Source: Fimbriimonas sp.
GTDB lineage: Bacteria; Armatimonadota; Fimbriimonadia; Fimbriimonadales; Fimbriimonadaceae
Reading direction: 5' to 3'
NCBI GenBank assembly: GCA_029866005.1
Contig: JARXAE010000018.1
Location: 1 to 64,000, forward strand
Length of the DNA: 64,000 nucleotides
Position numbers and translations under genes: made by a program. Positions 1 through 64,000 of this stretch are shown here, piece by piece. Numbering within the stretch: the first letter of the stretch is position 1; the number at the start of each line of letters is the position of its first letter. The notes beneath the pieces are model-generated. The model saw only the letters and a program-made list of their open reading frames with translations. It was not told the DNA's origin and made no database searches.

Positions 1-382
1 CGGGATTACCACGCAGAGACGAGGACCGCCGCACGGGAGAAGAGAGTTTCTTTGAGAAGGAATCACCTACCTACTAGGCGAAGAAACCGGGGGGTTGTCA
101 ACCAATGTTGCACTCCAGAAATGTTGCACCCATGAGCAGAAGAGTTCGGGCCAACGGCTCAGGTGGGGGGGGGGAGCGGGTACCCGATTGCAGTGTCGAG
201 AGAGGGGGCGGTTGAACTTTTGACCTGGCGAGTCCGGGAATATTGTCGGCCTACCCAGCATTCTTACCGGACTGACGGTTGTTATCAAAACCTTAACCAA
301 AACCCACTAGACCTGAAGTGGAGTGTGAGGTTCACTTCATTAATTGCGGTGCTGAGTGGCACTGCGCGTGGTTGGACTTGCT
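1..382. other. Upstream non-coding region with repeat copy
   Basis: No convincing gene lies here; the two short open frames have no recognisable sequence. Bases 1-60 resemble low-complexity spacer of the ACCACG/AGACGAGGACC kind. A dispersed-repeat copy follows at about 58-105. There is a G-run at about 166-175 and an inverted repeat TGAAGTG-N12-CACTTCA at 314-339, upstream of the PEP-CTERM gene, which could be an operator or a small hairpin. Confidence 0.5.
58..108 (+). repeat. Dispersed intergenic repeat, copy A
   Basis: This stretch shares ATCACC, then TAGGCGAAG, then a G/C-rich patch, then GTTGTCAAC, in the same order and spacing as copies near 11865-11920 and 35328-35385. It is non-coding. 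The function is unknown. Confidence 0.5.
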
Positions 383-1468
383 ATGAAAAAATTTCTTGCA
401 CTCTCTTTGATGGGGCTTGCTTCCGCGGGAGCCTTCGCTCAATATTTCCCTCTTGACTCCCTAATCGTTGCCTCCACCGCGGTCTACGGTACAGGCACTG
501 GCTTGTTTGGTCCTGGGACTGGGGTCAACGCCAACCTACTAAGTTTCTCCTACGACGGTGGCACTCTCGAATCGAGCCCAGGCATTCAGCGATCCTTTTC
601 ACTCGGAAGCAACTTCGTTGTTTCAAACTCCGCGACGTCAGAAGCAGGAATCAACTCCTCGACAAATTCTCTTTCGATGGCCGGATACTTCGCGCCCAAT
701 GGAACTGCAAACGTGGCAGCAGGACTTAGCGACCGAGGGGTGAGGACTTTTAGAAACGTCAACGGCGGAGTGAGCAGTGCGCTCTTTATCCATGGAGAGT
801 ACAGGGGGGGCAGCGTCCGAAGTAGTTTCGCAGAGGGCGGTCCTTGGATTTACACCGCAGGAACTGGCAACGAAGGAGGCTGGAGGGTCCTCGATTTTAC
901 GGAGGGTAAGTCAAATCAATTTGGAGAAACAACGGACACTCGTGTGATTAAAGTGATTAACAAAAAGGTCTATGGCTCTACCGGTCCTGCAACCGGTAAC
1001 GGTGGAGCTGGCGTTTATGACCTTAACAATGGGTATCCAATCGCGGTCGCGCTCAGCGCCAGCCCTTATGACTTCGACATCGTTGCAGACGGAGCAAACA
1101 CCTACGCAGTAATCGCGGACGATAGCTCACTTGCCAATGGTGGTGGTCTAAAGGTCTACTTAAACGGAAGTTTGGTCAAAACCTTCGCGGCAACTGGACT
1201 TCGAAACTTCGCAATTCGGCGCGCAGACGCTGGTTTCGAAATCTTTGGAATCACCGGTGCATCGACCGGTGGTGCAACAAACGAACTTTCCAAATTGATC
1301 ATCAATTACGGCACGCTTGCTACCTCGACAAACACCTTCTCGGTCATCGCTACTTCGGCACCAAACACTTGGTTCCGAGGTGTAGAAGTTGTTCCTGAGC
1401 CTGCTTCGATGGCAGTCCTCGGAATCGGGCTTGCTGGACTTGCTGCTCGACGACGACGCAACAAGTAA
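383..1468 (+). CDS. PEP-CTERM sorting-domain secreted protein
   Basis: A predicted secreted protein of 361 residues. The ATG at 383 opens a clear signal peptide (MKKFLALSLMGLASAGAFAQ); the frame continues upstream, but that extension would spoil the signal. The C-terminus has VPEPASM, a hydrophobic helix (LGIGLAGLA) and a basic tail (ARRRRNK), which is the PEP-CTERM anchor processed by exosortase-type systems. The middle is rich in Gly, Asn, Ser and Thr and looks like a beta-rich extracellular domain of unknown role. It stands alone and is followed by a strong terminator. No exosortase gene lies in this window. Confidence 0.85.
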   Translation: MKKFLALSLMGLASAGAFAQYFPLDSLIVASTAVYGTGTGLFGPGTGVNANLLSFSYDGGTLESSPGIQRSFSLGSNFVVSNSATSEAGINSSTNSLSMAGYFAPNGTANVAAGLSDRGVRTFRNVNGGVSSALFIHGEYRGGSVRSSFAEGGPWIYTAGTGNEGGWRVLDFTEGKSNQFGETTDTRVIKVINKKVYGSTGPATGNGGAGVYDLNNGYPIAVALSASPYDFDIVADGANTYAVIADDSSLANGGGLKVYLNGSLVKTFAATGLRNFAIRRADAGFEIFGITGASTGGATNELSKLIINYGTLATSTNTFSVIATSAPNTWFRGVEVVPEPASMAVLGIGLAGLAARRRRNK

Positions 1469-1489
1469 GGTCTCTCCTCACTTGCAAGA

Positions 1490-1518
1490 AAGCCCCGAAG
1501 ATTCTTCGGGGCTTTTTT
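1490..1518 (+). terminator. Rho-independent terminator
   Basis: The inverted repeat AGCCCCGAAG-ATTC-TTCGGGGCT is followed by a run of T, 22 bases after the stop codon of the PEP-CTERM gene. This is a textbook intrinsic terminator. Confidence 0.9.
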
Positions 1519-1551
1519 GTTTTAGCTCTTAAGAAATTCTTCGTCTAGAGG

Positions 1552-2655
1552 CTATTTGATTTCTAGGACCGGAGCGCCGAGGACTTCCCTTTTCGGCTCG
1601 ACTCCGAGACCCGGGAGGGTTGATGCGCGCATTTTGCCGTTATCGCGCTGGGGCGCGCCGTCGGCGATGCTGACGGTGACGTAGCTGTTGAAGTCGGTGG
1701 AGGTGAACCGGCTCTCGTGGGGGCAGCTGTGGGCGAGGTGGGCGATGGCGGCGGTGACAATATCGCCACCCCAGCTATCTTCGATGGTGAGGGCGATGCC
1801 GAGGGTGACGCACATATCGCGCACTTGGCGCGCTTTGGTGATTCCGCCGAGCTTGCTGATTTTGATATTCACAACGTCCATCGCCAGGTCGCGCTGGGCG
1901 TGAAGGAGCATTTCGAGCGAGTTGATGTTCTCGTCGAGGATGAACGGATGGTTGGTGTGTCTTCGGATCGCGAGGCACTCTTCGTAGGAGCGGCAGGGCT
2001 GCTCGATATAGACATCGACATCCCGGACCGCGAGGACGACGCGCATTGCTTCGTGCTGAGTCCAGCCGGTGTTGGCGTCAGCGACGAGGCGGTCGCCGGA
2101 TTGGAGTTCGGCAGCGACGGCTTTGATGCGCTGGATATCCACGTCAGGATCTCCGCCGACCTTGAGCTGGAATCGGCGGTAGCCTTCGGCGCGGTACTTG
2201 GCGACTTTGCTCGCCATTTCCTCGGGCGATTCTTGCGAGATGGCTCGGTAAAGGGTGATGTCATCGCCCGACCGGCCACCGAGCAACGTACAAACGGGAA
2301 GGCCAGCGGTCTTTCCAAGAATGTCCCAGCACGCCATATCGATTCCGGATTTGACGTAGGGATGGCCTTGGAGGGCTGAGTCCATTCGGTCGTTCAGGAC
2401 TCCGATTTCGCAGGCGTCGTAGCCGAGAAGGTGGGGACCGAGTTCCTTGATTCCGGCACGGACTCCGGCGGCGTAGGCGGGGAGGTAGAACGGCCCAAGC
2501 GGGCAGACTTCGCCCCAGCCGGTAACGCCCTCATCGGTTTCGACTTCGACGATGGTGCTGTCGAAGACGGAGACGGACTTTCCGCCTGACCACTTGTAGG
2601 TTCCTTCGAAGAGCGGAAGGTCGACTTGGTACGCTCGAATCGCTTTGATTCCCAT
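1552..2655 (-). CDS. Enolase-superfamily enzyme, hydroxyproline dehydratase/epimerase-like
   Basis: A 367-residue mandelate racemase/muconate-lactonizing-enzyme family protein with full family length. The visible catalytic set is K165 (QLK), metal ligands D193 (VADAN), E218 (YIEQP) and D241 (ILDEN), and K265 (NIKISK). The two-lysine arrangement with YIEQPC is that of the muconate lactonizing subgroup, including proline-betaine epimerases and cis-3-hydroxy-L-proline dehydratases. The exact substrate cannot be fixed from sequence. The gene has no obvious partners. A TAAACT -10 box lies 9 bases before the ATG, suggesting a leaderless transcript. Confidence 0.8.
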
Positions 2656-2832
2656 CGTGTCGGTAGTTTAGCCCATGCCGTTCCGGTTGAGTCTATCAAT
2701 TTGAATCTGAAGAAGGACCCGGAGTGACGGCGAGTCTGCGATGTTTTCCCGCCGAGCAATTCATACTTTTTCCTGAACAAAAGCCCTATAACCGCAACGG
2801 GCAACGTTGCTTGTTCGTTTAAATTTACGAAC

Positions 2833-3393
2833 ATGACAACGACACTGCTTGCCCTCGCTTTCCTTTCCCAGAGTCAAGCTGCCGCCGCGCCGACGGTGGC
2901 CTTCATTCCCGGTCTGAATCTCTCGGGCGAGAAGAACAAAGACTTGATGCAGCGTCAAACCGAGAAGGTTTCGAAGTTTCTGACCCGGGAGTTTTCGAAG
3001 AAGGGCTACAACGTCGTCTCCGAAGCGGCGGTGATGGAGGCGATCAAGTCGCTCAAGATTGACCTGACCGACGAGGAAGAGTATCGCAAGGCGAACTTCT
3101 TCGCGATTGCGAAGCAGGTCAAGGCGGACTACATCTACGTTCCGGTGATTGTGAATTCGGAGCAGAAGCAGCAAGATCGCGATCTTTACACCGACCGAGA
3201 GGGACGGACCGACGTGAAGGCTTGGTTCCTTGATGTGAAAGAGGAGAAGGCGGTTTTTAGCGGCAAGATTTTCATCGGACGCTCCGGCGGTCTGCGGTTG
3301 ACGCTTCGGCCGAGCGACCGTCAGGTTCAGGCGGCAGAGAATGCGGTCAGCGAGTCGCTGAAAGAAGCCTGGAAGGCGATCGGCGTTCGGTAA
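2833..3393 (+). CDS. Secreted protein of unknown function
   Basis: A 186-residue protein with a short N-terminal hydrophobic signal (MTTTLLALAFLSQSQAAAA), so probably exported. The mature part alternates strands and helices: TVAFIPGLNLSG, then a helix with EKVSKFLTREFSKKGYNVV, then YIYVPVIVNSEQ. This layout recalls the alpha/beta domain of CsgG- or FlgT-like periplasmic proteins, but no family is recognised with confidence. TAAATT lies 7 bases before the ATG, so the transcript may be leaderless. A phosphoesterase gene follows after 54 bases and could be co-transcribed. Confidence 0.6.
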   Translation: MTTTLLALAFLSQSQAAAAPTVAFIPGLNLSGEKNKDLMQRQTEKVSKFLTREFSKKGYNVVSEAAVMEAIKSLKIDLTDEEEYRKANFFAIAKQVKADYIYVPVIVNSEQKQQDRDLYTDREGRTDVKAWFLDVKEEKAVFSGKIFIGRSGGLRLTLRPSDRQVQAAENAVSESLKEAWKAIGVR

Positions 3394-3447
3394 CGGGCGC
3401 TCTGGCCTTTACTTTTGGTTAACCTAACCCAGGTAAAACCACTAGTG

Positions 3448-4779
3448 ATGTTGACATCCTTGATCGCAGTTGCCGTGTTGGTTCAGGCCAAGCCACAACT
3501 TGAGTGGACTCCGGAGACACCGGTTCGCATTTTGCTCAACATCACCCAAGATGCCTCGAAATCGGCGAAGGTGACTTGGCGAACCGCAAAGACCTCGGAG
3601 AAGCCGATCGGGCAGATTGCAAAGGCATCAGCGGACCCCAGATTTACGAAGGATGCTCTTTCGGTGGGTGCCAAGGTCACCGCGGTTGAGTTGCCGGCGG
3701 GTGGTCAGGCGACTTACTATGAAGTCGAGTTCACAGGTCTTCAGCCCGAGACGGCTTACACTTATCGAGTTGGTTCCGAGGGGAATTTTAGCGAGTGGAT
3801 CGACTTTAGGACGGCTGCGGCTACTCCCAAGGATTTCTCGTTTGTCTATTTTGGCGATGCACAGAACGATGTGAAGTCGATGTGGTCGCGAGTAATTCGC
3901 AAATCCTACAAAGAGCAACCCAATGCGGCGTTTATGCTTCACGCGGGGGATCTGATCAACCGGGCTAATGCTGACAACGAGTGGGGCGAATGGTTTTATG
4001 CCGGGGGCTGGATTCACGGCTCGATTCCAACCGTAGCAACTCCGGGGAACCACGAGTACGAGGCGAATAAGGAAAAGCAGATTGAGATCTCGCGGTTCTG
4101 GAGTCCGCAGTTTGCGATGCCTGAGAACGGGATTGCCGGGCTGGAGAGAAGCAACTACTTCTTTGATTATCAAGGCGCTCGCTTTATCTCGATGAACTCG
4201 AATGTGAGGATTGAAGACCAGACGGCTTGGCTCGAGAAGACACTGAAGTCGAATCCACACAAGTGGGCATTTGTGACTCAACACCACCCGATTTTCAGTA
4301 CGGCGGGCGAGCGGGACAATCCGAAGATTCGAGACGCCTGGGAGGCGATCATCCGAAAGTACAACGTGGCGATTGTTCTTCAGGGGCACGACCACACTTA
4401 TGCTCGCTACAACGTTCCGACTGGGATGCAGGGGCACGATAAGAAGAGTGGAACGGTCTACACCGTGTCGGTTTCGGGACCGAAAATGTACCGACTCGGA
4501 AATGCGAAGACATTCATGAATCGTCTTGGCGAATTCACTCAGCTGTATCAGATCATCAAGGTTTCTCAGAAGAAGGTTCGGTACGAGGCGTTCACGGCAA
4601 CGGGTGAACTTTACGATGCGTTTGAGCTTACGAAGAATGCGAACGGGACGAACAAGTTCATCGACATCAAAGTGAACTCGAAGCAGCGGCTTGAAGAAGA
4701 GCAGAAGGCGAAAGCCGCGATGCGAGCCGGGGCGAAGGCAGTCCACTCGCACGGGTCGACCAAACATCGGCACAACTGA
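3448..4779 (+). CDS. Purple-acid-phosphatase-like metallophosphoesterase
   Basis: A secreted phosphatase of 443 residues. The ATG at 3448 gives a clean signal peptide (MLTSLIAVAVLVQA); an upstream TTG at 3415 would add 11 polar residues. An N-terminal fibronectin-type domain (TPETPVRILLN to EWIDFRTAA) is followed by a calcineurin-like fold. Metal-site motifs are present in order: YFGDAQND, HAGDLINR, TPGNHEYE, TQHHPIF and GHDHTYARY. This is the purple acid phosphatase order, and it should hydrolyse phosphomonoesters outside the cytoplasm. The tail is rich in Lys, Ala and His (SHGSTKHRHN), which is unusual and might bind metal. Confidence 0.85.
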   Translation: MLTSLIAVAVLVQAKPQLEWTPETPVRILLNITQDASKSAKVTWRTAKTSEKPIGQIAKASADPRFTKDALSVGAKVTAVELPAGGQATYYEVEFTGLQPETAYTYRVGSEGNFSEWIDFRTAAATPKDFSFVYFGDAQNDVKSMWSRVIRKSYKEQPNAAFMLHAGDLINRANADNEWGEWFYAGGWIHGSIPTVATPGNHEYEANKEKQIEISRFWSPQFAMPENGIAGLERSNYFFDYQGARFISMNSNVRIEDQTAWLEKTLKSNPHKWAFVTQHHPIFSTAGERDNPKIRDAWEAIIRKYNVAIVLQGHDHTYARYNVPTGMQGHDKKSGTVYTVSVSGPKMYRLGNAKTFMNRLGEFTQLYQIIKVSQKKVRYEAFTATGELYDAFELTKNANGTNKFIDIKVNSKQRLEEEQKAKAAMRAGAKAVHSHGSTKHRHN

Positions 4780-4830
4780 GCGGGGTTGGTGGGTGGACGA
4801 ATTGAGCAGTGCCACCCTGGCTAACAGTCT

Positions 4831-5199
4831 TTAACCGACCAACTCGAGAAGCTGACCATCGGTATTACTCCGAAAGGTCCATACCTTCCAGTTGGTCGCA
4901 GAATGCAATACCCTGATAATGCGGATTCCAGCTTTAGTTTCGCGGTACACGATTCGATGCCCAAAAGCCGTCCGTTTGGGCGTGAGCTTTGCTGTGTACG
5001 AGCGCAGTCCTTCGAAGTCGTTTAGCGGCATGCCGAACGTTGGATTCTCTGCGAGTATCTCGAACTCATATCGGAGGAAGAGCAGGTACCGCTCGGCTTG
5101 CGCTTCGCCCCAGACAGACGCAGTGGAGAAATCAACAACTGCGATATCGAGCTTGGCGCGGTCAGTGAGCTCGACTATGCGCTTTGGGTCTTCAGCCAT
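4831..5199 (-). CDS. RelE/ParE-family toxin
   Basis: A 122-residue protein of the plasmid-stabilisation (RelE/ParE) fold. Visible hallmarks are ALxDI-like N-terminal helix residues, AERYLLFLRYEFEILAENP in helix 2, FGMPLNDFEGLRSY, then the strands FGHRIVYRE and IRIIRVLHSATNW, where the family's RI-x-Y and VLH motifs sit. It overlaps the small gene just upstream by 25 bases, the usual antitoxin-toxin arrangement. Whether it cleaves RNA or inhibits gyrase cannot be told from sequence. The tail after VLHSATNW is longer than in many relatives. Confidence 0.8.
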   Translation of the reverse strand: MAEDPKRIVELTDRAKLDIAVVDFSTASVWGEAQAERYLLFLRYEFEILAENPTFGMPLNDFEGLRSYTAKLTPKRTAFGHRIVYRETKAGIRIIRVLHSATNWKVWTFRSNTDGQLLELVG

Positions 5200-5333
5200 T
5201 CCTTTCTATTGGTTCGGGCGAAGTCGAAGGCTTCTTCCATTGTGCAAGTTGGTTCTTCGCTTTCCGAACGAAGGCCTTCTTTAATGGCTTGAATCTCCTC
5301 AGGGGAGAGTTGGACAGCATCTTGTGAAGCCAT
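5175..5333 (-). CDS. Small antitoxin partner of the ParE-like toxin
   Basis: A 52-residue open frame (starting MASQDAVQLSPEEIQAIKEG, ending EWLKTQSA) directly upstream of and overlapping the toxin. Its size, acidic content and position fit a ParD-like or unclassified antitoxin whose C-terminal helix (EEAFDFARTNRKEWL) would wrap the toxin. A perfect TATAAT sits 10 bases before the ATG. A very similar layout occurs in the second pair at 12675-13147, where the partner also starts with a Q/D-rich segment followed by a PEE helix. I infer its role from position. Confidence 0.7.
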   Translation of the reverse strand: MASQDAVQLSPEEIQAIKEGLRSESEEPTCTMEEAFDFARTNRKEWLKTQSA

Positions 5334-5343
5334 GATCAGTTCA

Positions 5344-5349
5344 ATTATA
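5344..5349 (-). promoter_or_regulatory. TATAAT -10 box of the toxin-antitoxin pair
   Basis: A consensus -10 on the minus strand ends 10 bases before the antitoxin ATG, so the transcript would start 3-5 bases before the start codon. No good -35 is visible. Confidence 0.6.
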
Positions 5350-5380
5350 CGATGGATTTGATTCTCGAGCGTAAATTCAC

Positions 5381-6523
5381 CTATCCGACAACAAGCGGAA
5401 TCAGTGGCCTCTTCGGCTCGCGCTTGATTTCTTCGTATAGGGAGTCTCGCTCAATCGGGATTCGGTCGACTTCTTCGATGAGTTTGACCATGTTTGAGCG
5501 CGTGAGAACCTGCTTCTTGTTGCCGAAGTCGCCTTCGTTGTAGGTGATCTCGTATTCGTGGACGAAGCCGTCGGCGTCGTCGGCGCCGTACCAGAGGGCT
5601 TGTTGGGTGATGGGGGCGGTGTTCATGATCCAGAAGCTCTTGACGTGCTCGAAGTTGTCGAGCATGAGCCGGGTAACCGCGATTCCTCGGAGGTCCATGT
5701 CCCCCGTGGGGGTGGCGATGTGCTCCAGCTCGGTCTTCTCAGGGTGGAAGGCGAGCGGGGTCATGGTGAGGAAGTTTTGGGTTTCGTCTTGCAGCTCACG
5801 GAGCTGGGTAAGGTGCGAGACGCGCTCTTCCAGGGTTTCGATGTGGCCGTAGAGCATGGTGGCGTACTGGCGTAGGCCGAGCTTTGCGGCGGCGCGGGCG
5901 ACTTCTTTCCATTCGTCACCGTTGAGCTTTTTGCCGAAGAGCTCTTGGTGAACGCGGTCGGAGAGGATCTCGATTCCGCCGCCGGGGAGGGAGTCGAGGC
6001 CGGCTTCGATGAGGTCGGCGAGAGCTTGCTCAACGCTGCACTTACCTTGGCGGGCGATTTCGGTGATTTCGACGGCGGTGAATGCCTTGACATGGACGCC
6101 GGGGCGAACTTCTTTGACGGTTTTGACGAGGTCGAGATAGTACTGATAAGGGAGACGGGGGTTGATTCCGCCGACCATGTGGACCTCGGTGATGTCGACG
6201 TCGCGGTGCCACATCAGGCGCTCCTTGACGGTTTCAAGGGTCATCTCGTAAGGCTCGGGACCGCCTTTCTTCGCGTAAAACGAGCAGAATTTGCAGAACT
6301 TGTTGCAGATGTTCGTGTAGTTGATGTGCTGGTTGGCGACGAAGTAGGTTTTTTTGCCGTGCCTTCGCTCGCGCACGATGTTTGCCATGTAGCCTACGGC
6401 GGTGAGGTTCGGCGTTTGGTAAAGACGCATGCCGTCCTCGAAGCTGAGGCGCGTTCCCTCATCGACCTTTCGGTAGATGTCCATGAGGTCTTGGCCAACG
6501 ATTCTCTCGGGTGCGAGTGGCAT
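5381..6523 (-). CDS. mqnE: Aminofutalosine synthase (radical SAM)
   Basis: A 380-residue radical SAM enzyme of the MqnE/MqnC/CofH group. The iron-sulphur cluster cysteines are C73, C77 and C80 (CNKFCKFC). Further signatures are MVGGINP, GLDSLPGGGIEIL, YGHIETLEERVSHL, RELQDETQ, PLAFHPEKTELEH and GADDADGFVHE; the last two favour MqnE over MqnC. It joins SAM to the enolpyruvyl-benzoate from MqnA to make aminofutalosine in the futalosine route to menaquinone. The other mqn genes are not in the window. A Shine-Dalgarno-like AGGAAAAG stands just before the ATG, in contrast to many leaderless neighbours. Confidence 0.88.
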   Translation of the reverse strand: MPLAPERIVGQDLMDIYRKVDEGTRLSFEDGMRLYQTPNLTAVGYMANIVRERRHGKKTYFVANQHINYTNICNKFCKFCSFYAKKGGPEPYEMTLETVKERLMWHRDVDITEVHMVGGINPRLPYQYYLDLVKTVKEVRPGVHVKAFTAVEITEIARQGKCSVEQALADLIEAGLDSLPGGGIEILSDRVHQELFGKKLNGDEWKEVARAAAKLGLRQYATMLYGHIETLEERVSHLTQLRELQDETQNFLTMTPLAFHPEKTELEHIATPTGDMDLRGIAVTRLMLDNFEHVKSFWIMNTAPITQQALWYGADDADGFVHEYEITYNEGDFGNKKQVLTRSNMVKLIEEVDRIPIERDSLYEEIKREPKRPLIPLVVG

Positions 6524-6579
6524 ATCTTTTCCTGCGTACAGTTTACCGCCAAAGTTTCAGTTTTCCTTGAAAACTGTGT

Positions 6580-8448
6580 CTACTTCGGTGGATCGATACG
6601 GAAGGGGACGGCAGGGAGGCCTTCTTTGTTGTAGAGCGGGGCATTGGGATCTTCGTCCCAGGCGTACCTGATATACATCGGGGCGATGACTCCTTTTGCG
6701 CTAACGACGACGGTTGCGCCTTCGATGCGGGCGTCGGCCCACGTCCATTTTCCGGTTGAACCCATGACGGCGAAGCACTTGTCGAGGCTTCCCCTTGCCA
6801 TGAGTCCACTGCCGACATTATCGAACTTGACAACGATCTCGTGGCCTTTTAGCTCGATACCTTTAAGGGTTGGCCCGCTGGAGACGAGTTTTCGGCCATA
6901 GGCGATTCGTTCGGCTTGGAGGCCGAGGCGCAGACCGACGTCTTGCTTGTTGGTCGGGTGGATATCTTTGGCCATTCCGATGTCGACGGTGCAGGCAAGG
7001 GCGGCGTTTTTGACTCGGGTGACGGCGGTGGCTTGGGCTTCTTGGAGTTCGCTCCAGCCGCTTTCGCTTGGTTCGGCGTGCTTGCGGCCGTAGTTGGCGA
7101 GTTGGACGACAAGGAATGGGAAGTCGCCTTGGGCGAAGCCCTTGCGCCAATCGGTGATGAGGGCGGGTAGAAGGCGGGAGTATTGCTCGCCTCGACCGAC
7201 GTTGGTTTCGCCTTGGTACCACAGCGCTCCTTTGATGGCCATTGGCTGGAAGGGCTTAAGCATCGCGTTGTGGAGGACCGTCGGCCAATTGGGATTACCT
7301 TCGATCATCGGCGGGAATTTCTCAAGTTTGTCTAGTTCTGCACCTGGGTAGATCTCCCACTGACCGCCGAGTTCGACACGATTTCCATTCCCGAAGTCCA
7401 TATTGAACTGAGGATTGGTGACCCCGCCGTTGCCGTTGAGATCGACGAGTCGGAACCAGAGGTCGTTTGCGCCTTCTTTGAGGACTCCGGCGGGCATTTG
7501 GGCGGCTTGCCACATCAGGATGCTGTTGCCAGCCATCACTCGTTTACCGTTAATGTAGAGGGCGTCGGCACCTTCGACGGAGCCGACGGTGAGCCAGGGC
7601 TGACCGAGTTGGTCTTTGGTGAGGTTAAGGGTTCGATGGAACCAATAGACTCGGCGTTTGCCGTCTTGACCCATTTGGCGGGTGGTGCTGGGGAGTTTGA
7701 CAGTCTTGTTTCCTGCTCCCGCTGGCATCGGTGAGTTCTTACTCACCCACTGTTCGATCAGGTCGTTGGTTGAAGACGCAGAACCGATTGATTGGATTCG
7801 CGCTTGGGACACTTGGTCGTCGAAGTCTTTGACGGGAGCCAATCCGGCGCTGCTGGTCCAGGCTTCGGCAGCGGAGCCGCCCCAGGCGGTTTGGATCAGT
7901 CCGATGGGCACGCCGACTTTGGCCCGAAGATGGCGACCGAAGTAGTAGCCAACGGCGGAGAATCCGCCCCAGCCGCCTTTTGCTACAGTTTCGGGGGAAC
8001 AGACTTCCCAAGTTCCTTCATTAGTGCTGGCAGGCTTCAACGAGGTTGTTTTGGTGCCCATAAAAAGCCGGATTTGGGAGTCGGTGGCGGCGGCGATTTC
8101 TGTTTTGGCGTTACCTGCCATGCCGATTCCCTGCTCCATGTTCGACTGACCGGAGCAGATCCAGACATCGCCGACGAGAATATCGTCGAGTTCTACTTTG
8201 TGGAGACCTTCGATGGTGAGTTTGTAAGGTCCGCCAACCTTCGGCGGTTTGATTTGAACCATCCATTTGCCGCTTTCATCGGCAGTCGCGGTTGCACGCG
8301 AGTTTGCGATCGAGACGCGGACTTGCGAGCCCGGCGTGCTCCAACCCCAGATATTGTTCGGCTTATCGCGCTGAAGCACCATGTGGGAGCTGAAGCAGGG
8401 AGCGACGAACGGGAGCTGAATTGGCAAAAGAAGCGCGGAAAAAATCAT
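6580..8448 (-). CDS. Sialate O-acetylesterase family protein
   Basis: A secreted SGNH-type esterase of 622 residues. The minus-strand ATG at 8448 opens a hydrophobic signal (MIFSALLLPIQLPFVAPCF); longer starts reach 8511. The family opening HMVLQRDKPNNIWGW, the Ser block CSGQSNMEQ (Ser102), GSAAEAW, KGALWYQGETNVG and the DIHPTNKQDVG block holding the catalytic Asp/His are all present in order. A beta-sandwich insert (about 270-390, WLTVGSVEGADALYINGK) is typical of the family. It probably removes acetyl groups from sugars such as sialic acid or plant polysaccharides. No sugar-use cluster surrounds it. Confidence 0.87.
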   Translation of the reverse strand: MIFSALLLPIQLPFVAPCFSSHMVLQRDKPNNIWGWSTPGSQVRVSIANSRATATADESGKWMVQIKPPKVGGPYKLTIEGLHKVELDDILVGDVWICSGQSNMEQGIGMAGNAKTEIAAATDSQIRLFMGTKTTSLKPASTNEGTWEVCSPETVAKGGWGGFSAVGYYFGRHLRAKVGVPIGLIQTAWGGSAAEAWTSSAGLAPVKDFDDQVSQARIQSIGSASSTNDLIEQWVSKNSPMPAGAGNKTVKLPSTTRQMGQDGKRRVYWFHRTLNLTKDQLGQPWLTVGSVEGADALYINGKRVMAGNSILMWQAAQMPAGVLKEGANDLWFRLVDLNGNGGVTNPQFNMDFGNGNRVELGGQWEIYPGAELDKLEKFPPMIEGNPNWPTVLHNAMLKPFQPMAIKGALWYQGETNVGRGEQYSRLLPALITDWRKGFAQGDFPFLVVQLANYGRKHAEPSESGWSELQEAQATAVTRVKNAALACTVDIGMAKDIHPTNKQDVGLRLGLQAERIAYGRKLVSSGPTLKGIELKGHEIVVKFDNVGSGLMARGSLDKCFAVMGSTGKWTWADARIEGATVVVSAKGVIAPMYIRYAWDEDPNAPLYNKEGLPAVPFRIDPPK

Positions 8449-8555
8449 TGTTGGAACCCGGTTGGCTAATGATCTAAGGATACATCGTTGAAGCCATACG
8501 CTGTCGGCCATCGGCCCTCAGCTTCGGAAGTAAACTCTGACGTAGAAGTACAGGC

Positions 8556-8993
8556 ATGATCGTCAAGGCAACAGGTGATTTTCGGTGGGAGGGCGTGGAC
8601 GTTCTGCCCTACAAGGAAGACGGGAATATGTTCCGCGACGTCACTCGGCAGGTAATGCTGGAGGGGCAAGGCGATCTTCCGGTTGAGTTCCGGTATTTCG
8701 AGGTTGGTCCGGGTGGGCATTCGACCTTGGAGCGACATGAGCACCAGCATGCGGTGATGGTGATTCGTGGGCGAGGACGGGTTTTGGTTCGCGATACAGT
8801 TTCGGAGATTTGTTGTCAGGATATCGTTCACATTCCGCCGATGACGTGGCACCAGTTCCGGGCGGCCGAGGATTCGCCGCTGGGATTTCTTTGTGTTGTG
8901 GCTTGCCAGAGGGATAGGCCGCAGCGACCCGCAGAGAAAGAGTTAGAGTATTTGCGGTCGAGCGAAGTGGTCAACGACTTCATTCGCTACTAG
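8556..8993 (+). CDS. Cupin-domain protein
   Basis: A 145-residue single-domain cupin. Motif 1 is HEHQHAVMVIRGRGRVLV, which carries two to three metal-binding His, and motif 2 is HIPPMTWHQFRA. The N-terminal part (RWEGVDVLPYKEDG) matches small cupins thought to bind a metal and a small ligand; no reaction can be assigned. Its 3' end overlaps the end of the opposite gene by 4 bases. Confidence 0.75.
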   Translation: MIVKATGDFRWEGVDVLPYKEDGNMFRDVTRQVMLEGQGDLPVEFRYFEVGPGGHSTLERHEHQHAVMVIRGRGRVLVRDTVSEICCQDIVHIPPMTWHQFRAAEDSPLGFLCVVACQRDRPQRPAEKELEYLRSSEVVNDFIRY

Positions 8994-9622
8994 GTGTCTG
9001 TGGTAACGAATTCCCAAGACTCGCCAGGGCAGACGTCGAGTATCCAGTTCACTGCGTGATGCCACTCTTGAACGATTTCGATAGAAATCTTGGTTTTCTT
9101 GAGCTTTCCGCGCCGGAGAGCTCCATGCACTTCGTGAAGGACTTCTGCCCACGCAACGATGTCTTCCTTTGGTCGGACTTTCATTGCTTGTCTTAGCACT
9201 TCCGGCTGCTCCATGTCTTGCGGAAACAAATCGAATACGTCGCCAATCCGGGACTGCTTTATTGGCAAATCTATTTGAGGGATAACCCCAACACACCATA
9301 GTAGGAAATAGATGTGCTCTGTTCGCCAGCTAAAGTGAATCTGGTGTGTTTTGCTTGGCTTCTCGGTGAACACAAACTTCCGCTCCGGACCTGTCAACCA
9401 ATCATGGATATTGTTGGTTTCAACGTATTCAGGAAAGTAGGGGCCGAAATTTGTTTGTGCGTAGCCTGCGGCGCACCAAAGAGCTATGATCCGTTTCAGT
9501 ATCTCTTCGGTTGGCTGGAGGTTCCAGTCCTTCGACACTTCCGACAGGTCCGCATCAAGTGCAAAAGAAACGTCAGACTTCTTTAGCGCTGGACTAAGAA
9601 CGATTCGATTCCACTCTGACAC
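8990..9622 (-). CDS. DUF4272-like protein
   Basis: A 210-residue cytoplasmic protein. The pattern of an N-terminal helix with ILKRIIALWCAAGYA, a central SWRTEHIYFLLWCVGVI, and a later helix with EVLHEVHGALRRGK followed by VQEWHHAVNWI resembles DUF4272 proteins, whose function is unknown. I am only moderately sure of this family. It begins with GTG, and TAATAT lies 6 bases upstream, which supports this start as a leaderless one. The gene is divergent from metY with only 39 bases between. Confidence 0.55.
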   Translation of the reverse strand: MSEWNRIVLSPALKKSDVSFALDADLSEVSKDWNLQPTEEILKRIIALWCAAGYAQTNFGPYFPEYVETNNIHDWLTGPERKFVFTEKPSKTHQIHFSWRTEHIYFLLWCVGVIPQIDLPIKQSRIGDVFDLFPQDMEQPEVLRQAMKVRPKEDIVAWAEVLHEVHGALRRGKLKKTKISIEIVQEWHHAVNWILDVCPGESWEFVTTDT

Positions 9623-9628
9623 TCGAGG

Positions 9629-9634
9629 ATATTA
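9629..9634 (-). promoter_or_regulatory. -10 box deciding the GTG start of the DUF4272-like gene
   Basis: TAATAT on the minus strand is followed by 6 bases and then GTG. There is no Shine-Dalgarno, so initiation is probably leaderless. Confidence 0.5.
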
Positions 9635-9661
9635 CCAAGAGCTAGAACCATAATAGATGTA

Positions 9662-10945
9662 GTGAGTTCCTCCCGCCAGTTTGGTTTTGAAACGAAGATG
9701 CTCCACGCCGGGCAGGTACCGGATCCTTTTGTCGGGGCTCGGGCGGTGCCGATTCACCAGACGACGAGTTATGTTTTTAAGGATGCTGATGAAGCGGCTC
9801 ACCTGTTTGAGCTGAAGCAGTACGGCAATATTTACTCCCGGATCAGTAACCCGACAACGGCGGTTTTTGAGGAGCGAGTTGCTTCTCTGGAAGGCGCGAC
9901 GGGCGCGGTTGCGACCGCCAGCGGAATGGCGGCGGAGTTTGGGGTGGTGATGACCCTTTGTTCGCCGGGCGATCACATTGTTGCTTCTAACCAGCTTTAT
10001 GGCGGGACGATGACGATGTTTGCTCACACGCTGAAGAAGCTGTGCATCGACGTAACGTTTGTCGATCCGGATCGGGTTTCGGACTGGGAAGAAGCGGTCA
10101 CTCCGAAGACTCGGATGCTGTTTGTCGAGACGATTGGTAACCCGATTAACTCGATTCCTGACTTGGCTGCGCTGGCGGCTTTGGGTGATTCCAAAGGGAT
10201 TCCTTTGGTTGTCGATTCCACGTTCGCGACGCCTTATCTTTGCCGGCCGATTGAGCACGGAGCGACGATTGTCTTGCACTCGGCGACGAAGTTCATTGGC
10301 GGTCACGGGACGTCGATTGGCGGAGTGGTCACTGACTCGGGGAACTTCGATTTCTCGGGCTTTCCTACCATCGCCGACGCTTCCCCGAGTTATCACGGGA
10401 TGCGGTTCTTTGATACGTTTGGCCACTACGCCTTCCTCATGAAGCTAAGGGCGGAGACGATTCGGGACACCGGGGCTTGCATCTCGCCGACGAATGCGTT
10501 TAACTTGTTGCAGGGTCTGGAGACGCTGTCCCTCCGGATGGAGCGGCACGTTTCGAATGCTTTGGCGGTGGCTCAGTTCCTTGAGGCTCATCCAAAGGTT
10601 GGTCGAGTTCACTACGCCGGACTTCCCTCTCACCCGCATCATGATAGAGTTCAGAAGTATCTGCCGAAGGGGGCGGGGGCGGTGTTTGCTTTTGAGATTT
10701 CGGGTACCGATGCGCGTCAGGCGGGCAAGAGGTTCATTGAGTCTTTGCAGTTGTTCTCGCATCTTGCCAATGTTGGTGATGCGAAGAGCCTAGTCATTCA
10801 CCCCGCCAGCACGACGCACCAGCAGATGTCAGACACTGAACTCGAAGCGGCACGGATTACGCCGGGGATGATTCGGTTGTCGGTTGGTCTGGAGACTGTG
10901 GACGACTTGATTTGGGACCTAGAGCAGGCTTTGGAGAAGGCATGA
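9662..10945 (+). CDS. metY: O-acetylhomoserine sulfhydrylase
   Basis: A 427-residue PLP enzyme of the Cys/Met-metabolism family. The start is GTG: the next ATG (9698) would cut off the conserved FGFETKMLHAG opening. YSRISNPT, ASGMAAEF and the PLP-lysine segment HSATKFIGGHGTSIGG (K210) are seen; the last is typical of MetY, which makes homocysteine from O-acetylhomoserine and sulphide. Length equals that of the family. The stop codon overlaps the ATG of a CoA-binding-domain gene, so the two are translationally coupled. CATAAT lies 7 bases before the GTG. Confidence 0.88.
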   Translation: MSSSRQFGFETKMLHAGQVPDPFVGARAVPIHQTTSYVFKDADEAAHLFELKQYGNIYSRISNPTTAVFEERVASLEGATGAVATASGMAAEFGVVMTLCSPGDHIVASNQLYGGTMTMFAHTLKKLCIDVTFVDPDRVSDWEEAVTPKTRMLFVETIGNPINSIPDLAALAALGDSKGIPLVVDSTFATPYLCRPIEHGATIVLHSATKFIGGHGTSIGGVVTDSGNFDFSGFPTIADASPSYHGMRFFDTFGHYAFLMKLRAETIRDTGACISPTNAFNLLQGLETLSLRMERHVSNALAVAQFLEAHPKVGRVHYAGLPSHPHHDRVQKYLPKGAGAVFAFEISGTDARQAGKRFIESLQLFSHLANVGDAKSLVIHPASTTHQQMSDTELEAARITPGMIRLSVGLETVDDLIWDLEQALEKA

Positions 10946-11466
10946 GTATCGCTTGTAGCATTAACCTGAACACCACTCTGACTGCGGAGCAGCGGGAGCG
11001 GTACCAGAATGGCGACCAGATTCAGAGGCTGTTGGCTTCGATGCGGAAGGTTGCGATTATTGGGCTGTCGACGGAGTCGACGAAGGCTTCGAACATGGTT
11101 GCTTCCTACCTTCTTGATGAAGGGTTTGAAGTGATTCCGGTTCATCCGAAGGCGGATTTCATTCTGGGGCAGAAGGTTTATCGGTCGCTGGCGGAGGTTC
11201 CGTTTGCGGTTGATGTGGTGAACGTTTTTCGACCGGGGCATGAGATGTGGGACATTACCGACCAGGCGATTGCGAATGGTGCGAAGGCGGTTTGGTCACA
11301 GCTGCGAATCATCAACTTTGACGCGGGTTCTCGAGCAATTGACGCTGGACTGGTTGCGGTGCAGGATAAGTGCATTAAGATGGAGCACGGTCGGTACGGC
11401 GGGATGCTGCACTGGGCGGGGATGAATACGGAGATCATCTCTGCGAAGCGGCGCGTCGTCGGCTGA
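10942..11466 (+). CDS. CoA-binding-domain protein coupled to metY
   Basis: A 174-residue protein with a CoA_binding_2 Rossmann domain: KVAIIGLSTESTKASNMVASYL forms the nucleotide loop, then VIPVHPKADFILGQKVYRSLAEVP, VDVVNVFRP and GAKAVWSQLRIIN, and a conserved CIKMEH motif. The ATG at 10942 overlaps the metY TGA (ATGA), which fixes the start better than the longer TTG frame. The domain binds CoA in structural homologues of the YccU/YneT type, but its function is unsettled. The link with metY suggests a role around acetyl-CoA-dependent methionine synthesis; this is inference. Confidence 0.8.
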   Translation: MSIACSINLNTTLTAEQRERYQNGDQIQRLLASMRKVAIIGLSTESTKASNMVASYLLDEGFEVIPVHPKADFILGQKVYRSLAEVPFAVDVVNVFRPGHEMWDITDQAIANGAKAVWSQLRIINFDAGSRAIDAGLVAVQDKCIKMEHGRYGGMLHWAGMNTEIISAKRRVVG

Positions 11467-11864
11467 GGCGTTGGCTGAACTTGGCAATTGGCGGTTTCGG
11501 CGGTTTTGGGTTCAATGGGGTGTGATTGCTTCGTATTTTCGGCGGTCATGGCGGAAGTTGTTGAATCCGGATTCGCCGACTTGCTGATGCGTCGGGCGGT
11601 TCGCGCAGTTGGCGCAGATGGGTTCAACGAGAGCTCGGTTTTGGGCAAAGTTCGCGACGGTTGGCGCAAATGGGTTGGGGTGTCGGTGAAGTCGGTGCAT
11701 TTGGGTTCAAGCTGATTGACTTGATGGGCAGATTTCGGTACAGTCGGTGCTCGACGTTGAACCTGGATGGGTGAGCTCGGTGCTCGTTTTTGTGGTGCCG
11801 GAAGTTTTGGATTGGCAGGGGTTGGTGGATGGTTTTGCTCCGGGCTGGACCGATTTTGGGAAAT

Positions 11865-11920
11865 TTGATCATCACCTTATAGGCGAAGTTTCGGGGCGTT
11901 TGTCAACTTGGTTCTGTAAA
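11865..11920 (+). repeat. Dispersed intergenic repeat, copy B
   Basis: TTGATCATCACCTTATAGGC, then GAAG, a G/C patch, TTGTCAACTTGGTT and TATTTTC. It matches copy C at 35328 closely: TTGATCATCAC, TAGGCGA, GTTGTCAACCTGGTT and TATTTTC all align at the same spacing. Confidence 0.65.
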
Positions 11921-11946
11921 TATTTTCGAAGGGACTGTTTCGGGTG

Positions 11947-12008
11947 AAGCCCTCGCCCGTCTCAGGAGGCGCTTCGCTTACACCTGATCCACCCTCCCTT
12001 CAGGGAGG
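11947..12008 (+). repeat. Palindrome-containing spacer repeat
   Basis: CCCTCGCCCGTCTC, an arm with GCGCTTCGCTTACACC, and then the perfect palindrome CCCTCCCTTCAGGGAGGG followed by ACTTGGG. The layout (CCCTCxCCC, about 30 bases, then a CCCTC-type palindrome and CTT) is the same as in the repeat to the right of the DUF559 gene at 15113-15176, with a different palindrome core. Confidence 0.6.
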
Positions 12009-12039
12009 GACTTGGGCTGGTGGGAAGTTGGGTGCGGGG

Positions 12040-12639
12040 CTACTTGCGTATCCGTTCGATTACTTGACGCCAAACGCCCTGCCCTAGAGTGCCGAGGAGG
12101 TGGATTGGGTTGACGGGTTCGCGGACGCCTTCGATTGGGCCGTAGGTGATCGTGCGCTCGTTCGGATTGAGACGATACAGTTGAACGCCGGAGGGGGCCA
12201 AGGATAGCTCGCCGACGACATCGCCAGTGTCTGAATCGAAGTTGGGATTGTGCACCCAATCGATGGAATTCGTCTTTAGCGAACCTTCCCAGATACTGCC
12301 TTGGAGCACCCAGCTGAATCTGCCATACCTGCTGTAGACGAGCACTCCGAGCGGGGTTTCGAGGACTTCTTGCTGAACATGGTCAATAATCAAACTGTCG
12401 TTTTGCCTTAGGATAACGACTTCCCCTCGACGAAGAGCCGCCCAGTAGGAGCCGTCCTCGCAGTGCTTTGCTTCGACGATTAGATCTTCGTGATCCAATC
12501 CGACTAAGGCGTGGTCAGTTCCGTCTTCGGATTCCCAGATGCATGCTCGGTCGCCACGGGGTTCACGGAGACGGAACACTTGGTCACAATCGTTGATTGC
12601 GACGTGGTTGCCTTGGACGTTTTCGGAGCCGGGGTACAT
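12040..12639 (-). CDS. Unknown protein, paralogue of the gene at 13333
   Basis: A soluble 199-residue protein without signal or membrane segment and of no family I recognise. Taking the ATG at 12639 aligns its N-terminus with its paralogue at 13333-13848. Shared in order are SEN-x3-NHV, a RL-x2-P-x-GDRAC-x-W block, DG-x2-H-x2-VG-x2-HED, TPLG-x3-YS, and W-x-L-x-G-x-IW-x-G. The C-terminal third differs from the paralogue and is longer. It lies 35 bases downstream of the second toxin gene on the same strand and may be carried on that transcript. Confidence 0.6.
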   Translation of the reverse strand: MYPGSENVQGNHVAINDCDQVFRLREPRGDRACIWESEDGTDHALVGLDHEDLIVEAKHCEDGSYWAALRRGEVVILRQNDSLIIDHVQQEVLETPLGVLVYSRYGRFSWVLQGSIWEGSLKTNSIDWVHNPNFDSDTGDVVGELSLAPSGVQLYRLNPNERTITYGPIEGVREPVNPIHLLGTLGQGVWRQVIERIRK

Positions 12640-12674
12640 AAAAGCTTGCGAGATTGACTGGTCGACCGCGCAAT

Positions 12675-12974
12675 CTAGTCTTGAATATACAAGAAGTACT
12701 GCATTGCGGTGTGAAGGATGCGAACGACGTAAATGCTGTCCTCCGTTACCTCGTACACAATTCGGTGCCCCGCTTTGGCTCCGGGCCACTTCGCAATGTA
12801 ACTTTGGCGGCCTGGTCGTTCTGCGATGCGCCTACCGATGCCAGGCATGGAGGCGACTAGTTCCATTTCGGAGACCAGGAACTGGATGTATCGGTCGGCT
12901 TGGGTTATACCGAAGTCGGCGGTAGTGGTCGTGTGGATCCCGGATAAATCGAGGTCAGCCCACGTGCTGAGCAC
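12675..12974 (-). CDS. RelE/ParE-family toxin, second pair
   Basis: A 99-residue toxin-like protein. Family marks are a helix with ADRYIQFLVSEMELVASMPG, IGRRIAERPGRQSYI, GHRIVYEVTEDSIYVVRILH and a short hydrophobic end. The GTG at 12974 is the only usable start: a TGA in frame stands a few codons upstream. It starts 2 bases after the stop of the antitoxin-like gene. It is related in layout, but not closely in sequence, to the toxin at 4831. Confidence 0.75.
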   Translation of the reverse strand: MLSTWADLDLSGIHTTTTADFGITQADRYIQFLVSEMELVASMPGIGRRIAERPGRQSYIAKWPGAKAGHRIVYEVTEDSIYVVRILHTAMQYFLYIQD

Positions 12975-12976
12975 AA

Positions 12977-13147
12977 CTACGCGGATTTCTCAATCACCTC
13001 GTGCGCGCCAAGCCAAGCGGCGGTCCTTGCTTTTGCTCGCTCGACGGCTGTGCTGAGCGGGATTCCGTCTCCGGGCTGATGGGGCGGAACTAGGTCGATA
13101 GCGGCGTACTCTTCGGGAGTCAACACCTCTGGATCTTGTTGGTTCAT
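12977..13147 (-). CDS. Small antitoxin partner, second pair
   Basis: A 56-residue open frame (starting MNQQDPEVLTPEEYAAIDLV, ending HEVIEKSA) just before the toxin gene. Like the first antitoxin it has a short polar head, a PEE helix and a C-terminal amphipathic helix (STAVERAKARTAAWLGAHE). TACACT ends 6 bases before the ATG, suggesting a leaderless message. Its role is inferred from gene order and size. Confidence 0.68.
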   Translation of the reverse strand: MNQQDPEVLTPEEYAAIDLVPPHQPGDGIPLSTAVERAKARTAAWLGAHEVIEKSA

Positions 13148-13332
13148 GGATGAAGTGTACAGCAGTTTTGGAGTCAGTGGGAGTTTGAACGAGATGTGTG
13201 TGTAATTGTCAAGCTGTTCACGGACAAACTGAGTTTTGGAGAGTCTAAAGCATAAGAGATTGACCGTTTGACCGTGCTACCGGGCTAATTCGCTTTAACC
13301 TGCCTACGCAGTGGCTCGTCGGAATTCGCAGA

Positions 13333-13848
13333 CTACCTCTGCCGTTCTAGGATTCGAATTTGCCTTGCGAATGGGTCAATCTCTACTTCTCGCCAGTTTG
13401 TGTAGTCATTGATCACCTCGATTCCAGCTTCCGCAACTCTTTTTTCGGGATCGTAATCTCGAACGAAAAAGTCAACCCCGTCCAACTCGCCGGACCAAAT
13501 CTCACCCGCGAGCATCCAGTGGAATGTCGCAGAGTAGCTACTGTAAAAGATCGGACCAAGAGGCGTTGGCAAATTTCCCCAAAAGTGATTATCGAGTCGA
13601 ATTGCCGTGTTGCCCTTGAGCAATATCGTAGGTCCGTTTATGAGTTCAAGAGTGCCACCCCAAGGCTCGGCCTCATTGGCCTGCGATAAGATGTCCTCAT
13701 GCTGCATTCCGACGATGCCATGATAGTGACCGTCTGCGGCGATCCAGAGACATGCCCGATCTCCAACCGGATTTTTCAGTCGGTACGTGACAGTGCAGTG
13801 TCGTAGATCGACGTGGTTCTCGGGCAGATTCTCTGACCAGACTTGCAT
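13333..13848 (-). CDS. Unknown protein, paralogue of the gene at 12040
   Basis: A 171-residue cytoplasmic protein starting MQVWSENLPENHVDLRHC. It shares the GDRACLW, HGIVGMQHED, PTPLGPIFYSS and HWMLAGEIWSGEL blocks with the gene at 12040, so the two are diverged copies. No known family is recognised. The ATG is 4 bases after the stop of the methyltransferase gene, so it is probably translated from the same message. The paralogues are separated by a toxin-antitoxin pair. Confidence 0.62.
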   Translation of the reverse strand: MQVWSENLPENHVDLRHCTVTYRLKNPVGDRACLWIAADGHYHGIVGMQHEDILSQANEAEPWGGTLELINGPTILLKGNTAIRLDNHFWGNLPTPLGPIFYSSYSATFHWMLAGEIWSGELDGVDFFVRDYDPEKRVAEAGIEVINDYTNWREVEIDPFARQIRILERQR

Positions 13849-13852
13849 AGAC

Positions 13853-14599
13853 TCACTTCTTTACACTAGCAAAGTGAACCCGATCCGATTTCTCTCTCGG
13901 AGGGTTGAGGGTGTAGGATTCGAAGACTCGGATGTCTTGGAAGCCGGCTTCGTCGAGGAGGTCGACGACGTCTTCGATTTCGTAGGCGCGTTGGGTGTGG
14001 GTTTCGGTGAACTCTTGGTCGCCGACCCAGAATTGCATGTTGACTTGGATGATGCGGGTTCGGGGGTCGTAGTCGCCTCGCCAGCGGTAGCGGACTTTGC
14101 TGGATTTGCTCATGTCTTGCTGGTTGAACATCTTTTGCTCGAAGGCATAGGCGAGGTTGAGGTCGAAGATGAACGATCCGCCGGAGGGAAGGTGGGCGGC
14201 AATTCTCTTGAACGCCTTCAGCAGGTCTTGGAGGTCGGTGATGTTGTTGAAGCTATCGAAGAAGCAGAGGGCGGCATCGTATTGGCGGCCCATGTCGACG
14301 GTGCAGGCGTTGGCGACTTCGAAGCGGAGGGGCATCTTTCTTCGCTCGGCTTTGAGGCGGGCTTGGCGGATCATAGGCTCGCTGAGGTCGAAGCCTTCGA
14401 CTTCGAGGCCCTCGTGGGTGAGCATGTGGGTGAGGGTTCCGGTTCCGCAACATGCGTCGAGGACGGTCTTTGGCTTTTGGCCCTGCATGGAGAGGAGGAG
14501 GAGGTAGTAGCTGGACCACATGCGGTACGGCACAGGCTTCATCAGGTCGTCGTAGAACTCGGCGATCTCGGTGAAGCTGGTGACTTCGGGGTGGGACAT
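13853..14599 (-). CDS. SAM-dependent methyltransferase
   Basis: A 248-residue class I methyltransferase. Motif I is VLDACCGTGTLT (about 46-57), then VEGFDLSEPMI with the acidic ribose ligand, CFFDSFNNI in the motif IV position, and a GGSFIFDLN strand. It resembles small-molecule methyltransferases with an N-terminal FYDDLM helix. The substrate is unknown. The start at 14599 is preceded by TAAACT 8 bases upstream; a longer frame to 14761 runs into the repeat at 14669-14717 and is not credible. It heads a two-gene unit with the unknown gene at 13333. Confidence 0.8.
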   Translation of the reverse strand: MSHPEVTSFTEIAEFYDDLMKPVPYRMWSSYYLLLLSMQGQKPKTVLDACCGTGTLTHMLTHEGLEVEGFDLSEPMIRQARLKAERRKMPLRFEVANACTVDMGRQYDAALCFFDSFNNITDLQDLLKAFKRIAAHLPSGGSFIFDLNLAYAFEQKMFNQQDMSKSSKVRYRWRGDYDPRTRIIQVNMQFWVGDQEFTETHTQRAYEIEDVVDLLDEAGFQDIRVFESYTLNPPREKSDRVHFASVKK

Positions 14600-14668
14600 G
14601 CACGATGAGTTTATCTGAATGTGCTTATGCTGCCTTGATGCTCGATGTTTTGATAAGATGGAGATGGA

Positions 14669-14717
14669 AAGTCCCCTCTCCCATCTATTTGATGGGAGAG
14701 GGGGTTGGGGGTGAGGG
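14669..14717 (-). repeat. Left inverted repeat beside the DUF559 gene
   Basis: Read on the minus strand this is CCCTCACCCCC, a short arm, then CCCTCTCCCATC-AAATA-GATGGGAGAGGGG and ACTT. The right-hand copy at 15113-15176 reads the same on the plus strand, so the gene sits between inverted copies, each with an internal hairpin. Confidence 0.75.
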
Positions 14718-14755
14718 AAATAGGAGCCCAACGAAAGCGACCAATTCGAACGAAA

Positions 14756-15106
14756 ATGCAAGTTGATCGGGCACGGAAAGCGCGTCAGGAGGCATCTGTG
14801 GCAGAGGAGATTGTCTGGCGACTACTTAGGGGTCATAAGGAGGGATTCAAGTTTCGGCGAGAGCATCCGATCGGCTCCTATCGTCTTGACTTTTACTGCG
14901 CCGAGGTGAAAGTTTGCATTGAGCTTGATGGTGAGCAACACGATCCTGTTCGAGACGAAATTCGGGATAACTACCTTGCGCGGCTGGGAATCGTCACCTA
15001 TCGAATTCCGAATGTCGAGTTTTTTCAGCTCGATCCGAATGCACCTTATCAGGATCATATCCTGGAGGCACTGAAACTGTGTGAGAGTCGTCGGCGAGAG
15101 CGGTAG
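14756..15106 (+). CDS. DUF559 (Vsr-like) endonuclease-domain protein
   Basis: A 116-residue protein that is almost all DUF559 domain: AEEIVWRLLRGHKEGFKFRR, HPIGSYRLDFYC, VKVCIELDGEQH and a final strand GIVTYRIPNVEFF. These are the family's Glu, Asp and Glu/Gln-His nuclease positions, and the fold is related to very-short-patch repair endonucleases. The ATG at 14756 suits the family length; an upstream TTG (14705) lies inside the repeat. DUF559 genes are often found singly in spacer regions. Here inverted palindromic repeats lie about 40 bases before and 6 bases after it. Confidence 0.82.
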   Translation: MQVDRARKARQEASVAEEIVWRLLRGHKEGFKFRREHPIGSYRLDFYCAEVKVCIELDGEQHDPVRDEIRDNYLARLGIVTYRIPNVEFFQLDPNAPYQDHILEALKLCESRRRER

Positions 15107-15112
15107 ACTGCT

Positions 15113-15176
15113 CCCTCACCCCCGGTTCGCTACGCTCACCGGCCCCTCTCCCATCGAATAGATGGGAGAGGGGCTT
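15113..15176 (+). repeat. Right inverted repeat beside the DUF559 gene
   Basis: CCCTCACCCCC, an arm with an imperfect hairpin (CCGGTTCGC...TCACCGG), then CCCTCTCCCATC-GAATA-GATGGGAGAGGGG and CTT. Its strong hairpin may also end transcripts from the DUF559 gene and, from the other side, the ccm operon, whose last stop codon is 7 bases away. Confidence 0.75.
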
Positions 15177-15182
15177 CACGGA

Positions 15183-15311
15183 TTACCTTGAGAGTTCGTC
15201 GAGCTTGTCTTCGGCGCGTTTAACTGCTTTCTCCGTCCGAAGGAGCATTAGGCAGACGCCGAACCACAGGAGCATTGACGTCAGAGCGGCGAGGACTTTC
15301 CAGAGATCCAT
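15183..15311 (-). CDS. ccmD: CcmD-like haem exporter small subunit
   Basis: A 42-residue frame starting MDLWKVLAALTSMLLWFGVC and ending DELSR: one hydrophobic span followed by a charged helix (RTEKAVKRAEDKL). This is the CcmD layout, and it is the last gene after ccmA, ccmB and ccmC. CcmD tethers apo-CcmE's haem loading to the CcmABC complex. It overlaps the end of the annotated ccmC frame by 92 bases, which is long; the ccmC tail there is rich in Arg and Ser and may be poorly constrained. Confidence 0.7.
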   Translation of the reverse strand: MDLWKVLAALTSMLLWFGVCLMLLRTEKAVKRAEDKLDELSR

Positions 15312-15963
15312 AGTTGTTTTCCAGTTTGTGTGCGATGAGCAAAGAGCGAGCGCGAAGTTTGTAGACCCAGGCGGTGAGGATCCAGACGAGGATCATCAGT
15401 TCGACGGTGACCAGTGCGTAGCCACCTTTGAGGCGACCTTTCATAATGGTCTCGCTGGGGTGGAACGATTCGACTTGGGGGAGGCGAGGGAAGACGAAGG
15501 TGAGGAAGAGGAACGGCAGGAAGGCCGCGAGGGCATAGCCGGCGGCGTTTTGGGCGCGTTTGTCGGGGTCGGGGAACGCGCTTCGGAGGACGAAGTAGGC
15601 GATGTAGACCGTGCTAACGAGAAGGAAGCTGACTTGGCGGGGGTCGTTTTGCCACCAGGCGCCCCATTGGACTTTGCTGAAGAAGACTCCGCTAGCGAGG
15701 GTGAGCAGGATGAAGAGCATCGCGTACTCGTGGGCGCTTTGGCTGCGGATGTCCCAGGCTTGGTCGCGGGTTTTCAGGTATTTCCAGCTGAACCAGAGTC
15801 CGGCGGAGACGAGTCCGGTCGCCATGATGGGGAACGGGAAGTGCCAGAAGAAGATTCGGGCGAACTCGGGGTTCATGAACCCAGCGGCGTCGCCAACGAG
15901 GTAGCTGTGCCAGATGGCGAGCGGCATTCCTAGCATTAGGACCCAGCGGCTCAGCTTTTCCAT
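15220..15963 (-). CDS. ccmC: Haem exporter CcmC
   Basis: A 247-residue membrane protein with about six hydrophobic spans. The tryptophan-rich haem-handling motif is WGAWWQNDPR, in the periplasmic loop, and a conserved His stands early (FFWHFPFP). CcmC passes haem to CcmE during cytochrome c maturation. The start overlaps the end of ccmB by 13 bases. The last 30 residues (after IAHKLENNYGSL) overlap ccmD in another frame and are unlike other CcmC ends. Confidence 0.85.
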   Translation of the reverse strand: MEKLSRWVLMLGMPLAIWHSYLVGDAAGFMNPEFARIFFWHFPFPIMATGLVSAGLWFSWKYLKTRDQAWDIRSQSAHEYAMLFILLTLASGVFFSKVQWGAWWQNDPRQVSFLLVSTVYIAYFVLRSAFPDPDKRAQNAAGYALAAFLPFLFLTFVFPRLPQVESFHPSETIMKGRLKGGYALVTVELMILVWILTAWVYKLRARSLLIAHKLENNYGSLESPRRSDVNAPVVRRLPNAPSDGESS

Positions 15964-16619
15964 ATCTTTGAGTAAACCACAGGGCCGAGGGTGGTTGTGG
16001 CGATTGCATACGCAATCATTCCTATGACACCATTTTCGCCACTTTTGAGGCCCTCGCCGAGGGCAGTGGCGGTTCCGGTGATGCCGAGGTTGATAAGGAA
16101 GATGAGGAGGGGAACGGAGATCGCGGTGCTGAGGGCGGCGCGGTTTGATGCGGGGGCGGCGATTGCTCCGGCAAGGGTAGATGTGGAGGCGATGGCAACG
16201 GCTCCGGCGAGTCCGTTGAGGGTGAACGCGATGGGGTTCTGGAGCTTGACGGGGAGCATGATGAGGAACATGACGCTCATGAGGACGGTGGCGATCAGCA
16301 TCTGGGTGATGTTGAAGAGGGCCTTGCCCCAGAAGACGGCCTCGGGAGTCGCGAAGAGGCGCCAGAAGTCGGCGGTGCCTTGCTCTTCTTCTTGAAGGAA
16401 GGTGCGCGGGAGGCTGATGGCGGCGCTAAAGGTGAGGACCATCCAATACATTCCGGCGGCAACCAGGGGGTTGAGCTTGGTGGTGAAGGTGATTGCGTTG
16501 AGAATGACGACGCTGACGAAGCAGATGAGCCCGGTGGTGGTGATTCCGCTGAGGGTGCGGCTTTCGGTCAGCCACTCTTTTCGGAAGACGGCGAAGATGG
16601 GTTTATAGCTCGAGGGCAT
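15951..16619 (-). CDS. ccmB: Haem exporter permease CcmB
   Basis: A 222-residue membrane protein with about six spans. It starts MPSSYKPIFAVFRKEWLTE and carries the CcmB-type FRKEWLTESR, FQEEEQGT-like (LQEEEQGTADFWRL) and SNRAALS blocks. It forms the membrane part of the CcmABC(D) complex with the ATPase CcmA. The start at 16619 overlaps ccmA by 17 bases; a longer frame to 16658 would overlap much more and lacks support. Confidence 0.86.
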   Translation of the reverse strand: MPSSYKPIFAVFRKEWLTESRTLSGITTTGLICFVSVVILNAITFTTKLNPLVAAGMYWMVLTFSAAISLPRTFLQEEEQGTADFWRLFATPEAVFWGKALFNITQMLIATVLMSVMFLIMLPVKLQNPIAFTLNGLAGAVAIASTSTLAGAIAAPASNRAALSTAISVPLLIFLINLGITGTATALGEGLKSGENGVIGMIAYAIATTTLGPVVYSKIWKS

Positions 16620-17208
16620 GGGTGCCGAACCTCCTTTCTTCCGGGTCGTTGGTGGCAAGGATCAGGGCTCCGCGTTGGGTTTGTTCTTTGACGACTTTAG
16701 CGACGAGTTCGCGGCCGGCCTCGTCGAGGGCGACGCCGGGTTCATCCCAGATCAGGAGTTTGGGTTGGGACTGGATGGCGAGCGCAATTTTCAGGCGGCT
16801 TCGGAGACCGCTGGAGAGGTGTTGTGCTTGGTGGTTTTGGTGGTCTTGGAGACCGACTTGAGTCAGGAGTTCGGAGTGTGGAGTTGGGGATTGGGAACGA
16901 AGTTGGGCGGCTAGCTCAAGGTGTTCGGTGACGGTGAGGGCCGGGAAGACGGCTTGGTCGAGGGCGCAGTAAGAGCGGTTGGATTGCTCGTTGTCGAAAC
17001 CGTTTTGGAGAGTGCCTTCAGTTGGTCGTTCGAGGCCGGCGAGGAGCTTAAGGAGGGTGGATTTTCCTGAGCCGTTTTTGCCGGTGACAATGAGGCAATC
17101 ACCCGCTTCCAGATCAATATCGAGACCTCGGAAAAGCCAGCGCGGTCCGAACCGCTTGCTTATTCCGCGTACCTGGAGGATCACGTCTTCATTATGGACG
17201 GGGTACAT
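16603..17208 (-). CDS. ccmA: Haem exporter ATP-binding protein CcmA
   Basis: A 201-residue ABC ATPase: Walker A GKNGSGKST (43-51), signature LSSGLRSRLKIAL in place of the usual LSGGQ, Walker B LLIWDEPGVALD, and a switch region ILATNDPEE. The short length and the lead position before ccmB, ccmC and ccmD identify it as CcmA, which powers release of holo-CcmE. The signature has Ser for the first Gly, a mild variation. It is divergent from tRNA-Leu, 21 bases away. Confidence 0.85.
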   Translation of the reverse strand: MYPVHNEDVILQVRGISKRFGPRWLFRGLDIDLEAGDCLIVTGKNGSGKSTLLKLLAGLERPTEGTLQNGFDNEQSNRSYCALDQAVFPALTVTEHLELAAQLRSQSPTPHSELLTQVGLQDHQNHQAQHLSSGLRSRLKIALAIQSQPKLLIWDEPGVALDEAGRELVAKVVKEQTQRGALILATNDPEERRFGTHALEL

Positions 17209-17229
17209 TCTTTATCGCGCCCTAAATGT

Positions 17230-17313
17230 GCCGGGGTGGCGGAATGGTAGACGCGGCGGTCTCAAACACCGCTGATGCAAGTCGTGTGGGTTCGAGTCCC
17301 ATCCCCGGTACCA
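17230..17313 (+). tRNA. tRNA-Leu (anticodon CAA)
   Basis: An 84-base tRNA with CCA encoded. The acceptor GCCGGGG pairs with CCCCGGT, the anticodon arm is GCGGT-CTCAAAC-ACCGC with CAA at 17263-17265, there is a variable arm of class II length, and the T loop is TTCGAGT. Confidence 0.93.
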
Positions 17314-17381
17314 ACTGTTGACCTCAATCTTGCGGGTCTAGCACCCTCCAACTTCAGACTTTTTCCCCCGATAATTGCTGG

Positions 17382-17786
17382 GTGAGGTGTTTGCGCCGTC
17401 AGAGGGGGAATTCGCTGGCTGAGATTTTGGTCGCGGCGGCGTTTCTTGGCGTCTGCTCGGCAGCGCTGACGGACACGGCTCAGCAGGCGGTTGCGAATAT
17501 CGCTCGGACAGAGCGGCGGGCAGTTGCGTTGGCGGCATTGCAGAACCGTTTAGAGGTCGCCACACAAAATGCCCAATCTTCCACGAGCCTGCCAAGCGTG
17601 GTGACCTACAATGCGGACCTGCCCGGAAGGAGGATTTGTGTTATCAAAATTTCACCTGCATGGTCGGCCTATACAGGGGTGGCGCAAATTGTAGGGACGG
17701 CTACATGGCCCGAGAGCAAGGGATCGCGCAACTATTCGGAGACGATTACGATCGAGACATATGTGAGGTGCCCAGATGTCGACTAG
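17382..17786 (+). CDS. Type IV pseudopilin-like minor pilin
   Basis: A 134-residue protein opening the pilus operon. The prepilin site is RRQRG|NSLAEILVAAAFLG, with Gly at -1 and Glu at +5, followed by the hydrophobic helix. The rest is small and strand-rich, as in PilV- or GspI-type minor pilins. GTG start; GATAAT ends 6 bases before it, giving the operon a likely leaderless promoter. It overlaps the next gene by 11 bases. Confidence 0.75.
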   Translation: MRCLRRQRGNSLAEILVAAAFLGVCSAALTDTAQQAVANIARTERRAVALAALQNRLEVATQNAQSSTSLPSVVTYNADLPGRRICVIKISPAWSAYTGVAQIVGTATWPESKGSRNYSETITIETYVRCPDVD

Positions 17787-18435
17787 GCGCGGGTCAACGT
17801 TGATCGAACTGACTTTGGCAATGGTGCTGACGGCATTGATCGTTGGTTCAGCGACGACGCTTTATTCGTTCATTGCCATACGGACGGCGGATGCAGTCTC
17901 ACGGTTTAGCACGTTGCAGTCCTGTACGACCCTCGCTTCCGCCATACGTACAGCGACCATGACGGCAGTGAAGGTGGAATCGAGATTCTTGGGCGGCAAC
18001 CAAGCCCTGGTGTGCACGATTCCAAAGGTAGGAGTTGATGTCGATCAGGATGGAGTCCAAGACTATCCACAAGCGAATCGGACTGACAAATTGTTACGCG
18101 AGGTTTACCAGCGTGAGCAGCGGCTGTGGTTTTACTCTGCAAATGCGACAGGGACACCGGGGACGACCGGGAACTTTTGGTTTCTGGCGATTCGGACGGA
18201 TGATTCGAATCCCGTTTTTGCTGACATCAACCGAGACTGGTCATTCTGGCGATCTGGGGTGCCAAAAGTTTCGATTCCGGGGACGGTCACATTTTCAGTC
18301 ATTGCCTCCGAACGACTTGCGACGGTTAGGATTCAAACGACGGGAGAAGAAGTCGAAAACGGCGGGCTGACGAATTCGCGCCGTCCGGCTCGTTTGGATC
18401 TTCGGCATCAGTTCTACTGGCGGGGTGCGAAGTGA
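17776..18435 (+). CDS. Type IV pseudopilin-like minor pilin (PilW/GspJ-like)
   Basis: A 219-residue protein with cleavage site STRRG|STLIELTLAMVLTAL, Gly at -1, Glu at +5 and a helix of about 20 residues. The soluble part includes DVDQDGVQDYPQ, a possible calcium-binding loop, and a C-terminal strand region. Position 2 of the three-pseudopilin set and its length suit a PilW/GspJ role in priming the pilus tip. It overlaps both neighbours by a few bases. Confidence 0.75.
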   Translation: MSTRRGSTLIELTLAMVLTALIVGSATTLYSFIAIRTADAVSRFSTLQSCTTLASAIRTATMTAVKVESRFLGGNQALVCTIPKVGVDVDQDGVQDYPQANRTDKLLREVYQREQRLWFYSANATGTPGTTGNFWFLAIRTDDSNPVFADINRDWSFWRSGVPKVSIPGTVTFSVIASERLATVRIQTTGEEVENGGLTNSRRPARLDLRHQFYWRGAK

Positions 18436-19460
18436 AGAACATTCGTAAGCGCGGTTCCGTGCTGATTTTTTGCGTTGTTCTCATGGCGTCGGTTTCGACG
18501 ATCTTGATGAGTACGGCGGATGTAGGGCAGTTCACGACGTTACGTCAGTATCGGACCGAGGATGATGTTCGGTTTGACTACACGGAGGATAGTATTCGGG
18601 CGATTTATGCGCAACAAGCACTTGAAAACTCACTCATATTGCCCAGTAACGAGACATTGACGATCAATGGCTTCAATGTTTCGGTACGTGCTGAGGCAGG
18701 CACGGGTGCTCGAATCCGGATTGTCGAGCTAGATACGACGATGGCTGGAAGGACGGCAACTAGGAGACGGCAACTTTGTATTGGGAGGCGGGGTCCCGTG
18801 TCACCTATGTGGTTCGCCTTCGGATCTGACTCCACCTTCTCGCCGGTCGGTAATGTGCAGATCAATGGAGATGCTTATTTTGGCGGGGATCACATCTCCA
18901 CAGGGAAGACCATCCTGGTGACCGAGGACCTGTATGGAAACGCTAAGGCTCTCACGAATCCGGTGACAGTGGAGGGAACGACCAACCTCGGTCGACGTCT
19001 TGTTTCTCCCTCACTGGATGCGGACTTGTACATGTCAGCTGCGTCGCAGAAGACCAGTGGAAACCAAGACTGTAACCTTCTAGATTTCCTTCCCGACGGG
19101 GCTTATGAGACCCTCTGGTTTCACAGTGGTGATATCACTTTTGATGTCAATTACACGGGAAGAGGGACAGTCTATGTCAGAGGGAATGCGATCATCAAAC
19201 ATTTTAGTCGCACACTACCCAAAGATCAAGGGTTGATTATTGTTGATGGGAATGTTGAGTTTCAGACGAACAGATTCGAAGGATTCCTGATCTGTAACGG
19301 CTTGGTTCGCCAGACAAAGGGTGGGAATTTCCTCTCACAGGGCACCATCTGGGCCAATTCTTTTGACTTCGGAAACGGAAAACTTATGGTGGACTTCGAC
19401 CCTTTCTTTTGGGACAACCCCGACTTTGACAAGAGAATGCGCGTTCCTGGCATGTGGTAG
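18432..19460 (+). CDS. PilX/GspK-like minor pilin component
   Basis: A 342-residue protein starting GTG (GTGA overlap with the previous stop). It has KRG|SVLIFCVVLMASVST: a prepilin-like site without Glu at +5, as in GspK/PilX proteins. The long body (SFSPVG-like VGNVQINGDAYFGGDH, then GTVYVRGNAIIKHF, VDGNVEF, FLICNGLV) has repeated strand-turn units of a beta-helix or polymer-forming cytoskeletal look, as in DUF7305-type pilus proteins. It would form the large tip subunit. A gap of 100 bases separates it from the HD-GYP gene. Confidence 0.68.
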   Translation: MKNIRKRGSVLIFCVVLMASVSTILMSTADVGQFTTLRQYRTEDDVRFDYTEDSIRAIYAQQALENSLILPSNETLTINGFNVSVRAEAGTGARIRIVELDTTMAGRTATRRRQLCIGRRGPVSPMWFAFGSDSTFSPVGNVQINGDAYFGGDHISTGKTILVTEDLYGNAKALTNPVTVEGTTNLGRRLVSPSLDADLYMSAASQKTSGNQDCNLLDFLPDGAYETLWFHSGDITFDVNYTGRGTVYVRGNAIIKHFSRTLPKDQGLIIVDGNVEFQTNRFEGFLICNGLVRQTKGGNFLSQGTIWANSFDFGNGKLMVDFDPFFWDNPDFDKRMRVPGMW

Positions 19461-19560
19461 AGCTTTTTTAGCTCCCAAACCTAAAGAGAACCCGTAAGTT
19501 CGCCGATTTACCTAACGGTACAACCATGTATTTTGACCAGGTAGAAGGCGGGGTGTCAGT

Positions 19561-21234
19561 TTGAAGCGGGAGTTGCAGATTTCCTATGCAGCGGACCGGC
19601 TTTGGCTGAAGGCTCGTTGGGCGCTCATGCTCATCTGGACGGTCGTTGCTTGGGACAGCGCGGATGAGCAGTGGCTTTGGGCTGGCTGCTTGTTTGGCGC
19701 GGTGTCTGGCATTGTGATCCAGCTGATCACTAGGACCCCGGATGGATACCGAAAGCTTGGACAAAAAGTTGTTTCTCACTCTCGCTTTGTTGATATCATG
19801 CTTCCGATTGCCGCCACTATTTACGGCCCTCAGGACATGGCCAATGTCTGGATGATCAGCATTCCAGGAATTATCTTCGAGGCACTCAGCACCCGTAATG
19901 CACGGCGAGTGACACTTGTTTCAATCGTTGCCACGGTAATCACTCTTTATGGAGTCATTCTTCACGAAGATCTGAGGACCCTCATCGCTTCAGGATTCGG
20001 AATCGTCTTCTCTGGATTTGTCGGTCTCACCTTGGCCCGCTTCCAAGCTAAAGATCAGATTCTTCGAGACCGCGATCGGCGGCTTTCGACGCTCATGAAT
20101 ACGTCGTCAAACGTCGCGGCTTCTGGCGACCTTCGCCAACTGATTCAAGGAACGTTGAAAAGTGCTATTCAGGATATCGGGGCAACCGCGGGCATGGTCG
20201 TTTTGACTTCAGATGAGGACCCTGGTCTGCTCATTACTGAAGCTGCATACTCCCAGGCAGGCGACTTCTTCTTCCCGATGGTGGTCGCGATGGGCGATGG
20301 AATCTCAGGCTACGTTGCTAAAGAGGGTCAACCGATTACATTGACCGCCAAAGAAGGCGAGACGGTTGAATGCGACGGAATTGGGCTGGCGATCAAAAGT
20401 GCGGTTTCAGTTCCCCTTCTTAACCGTGAGTTCCGTGGCGTCGGCATGGCGATCAATGAGCAGATTATCGGAGCGATGACAATTGTCAACACGGAAGGAG
20501 CCGAAGCGTTGGAGGCGGAGGAGCTCGACCTTCTTCAGTCGCTCTCTTCGTTGCTTGCGAATGCCATTCACAACGCACGAATGGAAGAGCGTAACCGAGC
20601 GACATTTCTTCGAACTCTTGAGTCTCTCGCGACGGCACTTGAAGCTCGCGACGACTATACGAGGGGTCACTCTCAGCGTGTTTGCGATCTTTCGGTCATG
20701 ATTGGATCGAAACTGGGATTGACTCCGGACGCACTCGAGGAACTACGAATCGGAACGATTCTGCACGATATCGGAAAGATTGGTGTCCCAGATGCGATTC
20801 TGAATAAGCCAGGTCGATTGACTGAAGATGAGTTCAATTTCATGCGAACGCACCCGGTCATTGGATACGAAATCTGTCGCCCGCTGATGCTGAGCGATGG
20901 CGTCTTGATGATTATTCGCAACCACCACGAGAAGCTGGACGGTTCAGGCTATCCGGATGGATTGAAGGGTGGGGAGCTTCCGCTTTCGCTGCGAATCGTT
21001 TGCGTGGCTGACGCGTTTGACGCAATGAGCAGCCGTCGCCCCTATCGTGGCGTCATGGACATGAGTCATGTGATGGGCGAACTATCGAAGGGTGCAGGCA
21101 TTCAATTTGACTCCGTCGTGGTTGAGGCACTTAAGGAGTTGCTGACCGCGGGCGAGCTTGATGACCTTTACTCAGCGTATTGGGGTCCGAAGTTTGAAGC
21201 GCTCCAGGCGAAACTGGAGGATAAGGCCGCCTAA
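19561..21234 (+). CDS. Membrane HD-GYP phosphodiesterase with GAF domain
   Basis: A 557-residue protein predicted to break down cyclic di-GMP. Five or so hydrophobic spans (about 17-160) are followed by a GAF domain (about 185-340) and an HD-GYP domain (about 345-540). Visible residues are GHSQRV, H402-D403 in LHDIGKIGVP, THPVIGYEI, NHHEKLDGSGYPDGL with GYP at 463-465, and CVADAFDAMSSRRPYR. The start is TTG, with a purine-rich AAGGCGGGGTG before it. Its stop overlaps the ATG of pilM, so it belongs to the pilus operon, and it probably couples second-messenger level to pilus assembly. Confidence 0.85.
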   Translation: MKRELQISYAADRLWLKARWALMLIWTVVAWDSADEQWLWAGCLFGAVSGIVIQLITRTPDGYRKLGQKVVSHSRFVDIMLPIAATIYGPQDMANVWMISIPGIIFEALSTRNARRVTLVSIVATVITLYGVILHEDLRTLIASGFGIVFSGFVGLTLARFQAKDQILRDRDRRLSTLMNTSSNVAASGDLRQLIQGTLKSAIQDIGATAGMVVLTSDEDPGLLITEAAYSQAGDFFFPMVVAMGDGISGYVAKEGQPITLTAKEGETVECDGIGLAIKSAVSVPLLNREFRGVGMAINEQIIGAMTIVNTEGAEALEAEELDLLQSLSSLLANAIHNARMEERNRATFLRTLESLATALEARDDYTRGHSQRVCDLSVMIGSKLGLTPDALEELRIGTILHDIGKIGVPDAILNKPGRLTEDEFNFMRTHPVIGYEICRPLMLSDGVLMIIRNHHEKLDGSGYPDGLKGGELPLSLRIVCVADAFDAMSSRRPYRGVMDMSHVMGELSKGAGIQFDSVVVEALKELLTAGELDDLYSAYWGPKFEALQAKLEDKAA

Positions 21235-22409
21235 TGCTTTTTGAGCGAGCGAGCGTGGTTCACGATCATACGATGTCGATGGGTGTCGATTTTGGCACGC
21301 GCTCGACGAAAATCTTGATGCTGAACCAAGTAGGAGCGCGCACCGATATCGGTGCCGCTGGCTCGTTCGTTCCTCCGACGGGATCGATCAAAAATGGGTT
21401 GATTGAAGAGCCAAAAGAGTTTGGTCGAAACTTTGGGAGGTACCTTAGGGAAAACCAAGTTCCCTGTCCGACCGCAGTCTTTGATATCCCTTCAAACCTT
21501 GCGGTTTTGAGATGGGTGACTCTTCCTCTGATGGAAGAATCAGAGATTCGGGATGCAGCGAGGTTTAAGGTTCGAAAGCACCTTCCGTTTCCGCTGGACT
21601 CGGCCTATGTCGAGGCAGCTACTGCTAAGATTCATGGCGACGAAATTTCCGCGCTCGTGGTCGCGACACCACGCAACATCGTTGATTCGCGTTCGGAAGC
21701 GTTGCTATACGCAGGGCTCGAGCCCATTCGGGCGGAGTTGGAAGCTCAAGCGATTCTGAGGGTTGTAGAACGCCGACTGAATCGACGCTCCGCGCTTTGG
21801 CGAGATGCTTCCTTGACGATCATCGATTTGGGTTCAAGTAACACCCACATGTACGTTGTGCAGAACCAGCAACTTCAGTTCATTCGGGGTGTTAAGTTTG
21901 GTTCCAGTATGTTCCACACTGCGGTTCGCGAGGCACTCAATCTCTCGCCCGAGATTGCGGATACCGTGATGCACGACCCTCGAACGAGCCTTTCGACAAA
22001 GGGCGTTTTGAACGTTCCCTTGGGGGACGACTACGGAATCGTGGATATCTCTGAACCACTCGAGAAGCTGACCCGCGAGGTCATGCGTCTGATGCGATAC
22101 TTCAGATCGTTGCACCCCGAGCGCAGTTATGCGGGAATTTTGGATCAGGCAATTCTCTGTGGAGGACTGGTGAGTTTGCCAGGTCTTGCCGACTATTTAC
22201 AGAAACAGCTAGGACTACGGATCGAGTTCGCTCGCCCCATTTCGGGGATGATGACTCGATTCAACCGTGAGACCTTCGCGTCGGTATCGCACCGGCAGGA
22301 GGCCTACACAATCGTCATGGGACTCGCCCTTGGGGGACTGAGTCAGACCACACAAAACAGGAGCCAACAAGATGGTGGACGCGAATTTAACTGGATTAGG
22401 GTCGGCTAA
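21234..22409 (+). CDS. pilM: Type IV pilus assembly protein PilM
   Basis: A 391-residue actin-like ATPase. Phosphate loops are GVDFGTRSTKILML near the N-terminus and TIIDLGSSNTHMYVV (about 200-215); FDIPSN, RDAARFKVRKHLPFPLD and ILCGGLVSLPGL also fit PilM. It stays in the cytoplasm and binds the N-terminus of PilN. The first ATG overlaps the HD-GYP stop (TAATG); the ATG 39 bases further on (21273) is an alternative nearer the conserved core. The 3' end overlaps pilN by 38 bases. Confidence 0.87.
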   Translation: MLFERASVVHDHTMSMGVDFGTRSTKILMLNQVGARTDIGAAGSFVPPTGSIKNGLIEEPKEFGRNFGRYLRENQVPCPTAVFDIPSNLAVLRWVTLPLMEESEIRDAARFKVRKHLPFPLDSAYVEAATAKIHGDEISALVVATPRNIVDSRSEALLYAGLEPIRAELEAQAILRVVERRLNRRSALWRDASLTIIDLGSSNTHMYVVQNQQLQFIRGVKFGSSMFHTAVREALNLSPEIADTVMHDPRTSLSTKGVLNVPLGDDYGIVDISEPLEKLTREVMRLMRYFRSLHPERSYAGILDQAILCGGLVSLPGLADYLQKQLGLRIEFARPISGMMTRFNRETFASVSHRQEAYTIVMGLALGGLSQTTQNRSQQDGGREFNWIRVG

Positions 22410-22977
22410 GACTCGATCTATCAACGTCGAAGTCAATCTTCTCAACGAGTGGTCAGCTTCTCGTGCGTCGATGCAGGTGGAGATTCAGCGCCAAATACTC
22501 GTTCTTGTCGGGGTGTGTTTAAGTGGGTTCGTGATTCTGCCCCTGCTCAATGTCTGGCGGGGGAACACGGTCGAGCGGTCCGACGCGGTTGTCAGAGAGA
22601 AATCAAACGAGCTTGCGAAAAAGGAAGCGTTGGCCAAGATCGTTGCTGAGGTGACTCCCTCGATTGACTTTGCGGAAATGCGTGAAAACTGCAACAAGTT
22701 CCGAAACTCCCTGTTCAGAGAAACTCACAAGTTTCTTGAGGCGACGCCGGAAACGGTTCGATTTGACTCTTTGAAAATCGAGGCGAGCGGTGGCTATCTG
22801 AACTTTAAGGTTGTGGCGAACGCCCGCACGGCGGCAGATGGGCGACGATTTGTCGACGCTGCACGGCGTGGTCGCAATGTATTGGCCTCAAATCAAACCG
22901 CGGTTCGGCAAAGCCAAGTGATGGGTGCCGACGGCGTGGTCTTCGACTACTCGAAAAAAGTAAAGGTGACTCCATGA
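22372..22977 (+). CDS. pilN: PilN-like pilus assembly protein
   Basis: A 201-residue bitopic protein. The cytoplasmic N-terminus has INVEVNLLNEW, corresponding to the INLLP motif that docks in PilM. One membrane helix follows (QILVLVGVCLSGFVILPLL), then a coiled coil (REKSNELAKKEALAKIV) and a small periplasmic domain. Sequence similarity is weak; position after pilM and topology carry the call. It overlaps the next gene by 4 bases. Confidence 0.75.
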   Translation: MVDANLTGLGSAKTRSINVEVNLLNEWSASRASMQVEIQRQILVLVGVCLSGFVILPLLNVWRGNTVERSDAVVREKSNELAKKEALAKIVAEVTPSIDFAEMRENCNKFRNSLFRETHKFLEATPETVRFDSLKIEASGGYLNFKVVANARTAADGRRFVDAARRGRNVLASNQTAVRQSQVMGADGVVFDYSKKVKVTP

Positions 22978-23531
22978 TTCCGAGCACTCTCGCAACCACT
23001 AAGCTGTCGAAAAATCTTCGGCGATGGACCATTGGAATCTGTGCCGTCTTTGCAACAGCTTGCCTGCTAGTGTCTGGTTCCGCAATCGCTTCAATGGTGA
23101 GTGCGGCACGTGCCAAGACTCAGCTCGTTGGCTTGAGCAAGGAAATCTCTGGTATGGAATCGACGATTGAACGGTCTAAGCGTCTCACAGTGCGAATGCC
23201 CAAACGAAAGAATGCGGACCGGATTCAAGCTGTCATTGATGATGCAGCGATGTTAAATGGATGTCGGCTCGTTGAGTTTCAAACCGCTCAAGATGTCCAG
23301 CCGTATGCATCACGTTACGATACCAAGGAAGTGAAGGGGTGGACGCAGGTCACCGTGCAGTTTCAGCTCGACGGACCTTTCACTGGCGTGTTTGAGGTGA
23401 TCCGCATCCTTTGTTCTGCCCCAGATCCCGTTGAAATTGATTCGATCGACATTAGTCAGGGACGCACCAAGACAGCAGAGGTCAACGCGAAAGTGACCCT
23501 AAGAGTCCTCACATTGGAGGTTATCAAGTGA
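22974..23531 (+). CDS. pilO: PilO-like pilus assembly protein
   Basis: A 185-residue bitopic protein: one helix (WTIGICAVFATACLLVSGSAI), a coiled coil (LVGLSKEISGMESTIERSK) and a ferredoxin-like domain (VTVQFQLDGPFTGVFEVIRIL, VEIDSIDIS). This matches PilO, which pairs with PilN in the inner-membrane alignment complex. The call rests mainly on order and topology. Confidence 0.72.
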   Translation: MIPSTLATTKLSKNLRRWTIGICAVFATACLLVSGSAIASMVSAARAKTQLVGLSKEISGMESTIERSKRLTVRMPKRKNADRIQAVIDDAAMLNGCRLVEFQTAQDVQPYASRYDTKEVKGWTQVTVQFQLDGPFTGVFEVIRILCSAPDPVEIDSIDISQGRTKTAEVNAKVTLRVLTLEVIK

Positions 23532-24202
23532 AAACTGGAGATCCCAAACAAGCAGCAATCCTCGGCGTCGTGGCCATAGGTACCCTCGGATTCTTAGGCT
23601 CCAGCCTATTTTCGTCGTTTGCCGGTGGCTCAACGCCGGTCCCAGTCGCGAATTCTCAAAGCTCAGCTCAGCCAGCTGAATCCACCCCCGGTTCCGGTGC
23701 AACTTCCCCCGAGAAGCTTCCGGACAGAGAACCATTGGACATTGGCGATGAGGCAGAGGATAACGGTTTTCCGGCAAAGATCGAGAAGACACCTTTTGGC
23801 AAACCGACGGTCAAGCAACCTGGTGCGGTGACGAACAGCAAGGGCCTGCAAAAAACCGGACGACAGAGTGAATTCGGCTCAAAAGGAGAGCAAGACACCG
23901 CCCCACTCGATCCGACTTCAGGAGATCAGGCATCGCTACCTGTCATCGACGGAATGACTCCAGGGGGCGGCGGCGACGTTGCTTCGAATAAGCCCAAACC
24001 CATCATGATTCGATTTGAAGGATACGTTGACGCCGGAAATCCGGTGGCGATTATCCGCATTGGCGAAAGCCAATTCACTGCAGACCAAGGCGAAGGATTG
24101 CCGTACGGTATTCGCGTGTTAGCGATTACCTCCGAGAAACTCACTCTCTCCATTCGGGGCCGACAAAAGTCGGTTTGGATTGGACGGGAGGTCCAACTAT
24201 GA
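23528..24202 (+). CDS. PilP-like pilus alignment protein
   Basis: A 224-residue protein with one N-terminal helix (AAILGVVAIGTLGFLGSSLF), a long Pro/Ser/Gly linker (about 35-155) and a C-terminal strand domain: IMIRFEGYVDAGNPVAIIRI and EGLPYGIRVLAITSEKLTL. This resembles the homology-region domain of PilP or GspC that contacts the secretin. PilP is usually a lipoprotein; this one has a membrane anchor as in GspC. GTG start with a 4-base overlap. Confidence 0.65.
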   Translation: MKTGDPKQAAILGVVAIGTLGFLGSSLFSSFAGGSTPVPVANSQSSAQPAESTPGSGATSPEKLPDREPLDIGDEAEDNGFPAKIEKTPFGKPTVKQPGAVTNSKGLQKTGRQSEFGSKGEQDTAPLDPTSGDQASLPVIDGMTPGGGGDVASNKPKPIMIRFEGYVDAGNPVAIIRIGESQFTADQGEGLPYGIRVLAITSEKLTLSIRGRQKSVWIGREVQL

Positions 24203-26034
24203 TTGATACCCTCGCACTCGCCGTTGTTTTGACCTCAAACTCCGGAGGAGTTTGCAAACACTTCACTGCTTCATACAAGATTGCAGCAACTCCGATCGTC
24301 TCGTTTCGGGGTATCGGACCGAAGCGTCTAGCGGTCAGCGTATCGGATACTTTGCTCAGCCAAGGGCTCGGCGGAGCGGTTCTCAGCAGTCGCATTCAGA
24401 TGAGTTTGCGTTCCCCACTCTCGCGTGGATTAGCAACATCGAACCCATCTTCGACCAAGCCTCGTAAATTTGACTCAGCCCTCCTGAGTCGCACTATGGA
24501 TCGCCCAGTTGCCGCTCATGTGACGGAGTCAAGCCAACCGCCTTTGTTCTCCTCGGTCCTCGGAGCCCTCTCAGTTGGGCAGCTGTTGCCGATTGCCAGT
24601 GCTTCTGGCTCCCGCCATGTTCACGAGTTCTCTGCACCACAAACCGTTCTTGTCGCTCCGGGTGGGGTTGAACCCACGGCACCGAATGTCCAAACTCCTG
24701 CGCAAAAGAATGCCGCTACGAACAGGTTTTATGAGCCACAGCCGGTCGCCCCGATGGAAAAGCGAGTCTCGGTAGCTTTGTCTGCGACGCCTTTGGAAAC
24801 CGTGGTTAGTTTGCTCAGCAAGCAGACTGGGATCAACATTGTTCTCATTTCGAAATCGGATCAGAAGTTGACTCTGAACATCAAGGAGATGCCGTTGAGC
24901 GAGGCGATGAAACATATTTCGGCTTTGGCGGGAATGCGGACGTTGAAGGTTCGCAACACGCTGGTCATGGCGGAAGATGCTGTTCTCAAAATCGCGTATC
25001 CCGAGGAGTACGCATCTGAGACGCCTGACAAAGTTGCAACTTCGGCTCCAACTTCTAATCCCTCGGTTCCACCTGTAGCCCCGGCGTCAAAGGCGGACGA
25101 TGTCTTCAAAGTCATTGCCCTCAAGCATTTGGGAGCGGTGACTCTCGTGAATGCTCTCAAAGACGCGGTCTCAAAACTGGGAGTCTCGGTTGTCGCGATG
25201 CCAAACTCGCTCGTGCCTCGGCTCAACATCGCCGCTGCGGCAGGCGCGGCGGCGCTCCCAGTTGTGGATCAAACGGTTGATAACTCACGAACGATTCTCA
25301 TCAGTGGTCCCGCAGCGGCGGTAGCCCAACTTGAGGCCGTTATCAATTCAACTGATATAGCTCGACGCCAGGTACAGATCACGGTGACGATTCATGATGT
25401 CTCCGATTCTGCTCTGAACGAACAGGGTATTCAGTGGGTGCCTGGACAGTTCAATGTTTCGGAGATCACCAACTCCTCTCCAAATTTGGGCACGTTGCAG
25501 CGTAGTGGGGTTTCATTCTCTGCCACTTTAAAGGCACTTGAGCAAAATGACAAGGCTCGTCTACTTTCCAGCCCGAACCTAAACGTCATGGATGGAGAAT
25601 CTTCCTCGATTCTGATCGGTGAGAAGAGACAGTTCCCAATCGTCGCTAGCTTTAACGCCAACGGCCAGCCGGTGTTTTCGGTTCAAGAACTCAAAATCGG
25701 CATTCAGCTTGACGTAAGTGCGCAGATTACGGCCGACGGCAGCATCACTCTTGCGGTTCGACCTGAAGTCTCTTCGATCATCGAGTTCCTCAATGTGAAC
25801 GGAGGGACTTACCCTCAGATTGCGACTCGCAGCAGCGAGAATCGATTGACGATGCGCGACGGCGATACGATGGTCATCGGTGGCCTTGTGAAAGAAGAAG
25901 ACATCAAGAACTATCAACGACTGCCGCTGCTGAGCAATATTCCATTCTTTGGCGAGTTGTTCAAGAGTCGCCGAATCGAGAAGCGAAAGTCTCAGCTGAT
26001 CATCAGCATCACTCCCAACATCATCAAACAATGA
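24199..26034 (+). CDS. pilQ: Type IV pilus secretin (PilQ-like)
   Basis: A 611-residue outer-membrane secretin. The ATG at 24199 overlaps the previous stop (ATGA) and is preferred to the 24175 frame start. An STN-like domain (VSVALSATPLETVVSLLSKQ, NIKEMPLSEAMKHIS) comes at about 195-265, N domains follow, then the secretin core: RQVQITVTIHDVSDSALNEQ, KARLLSSPNLNVMDGE, SENRLTMRDGDTMVIGGLV and RLPLLSNIPFFGELFKSR. The first 190 residues are low in recognisable domains and lack an obvious signal peptide beyond a weak hydrophobic start (TLALAVVLTSN). Confidence 0.87.
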   Translation: MIDTLALAVVLTSNSGGVCKHFTASYKIAATPIVSFRGIGPKRLAVSVSDTLLSQGLGGAVLSSRIQMSLRSPLSRGLATSNPSSTKPRKFDSALLSRTMDRPVAAHVTESSQPPLFSSVLGALSVGQLLPIASASGSRHVHEFSAPQTVLVAPGGVEPTAPNVQTPAQKNAATNRFYEPQPVAPMEKRVSVALSATPLETVVSLLSKQTGINIVLISKSDQKLTLNIKEMPLSEAMKHISALAGMRTLKVRNTLVMAEDAVLKIAYPEEYASETPDKVATSAPTSNPSVPPVAPASKADDVFKVIALKHLGAVTLVNALKDAVSKLGVSVVAMPNSLVPRLNIAAAAGAAALPVVDQTVDNSRTILISGPAAAVAQLEAVINSTDIARRQVQITVTIHDVSDSALNEQGIQWVPGQFNVSEITNSSPNLGTLQRSGVSFSATLKALEQNDKARLLSSPNLNVMDGESSSILIGEKRQFPIVASFNANGQPVFSVQELKIGIQLDVSAQITADGSITLAVRPEVSSIIEFLNVNGGTYPQIATRSSENRLTMRDGDTMVIGGLVKEEDIKNYQRLPLLSNIPFFGELFKSRRIEKRKSQLIISITPNIIKQ

Positions 26035-27743
26035 ACATTGACCGCCCGCTAAGCGAGATTTTTGTCGAAGAAGGACTCATCTCTCGCACAGAACTGATGG
26101 AGATTCTCGCGAAACGCGAGGATACTCGCGAGTCAGTTGGGGACCTTCTTGTCAGGCTCAAAAGAATCTCTGAGAAGCAGAATCTGGCAGCGGTCGGCCT
26201 TCAGATGGGTGTTCCTTTCATTGATCTTGCGAAGACTGATTTAGACTTCGACCATGCGAAGGTAATTCCCCATTCCGTAGCGGTCCGCTTGTTGGCGGTT
26301 CCGATTGAGGTCACCGATGTTTCGGCAACGATGGCAATGGTGGATCCGCTGGATCTAACCGCTCTTGACGAGTTGTCAAACCTCACGGGTCGCGATATTG
26401 ATCCGTTGCTCGCAACGGAGACAGATGTCCGGGATGCGATTTTCCGCACCTTTGGCGCTTACGACGATCTGGGCGAGATTGTCGGGGATGCGGTTCGGGG
26501 CATTGACACTGACTCGGTCACTCTACAGGCTCAGGAAGATGAGGATAGTGGATCTGCGACCGTTGTCGAACTTCGAGAAGTCGGCGAGGGCGCTCCGGTT
26601 GTCAAGTTGGTCAACGCCGTATTGATCCGGGCGATTGCCATGCGATCCTCGGACATTCATATTGAGCCCCACCAACGTCGCGTTAGAATTCGTGTGCGTA
26701 TTGATGGTCTTCTGCAAGAGGTCATGGTGGTTCCGAAGGACCTTCAGATGCCGCTCACCTCGCGCATCAAACTCATGGCAGGGCTGGATATTGCCGAGCG
26801 GCGTGCCCCGCAGGATGGTCGCTGCACCTTGCTAGCCCCGCAGGGTGAGTTTGATTTCCGCGTTTCGACTTACCCGAGCGTTTTTGGCGAGACGATTGTC
26901 ATCCGAATTCTGGATAAGAATGCGGCGATGATCGACATCAATAAGCTTGGGATGCACCCAAGTGGGTTCAAGGCTCTGACCACAAAACTGCAGGAGCCTC
27001 AGGGGATGATCTTGGTCACGGGTCCGACCGGGTCTGGAAAGACAACCACGCTTTATGCTGGCTTGCACCACCTGAACGCAATCTATCGAAACATTATCAC
27101 CATTGAGGATCCAGTTGAATACCAATTGGATGGCATCACTCAGGCGAACGTTAATCCGCGGGCAGGAATCACGTTTGCAACTGGGCTTCGCTCGATGCTC
27201 CGTCAGGACCCGGACGTAATTCTCGTCGGCGAAATCCGCGATCAGGAAACCGCTTCTATCGCCACCGAAGCGGCTTTGACAGGTCACCTTGTGCTGAGTT
27301 CGTTGCACGCCAATGACGCTGCATCTGCGATCACCCGTCTGGTGGATATGGGTATCGAGCCGTTTCTACTGGGCGGTTCAGTTTCATGCTCTGTCGCACA
27401 GCGCCTGGTTCGTGTGAACTGTCCCAAATGTCTGGAGGAGTACAAGCCCGATCCCGAGAACATCCGGCGGCTGGGACTAGATCCAGCCGCGTTGTTTGTT
27501 CGCGGCAAGGGTTGCGAGCACTGCTCTAACACGGGATACCGCGGGAGAATGGGGGTCTATGAGGTCTTGGAAATGACCTCTGAGTTGCGGCGAATGATTC
27601 TTGCGGGAAAGAACGCCAGTGAAATTCAGCAGACAGCTATCAACAGCGGCATGCTTACCCTGCGTCAGGACGCCTCGGACAAGGTTTTGGAAGGCAAAAC
27701 AACGATTGAGGAGGTCGTGCGGGTTACCGCCGAACAAGGCTGA
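26031..27743 (+). CDS. pilB: Pilus extension ATPase PilB
   Basis: A 570-residue GspE/PilB ATPase. The N-terminal MshEN domain (about 1-150), a c-di-GMP-binding fold in some relatives, is complete. Walker A is GPTGSGKTT (331-339), the Asp box is TIEDPVEYQLDG, Walker B is DPDVILVGEIRD (393-404), and the zinc-binding cysteines are CPKC (464-467) and CEHC (495-498). It drives pilin extraction. It overlaps the secretin stop by 4 bases and pilC's start by 1. No PilT retraction ATPase is in the window. Confidence 0.92.
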   Translation: MNIDRPLSEIFVEEGLISRTELMEILAKREDTRESVGDLLVRLKRISEKQNLAAVGLQMGVPFIDLAKTDLDFDHAKVIPHSVAVRLLAVPIEVTDVSATMAMVDPLDLTALDELSNLTGRDIDPLLATETDVRDAIFRTFGAYDDLGEIVGDAVRGIDTDSVTLQAQEDEDSGSATVVELREVGEGAPVVKLVNAVLIRAIAMRSSDIHIEPHQRRVRIRVRIDGLLQEVMVVPKDLQMPLTSRIKLMAGLDIAERRAPQDGRCTLLAPQGEFDFRVSTYPSVFGETIVIRILDKNAAMIDINKLGMHPSGFKALTTKLQEPQGMILVTGPTGSGKTTTLYAGLHHLNAIYRNIITIEDPVEYQLDGITQANVNPRAGITFATGLRSMLRQDPDVILVGEIRDQETASIATEAALTGHLVLSSLHANDAASAITRLVDMGIEPFLLGGSVSCSVAQRLVRVNCPKCLEEYKPDPENIRRLGLDPAALFVRGKGCEHCSNTGYRGRMGVYEVLEMTSELRRMILAGKNASEIQQTAINSGMLTLRQDASDKVLEGKTTIEEVVRVTAEQG

Positions 27744-28969
27744 TGGTCTCGTACGCCTACAAGGGAATCGATGGGAAGGGGGTTCGCGTTGAGGGAGCGA
27801 TTTCCGCAAACTCAATCGAAGATGCAGAGAACCGGCTGAGCAAGCAGGATATCAGCGTCTTAGCCCTACGCCGCTCTGGCGAAAAGGTTCAGAAGAATGA
27901 GCAGACCTCGGTGCTTCCAGAGGCGGCACGACATAAGATTTCGCCTCAAGATGCGGCGGGGGTTCTCCGGAACCTTGCAGTCATGGCAGAGACAGGCGTT
28001 CCGTTCATCGAGGCGATTGATGCCGTGATCGGCAGTGCTCGAACCCCGAGGATTGAGGCAGCATTGCGGCTCGTCAAAGAAGGTGTTGTCGGTGGCCAGG
28101 GAATTTCGGGAGCACTAAGGCTGGCCCCGAACATGTTTGCGCCGATTATCGTTGACATGATCCGCGTCGCAGAAACCGGGGGACGACTTGACCAGGCCCT
28201 GGATAACGGTGCGGCGTACATGGAGCGTGCGGCGGACCTGAAGCGAAAAATTGTGAACGCGATGCTCTATCCCTCCGTGATGCTGGGGGTCTCGAGCAGC
28301 ACAATTCTGGTGCTCATCATCTTTGTTATGCCCCGATTTGCGGTGGTTTTTAAGCAAATGAAAGCAGAGCTTCCGTTGACGACTCAAGTGATGCTTAAGT
28401 CGGGCGACTTCATTCGCAGTCAGCCACTGATGTCGGCGGTGGGATTGGTCGCCTTCATTGTCGGACTGACGATTGCCTTGAAAAACCCTGTCTCTCAGCG
28501 AATGCTTTCTGGTGTCGCAGCCCGCATGCCCCTCCTCGGCGAACTCATGAAACGTCTGGCTCTGGCTCGATCGTTGCAGTCCATTTCTACATTGGTGGCC
28601 TCCAACGTGCCGTTGCTAGCCGCGATTGAGGCAGGTGCTCGGGTTGCGGGGCACGCTCAACTGGAGAAGGCTCTTTATGCTGCAAAGGACGACATCGAGC
28701 GTGGAAGCTCAATGTCTGAAGCTCTTGGAAAGCACGCTGTTTTCCCTAAACAGGTCATCCAGCTTGTCGCGGTCGGCGAGCGGACGGGGCGATTACCCCA
28801 GCTGCTGAGCACGGTTTGCAAGTCAATGGAAACTGAAGTAGATGGTCGGCTCAAAGCGCTGGTGAGCGTCGTTGAACCACTTATGATCGTCGGAATGGGT
28901 CTGATTGTCGGTTCGATTACGATGTCGATCATCGGTCCAATTTACAGCGCAGTCGAAAATATTCGATAA
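27743..28969 (+). CDS. pilC: Inner-membrane platform protein PilC
   Basis: A 408-residue GspF/PilC protein with two repeated cytoplasmic GspF domains and three membrane spans: about 175-200 (MLGVSSSTILVLIIFVMP), 225-250 (VGLVAFIVGLTIAL), and the C-terminal LMIVGMGLIVGSITMSIIGP. FLRNLAVMAETGVPFIEAI and VGERTGRLPQLL are family blocks. It links PilB to the pilus. The start overlaps the pilB stop (TGATG). A 61-base gap to the pilin follows. Confidence 0.9.
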   Translation: MVSYAYKGIDGKGVRVEGAISANSIEDAENRLSKQDISVLALRRSGEKVQKNEQTSVLPEAARHKISPQDAAGVLRNLAVMAETGVPFIEAIDAVIGSARTPRIEAALRLVKEGVVGGQGISGALRLAPNMFAPIIVDMIRVAETGGRLDQALDNGAAYMERAADLKRKIVNAMLYPSVMLGVSSSTILVLIIFVMPRFAVVFKQMKAELPLTTQVMLKSGDFIRSQPLMSAVGLVAFIVGLTIALKNPVSQRMLSGVAARMPLLGELMKRLALARSLQSISTLVASNVPLLAAIEAGARVAGHAQLEKALYAAKDDIERGSSMSEALGKHAVFPKQVIQLVAVGERTGRLPQLLSTVCKSMETEVDGRLKALVSVVEPLMIVGMGLIVGSITMSIIGPIYSAVENIR

Positions 28970-29030
28970 ATCAGGGTGAGCTTCTAAAGATCGCTACCTA
29001 GAAAGCCAACAACTATAACACAGAGGAAAT

Positions 29031-29453
29031 ATGCGACAAACTTCGCTACGAAATCGCCAGAACGCCTTCACGCTTGTGGAGCTCCTGATCGTCATCATCA
29101 TCATCGCTGTGCTTGCTGCAATCGCGATCCCCAAGTTTTCGAACTCAACGACTCGAAGCAAGGAATCGGCTCTCCGAAGCAACCTCAAGTTGGTGCGGAA
29201 TGCGGTCGACCTTTTCCGAGCTGACACGGGACTGTTTCCAAAAGATCTTGCTTCTTTGTCTGCCACTGCGGCTCCAGCGCAAGGATATGACTCGACGCCC
29301 ACTCTAGTAAACATCACTGCTTCAGATTGGCGCGGACCATATCTGCAAGCCGTTCCAAAGGACTTTGACGGTTCGAGTGAACTCACCTACACAACAACTC
29401 TCTCTGGTTTAGGGACCGTCAAATCTAGCATATCTGCTTACAGTTCTTGGTAA
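29031..29453 (+). CDS. Major-type IV pilin/GspG-like pseudopilin
   Basis: A 140-residue prepilin. The site is RNRQNA|FTLVELLIVIIIIAVLAA: Phe at +1 and Glu at +5 are standard, but the -1 residue is Ala instead of the usual Gly. The soluble part, with SALRSNLKLVRNAVDLFRADTGLFP, WRGPYLQAVPKDFDG and a final strand, is like GspG and pilins of this size. It has a good Shine-Dalgarno (GAGGAAAT) and TATAAC just upstream, so it can be expressed apart from the operon. A terminator follows. Confidence 0.85.
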   Translation: MRQTSLRNRQNAFTLVELLIVIIIIAVLAAIAIPKFSNSTTRSKESALRSNLKLVRNAVDLFRADTGLFPKDLASLSATAAPAQGYDSTPTLVNITASDWRGPYLQAVPKDFDGSSELTYTTTLSGLGTVKSSISAYSSW

Positions 29454-29478
29454 TCCAAAACAATTCTTGAGCGAAGCT

Positions 29479-29510
29479 ACGACCGAGTCGCTATCGACTC
29501 GGTCGTTTCA
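29479..29510 (+). terminator. Terminator of the pilus operon
   Basis: A 12-base perfect stem ACGACCGAGTCG-CTAT-CGACTCGGTCGT, followed by TTcATTT. It closes the operon after the pilin gene. Confidence 0.85.
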
Positions 29511-29536
29511 TTTGCGGTATTCTTTAACGATAACCC

Positions 29537-29707
29537 ATGGTTTACATTACAGTCCAACCCAACGAATCCATCGACAGCGCACTTAAGAAGTTCAACATGA
29601 AGCTCCAACAAGCCGGAGTTCTTCGAGAGCTCAAAGAGCACAGCGCCTACGAAAAGCCTAGCGAGAAGCGACGACGCCAAGCACGACGCCGCGTTTCGCA
29701 GAGATAA
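29537..29707 (+). CDS. rpsU: 30S ribosomal protein bS21
   Basis: A 56-residue protein too short for many gene callers. It begins MVYITVQPNESIDSALKKFN, has the helical KLQQAGVLRELKEH and ends in a very basic tail (KPSEKRRRQARRR), all typical of bS21. It is needed in the small subunit for initiation on leadered messages. TATTCT lies 13 bases before the ATG. It lies between two terminators, so it is a single-gene unit. Confidence 0.9.
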   Translation: MVYITVQPNESIDSALKKFNMKLQQAGVLRELKEHSAYEKPSEKRRRQARRRVSQR

Positions 29708-29725
29708 TTCGGTAGAAAGTTTTCT

Positions 29726-29752
29726 GGGGAGTTCTGATTAGAACTCCCCATT
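29726..29752 (+). terminator. Terminator after rpsU
   Basis: GGGGAGTTC-TGATTA-GAACTCCCC followed by ATTT. It lies 18 bases after the rpsU stop. It is very close to the ybeY start, so ybeY may depend on read-through. Confidence 0.7.
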
Positions 29753-29759
29753 TGTATGT

Positions 29760-30236
29760 ATGGGACCCCATTTTTCGGTTGAGAACGCAACGGAATCCGC
29801 TTTGGATACTGAGCCCCTTCGGGGTGCGCTTGCGAAAGTTTGCGAGATTGAAAACATTACGCAGTCAGTGACGGTTCTTCTTAGCTCGGATGAGCACATT
29901 CGAAGTCTCAACTCGCGTTTCCGGAACGTCGATTCTACGACCGATGTGCTAACGTTTCCCTCAGATCAACCTTCGCCTTTTCCGCTCGGGGATATTGCGA
30001 TCTCGACTCCCTACGCTGAGCGCCAGGCTCAGCTACGCGGCGTGCCGCTTGAGAACGAACATATTGCCTTGATCGTCCACGGCGTCTTGCACCTTATAGG
30101 TTATGACGATGAGACTGAAGCTGACAAACTGAGAATGCAACATAGGATGAATGAGATTGGCGAGATGATTGGAACGCCGATTGATGCCTCTTGGACGTCT
30201 GTACTGCATCAGGACGGAGAAGAAGACGGGGAATGA
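29760..30236 (+). CDS. ybeY: Endoribonuclease YbeY
   Basis: A 158-residue rRNA-maturation RNase. SRFRNVDSTTDVLTFP and the zinc motif HGVLHLIGYDDE are seen. In most YbeY proteins the motif is HGxLHLxGYDH; the third ligand is Asp here, a change seen in this copy that might alter metal binding. It precedes a DgkA-type gene and a CorC gene, an arrangement conserved in many bacteria, and overlaps dgkA by 4 bases (ATGA). Confidence 0.88.
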   Translation: MGPHFSVENATESALDTEPLRGALAKVCEIENITQSVTVLLSSDEHIRSLNSRFRNVDSTTDVLTFPSDQPSPFPLGDIAISTPYAERQAQLRGVPLENEHIALIVHGVLHLIGYDDETEADKLRMQHRMNEIGEMIGTPIDASWTSVLHQDGEEDGE

Positions 30237-30946
30237 GCGAACGCAGAAACGTCTTTGAGCCTTTTCGCGTTGCGATTCGCGGGATCGTTTTCACCTTTCA
30301 AACTCAGCGACACATGAGGTTCCACCTCTATGTAGTCTTTGTCGTTATCCTGCTAGGCATCTTTGTAAACTTGCCGCTGCGTGAAATGCTCGTTCTGCTT
30401 TTCACGATCTCGTTGGTTGTTGTTGCCGAAATGTTCAACTCAGCGATTGAGGCCGTGGTGGATCTTGTGAGTCCGAACTACAATCCTATGGCGAAGTTCG
30501 CCAAAGATATCGCGGCGGGGGCAGTTTTAATCACGACGATCATCGCGATCGTTGTCGGTGCTCTGCTGGTCTTGGGTGAAAATCGATGGGAGACGTTGAA
30601 AATCTCGCTCGGAGCCGAGGCACCAGAGATTGGAGTTGTCCCGCGCATCATCATTGGCGTCTTCCTTTGTATCGTGGCGGTAATTATCGGAAAAGGTCTT
30701 GGGAAACGGGGTCAAGTATTGCAGGGTGGGCTCGTTTCAGGTCATGCTGCGCTTGGGTTCTTCTTTGCGACGTGGGCGGTTTTATTGACGACTAACGCAG
30801 TGGTTGCGGCAATTGCACTTACCCTTGCTGCCGTCATTGCCCAAAGCCGCTACGAGGCTAAGTTCCATACGATTAGTGAACTTGTTTTGGGAGCTGCCGT
30901 CGGCATCGGTATTGGTCTCCTTCTTTACGCAACTTTGCCAAAGTGA
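30233..30946 (+). CDS. dgkA: Diacylglycerol kinase-PAP2 fusion protein
   Basis: A 237-residue membrane protein. The first 120 residues are a DgkA domain (FRVAIRGIVFTFQTQRHMRFH, VVVAEMFNSAIEAVVDLV, AKFAKDIAAGAVLI), which phosphorylates diacylglycerol or undecaprenol. The second half carries PAP2-like marks: GLVSGHAALGF and SRYEAKFHTISELV (SR-x5-H). The fusion could run a lipid phosphorylation and dephosphorylation cycle, as known for undecaprenol kinase/phosphatase fusions. The ATG at 30233 overlaps ybeY. Confidence 0.83.
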   Translation: MSERRNVFEPFRVAIRGIVFTFQTQRHMRFHLYVVFVVILLGIFVNLPLREMLVLLFTISLVVVAEMFNSAIEAVVDLVSPNYNPMAKFAKDIAAGAVLITTIIAIVVGALLVLGENRWETLKISLGAEAPEIGVVPRIIIGVFLCIVAVIIGKGLGKRGQVLQGGLVSGHAALGFFFATWAVLLTTNAVVAAIALTLAAVIAQSRYEAKFHTISELVLGAAVGIGIGLLLYATLPK

Positions 30947-30971
30947 TACAGTTAAGTAGCAAGCAACATCC

Positions 30972-31901
30972 ATGATCGACCAATCATCCAACGGCGACAA
31001 AGCTCCGCAGAGCGGTGCGAGCCGAGTGCTTCGCCCACTCTTTTTCGCTATCGCCGGACTTTTCGTCTCGATTGCTCAGGTTTTCGCCCGGGCAGCAGGA
31101 GGCGGGGTCTCTCTTCGACGTTCAAACACGATGGAGAACGAGATTCGATCCCTCGTCGAGTCCGGAGGCGAATCAGGAGAGTTTGAGGAAGAAGAGACCG
31201 AACTGATCCATTCGGTTTTTGAGTTCAAGGAGACGATCGCTCGCGAGGTCATGACCCCGCGCATTGACGTCGACTCGGCGAGTATCGATATCAACCCGTA
31301 CGACCTGGTTGAGCTCATCCAGACCTCAGGGCACTCGCGAATTCCGATGTTTGAGGGGACGGACGATGAGATCGTTGGCATCATTCACGCCAAGGACTTG
31401 TTAGTTACGATGCTCCGCGGGAAGCCGGTCAATCTGCGCTCCTTAATGCGCCCAGCCTTGTATGTTACGGAGAACAAGTCGATTCACGACTTGCTCGCAG
31501 ACATGCGGCATTTCCGGACTCAGCTCGCAGTCGTCAAGGATGAGTACGGGGGAACCTCGGGGATCGTCACGATTGAGGACATCATCGAGGAGCTCGTTGG
31601 TGAGATTCAGGACGAGTACGACAACGAAGACCCAACCGTCTCCGAGACCTTAAACGGATTTATCGTGGAAGGTAAGGCTCACGTTGACGACGTGAATGAA
31701 GAGATCGGCTCAAACTTTGAGAGCGAAGATTTCGATACGATTGGCGGCTATGTCTTCGGGCTCTTTGGGCGTCAGCCAAAGCAGGGCGAGTGGATTGATG
31801 ACGGGACGTATCAGTTCACAGTGACTGAGACAGATGGAAAGCGGATCATCAAGGTTCGCATTGAGAAACTGGACGAGTCATTCGGTGGGAACACGGAGTA
31901 G
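30972..31901 (+). CDS. CBS-domain CorC/HlyC family protein
   Basis: A 309-residue protein. One N-terminal hydrophobic stretch (LFFAIAGLFVSIAQVFARAAG) is followed by two CBS domains (VMTPRIDVDSASI, SGHSRIPMFEGTDDEIVGI; NKSIHDLLADMRHFRTQLAVV, EYGGTSGIVTIEDIIEELVGEI) and a CorC/HlyC domain. CorC-type proteins act in magnesium and cobalt efflux or membrane ion balance. The full DUF21 membrane domain is missing, as in short CorC. It lies 25 bases after the dgkA gene. Confidence 0.85.
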   Translation: MIDQSSNGDKAPQSGASRVLRPLFFAIAGLFVSIAQVFARAAGGGVSLRRSNTMENEIRSLVESGGESGEFEEEETELIHSVFEFKETIAREVMTPRIDVDSASIDINPYDLVELIQTSGHSRIPMFEGTDDEIVGIIHAKDLLVTMLRGKPVNLRSLMRPALYVTENKSIHDLLADMRHFRTQLAVVKDEYGGTSGIVTIEDIIEELVGEIQDEYDNEDPTVSETLNGFIVEGKAHVDDVNEEIGSNFESEDFDTIGGYVFGLFGRQPKQGEWIDDGTYQFTVTETDGKRIIKVRIEKLDESFGGNTE

Positions 31902-31911
31902 GAACGCGAAG

Positions 31912-32631
31912 ATGAGCGCTTCTCAGGTTCTTGCTCCAGATCGACGGTTGTGGGTTCTTCGTAACTTCGATTTGTTCAAATCTTTGAGCGCCGAAGAACT
32001 CACGATGCTTGCCCATGATAGTCGTCTCGTTGAGTTTGGACGTAACAATCACATCTGCATGAGCGGGGTCAAGCACACCCATGCTTATCTGATCAAAGAG
32101 GGGAACGTTCGGATCGTCTCGACCAATGCTCAAGGGAAGCGGCTCACGGTTGGAATCCTCAAACCTGGCGAGCTGATTGGCGATATAGACCTCATTGAGA
32201 ATGAGCTTGCCTTTGGCGAGAGCGCAGAAGCGATTGGCAACTGCGTCCTCTACGCCGTTCCATTGGAGACCCTCAAGAAGCTGATCTTAAGCAAGCCGGA
32301 GATGGTGTTTGCGGTGAGCAAGTTGGTCGGAGAGAGGCGATCACAGATTATCAATCAGATGCAAGATGTGTTGTTCCTCACCGTTCCGCAGAGGTTGGCG
32401 AAACTGGTGCAACGTCTGGCGAAAGAGTTTCCTGGGGAGACGAAGAGCGGACGGCAGTTTGTGAACATCAAGCTCACCCATGCCGAACTAGCGGACCTGA
32501 TCGGCTCGAACCGAGAAGCAGTGAGTGCGACGATTGCCAAGTGGAAAGCGAACGGCGGGCCGATTGACGTCGTGAAGGGTTTTATCGTGATCAAAGACTC
32601 GGCGGGGTTAACCGAGTTCGCGGCAGCATAA
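31912..32631 (+). CDS. Crp/Fnr-family transcription regulator
   Basis: A 239-residue regulator. It has a cyclic-nucleotide-binding fold (FDLFKSLSAEELTML, YLIKEGNVRIVS, LKPGELIGDI) and a C-terminal winged helix (HAELADLIGSNREAVSATIAKWKANGG). No Fnr-type cysteine cluster is seen at the N-terminus. Whether it binds cAMP is unclear. The ATG at 31912 has a GGAAC before it; a longer frame to 31834 lies inside the previous gene. A perfect palindrome 10 bases after its stop may be a target site. Confidence 0.85.
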   Translation: MSASQVLAPDRRLWVLRNFDLFKSLSAEELTMLAHDSRLVEFGRNNHICMSGVKHTHAYLIKEGNVRIVSTNAQGKRLTVGILKPGELIGDIDLIENELAFGESAEAIGNCVLYAVPLETLKKLILSKPEMVFAVSKLVGERRSQIINQMQDVLFLTVPQRLAKLVQRLAKEFPGETKSGRQFVNIKLTHAELADLIGSNREAVSATIAKWKANGGPIDVVKGFIVIKDSAGLTEFAAA

Positions 32632-32640
32632 TTCGAGAAT

Positions 32641-32658
32641 CTGTATTTACGAATACAG
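32641..32658. promoter_or_regulatory. Perfect palindrome, likely activator site for yceI
   Basis: CTGTATT-TACG-AATACAG is an 18-base perfect dyad. Its centre (32649.5) lies about 41.5 bases before the start expected from the TAAAAT -10 box at 32679-32684. That is the class II Crp activator spacing. The half-site TGTATT resembles Crp/Fnr-type targets, and the adjacent gene encodes such a regulator. It could also be a short terminator, but no T-run follows. Confidence 0.55.
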
Positions 32659-32694
32659 TCACGAAGCACTGCACGGCGTAAAATCGCCTGAGCT

Positions 32695-33291
32695 ATGAAA
32701 GCCATCGCATCCATTTCCATTCTCGGCATTCTCTCGGCTGGCGCGTTCGCGCAGGCAAAGACCTTCACCTTCGGTCCTGGCCTCGCTCCTCAGCAAGTTG
32801 TCACCGTTGAGAGCAACACGGCATTTGAAGACTTTGTCGGTCGAACCACCAAAGTCAGCGGCTCGGTGACTGTCGATCTGACCAAGAAGACTGGTTCGGG
32901 CAAGATCATCGTCGACCTGGCTTCCCTGTCGACTGGACTCGACCTGCGAGATGAGCACATGCGCAGCGAAGGCTGGCTGAACGTTGCGAAGTTCCCCACT
33001 GCCGTTTTCGAGGCGACTTCGATCAAGAACACCGGGGGCAAGAACTTCCTCGTCACCGGAAACTTCACTTTGCACGGCGTGACCAAATCCTTCAGCGTGA
33101 AGGCGACGGCGAACTACGTTGCGGAGAGCGAGAAGACAAAGGCGAACCGATTCAACGGCGATGTTATTCAGATCAAGACCAAGTTCACGATCAAGGCGAG
33201 CGACTACGGAATCAAGATTCCGGCGATGGCTGCGGACAAGGTTTCGAACTCGCTGACGATTGGTATCAGCGTTATCGGGACGACGAAGTAA
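32695..33291 (+). CDS. YceI-family lipid-binding periplasmic protein
   Basis: A 198-residue secreted protein with a signal peptide (MKAIASISILGILSAGAFAQ) and a YceI lipocalin-like barrel: TVESNTAFEDFVGRT, GSVTVDLTKKTGSGKIIVDL, HMRSEGWLNVAKFPTAVFEA, GNFTLHGVTKSF. YceI proteins bind polyprenoid lipids in the periplasm. The gene has its own promoter (TAAAAT 10 bases before the ATG) and a dyad upstream. Confidence 0.88.
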   Translation: MKAIASISILGILSAGAFAQAKTFTFGPGLAPQQVVTVESNTAFEDFVGRTTKVSGSVTVDLTKKTGSGKIIVDLASLSTGLDLRDEHMRSEGWLNVAKFPTAVFEATSIKNTGGKNFLVTGNFTLHGVTKSFSVKATANYVAESEKTKANRFNGDVIQIKTKFTIKASDYGIKIPAMAADKVSNSLTIGISVIGTTK

Positions 33292-33293
33292 GT

Positions 33294-33354
33294 TAGGGTT
33301 GGAGTTGGAGTTAGAGTTTTTCTTTCTCCAAATTCAACTCTGCACCCCAACTCC
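33294..33354. other. Imperfect inverted repeat after yceI
   Basis: GGAGTTGGAGTTAGAGTT, a TTTTTCTTTC spacer, then AACTCTGCACCCCAACTCC. This could fold into a long imperfect hairpin between the yceI stop and the next ATG. It may act as a weak terminator or mRNA stabiliser. Confidence 0.45.
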
Positions 33355-33738
33355 ATGTTCAAAAAACTCTGCCTTCTTGTTGCCGTCCTCAGCGCGATCG
33401 TCTTGATCGCGACGGTTCCGGCTTACAACTCTTTTGCCGGGAAAGCGAAGATGATTCAGAGGGTTCAGAAGAACTCAAGTGATGCGCTTTTCGGCGAGGA
33501 GGGGACTCCGGTGGGGGAACCAACTCTTACCATTATCGAGGATCCGAAGGCGTTTATCGGCGAACCCGCGGATGGCGTTCACAAAGTTGATCAGGGCTAT
33601 CTTGATCAGAACAAGATTTATCCTACGCAACTGAAAACGGTTCAGTTCTGGATCGAGTCGATTAGACTTGGAGCCGGGGTTGCCGGACTGCTAGGGGTCG
33701 TTCTTGGCCTGTGGAAGCGCAAGCCGAAAGCCGCCTAG
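33355..33738 (+). CDS. Small membrane protein of unknown function
   Basis: A 127-residue protein with a hydrophobic segment at each end (LCLLVAVLSAIVLIATVP and LGAGVAGLLGVVLGLW) and a hydrophilic middle of about 65 residues that would face the outside. The tail is basic (KRKPKAA). No family is recognised. It is on the same strand as yceI with a hairpin between, and its end overlaps the opposite DUF1905 gene by 4 bases. Confidence 0.6.
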   Translation: MFKKLCLLVAVLSAIVLIATVPAYNSFAGKAKMIQRVQKNSSDALFGEEGTPVGEPTLTIIEDPKAFIGEPADGVHKVDQGYLDQNKIYPTQLKTVQFWIESIRLGAGVAGLLGVVLGLWKRKPKAA

Positions 33739-34031
33739 ATTGGTTCGAGACCGGCTTTGATATTGTCTCCGGCGAGGAGGGCGTTGGCCTTTCTCACGCT
33801 GGCTTTGACCGGTAGTAAGTAGCTGCCGAATTCCTTGGCCGGAAAGAGCGAAGTCTCGAAGGTTGACTTCCCTATTGTCACCCTTACCTTGACGGAGCCG
33901 AAGCCCTTGCGAGGGATTCCCTCAATTTCGGCTTTGACCGCATCTCTCGCGGCTTCGGGGAGGGTGACGAAGTGCCACGCCGTGCCACCATCCGAGCGCC
34001 AGATCCAGAGTTCGGATTCGAAGTGGATCAC
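33735..34031 (-). CDS. DUF1905-domain protein
   Basis: A 98-residue protein. HFESELWIWRSDGGTAWHFV, TLPEAARDAVKAEIE, GSVKVRVTIGKSTFETSLFP, YLLPVKASVRKANALLAGD is the DUF1905 beta-barrel pattern. A GTG at 34031 overlaps the stop of the esterase gene upstream (GTGA), which is better than the TTG at 34073. The function is unknown; relatives are often fused to YdeI domains. Confidence 0.72.
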   Translation of the reverse strand: MIHFESELWIWRSDGGTAWHFVTLPEAARDAVKAEIEGIPRKGFGSVKVRVTIGKSTFETSLFPAKEFGSYLLPVKASVRKANALLAGDNIKAGLEPI

Positions 34032-34924
34032 TGTTTTGGGTGGTCTTGGAAGAACTTCCAGATCTCGTCCCAAGCGAGGATTCCGCTCTTGGATTCGCGG
34101 CCCGCGCCGTACCAGCCGCCGAAGATTTCGTGAGTTCCGTTGAACGAAGCGATCAGCGTGACTTCGGCGCCTTTGTCGGATTTGCCGAACTGTCGGATTG
34201 CAGCCGCGTCTTTTTTGTATTCGATTGCCTCGACCTTAACGGGCAGACCGAAATGGTTTGCCCACCATTCTGCGCTTTCGTCGGCGCCCATGCTTTGAAG
34301 CATCGCTTTCATGCCGCGCTTGTAGACTACGACGTTGTCCTGTTTTCCGTGGAGGAGGAGTACGGAGACTTGGGATTTGGGCACGGGAATGGTGTCTAGT
34401 CCGCCATTTGCTGGAAGTCCGACCGATCCGGAGATTCCTGCGACGGCGGCAAGACGGTCGCCGAGGACGGAGCCGAGGTAGTAGCTCATCATTGCGCCGT
34501 TCGAGTGGCCAAAGACGTACTCGCGCTTTTTATCGATGTTGAACTCGCCTTCGAGGCGGTCGAGGATCGTCTTCATGAAATCGACGTCGGCCTTGTCACC
34601 GGCCATTTTGAAGAAGCCGGCGTTCCAACCTCGGAAGCTCTCGGGAAGGCCGTTGGGGATCGCGACAATGAATCCGCCTTTGTCAGACTCTTCGCCGAGC
34701 TTGAGGACGGCTTCGAACTGGGCGGCGTTGCTGGTGAGGCCGTGGAGGGCGACGACGACGGGGGTGGGCTTGGTGTGGTCGTAGCCTTTGGGGACGTGGA
34801 GGATGAAGTCGCGGGGCTTTTCGGCAACGGTCAGCTTTTCGATATAGCGTCCGGGGGTGCGGGGCTCGGAGTGGGAGCAAGCCGCCATCATTAGCGCCGC
34901 GAGCACGATCAAACTTCGATTCAT
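34028..34924 (-). CDS. Lipoprotein esterase, PHB-depolymerase (LpqC)-like
   Basis: A 298-residue alpha/beta hydrolase with a lipoprotein signal (MNRSLIVLAALMMAAC, lipobox Cys16). VVVALHGLTSNAAQFE gives the oxyanion region, VFGHSNGAMMSYYLG the nucleophile Ser, LLLHGKQDNVV the acid region, and FNGTHEIFGG the His. This is the feruloyl-esterase/polyhydroxybutyrate-depolymerase-like group. The substrate is unknown. It is followed by, and overlaps, a DUF1905 gene. Confidence 0.83.
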   Translation of the reverse strand: MNRSLIVLAALMMAACSHSEPRTPGRYIEKLTVAEKPRDFILHVPKGYDHTKPTPVVVALHGLTSNAAQFEAVLKLGEESDKGGFIVAIPNGLPESFRGWNAGFFKMAGDKADVDFMKTILDRLEGEFNIDKKREYVFGHSNGAMMSYYLGSVLGDRLAAVAGISGSVGLPANGGLDTIPVPKSQVSVLLLHGKQDNVVVYKRGMKAMLQSMGADESAEWWANHFGLPVKVEAIEYKKDAAAIRQFGKSDKGAEVTLIASFNGTHEIFGGWYGAGRESKSGILAWDEIWKFFQDHPKQ

Positions 34925-35327
34925 TTGCCTATTCTTGACCGATTTTCGGGCAGAAAAAAGGCGACCGCATGTTTGGCTAAAGTGCGGCCGCCGAGGGATT
35001 GGGAGGTTCTTGCTATGTCGGTCTCTCTTGATTGGAGGCCTATGTTGTTAGTAACGTGTGTTAGGTTTCTGGGGTTCCAAGAATTTTGGATTTCACTTTT
35101 CTGGGATCGGTTTATGGCGGTTGAAGGGAGAGAACTGCGACGCATTTTCTGGGGTAGTCAGGTTCAACTTCTAACGTAATTTGCGAGAAAGTTGGGTAGG
35201 GTTGGGTAGGCGATGGCTCGGCTGGAGTCGCAGTTTTGGACAAGCGACGGGAGAATTTTCGCGCCAGGCTCTTCGACGCTCGGTCCCCCGATTTCCTCGG
35301 GATGGTCCACGCGCGGTTTAGAAATAT

Positions 35328-35385
35328 TGATCATCACTAAGTAGGCGAGGAAGTCGGGCCGTTGTCAACCTGGTTTCGTATTTTC
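35328..35385 (+). repeat. Dispersed intergenic repeat, copy C
   Basis: TTGATCATCACTAAGTAGGC, GAGGAAG, a G/C patch, GTTGTCAACCTGGTT and CGTATTTTC. It aligns base by base over most of its length with copy B at 11865 and more loosely with copy A at 58. Confidence 0.65.
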
Positions 35386-35438
35386 AATCCTGTGAGTTGC
35401 CGTTTACTGGCTTGGATGGCGGTAATTGTTTTAGCCTG

Positions 35439-35457
35439 TGGGGTCGCGGACCCCACG
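35439..35457. terminator. Hairpin after the gene at 35461 (minus strand)
   Basis: GTGGGGTC-GCG-GACCCCAC is a perfect 8-base stem lying 3 bases beyond the stop of the leftward membrane-protein gene. On the minus strand it is followed by AGGCTAAAA rather than a T-run, so it may be rho-independent only in part. Confidence 0.5.
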
Positions 35458-35460
35458 GCA

Positions 35461-36624
35461 TCAGGTTGGTTGTGGGATGAGGTCGGTGCTATCGAAAATT
35501 TTGAGGTCAGGGCGCTCGGATAGCAATGAGGTGTAGAGTCTTTGGGCATGATCCGTTGGCAAGAATAAGGTGTATTCAGAGTCGTGGTCTCGGGGGTAGG
35601 TGAGCTTCAGTTTAGTGATGGGTGGACCAGGTTCTTTGAGATTCTTGATATCACGCGAGGCCACTGACGACTTGGATGTCACGAGTTCAACCGAGCTGAG
35701 CTTTTCGATTTCGAGGACGTCAAGTACGTTGGACTCGGAGCCGAGGAAGAGTTTTCCGGATGCGGGACCGAAGACTTGGTGTTCGACAAGTGGGGCCTCG
35801 TAGCCGTTAAGGGCGGCGAAGTGGCGCGCGATTGCCTCCGGTTTCACGTCGGGTTTGCGTTTGGTCCAGGTGAACAAGTCGGAGAGAGTTGGGAAGAAGA
35901 GAATTCCGAATAAGAACTTGTCGGAGATTCCTCCGGGAAGAGCAATAGCAAGGATAAACGCACAAAACAGGAGAGCGGTGATGCCCCCGATCAGTTCGCC
36001 GAAACCGCCGCCATGGCGCATGTAGCTTGGGCGGATCTTTGTATCGGGGAATTCTCGAATCTCCTTCTGTTCGACCCGACTCTTTAGAATTCTAAACCAG
36101 ATCTTTGGTTCAAGCTTTGGCGGGCATGTGACGAACTGATACGGTCCTGTTGCATCGTCGCTAATGATCAGGAGCCAGGGTTCTTCGATCTGTTCAACTC
36201 TTGGAAGGTCTTCGGGTTTAGACTTCCACCATGCGTTGTGGACCGTCCTCCCGTAACCGCATGCAAGTCCCCGAATCTGGCTGAAGTCAGACCAACATGT
36301 TGTTAGCGGGCGGTATGAAGTTCCGACCCCTGTCGGACTGACGGCTAACCAACCTTGATCCGTCTTATAGAACTGGTTTGCGTCAGCTGGAAATTCAGCG
36401 AGTTGGGCTTCGAATGCGGCTTTGGAGAGTCGAAACGCCTTTAGACCTAAACTCAAGAACACCAGTGCTCCGAGCAGAGCTCCGGTCCCAAGAGTGACTC
36501 GCCAGAACAGCTCAAGTTGTGGAAAGCGTTTTACGCCGAGATACAGCGCGAGACCTGCGGCAACTAGTAGTAGAGATGCATAACAACCTTTCTGCTGGCG
36601 CTTGGAAACGTCGAGCCTGTCCAC
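35461..36624 (-). CDS. Membrane protein of unknown function
   Basis: A 387-residue protein with two N-terminal spans (YASLLLVAAGLALYLGV and LGTGALLGALVFLSLGL) and one or two in the middle (LIGGITALLFCAFILAIALPGG, KFLFGILFFPTLSDL). Between and after these are soluble regions, the last of which (SKSSVASRDIKNLKEPGPPI, YTLFLPTDHAQRLYTSLLSE) looks like a PH-type domain. GTG start; TAAAAT ends 6 bases before it, which supports a leaderless start. No family is recognised. Confidence 0.6.
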   Translation of the reverse strand: MDRLDVSKRQQKGCYASLLLVAAGLALYLGVKRFPQLELFWRVTLGTGALLGALVFLSLGLKAFRLSKAAFEAQLAEFPADANQFYKTDQGWLAVSPTGVGTSYRPLTTCWSDFSQIRGLACGYGRTVHNAWWKSKPEDLPRVEQIEEPWLLIISDDATGPYQFVTCPPKLEPKIWFRILKSRVEQKEIREFPDTKIRPSYMRHGGGFGELIGGITALLFCAFILAIALPGGISDKFLFGILFFPTLSDLFTWTKRKPDVKPEAIARHFAALNGYEAPLVEHQVFGPASGKLFLGSESNVLDVLEIEKLSSVELVTSKSSVASRDIKNLKEPGPPITKLKLTYPRDHDSEYTLFLPTDHAQRLYTSLLSERPDLKIFDSTDLIPQPT

Positions 36625-36674
36625 GGCTCTATTTTATCAACCTTTCGCTCGTCAAGTGGTTACAATAGTTGGGG
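36625..36674. promoter_or_regulatory. Divergent pair of leaderless promoters
   Basis: On the minus strand TAAAAT (36631-36636) lies 6 bases before GTG 36624. On the plus strand TACAAT (36661-36666) lies 8 bases before ATG 36675. The 50-base gap leaves no room for longer leaders, so both messages should begin at or near their start codons. Confidence 0.55.
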
Positions 36675-37295
36675 ATGAATGTACCGCCTAGCTATCAGAT
36701 GCCGCCGCCGAGCGATGCTCCGGCTCCTCAGCCGAAGAGCGGGGTCCCGGGGTGGGCTAAGTGGGCGATTGGATGCGGGGCGATGGTGATGTGCTGTTGC
36801 CCGGTAGGGGGCGGGATTCTATTTCCGGTGTTTAGTCAGGCGAGGGTGGCGGCTCAGTCAACTCAGTCGATGTACAAGATGAAGAGCTTGGCGATTGCTT
36901 GGAATCTTTACTCGGCCGACTCGGACGACCGTGCTTGTCCATTTCCTGAGTGGAATGGAAGTTTACGGAAGTATACGGTGGCTTCCGAAATCGAGCCGCC
37001 GTCGGATCCTTTGGTTGACCCCCTTTTGGCTCAGAAAACAAACCAACTGGGTTACGGGATGAATCGAGAGGTTGCTCTCAAGGAGGCGATCACTTTTGAA
37101 GATCCGGCTAAGGTGGTCGTACTAGCCATTACTGAGACTCCCGGGAAAGACGCGGCTGTGACCAAAGAGACACTTCGCAAGGCCTCGCAGGGACCGTTCC
37201 GAACGATTTGGGCGACGGCGGACGGGGCGGTGAAGAAGGCATTGATAGACGAGGCTCAGAGGTTGCAGTGGAAACCGGTTCTGATGAAGAAGTAA
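36675..37295 (+). CDS. Pseudopilin-like (DUF1559-type) membrane protein
   Basis: A 206-residue protein with a proline-rich head (about 1-25), one hydrophobic span (WAIGCGAMVMCCCPVGGGILF) and then PVFSQARVAAQSTQSMYKMK and IAWNLYSADSDDR. The last part is the start of the soluble half of pseudopilin/DUF1559 proteins common in Armatimonadota and Planctomycetes, where the sequence reads FPVFxxAR and then YxxDxDE. The prepilin cleavage motif FTLIE is absent, so it is probably not processed. The ATG at 36675 follows TACAAT. It overlaps a shorter paralogue downstream. Confidence 0.6.
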   Translation: MNVPPSYQMPPPSDAPAPQPKSGVPGWAKWAIGCGAMVMCCCPVGGGILFPVFSQARVAAQSTQSMYKMKSLAIAWNLYSADSDDRACPFPEWNGSLRKYTVASEIEPPSDPLVDPLLAQKTNQLGYGMNREVALKEAITFEDPAKVVVLAITETPGKDAAVTKETLRKASQGPFRTIWATADGAVKKALIDEAQRLQWKPVLMKK

Positions 37296-37843
37296 AGCCC
37301 ACGAATCCCGTTTGGGAGTTCGTTAAAGGCGGCGTGAAAGGGTTCGTGATTGCGTTTGTCGTTGTTTTTCCATTCTCCTGTGCGTATGGTTTTTGGCAAG
37401 CATCTGGAAGGCACAAATACATCAATCAGACCGCAGCTCACGCAAAGTTGCTTGCTCAGTCGTGGTTGCTTTATGCAGCTGATTCCGATCAGCGGACGTG
37501 CTTAAGCGAAAACTGGAATGCCGCACTCGCTGGCTATTACAAAGACGCCAGGGTTCTAGAGGACGCGAACATCGAAACCGGAGAGCGGCGCGGAATCGGT
37601 CTTAACCCCGGTTTCGCAGGGAAAAGCATGAGCACCCTCCCAGAAATGCGAAGGAGTTTGGTCTTTGCGCTTACTACGAATCTTGGCAAAGATGCCCTGG
37701 TTAGTAAGAGTACGTTACGAAGCTATTCTGACGCGATTGACGTCATCGTCGTTGCAACTGGCGACGGAAAGTCTTACAAGACCCGATTTTCGAAGTTGCA
37801 GAGTCTGTTCTGGGAAGTTCCGGCAAGTAGCTCGGGTCGCTGA
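37268..37843 (+). CDS. Second pseudopilin-like protein, paralogue of the previous gene
   Basis: A 191-residue protein with one N-terminal span (FVIAFVVVFPFSCAYGFW) and a body with AHAKLLAQSWLLYAADSDQR and LGKDALVSKSTLR, which correspond to MKSLAIAWNLYSADSDDR and PGKDAAVTKETLR in the preceding gene. The most likely start is the GTG at 37268, inside the end of the previous gene (28-base overlap); the open frame runs further back. The function is unknown. Confidence 0.55.
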   Translation: METGSDEEVKPTNPVWEFVKGGVKGFVIAFVVVFPFSCAYGFWQASGRHKYINQTAAHAKLLAQSWLLYAADSDQRTCLSENWNAALAGYYKDARVLEDANIETGERRGIGLNPGFAGKSMSTLPEMRRSLVFALTTNLGKDALVSKSTLRSYSDAIDVIVVATGDGKSYKTRFSKLQSLFWEVPASSSGR

Positions 37844-37848
37844 TGCGT

Positions 37849-37890
37849 CTGGAACCGAACGGGGGCGTCCGGGTTCCAGGGGGATGCGGG
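37849..37890. repeat. GGGGGCGTCC palindromic repeat, copy 1
   Basis: CTGGAACC-GAACGGGGGCGTCCG-GGTTCCAG and GGGGATGCGGG. It begins 5 bases after a stop codon and is followed by the promoter of the next gene. A second copy lies at 38440-38480. Confidence 0.7.
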
Positions 37891-37906
37891 ACGGTAATCT
37901 TTTGGG

Positions 37907-38434
37907 GTGATGGAGTTCGATTTCTCACCTTGTCAACGGGAGGATATTCCTCGGCTCACGGAGATGTTTGACGAGGCGGCGGCTTTTCAGGAGCGGATTT
38001 CGGAGCAGAGGTGGATGGGCTTTGAGATCGAACGACTGGAGTCGGAGATTGAGCGGCAGCAGATTTGGAAGCTGGTTGACGGAGACCAGATTGCGTGCGT
38101 TTTTGTTTGGGTAACGAGCGACGAGCAGATCTGGGAGAACTCGGAGAATGATCGGGCGATCTATCTTCATCGGATCGCGGTGACCGAGCGGTATCGGGGG
38201 AAGGGGTGCATGCCGGCGATTCTGGAATGGTCCAAAGGTCTGTGCATTGAGCGAGGGTGGGATTGCATTCGGGTTGATACTTGGGCTCGGAACGAGAAGT
38301 TGGTGGGCTACTACGTTCAATGCGGATTTCGGTATATCCGAGAGATTGACCCCGCCGATATTGAGGGATTGCCGGCGCATTACGGGCAGCCGTTGGCATT
38401 GTTGCAGTTAGATGTTGAGGTGACTGGTCGCTAA
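37907..38434 (+). CDS. GNAT-family N-acetyltransferase
   Basis: A 175-residue acetyltransferase. The acetyl-CoA loop is HRIAVTERYRGKGCMPAILE (motif A, RxxGKG), followed by CIRVDTWARNEKLVGYYVQCGF (motif B). The acceptor is unknown. TAATCT ends 6 bases before the GTG at 37907, so that codon is taken as the start; an ATG directly follows it. Repeat copies flank it on both sides. Confidence 0.82.
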   Translation: MMEFDFSPCQREDIPRLTEMFDEAAAFQERISEQRWMGFEIERLESEIERQQIWKLVDGDQIACVFVWVTSDEQIWENSENDRAIYLHRIAVTERYRGKGCMPAILEWSKGLCIERGWDCIRVDTWARNEKLVGYYVQCGFRYIREIDPADIEGLPAHYGQPLALLQLDVEVTGR

Positions 38435-38439
38435 AGCGC

Positions 38440-38480
38440 CCGGAGCCGGACGGGGGCGTCCTGGTTCCAGGGGAGTTGCG
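38440..38480. repeat. GGGGGCGTCC palindromic repeat, copy 2
   Basis: CCGGAGCCGGACGGGGGCGT, CCTGGTTCCAGGGGAG and TTGCGG. It begins 5 bases after the GNAT stop. The same order of elements as in copy 1 is seen, including GGTCGCT just before the repeat and AATCTTTTGGGGTG-like bases after it. Confidence 0.7.
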
Positions 38481-38488
38481 GCATCTGT

Positions 38489-38494
38489 CACAAT
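38489..38494 (+). promoter_or_regulatory. -10 box of proS
   Basis: CACAAT ends 6 bases before the GTG start of proS. The copy before the GNAT gene (TAATCT-TTTGGG-GTG) is closely similar, so the two genes have matching leaderless promoters next to matching repeats. Confidence 0.5.
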
Positions 38495-38500
38495 CTTTGG

Positions 38501-40000
38501 GTGAGCAGCAACTACGGGATTACCCCTCAGGGAGAGAATTTTAGCGAGTGGTACAACGAGCTTGTCGTTAAGGCAGAGCTTGCGGATCACTCCGCCGTGC
38601 GCGGTTGCATGGTCATCAAGCCTCATGGCTATGCCATTTGGGAGCTGATGCAGCGCGCGCTCGACGACATGTTCAAGGAGACTGGACACGTCAACGCCTA
38701 CTTCCCTCTGCTCATCCCGAAGTCGTTTTTTGAGAAGGAGGCCGACCACGTGGACGGCTTTGCGAAAGAGTGCGCGGTTGTCACTCACCACCGGCTGAAG
38801 GCGACCCCGGACGGAAAAGGGTTGATGCCGGACCCAGACGCGAAGTTGACGGAGGAGTACATCATTCGTCCGACCAGCGAGACGATTATTTGGAACACCT
38901 ACAAGAACTGGATTCAGTCTTACCGCGACTTACCGCTGCTGATTAACCAGTGGGCAAACGTGATGCGCTGGGAGATGCGGACTCGGATGTTCTTGCGTAC
39001 CGCTGAGTTCCTTTGGCAGGAGGGGCATACGGCTCACGCCACCTATGAGGAAGCCGAGACAGAGTCTTTGACAATTTTGCACGAGTGCTACGGGAAGTTT
39101 GCCGAGGAGTGGATGGCGGTCCCGGTCATCAAAGGTGTGAAAAGCGAAGGCGAGAAGTTCGCGGGCGCGGATCACACCTATACGATCGAGGCGATGACGC
39201 AGGACCTCCGGGCGATTCAGGCGGGGACTTCGCACCACCTTGGGCAGTCGTTTGCTAAGGCGTTTGATGTGACCTTCCAGTCGGCGGAGGGCAAGTTGGA
39301 GCACGTCTACGCGACCTCATGGGGCGTTTCGACGCGGTTGATCGGGACGCTGATCATGGCTCACTCGGACGATAAGGGTCTGGTTTGCCCGCCAAAGCTG
39401 GCACCGGTCCAGGTGGTGTTTATTCCGATGGGCCGCGGCGAGGTTTGGGATGTGACGGTTGCTAAGGCTAAAGAGCTTGCGGCGGAACTGAAGGCTCGGG
39501 GCGTTCGGGTTAAGGTTGATGACCGGACGAAGGAAGGGCCGGGCTTCAAGGCAAAGGACTGGGACTTGAAGGGGGCCTGCGTTCGGGTTGATGTTGGCGG
39601 ACGCGAGCTTGAGGCCGGAGAGTTGGGCGTCGCTCGGCGGGACTCGGAGGAGAAGCTTTTGGTACCGGTTGACCAGATTGTCGATCGCTGTGCGAGTTTG
39701 CTGAGTGAGATTCAGGCGAATCTTTATGCGAAGGCTTTGGCATTCCGAGAGGCTAACACGGTTCGGGTGGATACCTGGGACGAGTTCTTGGCACGGTTTG
39801 ACGGCGAGGGTGGAGGCGGATTCGTTCTGGCCCACTGGGACGGGACTCAGGAGACTGAGGACAAGATCAGCGAGGCGACGAAGGCGACGATTCGATGTAT
39901 TCCGCTCGAGCCCTTGCATCCGGATGATGTTGTAGAGGGAACTTGCGTGTTCTCGGGCAAGCCGAGCAAGCAGCGGGTTATTTTTGCCAAAGCTTATTAA
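38501..40000 (+). CDS. proS: Prolyl-tRNA synthetase (short, archaeal/eukaryal type)
   Basis: A 499-residue class II synthetase, the length of the ProS type without the editing insert. Motif 2 is [56 protein letters not shown] and [16 protein letters not shown] also match. An anticodon-binding domain (about 310-400) and a C-terminal zinc-like domain complete it. It charges tRNA-Pro. The start is GTG with CACAAT 6 bases before it. The type is also found in several bacterial phyla, including thermophiles. Confidence 0.93.
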
Positions 40001-40004
40001 TTGG

Positions 40005-40050
40005 TCTTGAGTCTTGAGTCTTGAGTCTTTTGCCGATAATAAGGCAAGAG
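40005..40050 (+). repeat. Three tandem 7-base repeats plus hairpin after proS
   Basis: TCTTGAG occurs three times in tandem (40005-40025), then CTTTTGCC-GATAATAA-GGCAAGAG forms an 8-base stem at 40027-40050. The hairpin could end proS transcription, though it lacks a T-run. Confidence 0.6.
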
Positions 40051-40092
40051 ACTGACGGCAAATGTCTGACGTCTGTTCATAAGAACTCGCTC

Positions 40093-40965
40093 ATGGAACA
40101 AGAAGCACAGAAGACCAGGGACGACGCTAACATCTGGCTTGCGCGGTTATCGCCGCTGCTTTCGCCGAAGCCAGGGCTGAGTCAGGACGAGGTAGAGAAG
40201 AATATCAACACCTTGCGGTCGCTGCAATCTGAGGCTTCGGATTTACAGTATCGGCTGGGATCGCTTTGGGAGCCGGGGGATATGGAGCTCTCTAATACGT
40301 TTGGGAATGCGGTGACGCAGTTGCCTTCGATTGAGGCAGATTTTCGAACTCGATTGGCTTCACAGCGGGTTCCGGGGCCACGGGTGGATTTAGATTCGAT
40401 TCAGGAGCGGCTTGCCGAGCGTGAGGCTCAGCAGGAGCTGGGGATTCCGACATCGGTACACAATGCACTTTCGCTGAAGATGCAGACCTCGCCGCGTAAC
40501 TTTGGGGCGGCAATCGGGGTTGGGATTTTTGCCTTGGGTTGGAATGCCTTCACCCTAATGCACGCCGTGCTGATGATCGGCGGGATGTGGAAGGCAATGG
40601 GGCCGGTTGCGCTGTTTCTGTTGCTGTTCTACGCGATCTTCTTTGGGGCAGGATTTGCGATGACTTGGGCGACGATTGAAGCGCTTTCGGTTGAGGAAAT
40701 CGAACTGACTGGTCGCTCACTTGTGATCAAGAAGACAATTGGGAAGTGGGTTCGGACGAAGGTGATTGAACTTGATCCAGAGACTCGGGCGGTTGTCGGT
40801 GTTGCTCAGACGGGGATTCGGTCAGAAAACAAGAATGTTCCTCAACGGGCAGTTCTGATGACGGACGCGAAGGGGAAAGAGGTTGCGTTTGGGGCAGGTT
40901 CGACGCAGGAGATGAAGACTCGGATTGCTCGGCAGGTGAACGAGTATTTGGGCGCGCGGGTCTAG
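40093..40965 (+). CDS. Membrane protein of unknown function
   Basis: A 290-residue protein. The first 135 residues are soluble and helical, with possible coiled coil (VEKNINTLRSLQSEASDLQY). Two adjacent membrane spans (GAAIGVGIFALGWNAFTLMH and AMGPVALFLLLFYAIFFGAG) follow, then a beta-rich C-terminal domain (IELTGRSLVIKKTIGKW, AVLMTDAKGKEVAFG) resembling bacterial PH domains. The ATG at 40093 is chosen; earlier codons fall in the repeat and hairpin. No family is recognised. Confidence 0.58.
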   Translation: MEQEAQKTRDDANIWLARLSPLLSPKPGLSQDEVEKNINTLRSLQSEASDLQYRLGSLWEPGDMELSNTFGNAVTQLPSIEADFRTRLASQRVPGPRVDLDSIQERLAEREAQQELGIPTSVHNALSLKMQTSPRNFGAAIGVGIFALGWNAFTLMHAVLMIGGMWKAMGPVALFLLLFYAIFFGAGFAMTWATIEALSVEEIELTGRSLVIKKTIGKWVRTKVIELDPETRAVVGVAQTGIRSENKNVPQRAVLMTDAKGKEVAFGAGSTQEMKTRIARQVNEYLGARV

Positions 40966-41021
40966 CGAGAGCAGGAAACAGGAAGATGGAGGCCAGGGGC
41001 GAGAGTGCTTTCCGCTTTCTG

Positions 41022-41978
41022 CTAGACCCTTGCGATCACAACATCTTCTACCAATCCCGCCGGTTGGGTTTTCCAGTCTTCGGTGGGGGTTAGGAATCTT
41101 GCGATTTCGACACCTTGGGTGTAGGCGTTCCGGAGGGTTTTGAGTTGGAGTTGGGTGAGGGCGGGGCCGCCTCCGGCCAGGAGGGCGATTCGGTCTTGGG
41201 TTTGGATGAAGGCTTGGGCGGCGACAACTTGGGCGTCTTGCTCTAGCCAGGAGACGAAGGCGTCACCTTCTTCGGCGAGGAGTTCGAGTTGGGAGGAGAA
41301 GGAGGGTGTGAGGTCGGGGACAAAACGACGAAGCATTGCGATCGCGTCACCGAGTTCATCGAAGCTAGAGTGCTTGAGTTCGGCATTGGCGAACGTTCGA
41401 GCCCAGGCGACGGCTTTTGGCGTTAGGAATTGGTCAATGGGTTTCGTCAGGACCAATGCGGAGCCAGTTGGCCGAACTTTGCGAAGGATTTTTGTGGAGG
41501 CGTAGTCGGTGACATAGGCTCCGGCGGCGAGGTGAGTTGACGCTCGGCGCAAGACGATTGCCTCGAACCGACTCTGGGCGATGTACTCGCGCAGTTGGAG
41601 TTCGACAGCGGCCCAGGTTGCCTTGGGTTCGGACGCAATCACCGATATTCCGAACTCGGTTGAATCGTAGCCGAGCATCTTCATACTCTTTTTGCCTCTG
41701 AACGGCTTTCGCTTGGGTTCAAGCAGGGGAACGATTGCCGATAGCTCTCCGCCAACGAAACTGGTGACGATCAGGGGCATGAACTCGCGGCGCTGGCGCT
41801 CAAATTCGAGCTGAGCCATTTGCCAAACTGACTGCGGGTCACCGCCCCGGGTCTTCTCAAACAGGCATCGCCAATGGGGTTCGGTTGCAGTGTATCCATC
41901 CCAGCCACGAACGATTCGGGTGGTGATCTTCTGAACCATTGGTTCAGAACCGGTCTGAGGGGGGTTGAGGACAGACAT
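41022..41978 (-). CDS. GNAT/BioF2-like (CelD-type) acetyltransferase
   Basis: A 318-residue protein. HWRCLFEKTRGGDPQSVWQM, VGGELSAIVPLLEPKR, RFEAIVLRRASTH and DAQVVAAQAFIQTQDRIALLAGG fit the BioF2-like acyltransferase group, sometimes called CelD/FemAB-related, which add acyl groups to cell-surface sugars or peptides. It stands alone and faces proS and tRNA-Ile. The call is on overall layout, so the family is moderately certain. Confidence 0.6.
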   Translation of the reverse strand: MSVLNPPQTGSEPMVQKITTRIVRGWDGYTATEPHWRCLFEKTRGGDPQSVWQMAQLEFERQRREFMPLIVTSFVGGELSAIVPLLEPKRKPFRGKKSMKMLGYDSTEFGISVIASEPKATWAAVELQLREYIAQSRFEAIVLRRASTHLAAGAYVTDYASTKILRKVRPTGSALVLTKPIDQFLTPKAVAWARTFANAELKHSSFDELGDAIAMLRRFVPDLTPSFSSQLELLAEEGDAFVSWLEQDAQVVAAQAFIQTQDRIALLAGGGPALTQLQLKTLRNAYTQGVEIARFLTPTEDWKTQPAGLVEDVVIARV

Positions 41979-42022
41979 GTTGCCAACGAATCCAGGTGCA
42001 AATCTCGTGCCAACCAGGGCGG

Positions 42023-42051
42023 TTGACGTCGGAATTTTCGTGAGGTATTAT
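42023..42051 (+). promoter_or_regulatory. Promoter of tRNA-Ile
   Basis: TTGACG, 17 bases, TATTAT. The start would fall about 5 bases before the tRNA. This is the cleanest sigma-70-type promoter seen in the window. Confidence 0.8.
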
Positions 42052-42062
42052 CTATTGGTTCC

Positions 42063-42139
42063 GGGCTAATAGCTCAGTTGGTTAGAGCACACCCCTGATA
42101 AGGGTGAGGTCGCAGGTTCGAGTCCCGCTTGGCCCACCA
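42063..42139 (+). tRNA. tRNA-Ile (anticodon GAU)
   Basis: A 77-base tRNA with encoded CCA. The acceptor GGGCTAA pairs with TTGGCCC, the D arm is AGCTCAGTTGGTTAGAGC, the anticodon arm is CACCC-CTGATAA-GGGTG and the T loop is TTCGAGT. It is not next to an rRNA operon in this window. Confidence 0.94.
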
Positions 42140-42239
42140 GTCCACCTCCCGGAACCTCTTCCCCTCCTTTCGGCATTGTCGGAAGTCAATCGTTTGATTT
42201 GTCGATGCCTCAGCGCGGAGCGGTAACATTCTCCGCAAG

Positions 42240-43604
42240 ATGCACGATATGCCACGTCGAGACTTTCTTGCCGCCGCCGGAGCCGCTGGGATCGCAGCCA
42301 CCGGACTAGCCACTCAATCCACACCTCGCCGAAAGGCCGGGGCGAAGTCCGTTGCCAATCTCGCGGTGAAGCTAGACCGCGTTCGCGCCGCGTTTATCGG
42401 AGTTGGTGCTCGCGGATCGGGACACGTCAGCCAGATGTGCCTTATCGACGGAGTCGATATTGTCGCGATTTGTGACAACCATCTGCCCACTCTGGAGCGC
42501 TCAATCAACAATGTGGTGAATCGCCACAAGCGTCCGGCGCCAGCGGCTTATGGACGGGGCGATGATGACTACAAGCGAATGCTTGAGCGGAAGGACATCG
42601 ATATCGTAATCATTGCGACTCCTTGGGAGATTCATGCACCCATGGCGATCGCTGCAATGGAGGCGGGCAAGCACGCCTTTGTTGAGGTGCCGGTTGCAAC
42701 CACGATTGACCACATGTGGAAGCTGGTCGACACGTCAGAACGAACCCAGAAAATCTGCATGATGATGGAAAACGTTTGCTACGGGCGGGAAGAGCTGCTT
42801 GTTCTGAACATGGCGAGGCACGGGGTTTTTGGCGACTTGCTTCACGGTGAGGCATCTTATATCCATGATCTTCGCGGGCAGATGTTTGAAGTCGAGCATG
42901 GCACGGGGTCTTGGCGAACTTACGCCTACGCTCAGCACAATGGCAACCTGTATCCGACCCACGGGCTTGGTCCGGTGGCGCAGTATATGGATGTCAACCG
43001 AGGGGATGCTTTCGATTACATGGTTTCGATTAGTTCGCCTTCAATGATGCGCACGAACTACGCGAAGGACAAGTTCCCACCGGATCATAAGTGGAACAAG
43101 ACGAAGTTCATCTGCGGGGATATCAACACTTCGATTATCAAGACGAAATTGGGGCGAACAATCATGCTCCAGTGGGATGAGCAACTTCCACGGCCTTACA
43201 CGCGGCACAACTTCTTGCAGGGTACCAAAGGTGCTTGGGCAGGATTCCCGGATAGGATGTCGCACGAAACTCATGCTAGTGGTCCGGATGAGTGGAAGGA
43301 AGGTAAGGACCTTGAGCCTTGGTTCGAGAAGTACGAACACCCTCTCTTTAAGCGGATGGGAGAGGAGTCAAAGAAGAACGGAGGTCACGGTGGTATGGAC
43401 TTTATGATGCTGTGGCGCATCGTTTACTGCCTGCGAAACGGAATCCCGGTTGACCAGGATGTTTACGATGCGGTCGCTTGGTCAGCACCATTCCCGCTCA
43501 GTGAGACCTCAGTGGCGAACCGAGGTAGAACGATGGACTTCCCCGACTTCACTCGTGGAGAGTGGAAGACGAGAAAGCCCCTCGATAACATGTCGAACGC
43601 TTAG
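42240..43604 (+). CDS. Gfo/Idh/MocA oxidoreductase, GH109-like, Tat-exported
   Basis: A 454-residue protein. The N-terminus has a Tat signal (MPRRDFLAAAGAAGIAATGL). The Rossmann motif is AAFIGVGARGSGH, followed by DIVIIATPWEIHAPMA and EVPVATTIDHMW. NLYPTHGLGPVAQYMDVNRGD and GGHGGMDFM are marks of GH109, whose members cleave alpha-N-acetylgalactosamine with NAD as bound cofactor. This activity is an inference from the family. TAACAT ends 10 bases before the ATG at 42240; the ATG at 42249 is an alternative start. Confidence 0.85.
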   Translation: MHDMPRRDFLAAAGAAGIAATGLATQSTPRRKAGAKSVANLAVKLDRVRAAFIGVGARGSGHVSQMCLIDGVDIVAICDNHLPTLERSINNVVNRHKRPAPAAYGRGDDDYKRMLERKDIDIVIIATPWEIHAPMAIAAMEAGKHAFVEVPVATTIDHMWKLVDTSERTQKICMMMENVCYGREELLVLNMARHGVFGDLLHGEASYIHDLRGQMFEVEHGTGSWRTYAYAQHNGNLYPTHGLGPVAQYMDVNRGDAFDYMVSISSPSMMRTNYAKDKFPPDHKWNKTKFICGDINTSIIKTKLGRTIMLQWDEQLPRPYTRHNFLQGTKGAWAGFPDRMSHETHASGPDEWKEGKDLEPWFEKYEHPLFKRMGEESKKNGGHGGMDFMMLWRIVYCLRNGIPVDQDVYDAVAWSAPFPLSETSVANRGRTMDFPDFTRGEWKTRKPLDNMSNA

Positions 43605-44122
43605 TTCTTGGTGAAGATAATGGTCACCGAAGGGGTTTTCATCCCTTTCGGTGCACCGCCCTTGGCGGCCTGATCCTTGGCTTGCTTAGAGACATCAAAA
43701 GTGATCGTCTTGCCGTTCGGGCTGAGGGTTCCGACAAGAGTCTTCGGCCCCGCGGTGGCCTTCTTTCCGGTGAGCGTCACTTTATTGCCTTTCACGACCC
43801 AGGTTCCTTCTTCAGCCTGTGGCTTTTGGGCTCCTGGACCACCAGTGGTGGTCATGGTGTACTTGCCACCCTTTTCAACGACGACGTTCATGCGAATGTT
43901 TGCGACCATGGACATGCCCATCGCCATTTGCTGATCCATCATTTTGACTTGCTCTGGGGTCATGCTCTTACCCTGTGATTTCGCAGCAGACATCGCGGCG
44001 GCCTTGGCTTCCTTCATGTCCATGTTGATCTTGCCGGTCCATTTTCCGGTGATATCGGCGGCGTACGCACTAAGGCTGAGCGCGAGCGCGCTAACTGCGA
44101 GGACGGTTCGAGTGAAATTCAT
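43601..44122 (-). CDS. Secreted protein, paralogue of the gene at 44930
   Basis: A 173-residue secreted protein: signal MNFTRTVLAVSALALSLSAY, then ADITGKWTGKINM, the opening of a lipocalin-like barrel, a Met-rich helix (MTPEQVKMMDQQMAMGMSM), and strands ending in TVSGTLSPNG-like TLVGTLSPNGKTITF. It shares the start AD[IV]TGKWxG with the second gene. It has a clear Shine-Dalgarno (AAAGGAAGAT). Its function is unknown. Confidence 0.65.
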   Translation of the reverse strand: MNFTRTVLAVSALALSLSAYAADITGKWTGKINMDMKEAKAAAMSAAKSQGKSMTPEQVKMMDQQMAMGMSMVANIRMNVVVEKGGKYTMTTTGGPGAQKPQAEEGTWVVKGNKVTLTGKKATAGPKTLVGTLSPNGKTITFDVSKQAKDQAAKGGAPKGMKTPSVTIIFTKN

Positions 44123-44181
44123 ATCTTCCTTTGTTCCTTACGGCAAGAACTACGAGTATTGTGAACGATAGGTTACGATTG

Positions 44182-44949
44182 ATGGTTCCCATCCGCTCAA
44201 ATCCGCTGTTCGACGAGTTAGTTCAGCAACAGGCAAGGCCTCCAAAAGACCCAGTCATGCGGCAGTCTTGGGAGCGGCTCTTCTTTGCCCATGCGCGGTG
44301 TGATGCGGATCGGCTTGCTGCGTCGCTGCCGGCGGGATTGGAACTCCAGACGTTTGATGGAGATGCCTGGCTGGGGTTCGTGCCGTTTGCAATGCGGTCG
44401 CTGCGGTTCTCCACGCTCCCTTGGCCGGACTTCTTTGAGACAAACCTTCGGACCTATGTCAATCACCCGGTTCATGGGCCCGGGGTTTGGTTTTACTCCT
44501 TGGATGCAAGCGGATACTTGCCATGTTTGGCAGCAAGGAACAGCTTTAATCTGCCCTATTGCTACGCGGGGTTGGACCTGGTCGAACGAGGGAGTAAGTT
44601 GAATTACTTTGGAACTCGAGCTGATCGGCAGCGGTTACCGACCGTTTTTGAGCACCCGTCCCGTGACTTCCGCTACACCGCCGAACTGAGAGTGGAAGGT
44701 GCTCCTCTGCCTGCAGAACCTGATTCTTTCGACTTCTGGCTACTTGAGAGGTACCGGCTATACTCGGCGGATCGAAAGGGGCGTCTGCTCACGGCGCGGG
44801 TTTGGCATGAGCCTTACCAGGTTGTCGAGCCCAAGGTGTTAAGCCTAAACGTCGAATCGGGGGATCCCAGGTTCAATTCGCTCAGTTTCGAGCACTTTAG
44901 GTACTGCTCGGGTGTGAAAGTCGAGTGTTTCAAACCCGAGTGGGTTTAG
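44182..44949 (+). CDS. DUF2071-family protein (YqjF-like)
   Basis: A 255-residue protein with the DUF2071 pattern: WERLFFAHARCDADRLAASL, FDGDAWLGFVPFAM, TNLRTYVNHPVHGPGVWFYS, SLDASGYLPCLAARNSFNLP. The function is unknown. TAGGTT ends 7 bases before the ATG at 44182, which fits a leaderless start; the longer frame to 44131 lies in the opposite gene's leader. It lies between two related secreted-protein genes on the other strand and overlaps one by 20 bases at its 3' end. Confidence 0.78.
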   Translation: MVPIRSNPLFDELVQQQARPPKDPVMRQSWERLFFAHARCDADRLAASLPAGLELQTFDGDAWLGFVPFAMRSLRFSTLPWPDFFETNLRTYVNHPVHGPGVWFYSLDASGYLPCLAARNSFNLPYCYAGLDLVERGSKLNYFGTRADRQRLPTVFEHPSRDFRYTAELRVEGAPLPAEPDSFDFWLLERYRLYSADRKGRLLTARVWHEPYQVVEPKVLSLNVESGDPRFNSLSFEHFRYCSGVKVECFKPEWV

Positions 44950-45406
44950 CCGCTTCTGGCTTCTTGGCAGGTACGGGCGCTGGAACTCTTGCAAACACAA
45001 GCTTCGTTGCAGGAAGACCCGGTTTACTCGCGATGACGACGAGCCACCTCTTGCCGCTGTCATCCAACTTTGCGGTCATCCTACGAGAAACCTTTGCTCC
45101 GTTCTCGCTGGTCGTGATGAGGGTCAGGATGCCACTTTTTAGTTTCCAAGTTCCGAAGCTCTTTCGTTTCTCAATATCTGCTCCGTTGACGATGGCGGTA
45201 AAGGTTCCGTCACCTTTCAGTTCAACCTCATAGCGCAGGCTTTTGAGGAACGCCTTACTCATTTGGAGCTTGAGGAGCGCATCGGAATCCATCGTTTGGG
45301 CGATCTTGCTGGGGCCCAGCATGGCGATTCCGATCCACTTTCCGGTCACGTCTGCCCAAGCCGCTGATGCGGTGAGAAGCAGAACCAGTCCGAGCAGATG
45401 GCGCAT
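44930..45406 (-). CDS. Secreted protein, paralogue of the gene at 43601
   Basis: A 158-residue protein with a signal (MRHLLGLVLLLTASAAWA) and then DVTGKWIGIAMLGP, the same opening as in the gene at 43601. FGTWKLKSGILTLITTSENG gives the barrel strands. The tail is Ala/Pro/Lys-rich (PAPVPAKKPEAAKP). No function is known. CATAAT lies 11 bases before the ATG. Confidence 0.62.
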   Translation of the reverse strand: MRHLLGLVLLLTASAAWADVTGKWIGIAMLGPSKIAQTMDSDALLKLQMSKAFLKSLRYEVELKGDGTFTAIVNGADIEKRKSFGTWKLKSGILTLITTSENGAKVSRRMTAKLDDSGKRWLVVIASKPGLPATKLVFARVPAPVPAKKPEAAKPTRV

Positions 45407-45434
45407 AACCCATCATTATTATGGGGCAAACCGC

Positions 45435-45440
45435 TAAACT
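45435..45440 (+). promoter_or_regulatory. -10 box deciding the GTG start at 45448
   Basis: TAAACT is followed 7 bases later by GTG. The ATG at 45442 lies only 1 base after the box and would precede the transcript start, so GTG 45448 (MKAQLLLVIALAVVGC) is preferred. Confidence 0.55.
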
Positions 45441-45447
45441 AATGACC

Positions 45448-47037
45448 GTGAAAGCGCAGTTGCTTTTAGTCATCGCACTGGCTGTCGTCGGGTGCGGAAG
45501 CGGTTCTTCAGAGGGAGGCGGATTCTCTTCGCGCAAGAACGCAGGGTCTACAACGACTTTCCGTTATGCGCTGGCGAGTAACCCAACCACACTTGATCCA
45601 GCAAAGGTTCAGGACGTGGACACCATGGACCTGCTCGGCAACATCTACGAACCGCTGGTGCGTTACGGCGAAGACAACAAGGTAGAAGGCGTTTTAGCGG
45701 AGTCTTGGAGCGTTTCTCCCGAGGGGACTGCCTACACATTTAAACTTCGTGATGCGAAGTTTCACGACGGTTCATCGGTTACGGCCTCCGACGTCAAAGC
45801 ATCCTTGGAAAGAGCGTTGAGCAAAGAGCTTGCTTCTCCAACTGCCCAGACCTATCTCGGAGACATCGTTGGTTCTCAAGAGGTTTTGGCAGGATCAGCC
45901 AAAGAACTGAGCGGCGTAAAAGTCATTGACCCCAAGACCGTGGAGGTCTCCATTGACAAGCCACGACCCTATTTCCTTGGCAAGCTCAGCTATGCTTGCG
46001 GCTCAGTGGTCCCGGCAAAGCAAGGTACAGCGGAGATAAGGGAGGTCAAGGCTTCCATCGGCTCGGGTCCATTTGCTCTGGACTCTTTCTCGCCTGAGCA
46101 GCAAGTGAGCCTCAAGGCGTTTGCCGACTACTACGGGGAAAAGCCCGCTATCACCGGCATTGAGCGGCGAATCATCAAGGATGCGTCCACGCGACTTGCG
46201 CTGTTCAAGAGCGGAGAGACTGACATGACCACGCTGGAAAAGCAGGACTGGGCGGCGGTGAAGGGCGACTCGAAGCTCAAAGATGAACTCAAGTTCATTA
46301 ACCGACCTGCCGTGTTCTATCTCCTTCTCTCAGCTAAAGCTCAGCCAGCGTTTAAGGATGTCCATCTCCGTCGGGCGATCATGATGGCGATTGATCGTGA
46401 CCGGATTACTCAGCAAATTCTTGCCGGAGTTCCTACGGCAACTCGTTGGTTACCAGACGGGATTAACTCAAAGCCCCCTGCGGCGACGGCTTTTGCGTTT
46501 GATCCGGCGAAGGCGAAGGCGGAACTGGCTTTGTCTGAGTTCAAGACAGGTGATAAGGTTCCGCCAATCGAAATCACATTTAGGGCTGAAAACACCGATG
46601 CCAAGGCGGTTATCGAGGCGATTGGAGGGGACTTGCGACGGAATCTTGGTCTCACAGTTCAACCTCGCTCGCTCGAGTGGGGGGCGATACTCAAAGCTCG
46701 CAACCGCGGCGAGTTGCCTTGCGCTTTTCTGAGTTGGTATGGCGACTACATCGACCCTCAGAACTTCCTTTCGATGTTGCTGACCACAGATGCGTCCGCG
46801 AACTTTGACAAGTGGTCGAATCGCGAGTTTGACGCTCTATGCGCTACCGCGGACGTCGAACCAGACCCCGAACGCCGAGCCGAACTCTATGCAAAAGCAG
46901 AAACCATTGTCCTCACCGAAGTCCCTCGCATCCCGCTCTATCACCAGATTGATGGTGTGCTCGTGAATCCTCGAGTTCAGGGACTTCGTTACAACCTTTT
47001 GGGTTCGCTACCGCACAACAAGGTGGTGCTCAAGTGA
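45448..47037 (+). CDS. ABC transporter substrate-binding lipoprotein, family 5
   Basis: A 529-residue solute-binding protein for peptides, nickel or similar. The lipoprotein signal is KAQLLLVIALAVVGC. Family 5 marks are NIYEPLVRYGED, LAESWSVSPEGTAYTFKLRD, KFHDGSSVTASDVKAS, and LRRAIMMAIDRDRI. The start is taken as GTG 45448 because of TAAACT upstream. No permease or ATPase genes are next to it; coaD follows with a 4-base overlap, which is an odd partner. Confidence 0.86.
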   Translation: MKAQLLLVIALAVVGCGSGSSEGGGFSSRKNAGSTTTFRYALASNPTTLDPAKVQDVDTMDLLGNIYEPLVRYGEDNKVEGVLAESWSVSPEGTAYTFKLRDAKFHDGSSVTASDVKASLERALSKELASPTAQTYLGDIVGSQEVLAGSAKELSGVKVIDPKTVEVSIDKPRPYFLGKLSYACGSVVPAKQGTAEIREVKASIGSGPFALDSFSPEQQVSLKAFADYYGEKPAITGIERRIIKDASTRLALFKSGETDMTTLEKQDWAAVKGDSKLKDELKFINRPAVFYLLLSAKAQPAFKDVHLRRAIMMAIDRDRITQQILAGVPTATRWLPDGINSKPPAATAFAFDPAKAKAELALSEFKTGDKVPPIEITFRAENTDAKAVIEAIGGDLRRNLGLTVQPRSLEWGAILKARNRGELPCAFLSWYGDYIDPQNFLSMLLTTDASANFDKWSNREFDALCATADVEPDPERRAELYAKAETIVLTEVPRIPLYHQIDGVLVNPRVQGLRYNLLGSLPHNKVVLK

Positions 47038-47528
47038 GAGTTGTTGCTGTTTATCCGGGCACCTTTGATCCGCCTACGAACGGACATGCGGACATCATTG
47101 AACGGGCTTCAAAGTTGTTTGACAACGTGATTGTTGCAGTGGGAAAGAACTCCCACAAGACCCCGCTTCTCACCGTGGATGAACGCCTTGAAGCACTTAC
47201 TGAGATTTCCAAGCCTTACAAAAACGTTACTGTCGAATCATTCGAGGGTCTACTCGTTGACTACGCAAAAGACAAGGGCGCAAAGTCGATTGTTCGCGGA
47301 CTCCGAGCGGTTGCCGACTTTGACTACGAGTTCCAGATCGCGATGGTGAACCGAAAACTAGAGCCAGAAGTAGACAGCGTCTTTCTGATGACACGTTGGG
47401 AGTACAGCTTCTTAAGCTCGTCGGTGGTCCGCGAAGTCGCACTTCTTGACGGCGACGTGAGCACCATGGTCCCGGACCCGGTGCTCACGATATTGAAGCA
47501 AGCCGTTGCTCGGCGACTTAAGGGTTAA
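47034..47528 (+). CDS. coaD: Phosphopantetheine adenylyltransferase
   Basis: A 164-residue enzyme. The nucleotidyltransferase motif is YPGTFDPPTNGHADIIERA with T10, H18; the ISSS motif appears as YSFLSSSVVREVA, and SIVRGLRAVADFDYEFQIA binds phosphopantetheine. It makes dephospho-CoA from phosphopantetheine and ATP. GTG start, overlapping the upstream stop by 4 bases. Its 3' end overlaps the M16 protease gene by 11 bases. Confidence 0.93.
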   Translation: MRVVAVYPGTFDPPTNGHADIIERASKLFDNVIVAVGKNSHKTPLLTVDERLEALTEISKPYKNVTVESFEGLLVDYAKDKGAKSIVRGLRAVADFDYEFQIAMVNRKLEPEVDSVFLMTRWEYSFLSSSVVREVALLDGDVSTMVPDPVLTILKQAVARRLKG

Positions 47529-50175
47529 CGAACTCCGGCATCGGTAGATCGAGTCCTTTGATCTGCTCAAGAATCGCCTTCTTGTCGCCAACCAGCACGA
47601 TCAGCGAATTCGAGCGATTGTACATTCGTTTCCCGACTGCGTTGAGTTGGGCTGCGGTGAGCTTGGAAATGGCCACCAGCTTGGCGTCCTGCTTGGCTTG
47701 AGTCGTTCCCATTCCCTCGAGCCCGAGGACCGTTCCGATGATCTCATTCAGCGAACCGTAACCGGTGACGATGTTGGTCCGGATCAGTTTTCCGGCCTTG
47801 CTCGCTTCGCTCTCGGTGAGATCCATGGCCTGAATTCGATCTAGCTCCTTGATGAATTCGGTGATCGACGCTCCGGTGACGTCGGTGCGGACTGACGAAC
47901 TGAGGCGGAGATACCCTAGGCTTGCGTTAGCCGTCATTGATGCCCCTGCGCCGTAGGTATAACCCTTGTCTTCTCGCAGATTCTGGTTCAGACGACTCGT
48001 GAACGAGCCGCCGAGGATTGTTGTGACCGCGTCGAGCGGTGTTGCGTCAGCGTCACTTTCTTTCAGTCCGGGGAAGTAAAGGCTGATAACGGTCTGAACC
48101 GCATTGGGTCTATCGACGATGACGAGTCGTGGCTCGCCGACGCGCGGGGCGGTAAAGTTCTGATAGCTCGCGGGCTTGGTGCCTTTAAGCTTTGCCAGCT
48201 TCGCCCCGAGCAGTGTCTTGGCCTGGGCGACCGACATTCCTCCGGAGGCGAGAATCGAGTTTCCGCTTGTGCGAACCTGTGTAACAACCGCCTTTACATC
48301 TTTAAGTGTGATGGCTTTGAGGCTGGCTTCAGTCCCGCTCGCAGGACGAGCGTAAGGGTGGGCAGCCCCGAAGAACTCACGCATGGCAACCTTTCGCGCG
48401 ACCGCGTTGGCGTTGTCATTCTCCTGCTTCACCTGAGCCAGGACTTCGTCCTTCAGATCGTTGAAGTCTGACTGAGCAAGGGTCGGCGAGAGGATTGAAT
48501 CTACCATCAGGTCAAGCGCGGCGGACGCATTTGAGAGAGGAGCGGTCAGGCTGAACGTCGTTCCGGAAGTCCCGGTACCAACCCTCAGATCGGCGCCGAG
48601 GGCATCCAAAAGCGCCGAGGTATCGCTCGCTGACTTTCCCTTGGCCCCGCGCACCATCATCTCAGTTGCGAGATTAGCAAGACCCTCTTTGCCTTTCGGA
48701 TCGGCAAACGTTCCTTGAGAGTATTGAACGCTGACAGTTACCTGTGGGACACCAGCGCGGCTCCAGTAGCGAATTCCGCCAATGTCAGTCGGCTTCGGCG
48801 ACTTGAATGTGCCTGCCGCATTGACCGTCGGCTGGGTATCGCGGGGGTTCTGCTCGGCGGAGGTCGATTCGGGAACGACCCGAAGGGTTAGCCTTGGTTT
48901 TCCAAGCAGCAAGTTTGAAACGGCCTGCTTCACTGCCAGCGGCGTAAGAACTTTGTAGGCATCAATCTCCTTTTGGAAGTAGTCCGGAGTTCCGTAGTAG
49001 AACTCGTATTCATTCATCTTGTCGGCCTTTTGATCGAGGCTTTGGAGGGTTCGCGCCGTTCCGCTTTCGCGGCTGGCGACGACCCGTTTGAGTTCATTGG
49101 CGGTTGGTCCGGTGTTGGCGAGTCCGGCGATGACTCGGTCAATTGCACGCTCCATCTCGACTTGCGATTTACCCTCAGCGACTGTCGCGGCAATATAGAA
49201 CACCGAACCAAGGTAGCTGGAATCTTGATAGGCGGACACGTCCGAGGCAAGCGCAAGCTTGCTCACGACCTCTTGTTGCAGGCGACTTGCCAGTCCTCCG
49301 GCGAGAATCGTGCCGGTCGCTTTCATGGCGAGGTCACCTGGCTTTCCATACGCCGGGGTGTGGTAGCAAAGGAATGACTTAGGAGCAGAGACCGCATCGA
49401 CCATCGTCACCGTTCTGCTTTCAAACTTGAACGGCTGGACCAGCTTACGCCCGATGTCGTTCTTGCGCGGCAATGTGCCGAACAGCTTGGCGATCACCGG
49501 CTTTATCTTTGCAGGTTCGAAGTCTCCGGCCACGATCAATGACGCATTGTTAGGCACGTAGAACTGGTTAAAGAAGTCCTTGACGTCCTGTACCGAGGCG
49601 GCAGTGAGGTCTTCGTGCGAACCAATTACCGAGGTGCTGTAAGGGTGCCCCTTGGGATAAAGCAGACCTGGCATCGCCTCTTGAGCCTTGCCATAAGGCT
49701 CGTTCTCGACATTCTGGCGACGCTCATTTTTCACGACATCGCGCTGAAGATCGACCTTTTTCTCGGTCATGTTTTCGGCCAACGCCTCAAGGCGATCAGC
49801 ATCCAGCCACAGCAGGGTCGGAAGGATATTGGAAGGGCCAAAAGAGTAGTAGTTCGTGCGATCTGTGGAGGTTGAAGCGTTGTTGTAGCCGCCAGCTTTT
49901 TCCATGATTTGGTCAAACTCGCCGTTGGGGACCCGCTTGGTGCCCATGAACATCAGGTGTTCGAAGAGGTGGGCGAATCCGCTTCGTTTTTCTGGCTCAT
50001 CCTTGCTAGCTACGTAGAACCAGGTGTTGATTGTTGCCACGGGCAACGTCTTATCAACGTGGAGAATCACCTTCATCCCGTTCGGCAACGTGTACTTCTC
50101 GAAGGGGACTTTGATTCCGCCGCTGGACTGACCAGCGAGGACCGTAGAGAGCGCAACTGCAGCGAGAATCGGCAT
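47518..50175 (-). CDS. M16-family zinc metalloprotease
   Basis: An 885-residue secreted two-domain M16 peptidase. The signal is MPILAAVALSTVLAGQ, and the zinc-binding site HLFEH stands at 69-73, in SGFAHLFEHLMFMGT. The further ligand helix is DVVKNERRQNVENEPYGKAQ (Glu). The second half (after about 450) repeats the fold with no HxxEH, as usual. It degrades peptides in the periplasm or outside. TACACT ends 7 bases before the ATG. Confidence 0.9.
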   Translation of the reverse strand: MPILAAVALSTVLAGQSSGGIKVPFEKYTLPNGMKVILHVDKTLPVATINTWFYVASKDEPEKRSGFAHLFEHLMFMGTKRVPNGEFDQIMEKAGGYNNASTSTDRTNYYSFGPSNILPTLLWLDADRLEALAENMTEKKVDLQRDVVKNERRQNVENEPYGKAQEAMPGLLYPKGHPYSTSVIGSHEDLTAASVQDVKDFFNQFYVPNNASLIVAGDFEPAKIKPVIAKLFGTLPRKNDIGRKLVQPFKFESRTVTMVDAVSAPKSFLCYHTPAYGKPGDLAMKATGTILAGGLASRLQQEVVSKLALASDVSAYQDSSYLGSVFYIAATVAEGKSQVEMERAIDRVIAGLANTGPTANELKRVVASRESGTARTLQSLDQKADKMNEYEFYYGTPDYFQKEIDAYKVLTPLAVKQAVSNLLLGKPRLTLRVVPESTSAEQNPRDTQPTVNAAGTFKSPKPTDIGGIRYWSRAGVPQVTVSVQYSQGTFADPKGKEGLANLATEMMVRGAKGKSASDTSALLDALGADLRVGTGTSGTTFSLTAPLSNASAALDLMVDSILSPTLAQSDFNDLKDEVLAQVKQENDNANAVARKVAMREFFGAAHPYARPASGTEASLKAITLKDVKAVVTQVRTSGNSILASGGMSVAQAKTLLGAKLAKLKGTKPASYQNFTAPRVGEPRLVIVDRPNAVQTVISLYFPGLKESDADATPLDAVTTILGGSFTSRLNQNLREDKGYTYGAGASMTANASLGYLRLSSSVRTDVTGASITEFIKELDRIQAMDLTESEASKAGKLIRTNIVTGYGSLNEIIGTVLGLEGMGTTQAKQDAKLVAISKLTAAQLNAVGKRMYNRSNSLIVLVGDKKAILEQIKGLDLPMPEFVNP

Positions 50176-50194
50176 ACGGCATAGTGTATCGCGT

Positions 50195-50222
50195 TTGACC
50201 CGATCCTGGTTCCGGCTAAACT
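50195..50222 (+). promoter_or_regulatory. Promoter of the trpG/pabA-like gene
   Basis: TTGACC (50195-50200), 16 bases, TAAACT (50217-50222). The start would lie about 5 bases before the ATG at 50234, giving a very short leader. This is one of few cases in the window with both boxes visible. Confidence 0.65.
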
Positions 50223-50233
50223 ATTCGAACGCT

Positions 50234-50830
50234 ATGATCCTGGTTATCGACAACTACGACTCGTTTACTTACAATTTGGTCCAGTACTTGGGGCAGTGTG
50301 GGGCGGAGGTTGTGGTTTATCGGAACGATCAGATCACACTTGAGGAGATCGTTGCTCTTCGTCCTGCTGGGATCTTGCTGAGTCCGGGTCCCTGCACCCC
50401 CAATGAGTCGGGCATCTGCGTTGATATCCTGCGCCAGGCCCTCGCCTCGGTTCCGGGTTTTGATGTTCCGGTTTTCGGAGTTTGCTTGGGGCACCAGGCG
50501 ATTGGGTTCGTGACAGGAGCAACGGTTAACAGAGCTCACAAGACGATGCACGGCAAGGCTTCGATGGTCTCCCACGATGGCCTCGGATTGTTCGAGGGGA
50601 TGCCAAATCCGTTCTCCGCGATCCGTTACCACTCGCTGGTCGTGGATCGTTCGACCGTCCCGGCGGGATTTGTGGTTACTACCCGCTCGACTGATGATGA
50701 CGAGATTATGGGACTACGACACGAGAGCCTTCCCATTGAGGGAGTACAGTTTCACCCAGAATCCGTTCTGACTGAACAGGGGTTCCGAATGGTGGAGAAC
50801 TTTGCGAAGAGAGTTGCTCACCGCAGCTGA
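50234..50830 (+). CDS. Glutamine amidotransferase component II, TrpG/PabA
   Basis: A 198-residue class I amidotransferase for anthranilate or aminodeoxychorismate synthase. ILVIDNYDSFTYNLVQYLG, LLSPGPCTPNESG, the nucleophile Cys84 in FGVCLGHQAIG, and GVQFHPESVLTE (His, Glu) form the triad. Sequence does not separate TrpG from PabA, and no trpE/pabB lies next to it. The ATG at 50234 is the conserved start, with a visible promoter. Confidence 0.9.
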   Translation: MILVIDNYDSFTYNLVQYLGQCGAEVVVYRNDQITLEEIVALRPAGILLSPGPCTPNESGICVDILRQALASVPGFDVPVFGVCLGHQAIGFVTGATVNRAHKTMHGKASMVSHDGLGLFEGMPNPFSAIRYHSLVVDRSTVPAGFVVTTRSTDDDEIMGLRHESLPIEGVQFHPESVLTEQGFRMVENFAKRVAHRS

Positions 50831-51273
50831 TTCAGGATCGCTTGCCGGACCCGTTTGCGCGCGACGTGCCTTGGTTCCGAGGTGACGCTAAGAAGTTTTG
50901 GCGTTTCGGTTTCGTTGCTGACTCGAAAGATATAGGTGCCTTCGCCTTTTTCGAATTGGCAGTAGGCATAGTAGCTGAACTCGTTCTTCCCGCTCGTCAT
51001 GTCACCGATGTCTGCCTTGCCCATGATGTTGATGATATCCCTGAACTTGCCAAGTGCTCCTTCTAGTTTCTTGGCATGCTGGATGACCTCCCGCGAGCCC
51101 TGTTGCTCTTTGTGAGCAGAAATGAGTTCCTTGCGGATGAAGTCTTTGTCCCTCCCGACAAGTGCCATGAAACCTTTACCTATCGTAGCTCCGACAAGGG
51201 CTAAGAGAAAGATTAGAAGACCGAAAACGGCCAGTATCGTGGTGAGGACTCGTCGTTTCGATTGCTTCGCCAT
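50818..51273 (-). CDS. Membrane-anchored protein of unknown function
   Basis: A 151-residue protein with a basic N-terminus and one membrane helix (LTTILAVFGLLIFLLALVGA), then a helical region and a small strand domain (EFSYYAYCQFEKGEGTYIF). No family is recognised. It comes after the next gene upstream on the same strand (22-base gap) and shares that gene's plan, so the two could work together with the histidine kinase. Confidence 0.55.
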   Translation of the reverse strand: MAKQSKRRVLTTILAVFGLLIFLLALVGATIGKGFMALVGRDKDFIRKELISAHKEQQGSREVIQHAKKLEGALGKFRDIINIMGKADIGDMTSGKNEFSYYAYCQFEKGEGTYIFRVSNETETPKLLSVTSEPRHVARKRVRQAILNQLR

Positions 51274-51295
51274 CGGCGACTTTCAACCGGCGCAG

Positions 51296-51838
51296 CTACT
51301 TCTTGGTTCCCTCAGTTGCCTTTTTCAGCCGTTCCTTAGCTTCATTAAGACCAGAATCCGTCATTTCCATCAGTTCGTTCGAATTGAGCGCGATGGCAAA
51401 GATTTTGGGTTTCGGACCGTCGTTGCGAACGGTGACTTTAAACTTCCCTTTTCCCTTTTCGAAGACGCCGTCTGCGGTGAACGTGAGATAGAAGCCTCGA
51501 TCCTTCTCACCCGACTTCGTCACTAAGCTCTGGGGAACGTCTTCGACTTTTCCGAGCGACTTGAGCTTGCCGAGCTTTTTGTTGAAGATCGCAAACCGCT
51601 TCTTCGTCCCGTCTCGCCCTTCAGGTGTTAGGAAGGCGGAGTCGGCAACTTCGGCAAAGACAGACTCGTCCCAGCTCTTGCCAGTTTTTTCGAGGGTCGT
51701 CGCGACAAAGTTGCGATTCTGCTGAACCGTTTCTTTCACCCGTTCCAGAGTTGTCCGGGTGAGATAGAAGACGCCGCCGCAGCACAGCACCAACACTCCG
51801 ATAACGGAAGCGAGAATGATGCCGGTCTTCTTGTTCAT
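51296..51838 (-). CDS. Membrane-anchored protein of unknown function
   Basis: A 180-residue protein with one N-terminal helix (GIILASVIGVLVLCCGGVFYL) and an outer domain with RGFYLTFTADGVFEKGKGKF. It starts 9 bases after the stop of the histidine kinase gene, so the three genes (kinase, this, and the one at 50818) probably form an operon. No family is recognised. It might be an accessory or sensor-linked protein. Confidence 0.55.
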   Translation of the reverse strand: MNKKTGIILASVIGVLVLCCGGVFYLTRTTLERVKETVQQNRNFVATTLEKTGKSWDESVFAEVADSAFLTPEGRDGTKKRFAIFNKKLGKLKSLGKVEDVPQSLVTKSGEKDRGFYLTFTADGVFEKGKGKFKVTVRNDGPKPKIFAIALNSNELMEMTDSGLNEAKERLKKATEGTKK

Positions 51839-51847
51839 CGTTCGACC

Positions 51848-53554
51848 TTACTGGTTTGCGGCCTTGGCTTCGTCGATATCAATATCGGTTGGGATTCTAA
51901 ACATGAAGTCCGATCCTACTCCGACTTCGGACTCGCACCAGATTTTGCCCATGTGGACTTGCTCAACAAGGTGCTTGACCAAGAAGAGACCCAGACCCGT
52001 ACCGTAGATCTTGCGGTTGTCATCGTTGTTAACGCGATGGAATTTTTCGAAAACTTTTCCTAGATGATCCTTTGGAATTCCGAGTCCCTGATCCTTGACT
52101 CCAATCAGAAGCGTCTTTCCTTCGTTGCGAGCGTGGATGACCACATCTCCGCCATTGGGCGAATACTTGATGGCATTGTTCATCAGATTCGTGAGAATCT
52201 GATCCATCTTGTCTTGGTCACCAACGATGAGCTTCGGAAGCGGATTTTCGATTTCCACCTTAATGGTGTGCTTATTAGTTGCCTGCCTCTGAACCATTGC
52301 CACCTTGTGAATGAGGTCAGTCAAATCGACTTGACCATAGTTCGGGCTTAGCGACTCACCAGCTTCGATGCGGCTGGTGTTGAGCAGGTCGTCGATCAGG
52401 CGGCGGAGTCGATCGCACTCGCCAACGACAATCCCGAGGAATTCGCGCTGATCTTCTTTGGTGTACATCTCGTCATCGAGACCTTCCAGAAGGGTTGATG
52501 AGAAGCCTTTGATGGCAGTAAGCGGAGTGCGGAGTTCGTGGGAAGCCATTGCAACGAATGAGGACTTCATTCGGTCGATACTTCTAATTTCGGTGACATC
52601 CGCGAGGATGGCGACGACGCCGATGCTCTTACCGTCCTGTCCAGTGACACTGGCGAATTGCGATTCGTAGATACGTTCGCTGTTACCAAGAACAACATAA
52701 GTCTCGACTTTGCCGGGATCAGTGCCATCAATCAGTTTCTGAATGGCGTCAACAACTGCGCCATCCTTAATGACTTCGTTCATATGCTTTCCAAGCGCGT
52801 CCAGTGGGGCTTGGAAGACAGCTCTTGCGGTTGCGTTGATTTGGTTGAGACGACCCTCGGTCGAAACCAGAACAAGCCCCGAAGTCAATGATTCAAAGGT
52901 CTGCGCCAACTCTTCCTTCTCTTCAACCACCTCTCGGTACATCTGAAGGTTAGCGATGATTGAGCCGACATTTCGAGCCATTCGCTCAAGGAGCCGGACG
53001 TCTTCCTCGTTGAAGTCTTCGCCATGTCGCTTGTTGAATGCGTGAAGGACGCCAATTGTCGACTTTTCGACAACTCGGTTTTCTTCGTCTCGCTTTTCAA
53101 TGACAAGGGGGACGCACACTCCGTTGGAGACGTGAAGCAGTCCGAAGGACTCTTCTCGTGCCTCGGCTTGAGCCTCGATGTCGTGGTAAATGAGTGCTTC
53201 GCCCTCGCGGAATACTTTGCCGGAAACCCCATGGGTTGCTCGCACCTTGAATGCAGCCAAATGCACCTCATCAAGCCCGAATGCTGGCGGAATTCCCTTC
53301 AGTTCGCCAATCTCGCGATCGTGGAACATAATAACGATCTTCTCGGCTTGGAGAATCATTGCGATTCGCTGAACCAGCCGGCGCAATGTGATGTCAGCTT
53401 GATCAATCGGGGTGACATCAACGGTTTGCTCAGACCGTTGGGAAACGGGCAAATTCTTGTCGGTCTCCAACTCGCTGATTCGGCGATTGAGACGATCAAC
53501 TTCTGCTTGGAGCTCGTTAATCCGCAGTTGACTGTTCGACAGTTCTTCAGGCAT
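51848..53554 (-). CDS. Sensor histidine kinase with GAF and PAS domains
   Basis: A soluble 568-residue histidine kinase. An N-terminal coiled coil (LQAEVDRLNRRISELE), a GAF domain (about 55-210), a PAS domain (about 225-335), then the H box FVAMASHELRTPLTAIKGFS and the ATPase domain (NLMNNAIKYS, DQGLGIPKD, TGLGLFLVKHLV). No membrane span is seen. The start is ATG 53554, with AAGGA 10 bases before it; the longer frame from a TTG is less likely. No response regulator is adjacent. Confidence 0.88.
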   Translation of the reverse strand: MPEELSNSQLRINELQAEVDRLNRRISELETDKNLPVSQRSEQTVDVTPIDQADITLRRLVQRIAMILQAEKIVIMFHDREIGELKGIPPAFGLDEVHLAAFKVRATHGVSGKVFREGEALIYHDIEAQAEAREESFGLLHVSNGVCVPLVIEKRDEENRVVEKSTIGVLHAFNKRHGEDFNEEDVRLLERMARNVGSIIANLQMYREVVEEKEELAQTFESLTSGLVLVSTEGRLNQINATARAVFQAPLDALGKHMNEVIKDGAVVDAIQKLIDGTDPGKVETYVVLGNSERIYESQFASVTGQDGKSIGVVAILADVTEIRSIDRMKSSFVAMASHELRTPLTAIKGFSSTLLEGLDDEMYTKEDQREFLGIVVGECDRLRRLIDDLLNTSRIEAGESLSPNYGQVDLTDLIHKVAMVQRQATNKHTIKVEIENPLPKLIVGDQDKMDQILTNLMNNAIKYSPNGGDVVIHARNEGKTLLIGVKDQGLGIPKDHLGKVFEKFHRVNNDDNRKIYGTGLGLFLVKHLVEQVHMGKIWCESEVGVGSDFMFRIPTDIDIDEAKAANQ

Positions 53555-53650
53555 CTTGAAAATATCCTTTGTGGCGGCAACCAAAAAACCGCGCCACCTA
53601 AAATGACACGTCTAGTATGACCGTTTGTAGCGTATAAAAGACAGTAAGTG

Positions 53651-54316
53651 ATGAGCGAAGAACATCCGGAAATCCCGATCTTTCCGTTGCACGCCGTGCT
53701 GTTCCCTCATTCACGCCTGCAACTCCACATTTTTGAGCCTAGGTACCGACAAATGGTCTCAAATTGCATTGCGAGTGGTGGGTATTTCGGCGTGGCCCTT
53801 ATTCGCTTAGGCGAAGAGAGCGGAGAACATGCGGAGCCGTATTTGGTCGGGACGCTTGTACGAATTGTGGATGTCCACTCGTACACGGATGGCAGGTTCG
53901 ACATCAACGTCTTAGCGGTTAGCCGATTCAGAATCCGAAAGCTTGACGAAACCATGCCCTACATGACGGCGCAGATTGAGACGCTTGAGGAGCTACCAGC
54001 ACAGAACGAGGACGAGGTGGAGATCCTGGCAAAAGAGTGTCGCCAGCTGTGTGAGAACTTGATTCGACATCAACTCAGGGTTGCGGAAATGGACATTGAT
54101 GTTCGTTTTCCGGATGGTCCCGAGGGGCTTTCTTATTCGATCGCAAATCTCCTTGACTTCACGCTGCTCCAGAAGCAAGCTTTCTTAGAGATGACCGACA
54201 CTGCAGTTCGACTCAACGCCATGCACGAGTACTTGTCCGACCTTAACATCCCCAATGAGAGCGAGCCAAAACGCTTGAGAGCCGTGGATCTCCGGGACTG
54301 GGTTTCGGTTAATTAG
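53651..54316 (+). CDS. LON substrate-binding-domain protein
   Basis: A 221-residue protein carrying the N-terminal domain of Lon without ATPase or protease parts: IPIFPLHAVLFPHSRLQLHI, FEPRYRQMVSNCI, VGTLVRIVDVHSYTDGRFDI, VLAVSRFRIRKL. Such stand-alone proteins are common; their role is unclear, perhaps substrate binding. A GTG stands just before the ATG (GTGATG). It is divergent from the kinase gene, and TATAAA lies 12 bases upstream. Confidence 0.83.
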   Translation: MSEEHPEIPIFPLHAVLFPHSRLQLHIFEPRYRQMVSNCIASGGYFGVALIRLGEESGEHAEPYLVGTLVRIVDVHSYTDGRFDINVLAVSRFRIRKLDETMPYMTAQIETLEELPAQNEDEVEILAKECRQLCENLIRHQLRVAEMDIDVRFPDGPEGLSYSIANLLDFTLLQKQAFLEMTDTAVRLNAMHEYLSDLNIPNESEPKRLRAVDLRDWVSVN

Positions 54317-54399
54317 TCATCTTTGATCAGATGCTGAATTTAATTAGTCTTTTCTGATTTTCAACAAATCATTCTAAGTCAAAGTGGAATAATTGACTT

Positions 54400-55605
54400 A
54401 TGATTGCAAAGTCTAATGATCCAGGGACAAGACTGAATACTGACCGAATGCAGCACCCTTCCGGGCATGTCAATGCGCCTATTTCAGACTCGGCGATGTT
54501 TGCCTTCTCCACGGGAGCTGAAATGACCGAGATGTTCGAAGTCGGAATTGCTGGACGATTCCTCTATTCCCGCCACGCCAACCCGAGTTGCGCCGCCCTT
54601 GCTGCAAAGCTAGCAGCGATGGAGGCCACCGAGGCCGCCATCGTCATCGCGTCGGGGATGTCCGCAATCGCTTGCGCAATCCTCCAGGTCTGCTCCGCTG
54701 GCGACCATATCATCGCAAGTCGAACCGTTTACGGCGGCACTTATGCGCTGCTCGAAAACTTCCTTCCTCGGTTTGGCATTACGACTTCGTTCATCGATAT
54801 CAACGACCAAACCGCTCTCAATGATGCAATGCAGCCGAACACCAAAATGTTGTTCGCCGAGACGATGAGTAATCCTCTTTTGGCGGTCTGCGACATCCCG
54901 AATCTCAGTGCCTTCGCTCACTCAAACGGGCTCACACTGATGATCGACAACACCTTCGCCCCTTTGATCTGTTCTCCCGCGATGCACGGCGCGGATATTG
55001 TTATCCATAGCCTCACGAAGTACATCAACGGCATGGGCGACCACCTTGGCGGAGTCATCTGTGGCACCGAAAACCTTATTCAATCCTTAATGGATGTGAA
55101 CTCCGGCGCGACGATGCTTCTGGGTCCCTCAATGGACGCAGGCGTCGCAGCAGATATTCGTAAGAATCTTCAGTCGCTACCCGTACGCGTGCGACAGCAC
55201 TCAGCGAATGCTCTAAAAGTCGGGTCGAGGCTTCAGGCGTCTGGCTTCAGAGTTGTTTATCCTGGACTGGAATCTCACCCAGACCACCTGCGACTCCAGA
55301 CACTGTCGAATGAGGGATATGGTGCGGGAGCGGTACTGACTCTGGATTGCGGTACTCGGGAGCGCGCAGATAGCCTGATGCAACACCTAAAAGACGCTGG
55401 CCTGGGATTCCTCGCCGTCTCGCTCGGCTACGTCCACACCCTCTTTTCGATGCCTGCCTGCTCTACTTCCAGCGAAATTCCAGCGGCGGAACGAGAGCGA
55501 ATGGGATTAAGCGAAGGATTTGTGCGTTTTTCGATCGGAATTGATGCCGACGGTGATTGGCTGGCTTCAGAGATTGCAGCGATTGCCACCAAAGTTCTCT
55601 TGTAG
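54400..55605 (+). CDS. Trans-sulfuration PLP enzyme (MetB/MGL-like)
   Basis: A 401-residue Cys/Met-metabolism PLP enzyme distinct from MetY at 9662. YSRHANPSCAALAAKLA, ASGMSAIACAILQ, NTFAPLICSPAMHGADIVIH and the PLP lysine K207 in SLTKYINGMGDHLGG are seen. The group includes cystathionine gamma-synthase, gamma-lyase and methionine gamma-lyase, and the sequence does not settle which. AATAAT ends 6 bases before the ATG. Its upstream 80 bases are notably A/T-rich. The stop overlaps the -10 box of the galactanase. Confidence 0.83.
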   Translation: MIAKSNDPGTRLNTDRMQHPSGHVNAPISDSAMFAFSTGAEMTEMFEVGIAGRFLYSRHANPSCAALAAKLAAMEATEAAIVIASGMSAIACAILQVCSAGDHIIASRTVYGGTYALLENFLPRFGITTSFIDINDQTALNDAMQPNTKMLFAETMSNPLLAVCDIPNLSAFAHSNGLTLMIDNTFAPLICSPAMHGADIVIHSLTKYINGMGDHLGGVICGTENLIQSLMDVNSGATMLLGPSMDAGVAADIRKNLQSLPVRVRQHSANALKVGSRLQASGFRVVYPGLESHPDHLRLQTLSNEGYGAGAVLTLDCGTRERADSLMQHLKDAGLGFLAVSLGYVHTLFSMPACSTSSEIPAAERERMGLSEGFVRFSIGIDADGDWLASEIAAIATKVLL

Positions 55606-55608
55606 AAT
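55603..55608 (+). promoter_or_regulatory. -10 box inside the upstream stop codon
   Basis: TAGAAT contains the TAG stop of the trans-sulfuration gene and ends 6 bases before the GTG start of the galactanase. The two genes could thus be read from separate promoters despite a 9-base gap. Confidence 0.5.
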
Positions 55609-55614
55609 ACGGCT

Positions 55615-56655
55615 GTGATTCTTGCGGCACTTGCTCTGGCTCCCACCTACTACCGAGGTGTAGATGCCTCTTTCATTCCGGAGTATCGGGAACTCAAAAC
55701 GGAGTTCTTTGTTGGCGAAAACAAGATCGAACCGCTCAAAGCGTTTGCCGACTCCGGGATCAATTTGCTTCGCCTTCGGGTCTGGGTGAACCCTCCGAAG
55801 GGTTACTGCAATCTAGCCCGCACTTTGCAGATGGCTCAAGAAGCACAGATGTTGGGAATGGACACCCTGATCGATTTCCACTACTCTGATGATTGGGCGG
55901 ATCCGCAGCATCAGATCACGCCGTTTGCGTGGCAGAAAATGAACTTGAAGGAGCTCTGCGAAGCGACGAGGGCGCATACGAAGGAAGTTCTTGATGCCCT
56001 GATCAAACAGGGAACTCCGCCCAAACTCGTTGCAATCGGTAATGAAATTCGCAACGGAATGATGTGGCCGCTGGGCAAACTGCCCGACGGTGGCTACGAT
56101 AACTTGTCAGCTCTGTTGAAGGCCGGACTGCTGGGTGCGGCGCAGGCCGAGGGTAAGAAGGATTTGTGGAAGACGCAAATCCACCATGACTCGGGAGGCG
56201 ACGCCAAAGTTTGCAAGGTCTTCTTTGACAACCTTCGGTCGCGCGGAGTGAAGTACGACAACATTGGCCTAAGCTATTACCCCTGGTGGCATGGCACTTT
56301 TGACCAGCTCCGCGAAAACCTGGCTATGCTCGCCGAACGGTATCGGAAGCCGATCTTTGTTGCCGAAACGGCTTACCCGTTTAGCTTTAAGTGGGCGGAT
56401 AACACGGGCAACTTCGTTTGGGAGAAGACGGATCTCAAGTCAACGATTCCTGCGACCCCTGAGGGTCAGGCGCAATTCCTGCGCGAGTTGCACCAAGTCG
56501 TGAGGGCAACCCCGAGGGGGCTTGGCGCAGGAGTGATCTACTGGGCACCGGAGTACGTGGCTCAGCCGGGAATGCAGACGCCGTATGAGAACTTGGCGCT
56601 ATTTGACTTTGAGCACAGGCTGTTGCCGGGGGCAAAGGCTCTGGGTGGGCGCTAG
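55615..56655 (+). CDS. GH53 arabinogalactan endo-1,4-beta-galactanase
   Basis: A 346-residue glycoside hydrolase family 53 enzyme. RGVDASFIPEYRE, DSGINLLRLRVWVNPPKG, LIDFHYSDDWADPQHQ, the acid/base Glu144 (AIGNEIRNGMMWP) and the nucleophile Glu251 (FVAETAYPFS) match. It cuts beta-1,4-galactan of pectin side chains, so the cell can use plant polysaccharide. The first 11 residues are hydrophobic but short for a signal. It starts with GTG. Confidence 0.92.
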   Translation: MILAALALAPTYYRGVDASFIPEYRELKTEFFVGENKIEPLKAFADSGINLLRLRVWVNPPKGYCNLARTLQMAQEAQMLGMDTLIDFHYSDDWADPQHQITPFAWQKMNLKELCEATRAHTKEVLDALIKQGTPPKLVAIGNEIRNGMMWPLGKLPDGGYDNLSALLKAGLLGAAQAEGKKDLWKTQIHHDSGGDAKVCKVFFDNLRSRGVKYDNIGLSYYPWWHGTFDQLRENLAMLAERYRKPIFVAETAYPFSFKWADNTGNFVWEKTDLKSTIPATPEGQAQFLRELHQVVRATPRGLGAGVIYWAPEYVAQPGMQTPYENLALFDFEHRLLPGAKALGGR

Positions 56656-57125
56656 TGCTTAGCTTCTAAGCGCTTTAGGATTGTCTCCATCATCTCCTGA
56701 TGCTGTTCCAGCCTCCGAAGGATTTCGGTGATCTCGTGCTCGGCGCGGACGTTCACCTCAAAATCGCTTTCAGCCCGAATCTCGCTATGCCGCGACTGAA
56801 GGTTCTGCCCCACCATGATCAGCGGCATCAGCAGAATCTGAATCACGTTTGAGATGAGCAAGTAGGCGACGAAGGCGGGGAATGGGTCGAACGCTTTCAA
56901 TCCGAATCGCGGTGCGAAAACGTTGTAACTGACCCAACCGATCGTCCATGAAAAGATCAATAGGAAGAAAGCTGGCGAGCCAACCTTATCGGTGATCTTG
57001 AGAGCCAGGATTTCCAAAGCAGAGAGCTTCTCGCAGTGCTCGCGGTTCGGGTTGAAGACCGGTTTTGGCTCGGCCAAAACCTGATCTTTAGTCCGGTGCT
57101 GATGCCTGCGTTTGTAGATGCCCAT
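56652..57125 (-). CDS. DUF1003-family membrane protein
   Basis: A 157-residue protein with two close membrane helices (VGSPAFFLLIFSWTIGWVSY and FVAYLLISNVIQILLMPLIM), followed by QNLQSRHSEIRAESDFEVN and a C-terminal helix. These are the DUF1003 marks. The function is unknown. TAAGCT ends 6 bases before the ATG. Its end overlaps the GH53 gene by 4 bases. Confidence 0.85.
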   Translation of the reverse strand: MGIYKRRHQHRTKDQVLAEPKPVFNPNREHCEKLSALEILALKITDKVGSPAFFLLIFSWTIGWVSYNVFAPRFGLKAFDPFPAFVAYLLISNVIQILLMPLIMVGQNLQSRHSEIRAESDFEVNVRAEHEITEILRRLEQHQEMMETILKRLEAKH

Positions 57126-57146
57126 AGCCCTAGCTTAACACGAGGC

Positions 57147-57413
57147 TCAGATATAGAGGTTCCAACCCTTCACTTCGCTGGGCGAGTGAGTGGTTTCGTG
57201 GGTGATGTACTTGATCTGGTGGGCAGGCACGAAGTAGTTCATGCCGTCAACGGCATGGATTTCGATGAAGTCGCCAAAGACTTTGACGGATGGGGTGTAG
57301 CCCATGTCGGGAATTCCCTCGCCGATGAGCTTGAACTCAACGGTGTGGTGCTGTTCATGTTCGCGACGGATGATGCGAGCGATATAGTCGGAAGTGGGGT
57401 GCACAGTTGACAT
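57147..57413 (-). CDS. Small protein of unknown function
   Basis: An 88-residue soluble protein with a strand-rich middle: HHTVEFKLIGEGIPDMGYTP, SVKVFGDFIEIHAV, MNYFVPAHQIKYITHE. No family is recognised. TAGGAT ends 6 bases before the ATG, so it has its own promoter. The gene upstream on the same strand ends 50 bases away. Confidence 0.6.
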   Translation of the reverse strand: MSTVHPTSDYIARIIRREHEQHHTVEFKLIGEGIPDMGYTPSVKVFGDFIEIHAVDGMNYFVPAHQIKYITHETTHSPSEVKGWNLYI

Positions 57414-57463
57414 GGAGTTATCCTATCACGATCGGAGTTTTCCGCAAAGTAGAGGCGGTCGGT

Positions 57464-58255
57464 TTAGGACTTCTGCGTGGATTCTGCGAGTTGGCGAAGG
57501 TTGACGATTCGGGCAGTGGTGAACTTGTCAGGCTCTAGCCCTGCTAGGCTGTAGATCGCCTCCATTGCGTCTGCAAGGTGGTTAGCTTGTGGTTTGGGGA
57601 TTTTTGATTCAGCGGACAGGATCATCGTCGGAATTCGGTATTTGAGGATGGTCATTAGCAATACAGTAACAACGAGGACCCCAACGATCCAAACTTTTTG
57701 GGTCAGCTCACCCTTGCCTGGCAGGACTACAAAAATCCAGACTAACAGACTTGGATCAATGACAACAAGTACTTTCGCGGCAGTTTGCAACCAGCCCGAA
57801 TTCCGGAGCGAGCTACAGACCGCCTCGAGTTGATCGGTGGTCAAATCCATGGCCACAGACTCATGAAAGACAAAACTGGACCCAACTCGCTTTGGATTTA
57901 GCTCTGGTTCGTCGGTCAACCAAACCTCTCCAAGCCGCTGCAGTTTCTTTTGCAATTCATCGCTCGGCCGATATCTTCCTTTCTGGGGTCGAGTTTGAAC
58001 CGCCCAGACTCGGAGGGCGCACATGGGTAGTGCTACTAAGAGACTCAGAAGTGCGACAACTAAGAAGTAGTTCGGAGCCTTCAACATTTGAAAGTGTCGC
58101 TCGACTCCCAGGATTGAGGCCAGAACGAAAACGAGTGTTGGCCCCCACCACGTAACCTCACCAAATGGTCCGAAGCGACGTCCTTCCCATACGGTTCTAG
58201 GTAGGGGGTCTTCGCTGGCGTACATTCCCACCGAAGTCATGAGGAGACGCACCAT
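57464..58255 (-). CDS. Membrane protein of unknown function
   Basis: A 263-residue protein with hydrophobic spans at about 36-50 (GPTLVFVLASILGV), 60-85 (YFLVVALLSLLVALPMCAL) and two between 155 and 205 (VLVVIDPSLLVWIFVVLPG, VWIVGVLVVTVLLMTIL). No family is recognised. The ATG at 58255 is preferred to the longest frame start (58285) because TACAAT lies 7 bases before it. It is divergent from the DUF485 gene. Confidence 0.6.
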   Translation of the reverse strand: MVRLLMTSVGMYASEDPLPRTVWEGRRFGPFGEVTWWGPTLVFVLASILGVERHFQMLKAPNYFLVVALLSLLVALPMCALRVWAVQTRPQKGRYRPSDELQKKLQRLGEVWLTDEPELNPKRVGSSFVFHESVAMDLTTDQLEAVCSSLRNSGWLQTAAKVLVVIDPSLLVWIFVVLPGKGELTQKVWIVGVLVVTVLLMTILKYRIPTMILSAESKIPKPQANHLADAMEAIYSLAGLEPDKFTTARIVNLRQLAESTQKS

Positions 58256-58262
58256 TCGGCCT

Positions 58263-58268
58263 ATTGTA
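58263..58268 (-). promoter_or_regulatory. -10 box deciding the start at 58255
   Basis: TACAAT on the minus strand ends 7 bases before ATG 58255. The longer frame start (58285) lies upstream of the box and would not be on the transcript. Confidence 0.55.
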
Positions 58269-58300
58269 ACCCTCCCTTCCCCCATCTAGCAATAACCCGC

Positions 58301-58306
58301 TATAAT
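58301..58306 (+). promoter_or_regulatory. TATAAT -10 box of the DUF485/symporter pair
   Basis: A consensus -10 ends 9 bases before ATG 58316. The message should start 2-3 bases before the start codon. Confidence 0.6.
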
Positions 58307-58315
58307 CCCTCACCC

Positions 58316-58594
58316 ATGGACGACGCACAGAAGCGTGAACTGACCAACCGACTGATCAAGCGGCAACTGAACCTAAGCTTTCGCATTGCGGCGATATTTG
58401 TACTCATCCTCATTGGTCTCCCGCTCGTCAATCTGTATTTGCCCGATCTCGCGGCGACTAACATTGGTGGTTTCAGTGCGACTTGGCTGGTGTTAGGGGT
58501 CCTGTTTTATCCGCTAACTTGGGTGCTCAGTAGTTGGTTTGTAAAGGGGTCTGAGAAGCTCGAAGCCGATATTGTGGCGGAGGAGTCGAAGTGA
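58316..58594 (+). CDS. DUF485 membrane protein (YjcH-like)
   Basis: A 92-residue protein with two membrane helices (IAAIFVLILIGLPLVNLYL and ATWLVLGVLFYPLTWVLSS). DUF485 proteins such as YjcH are normally encoded just before an acetate permease (ActP), as here, and are thought to help it. The stop overlaps the symporter GTG by 4 bases. Confidence 0.83.
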   Translation: MDDAQKRELTNRLIKRQLNLSFRIAAIFVLILIGLPLVNLYLPDLAATNIGGFSATWLVLGVLFYPLTWVLSSWFVKGSEKLEADIVAEESK

Positions 58595-60558
58595 AAGCCA
58601 CCGAGCTGATTCCGTTGCTTTGGGTGATTTTGGTTACCGGTGCCACCATCCTGTTGGGAGTTTGGGCGACGAAGAAATCGTCTTCGGCCAGCGACTTCTT
58701 CGTCGCGGGACGGTCGGTGAACGTGTTTTGGAACGCGTCGGCGATTTCGGGTGAGTACCTCTCGGCGGCGTCATTTATGGGCGTTGCCGGGCTGGTCATG
58801 AAAAACGGATACGACGCGCTTTGGTATCCGGTTGGATATGCGGCGGGGTATCTGTTCTTGCTGCTGTTTATTGCCGGGCCGTTGCGTCGTTTTGGGGCTT
58901 ACACGATTCCGGATTTTGCCGAAGGGCGGTTCCATTCGCCGGCATTCCGAAAGGTGGCAGTGTCGTTCGTGCTGTTTATTGGTTTCTTCTATACGCTGCC
59001 CCAGATGAAAGGAGCGGGCGTCACGATGGCGGGGATCATGGGGTGGCCTTACTTCGTCGGAATCCTGGTTGTCGGCTCGGTGATTACCTTTAACGTGGCG
59101 ATCGGCGGAATGAAGGGGATCACGCTGGTGCAGGCTGCGCAGTACTGGATGAAGGTCTTCGCGATCTCGATTCCGCTATTCGTTGTGATGTCGGTGGTCG
59201 GGTTCTACAACAAACCTTTGGAAGTCGCTCGGGGAGATGCAACGGGAATTCCCTCAATTCCGGGCGACGTGATCAAGATGAAGGGGAAGGCGGCTGCTCC
59301 GAATAATGCGCTGGCTTTGTCGTCGGCTCGAGTTTCGCTGGTTAAGTTTGAGACGGATACTCGGCTGGTTGCCGTCTCGGTGAATCCGAAGCCGAAAACA
59401 GGCGATGTTTTTGATGCTTCGGACGCTTTGAATGCGATTGGTTCGACTTTGGAGATTTCTTCTTCGAGCAAAGATTTGGCGGTTCCGAAGGACACTTTGG
59501 TCCAGGTGACGCCGTTTGATGTGACGGCGGCTGATGGCAAGGTCGGGAAAGCTTCGCTCAAATTTGAGTTCGCCGAGAAAGCGGAGATTCGCGTGACTGC
59601 GCCGGGGAATCAGCCGGCGGCCGCGCCAAACGCCCCGGCGAATGGCAAGTGGCTGAACCCGTTCGGGCCGCTGACGAGCAAGAACGGATATCCGCTTCTT
59701 TACACCTACTCGCTCATTATCGCGTTGGTCTGCGGAACTGCTGGACTGCCGCATATTCTTGTTCGTTTCTATACGAATCCGGACGGGAAGTCAGCGAAGC
59801 GGACGACGCTTTGGGTGATGGTAATGCTCGGTGCCTTTTATGTGTTTACACCGATTTGGGGCTCGCTGGGGCGGCTGTCGATGCCGATTTTGTACGCCTC
59901 GAACAGCACCGACTCGGCGGTTATCAAGCTGCCGATGATGGTAGACGGAGGTGGAATTTGGGGCGCGATGCTGAGCGGGATCACTTCGGCAGGAGCGTTT
60001 GCGGCGTTTATGTCGACGTTCTCTGGCTTGCTCGTCTCAATGTCGGGGGCGTTTGCTCATGACATCTATGGCAAGATTCTCAAGCCGTCGGCCGCGCCGG
60101 AAGACAAGATGAGAATGTTCAAGTATGCCGCCGTTGGTATCGGTGCGGTCTCGATGATGCTCGGTCTGTTGGTCGAGAGCTTTGACATTGCGATGATGGT
60201 AGGGTGGGCTTTTGCGATCGGGGCAGCTTCCTACTTCCCTCTGCTTCTGCTGGGAGCATGGTGGCGCGGGCTGACTGCGAAAGGCGCGGCTACGGGAATG
60301 TTGGTCGGTGGATTGACTTCACTGGCGGCGATCATCACGACGATGCTTGTGGATAAGAAGGTGCTCACTGTCGAGTTATCACCTTTGGTTCGGTCCCTGA
60401 TGGAGCAACCAGCAATCTGGGCGGTTCCGTTGTCGCTACTGCTGATGATTTTTGTGAGCAAGGCGACGGCAAAGGAAGTTCCCGCTGACGCGGATACGAT
60501 CATGCTTCGACTTCACGCTCCGGAGGAGCTAGGGCACTCGAAGGATTACATCAGCTAA
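58591..60558 (+). CDS. ActP-like sodium:solute symporter with a large insert
   Basis: A 655-residue protein of the SSF family with GISGEYLSAASFMG (seen as SAISGEYLSAASFMGVAGL), FFYTLPQMKGAG and FMSTFSGLLVSMSGA. The usual ActP length is about 550. An extra soluble segment of about 150 residues (about 205-355) between two membrane spans is strand-rich and Ser/Ala/Pro-rich (ARVSLVKFETDTRLVAVSVN), and no domain is recognised in it. The protein probably imports acetate or similar monocarboxylates with sodium. It pairs with DUF485. GTG start. Confidence 0.85.
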   Translation: MKATELIPLLWVILVTGATILLGVWATKKSSSASDFFVAGRSVNVFWNASAISGEYLSAASFMGVAGLVMKNGYDALWYPVGYAAGYLFLLLFIAGPLRRFGAYTIPDFAEGRFHSPAFRKVAVSFVLFIGFFYTLPQMKGAGVTMAGIMGWPYFVGILVVGSVITFNVAIGGMKGITLVQAAQYWMKVFAISIPLFVVMSVVGFYNKPLEVARGDATGIPSIPGDVIKMKGKAAAPNNALALSSARVSLVKFETDTRLVAVSVNPKPKTGDVFDASDALNAIGSTLEISSSSKDLAVPKDTLVQVTPFDVTAADGKVGKASLKFEFAEKAEIRVTAPGNQPAAAPNAPANGKWLNPFGPLTSKNGYPLLYTYSLIIALVCGTAGLPHILVRFYTNPDGKSAKRTTLWVMVMLGAFYVFTPIWGSLGRLSMPILYASNSTDSAVIKLPMMVDGGGIWGAMLSGITSAGAFAAFMSTFSGLLVSMSGAFAHDIYGKILKPSAAPEDKMRMFKYAAVGIGAVSMMLGLLVESFDIAMMVGWAFAIGAASYFPLLLLGAWWRGLTAKGAATGMLVGGLTSLAAIITTMLVDKKVLTVELSPLVRSLMEQPAIWAVPLSLLLMIFVSKATAKEVPADADTIMLRLHAPEELGHSKDYIS

Positions 60559-60591
60559 AAGACTCTTTAGCGGCAGCATAGTAGCTTTCGC

Positions 60592-61284
60592 TTACTGGAC
60601 CAGTCGGCCTTCTGTGTATGCAATAGGCTCCACTGCTCGTTTCAGTTGCGTATTGACTTGTACAGACAGTTTGTAGCCCATTAAAAAGCTCAAGAGTTGG
60701 ATCAGAAAGTATACGACGGTAAACATGAGTCCGTCAGTGTTGAATAGCTTGGCCGTGAAAGATAAGTAGGGCATCACAACCAAGAAACACTGAGTACAGA
60801 GCACGTAGCAAAACCAGGTCACACTTCGGTCTTGCGAGGCGACTGAGAATGCGTTCATGGTAGGCAATTCATTCGATCGGGAACGAATGACGAGGAAATC
60901 CATGATGTATATCAGAGCGACCAGGTTAATCACCGGAACAATACTTAGGCTGGCTGCACCGATTGCCGAAATCTGGGGATCAATATCTCTTAATCTCACC
61001 GTTGCCTCCCAGGCGAGATGGACCCACTTGAATATCTGAACGGCAAAAAGCACGCTGAAGATCACAAGAAAGAGCGCTGCCATCGACACCGCACCGGCAG
61101 CGGCACCTTGCTCCCCCCAATTCAGATCAGTTGAGATGTTCTGCTCAAATCCCAAGAAGATGGCAAAACCAAATGTCATGAACGACCCCCAGATCAAGCC
61201 CAGCTGAACATGTTTCTCCAACTGCTCGCTGGGCACCTCTTTCCCGACAACATCTCCCGCGCGAGGATAGTTAGAGTAGGACAT
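60592..61284 (-). CDS. Membrane protein, DUF4328-like
   Basis: A 230-residue protein with about six membrane spans. The IKWVHLAWEATVRLRDIDPQ region and a central LSIVPVINLVALIYIMDFLV resemble DUF4328 proteins (which have a W..R....n motif and P.xN). I am not sure of the family. TATAAT ends 8 bases before the ATG. The function is unknown. Confidence 0.55.
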   Translation of the reverse strand: MSYSNYPRAGDVVGKEVPSEQLEKHVQLGLIWGSFMTFGFAIFLGFEQNISTDLNWGEQGAAAGAVSMAALFLVIFSVLFAVQIFKWVHLAWEATVRLRDIDPQISAIGAASLSIVPVINLVALIYIMDFLVIRSRSNELPTMNAFSVASQDRSVTWFCYVLCTQCFLVVMPYLSFTAKLFNTDGLMFTVVYFLIQLLSFLMGYKLSVQVNTQLKRAVEPIAYTEGRLVQ

Positions 61285-61397
61285 TCGTAGCTATTATAGT
61301 TCGGGGGTCGGACGGATGCACATCTGCGGAAGATTGGCGCTTGGTGCGGAATGGTACTAAACAGATTCCAAACAAGTCGGGCGTACAATGCCTCCCA

Positions 61398-62078
61398 ATG
61401 AAGCAATTAGCTATTATCGTCGTTGGAGTCCTGGTTGCAACTTTCACCATTGCGCACCAGCAACGACCGCCCCAAAACCCAATCAAGCCTGCGGTGACCG
61501 ACACAATCAAGGCAAATATTTATGCCGACAACTGGTTCATGCTGTACATCAACGGAAAGCCGGTTGCGGTAGATCCGATCGACTTCCTCCCGCATAACGT
61601 GGTTTCGATTGACGTTCTTCCCGAGTATCCGATGACGATCGCGGTGCTGGCGAAGGACAATGCAGATCCGAAGACGGGGTGTGAGTATGGCGATCATATT
61701 GGGGATGCGGGATTCATTCTGCGGTTCGCGGATGGGACGACCTCAAATGCAACCTGGAGGGCAAAGAGCTTCTTCAGTGGTCCGATCGATGGCGACGTAC
61801 AGAATCCAAAAGTCAACCGCCAACCCCTGCCGGCTAACTGGTTTGCGAAAGATTTTGACGACTCGACATGGAAGACAGCCAAGGAGTATTCCGAGCAAGA
61901 AGTCGGTCCGAAAAAGACATTCTACGATTTCGATTTTAGCGGCGCAAAGTTCATTTGGACCGATGACATTGCCTTGGACAATACCGTGATCTTCCGGGCG
62001 AAAATTGAGAAACCGGGTTGGCGGGCGCGATGGACAACTAAGCCCGACTTGGATGTTTCAAAGTCTCCGATTGAGTAG
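61398..62078 (+). CDS. Secreted protein with a sugar-binding-like domain
   Basis: A 226-residue protein with a signal (MKQLAIIVVGVLVATFTIAH). DNWFMLYINGKPVAVD, MTIAVLAKDNAD, LPANWFAKDFDDSTWKTA and FIWTDDIALDNTVIFRAKIE resemble galactose-binding-like beta-sandwich domains in glycosidase N-termini (NGxx, DSxW). There is no catalytic domain. The ATG at 61398 is preceded by TACAAT (8 bases). Confidence 0.65.
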   Translation: MKQLAIIVVGVLVATFTIAHQQRPPQNPIKPAVTDTIKANIYADNWFMLYINGKPVAVDPIDFLPHNVVSIDVLPEYPMTIAVLAKDNADPKTGCEYGDHIGDAGFILRFADGTTSNATWRAKSFFSGPIDGDVQNPKVNRQPLPANWFAKDFDDSTWKTAKEYSEQEVGPKKTFYDFDFSGAKFIWTDDIALDNTVIFRAKIEKPGWRARWTTKPDLDVSKSPIE

Positions 62079-62118
62079 TTGAATTGGGTTGACAAATTGG
62101 GATGCGGATGGAACTTGG

Positions 62119-62124
62119 TAACCT
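62119..62124 (+). promoter_or_regulatory. -10 box deciding the start at 62132
   Basis: TAACCT ends 7 bases before ATG 62132, and the ATGs at 62102 and 62108 lie upstream of it. A TTGACA at 62089-62094 is 24 bases away, too far for an ordinary -35, so this start is probable but not certain. Confidence 0.45.
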
Positions 62125-62131
62125 ACCAACC

Positions 62132-63283
62132 ATGAACCTTCTCGAAATCCGACACGACCTTCACGCTCACCCTCAAGTGAGGTTTGAGGAAACCTATGCA
62201 TGCGAGTTGATCCAGCGAGAGCTGACCGCATTGGGCATTGAGTTCAAGGCGGGGTTGGCTAAGGGGACCGGGGTGCTGGGTTACTTGCCAGCGACTTCGA
62301 ATCCTGAGAGTGCCCCGACGATCGCATTGCGCGCCGATATTGATGCGTTGCCAATTCACGAAGAGACGGGCAAGCCGTACGCAAGCACGATTCCTGGGCG
62401 GATGCATGCTTGCGGACATGACGGACACACGACGATTCTGCTCGGAGTTGCTCATGCTTTGGTCAACACCGCCGAGAGACCAAACAACGTCCTGATGGTT
62501 TTTCAGCCTGCTGAAGAAGGCGGCGCGGGCGGAGATTTGATGGTCAAGGATGGCTGCCTTAACGGAACGTTGCTCGGCAACAAGGCGGACATGATGTTCG
62601 GCTTGCACGGTTGGACGACGGTCAAAATCGGTCACGTTGCGACTAAAGTTGGAGCGATGATGGCTTCGACAGATGAGTTCTTTGTTGAGATGGTCGGTCA
62701 AGGCGGCCATGCGGCAGCTCCCGAGAGCACCCGCGATCCGATTGTTGCGATTGCTTCGTTCATCACGACGGTACAGCAGATCTCTTCGCGGAATACAGAG
62801 GCGTTCGACAACATTGTTGTGACAGTTGGTCAGGTCCATGGCGGAACTGCCAACAACATCATTCCGATGTCGGCGATGGTTCATGGGACGATCCGGACGA
62901 TGAGCGCGAAGACTCGAATTATGGCGAAGAAGCGGCTTGAGCAGGTTGCCCATGGTGTAGCGTCGGCGCACGACGTTGAGGCCAAGGTGACGATCAACGA
63001 GGGATATCCGGTGGTTGTCAACCATGAGGATGCAGTCGCACGATTTTTGACAGTTGCTCAGAGTGTTCTCGGCGAGGATAAGGTCAGTGACAAGGCCGAA
63101 CCGACGATGGGTGGCGAAGACTTCGCCTACTACTCGTCGGAGTGCCCTTGCTGCTTCTACCAACTGGGCTTAATTCCCGACGGAGTGGATGAGATTCCGA
63201 GCGTGCATACTCCAAACTTTGACTTCAACGATGATGCGTTGGAGATTGGAGTGAAGGTGATGACCGCTCTCGCATTGTCATAA
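62132..63283 (+). CDS. M20-family amidohydrolase
   Basis: A 383-residue zinc-dependent N-acyl amino acid (hippurate-like) hydrolase. [64 protein letters not shown] and [16 protein letters not shown], then [17 protein letters not shown], are the M20D marks, with the metal ligands in HACGHDGH and EEG. The start was set at 62132 because TAACCT lies 7 bases before it and the core begins there; in-frame ATGs at 62102 and 62108 are alternatives. Confidence 0.88.
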
Positions 63284-63304
63284 CCCAGGCTAAGGCTCCG
63301 GGGG

Positions 63305-63310
63305 TACAAT
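63305..63310 (+). promoter_or_regulatory. -10 box of lepA
   Basis: TACAAT ends 11 bases before the lepA ATG, so the leader would be about 5 bases. Confidence 0.5.
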
Positions 63311-63321
63311 CAGGTTCCCGC

Positions 63322-64000
63322 ATGGATCAATCGCGCATCCGCAATTTCTGCATCATCGCGCATATCGACCACGGCAAGTCCACCCTTGCTGACCGCCTCA
63401 TCGAACGATGTGGTGCTATTCGAGGCACCGCTCAGGAGCAAATGTTGGACTCGATGGATATCGAGCGCGAGCGCGGGATTACGATCAAGATGGCGGCAGT
63501 TCGGCTGCTCTATATCGCGAAAGATGGGCTCGAGTACGAGCTGAACTTGATCGATACCCCGGGGCACGTCGACTTTACTTATGAAGTATCGCGAGCTCTT
63601 GCGGCTTGCGAAGGAGCGCTTCTGGTCGTAGATGCAAGCCAGGGTGTTGAGGCTCAGACGATTGCCAACGCAAATATGGCGATGAACCAGAACTTGGAGA
63701 TTGTTCCGGTTATCAATAAGATCGACCTCCCTCATGCCGATGTCGAGCGAGCACGCGAGGAGATTGAGATGGCGGTTGCGGTTGATGCGACCGATGCGAT
63801 CCCTTGCTCTGCCAAAGCCGGGATTGGGATTGATGAGATTTTAGAGGCGATCGTTGCCAAGATTCCGCCTCCAGTCGGTCGTGACGACAAGCCGCTCCGG
63901 GCTTTGATTTACGATTCTCACTTCGACGCCTACCAGGGTGCGGTTGCCTACGTTCGCGTTCGCGACGGATCGGTGAAGAAGGGTGACGTCATCAAGATGA
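63322..64000 (+). CDS. lepA: Elongation factor 4 LepA (partial, runs off the end)
   Basis: The first 226 residues of a translational GTPase, cut by the window end. G1 is AHIDHGKST (13-21), the effector region has [10 protein letters not shown]3 is DTPGHVDF, G4 is NKID, and [16 protein letters not shown] is the G5 region. [20 protein letters not shown] and [18 protein letters not shown] are LepA-specific. LepA acts on the ribosome during translation stress. It is a complete N-terminal half without defects. Confidence 0.93.

Follow-up and report, generated by a model that had tools for sequence, protein, structure and literature searches.

A DUF559 nuclease gene between inverted BoxC-type triplex units as a probable short mobile element in Fimbriimonas sp.

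The window analysed here is a stretch of 64,000 nucleotides from a Fimbriimonas sp. genome (contig JARXAE010000018.1), in which a small DUF559 gene lies between two palindromic units. Direct reading of the sequence places the left unit at 14673-14717 and the right unit, in opposite orientation, at 15113-15173. The features of the locus, together with a further unit upstream, are as follows.

14673-14703, minus strand: left hairpin, CCCCTCTCCCATC-TATTT-GATGGGAGAGGGG, with a 13-bp stem and a 5-nt loop
14704-14717, minus strand: left third block, G-TT-GGGGG-TGAGGG, almost a mirror image of the purine arm (triplex type)
14756-15106, plus strand: gene for a predicted DUF559 nuclease, 116 aa from the ATG at 14756, stop codon at 15104-15106
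15113-15123, plus strand: right third block, CCCTCACCCCC
15124-15142, plus strand: mini-hairpin insert, GGTTCGCTACGCTCACCGG, separating the right third block from the right hairpin
15143-15173, plus strand: right hairpin, CCCCTCTCCCATC-GAATA-GATGGGAGAGGGG, with the stem core of the left hairpin in opposite orientation
11948-12016, plus strand: degenerate solo unit without a nuclease gene, recognised by eye

A first-pass annotation of this DNA had described two hairpin copies in opposite orientation around a DUF559 gene, which direct reading confirmed, the gene being intact, and had placed them 39 and 6 nt from the coding frame, distances that are off by at most one base. The element is an intergenic copy; its reading frame is open from a TTG at 14705, and both this codon and a GTG at 14711 fall within the left unit. 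The sequence of the window units has no GTAG at the hairpin foot, and no T-run is present at the window hairpins. The related layout previously noted at 11947-12008 proved to be a degenerate solo unit built on the same three-block plan as the other two: CCCTCGCCC, an insert with CGCTTCGCTTAC, and CCCTCCC-TTC-AGGGAGGG. Elsewhere in the window, two minus-strand frames (12040-12789 and 13333-13848) are paralogue-like, sharing the pattern GDRACxW...HEDxxxxA with no Pfam match, and between them sits a ParE-type toxin gene (12675-12974) with a possible antitoxin frame adjoining.

The window protein matches Pfam DUF559 (PF04480) with 78 bits against a cut-off of 20.6 (E 6e-22), and all the family-invariant residues (E, D-F, E-x-D-G and H) are present; no transposase family in Pfam matched the gene. 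The nearest folds to its AF2 model (pLDDT 89) in Foldseek (3hrl, 3r3p, 1vsr) are NGO0050 of N. gonorrhoeae and then, among nucleases, the homing endonuclease I-Bth0305I and Vsr. As modelled, the protein is a predicted nuclease of Vsr/PD-(D/E)XK fold, like YcjD and NGO0050, in agreement with the single-domain, Vsr-like gene first proposed. Between the source genome (G000) and G001 the gene has a dN/dS of 0.11, indicating purifying selection and thus a function that has been kept.

Judged by their sequence, the units are repeats of the BoxC/PIT/TM intrastrand-triplex type. Across families with different arms, the third block mirrors the purine arm (mirror exceeding direct, 66 versus 11 flanks), and this relation exceeds that of swapped pairs with z of about 10 in a covariation analysis of 190 flanks; the arm GGAGAAGGGG, for example, occurs with the third block GGGGATGAGG, and the arm AGGAGGAAGGGGG with GGGGGATGGAGG. 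Rfam returned only sub-threshold matches of the hairpins to Antizyme_FSE, which were taken as chance and the identity rejected.

Since the 1990s, BoxC-type repeats have been a known class with no known means of spreading. Holder et al. 2015 (PMC4666352) reported over 260 genomes with the BoxC/PIT/TM repeat, a G/C-rich intrastrand triplex motif of which E. coli K-12 has 23 copies; in E. coli the motif is intergenic and TM sites are prone to rearrangement. The E. coli unit forms a triplex in vitro, whilst footprinting in vivo gave no support for a stable triplex (PMC4666352). The same study found no mobility-providing activities near the repeats and makes no mention of DUF559; nor did we find any DUF559-repeat link in the titles, abstracts and a few passages of the open-access papers that mention DUF559. 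E. coli itself has a DUF559 gene, ycjD, with sapF and fabI as its neighbours, and a full BoxC unit, CCCTCGCCCCTCTGGGGAGAGGGTTAGGGTGAGGGG, lies between ycjD and fabI. The sapF-fabI interval was rejected as an empty site, because strains without ycjD carry eefRABCD there and no empty gap.

In the source genome, which comprises 38 contigs and 2.81 Mb in total, exact copies of the 12-mer hairpin core CCCTCTCCCATC are confined to the window locus. This search alone suggested a single-copy hairpin, a view overturned by looser patterns: the generic hairpin recurs at two more sites, on contigs C15 and C33, and the strict three-block unit has 6 copies, against none for the control pattern. Single-copy hairpins, which the first-pass annotation had held out as a sign against mobility, are therefore true of the exact core and untrue of the repeat class, which is multi-copy. 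Copies both with and without an adjacent DUF559 gene, which it had proposed to count, were found. A second DUF559 gene, located at C34:49909-50262, likewise stands between matched units, whose core differs from that of the window element; comparison with G001 and G018 gave no clean empty site for this second element or for the secA-side unit.

We surveyed 151 genomes for the association of gene and repeat. The strict three-block unit is present in 62 of them and its reversed pattern, run on the same genomes as a control, in none, whilst a protein query found relatives of the window protein in 85. For the 103 DUF559 loci of the phylum with both flanks, upstream and downstream flanks were compared by local alignment, with the downstream flank reverse-complemented (inverted test) or unreversed (direct test). 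A score of at least 20 was reached by 59% of loci in the inverted and 33% in the direct test, as compared to 2.4% of random cross-locus pairs (2-6% for this control overall); ParE toxin genes from the same genomes, also serving as a control, gave 0/27 inverted and 1/27 direct. By hand count, the flanks match in one way or the other, at a score of at least 16, in about 77% of the 103 loci. The remaining 23% or so are without matched flanks by score, some still showing units by eye, so that homologues lacking the repeats, anticipated as a contrary finding, amount to about a quarter by score. A motif test for pyrimidine-arm hairpins accompanied by a third block, applied up to 350 nt to either side, was positive for 54% of the loci in the phylum and for 80% of the named ones, whereas ParE loci gave 0% and far pieces taken from the same loci 1.5%.

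The named loci, 80 from a scan of genome contigs, span Pseudomonadota, Bacteroidota, Omnitrophota, Rokubacteria, Elusimicrobia and others, and 72% have matched flanks, against 14-20% across loci. DUF559 loci in a plasmid collection (Neisseria, Azospirillum, Sinorhizobium, Sphingomonas, Synechocystis and Deinococcus) show unit-like hairpins by eye; phage records contained no relative. Flanks that match within a locus and differ between loci behave like the ends of an element, although local duplication or gene conversion could explain part of the pairing. Genome by genome, DUF559 and the units co-occur with an odds ratio of 3.2 (10.6 within the own family, p 5e-5). Nuclease identity is also correlated with flank-unit similarity (Mantel test with permutation, 105 loci): rho is 0.28 between genera, 0.38 within genus and 0.53 for same-genome paralogues (p 0.001 each), a correlation that is supportive, not proof, of recognition, since shared ancestry of the elements contributes. 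Taken together, the pairing of DUF559 with BoxC/triplex repeats is widespread, and the window layout is one instance of it, with good evidence of element behaviour.

Comparison of sister genomes, as originally suggested, revealed empty sites. The window element occupies its site in G000 and G001, whereas the site is empty in G018, G002, G003 and G009; the G018 flanks of the site have 91-93% DNA identity and place the right boundary, the only side on which it was placed, at most about 8 nt from the end of the right hairpin. None of the four empty sites carries a unit, which favours insertion of the element as a whole. At the left side of the G018 empty site lies an unrelated inverted-repeat insert (C1:1511591-1511729, L268; ends GGAGTGCGGAAACTTGTT and AACAAGTTTCCGCACTCC), so this spot accepts more than one kind of small insert.

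Dispersal is seen elsewhere as well. The L027/L028 element occurs in 2 of the 8 species of its genus, its unit being dispersed in 4 of the 8. Units with the core of the nuclease's own flanks give 15-68 blast hits per genome in G076, G083, G081 and G082 and dozens in G037 and G061, counts in which one unit may appear twice, and the single closed contig of G008 holds 56 strict units sharing the core of the nuclease flanks, together with three DUF559 genes. Strict units are also abundant, at 49-113 each, in four genomes (G089, G095, G103 and G108) without DUF559 by the Pfam model, of which G089 is complete and carries 113; the nuclease may thus be dispensable for keeping units, or have been lost after their amplification, or other drivers may exist. 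An apparent gene inversion between L018 and L019 was discarded as an artefact of unoriented loci.

Both units and whole elements occur in frame inside host genes. The sialidase gene of G018 carries a solo unit that adds 13 aa and is absent at that place in G000, and another solo unit lies in a variable linker of alaS in the same genome. Whole DUF559 elements are found in frame in valS (a Rickettsiales bacterium), priA (two Alphaproteobacteria), lhr (Mucilaginibacter) and genes for DUF1156 methyltransferases, the linkers around the in-frame DUF559 being translated units (PSPxxGEG). For valS, lhr and priA, host Pfam domains lie on both sides of DUF559 in a single frame, and homologues of the genes with an in-frame element have no unit at that place. 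The units are without stop codons in most frames, so insertions in genes can be tolerated. The AlaRS linker before RRIIADHIR (alaS, genus g1, L306-L320) is itself a hotspot of different in-frame inserts by species, such as APPLEGRWREGF in G003 and SPTPLLPEEEG in G002.

We propose, with a probability of roughly 60%, that the window locus is a short mobile element consisting of a DUF559 nuclease gene with two BoxC/PIT/TM units as its ends, whose product would recognise and cut its own units and leave the copying to the host. The nuclease would recognise its own family of units, probably as a hairpin or third-strand structure exposed as single-stranded DNA at the replication fork, and would cut at the unit, most likely on the structured single strand. 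Host repair or replication would then copy the element to a new place, and a solo unit could be copied likewise as a non-autonomous passenger. Gene and repeats are associated across bacteria and appear at new places, even in frame in essential genes, and the enzyme is therefore likely to be a driver of BoxC/triplex repeat spread; that it mobilises its flanking palindromes, as first suggested, is what we also infer. Against a mobile element stand the unit-rich genomes that have no DUF559 by the Pfam model, the loci whose flanks do not match by score, and the fact that the nuclease is alone, without a strand-transfer domain.

The main rival is homing into earlier units, in which solo BoxC units spread otherwise, DUF559 cuts them, and the gene is bracketed by units because it was copied into them by recombination between units. 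Its Vsr-like/EDxHD fold, common to I-Bth0305I, suits such a course, as do the unit-rich genomes without the gene and the numerous loci whose compound units form direct and not inverted repeats. However, the empty sites of the window element carry no unit, although an extinct intermediate is conceivable, and genes that contain a whole element in frame have homologues free of units at that place; we consider homing unlikely. Less probable still is that triplex units are replication or repair hotspots that cause breaks, with DUF559 a repair nuclease retained nearby by chance and dispersal left to ordinary recombination. In its favour, the nuclease is Vsr-like and E. coli TM sites tend to rearrange (PMC4666352), but this account is at odds with the within-locus matching of flanks and the co-variation of nuclease and unit, and units do not accumulate at ParE genes in these genomes. 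Chance flanking of an ordinary gene by bidirectional terminators or generic palindromes is very improbable: a hairpin at each gene end would resemble terminators and the E. coli motif is intergenic (Holder et al., PMC4666352), but the reversed-pattern, cross-locus and ParE controls contradict it, units lie inside reading frames, and a terminator role was rejected given the missing T-run and the lack of terminator activity in earlier work, as cited in PMC4666352.

The mobile-element reading is best framed as a selfish element akin to a REPtron, in which a Vsr-type nuclease takes the place of the RAYT, cleavage and transposition being its conjectural part. As in REPtrons (REP with RAYT/TnpA-REP), small dispersed palindromic repeats bracket one or few enzyme genes, and enzyme and repeat co-vary. 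The likeness to REP/RAYT first drawn for this locus holds in that repeats occur with and without the gene, flanks match within a locus and sister genomes have empty sites; it fails in that this is not a REPtron, whose enzyme is an HUH tyrosine transposase and whose repeats carry a GTAG tag, whereas here a PD-(D/E)XK Vsr-type nuclease is predicted and the three-block triplex units have none. In-frame insertion, unlike in REPtrons, recurs in DUF559 elements. The repeats of Holder et al. 2015 (PMC4666352) share the three-block purine/pyrimidine unit, the wide bacterial spread and the inverted pairs, but had no mobility-linked gene, whereas the units here bracket a nuclease gene and occur inside genes. 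Rickettsia palindromic elements (RPEs; PMC10969869) are likewise palindromic and in frame in unrelated genes, but measure about 150 bp and have no known enzyme, whereas some DUF559-element insertions carry a whole nuclease domain; such RPE-like insertion was seen in relatives, the window copy being intergenic. EDxHD/Vsr-like homing endonucleases such as I-Bth0305I appear, from the model, to share the catalytic fold within a selfish gene, but the DUF559 gene is carried between repeats, without intron, intein or long DNA-binding region. MITEs and IS also have inverted ends and non-autonomous copies that outnumber the gene-bearing one, but DUF559 elements have no DDE transposase and no confirmed target-site duplication.

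On a broader scale, the odds seem even that this is a new class of bacterial mobile element in many phyla, in which a stand-alone Vsr-type nuclease spreads both itself and large numbers of triplex-forming BoxC units, with in-frame insertion into essential genes among the outcomes, and is thereby the missing source of BoxC/PIT/TM repeats. The link gives both DUF559, a domain of unknown function, and the BoxC repeats a testable role, ycjD of E. coli K-12 included, as one of several laboratory strains. If true, a nuclease-only repeat-mobilising system would join the RAYTs, and the in-frame insertions show a route by which a folded domain can enter essential proteins.

Further arrangements of the units were seen in individual genomes. 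Contigs C1, C4, C5, C12 and C17 of G116 hold inside-out unit pairs about 105 nt apart with the third blocks outward, as well as closed palindromes in which one hairpin has a third block on both sides. Unit arrays with a regular spacing of about 107-110 nt occur at G037:C1:1421993-1422455 and G061:C1:2731193-2731572. In G037, an IS-like stretch of about 733 bp, present in about 10 near-identical copies (C1:380790, 1421264, 2794946, 2796307 and others; L383-L395), repeatedly adjoins BoxC-type units, as if using them as insertion sites.
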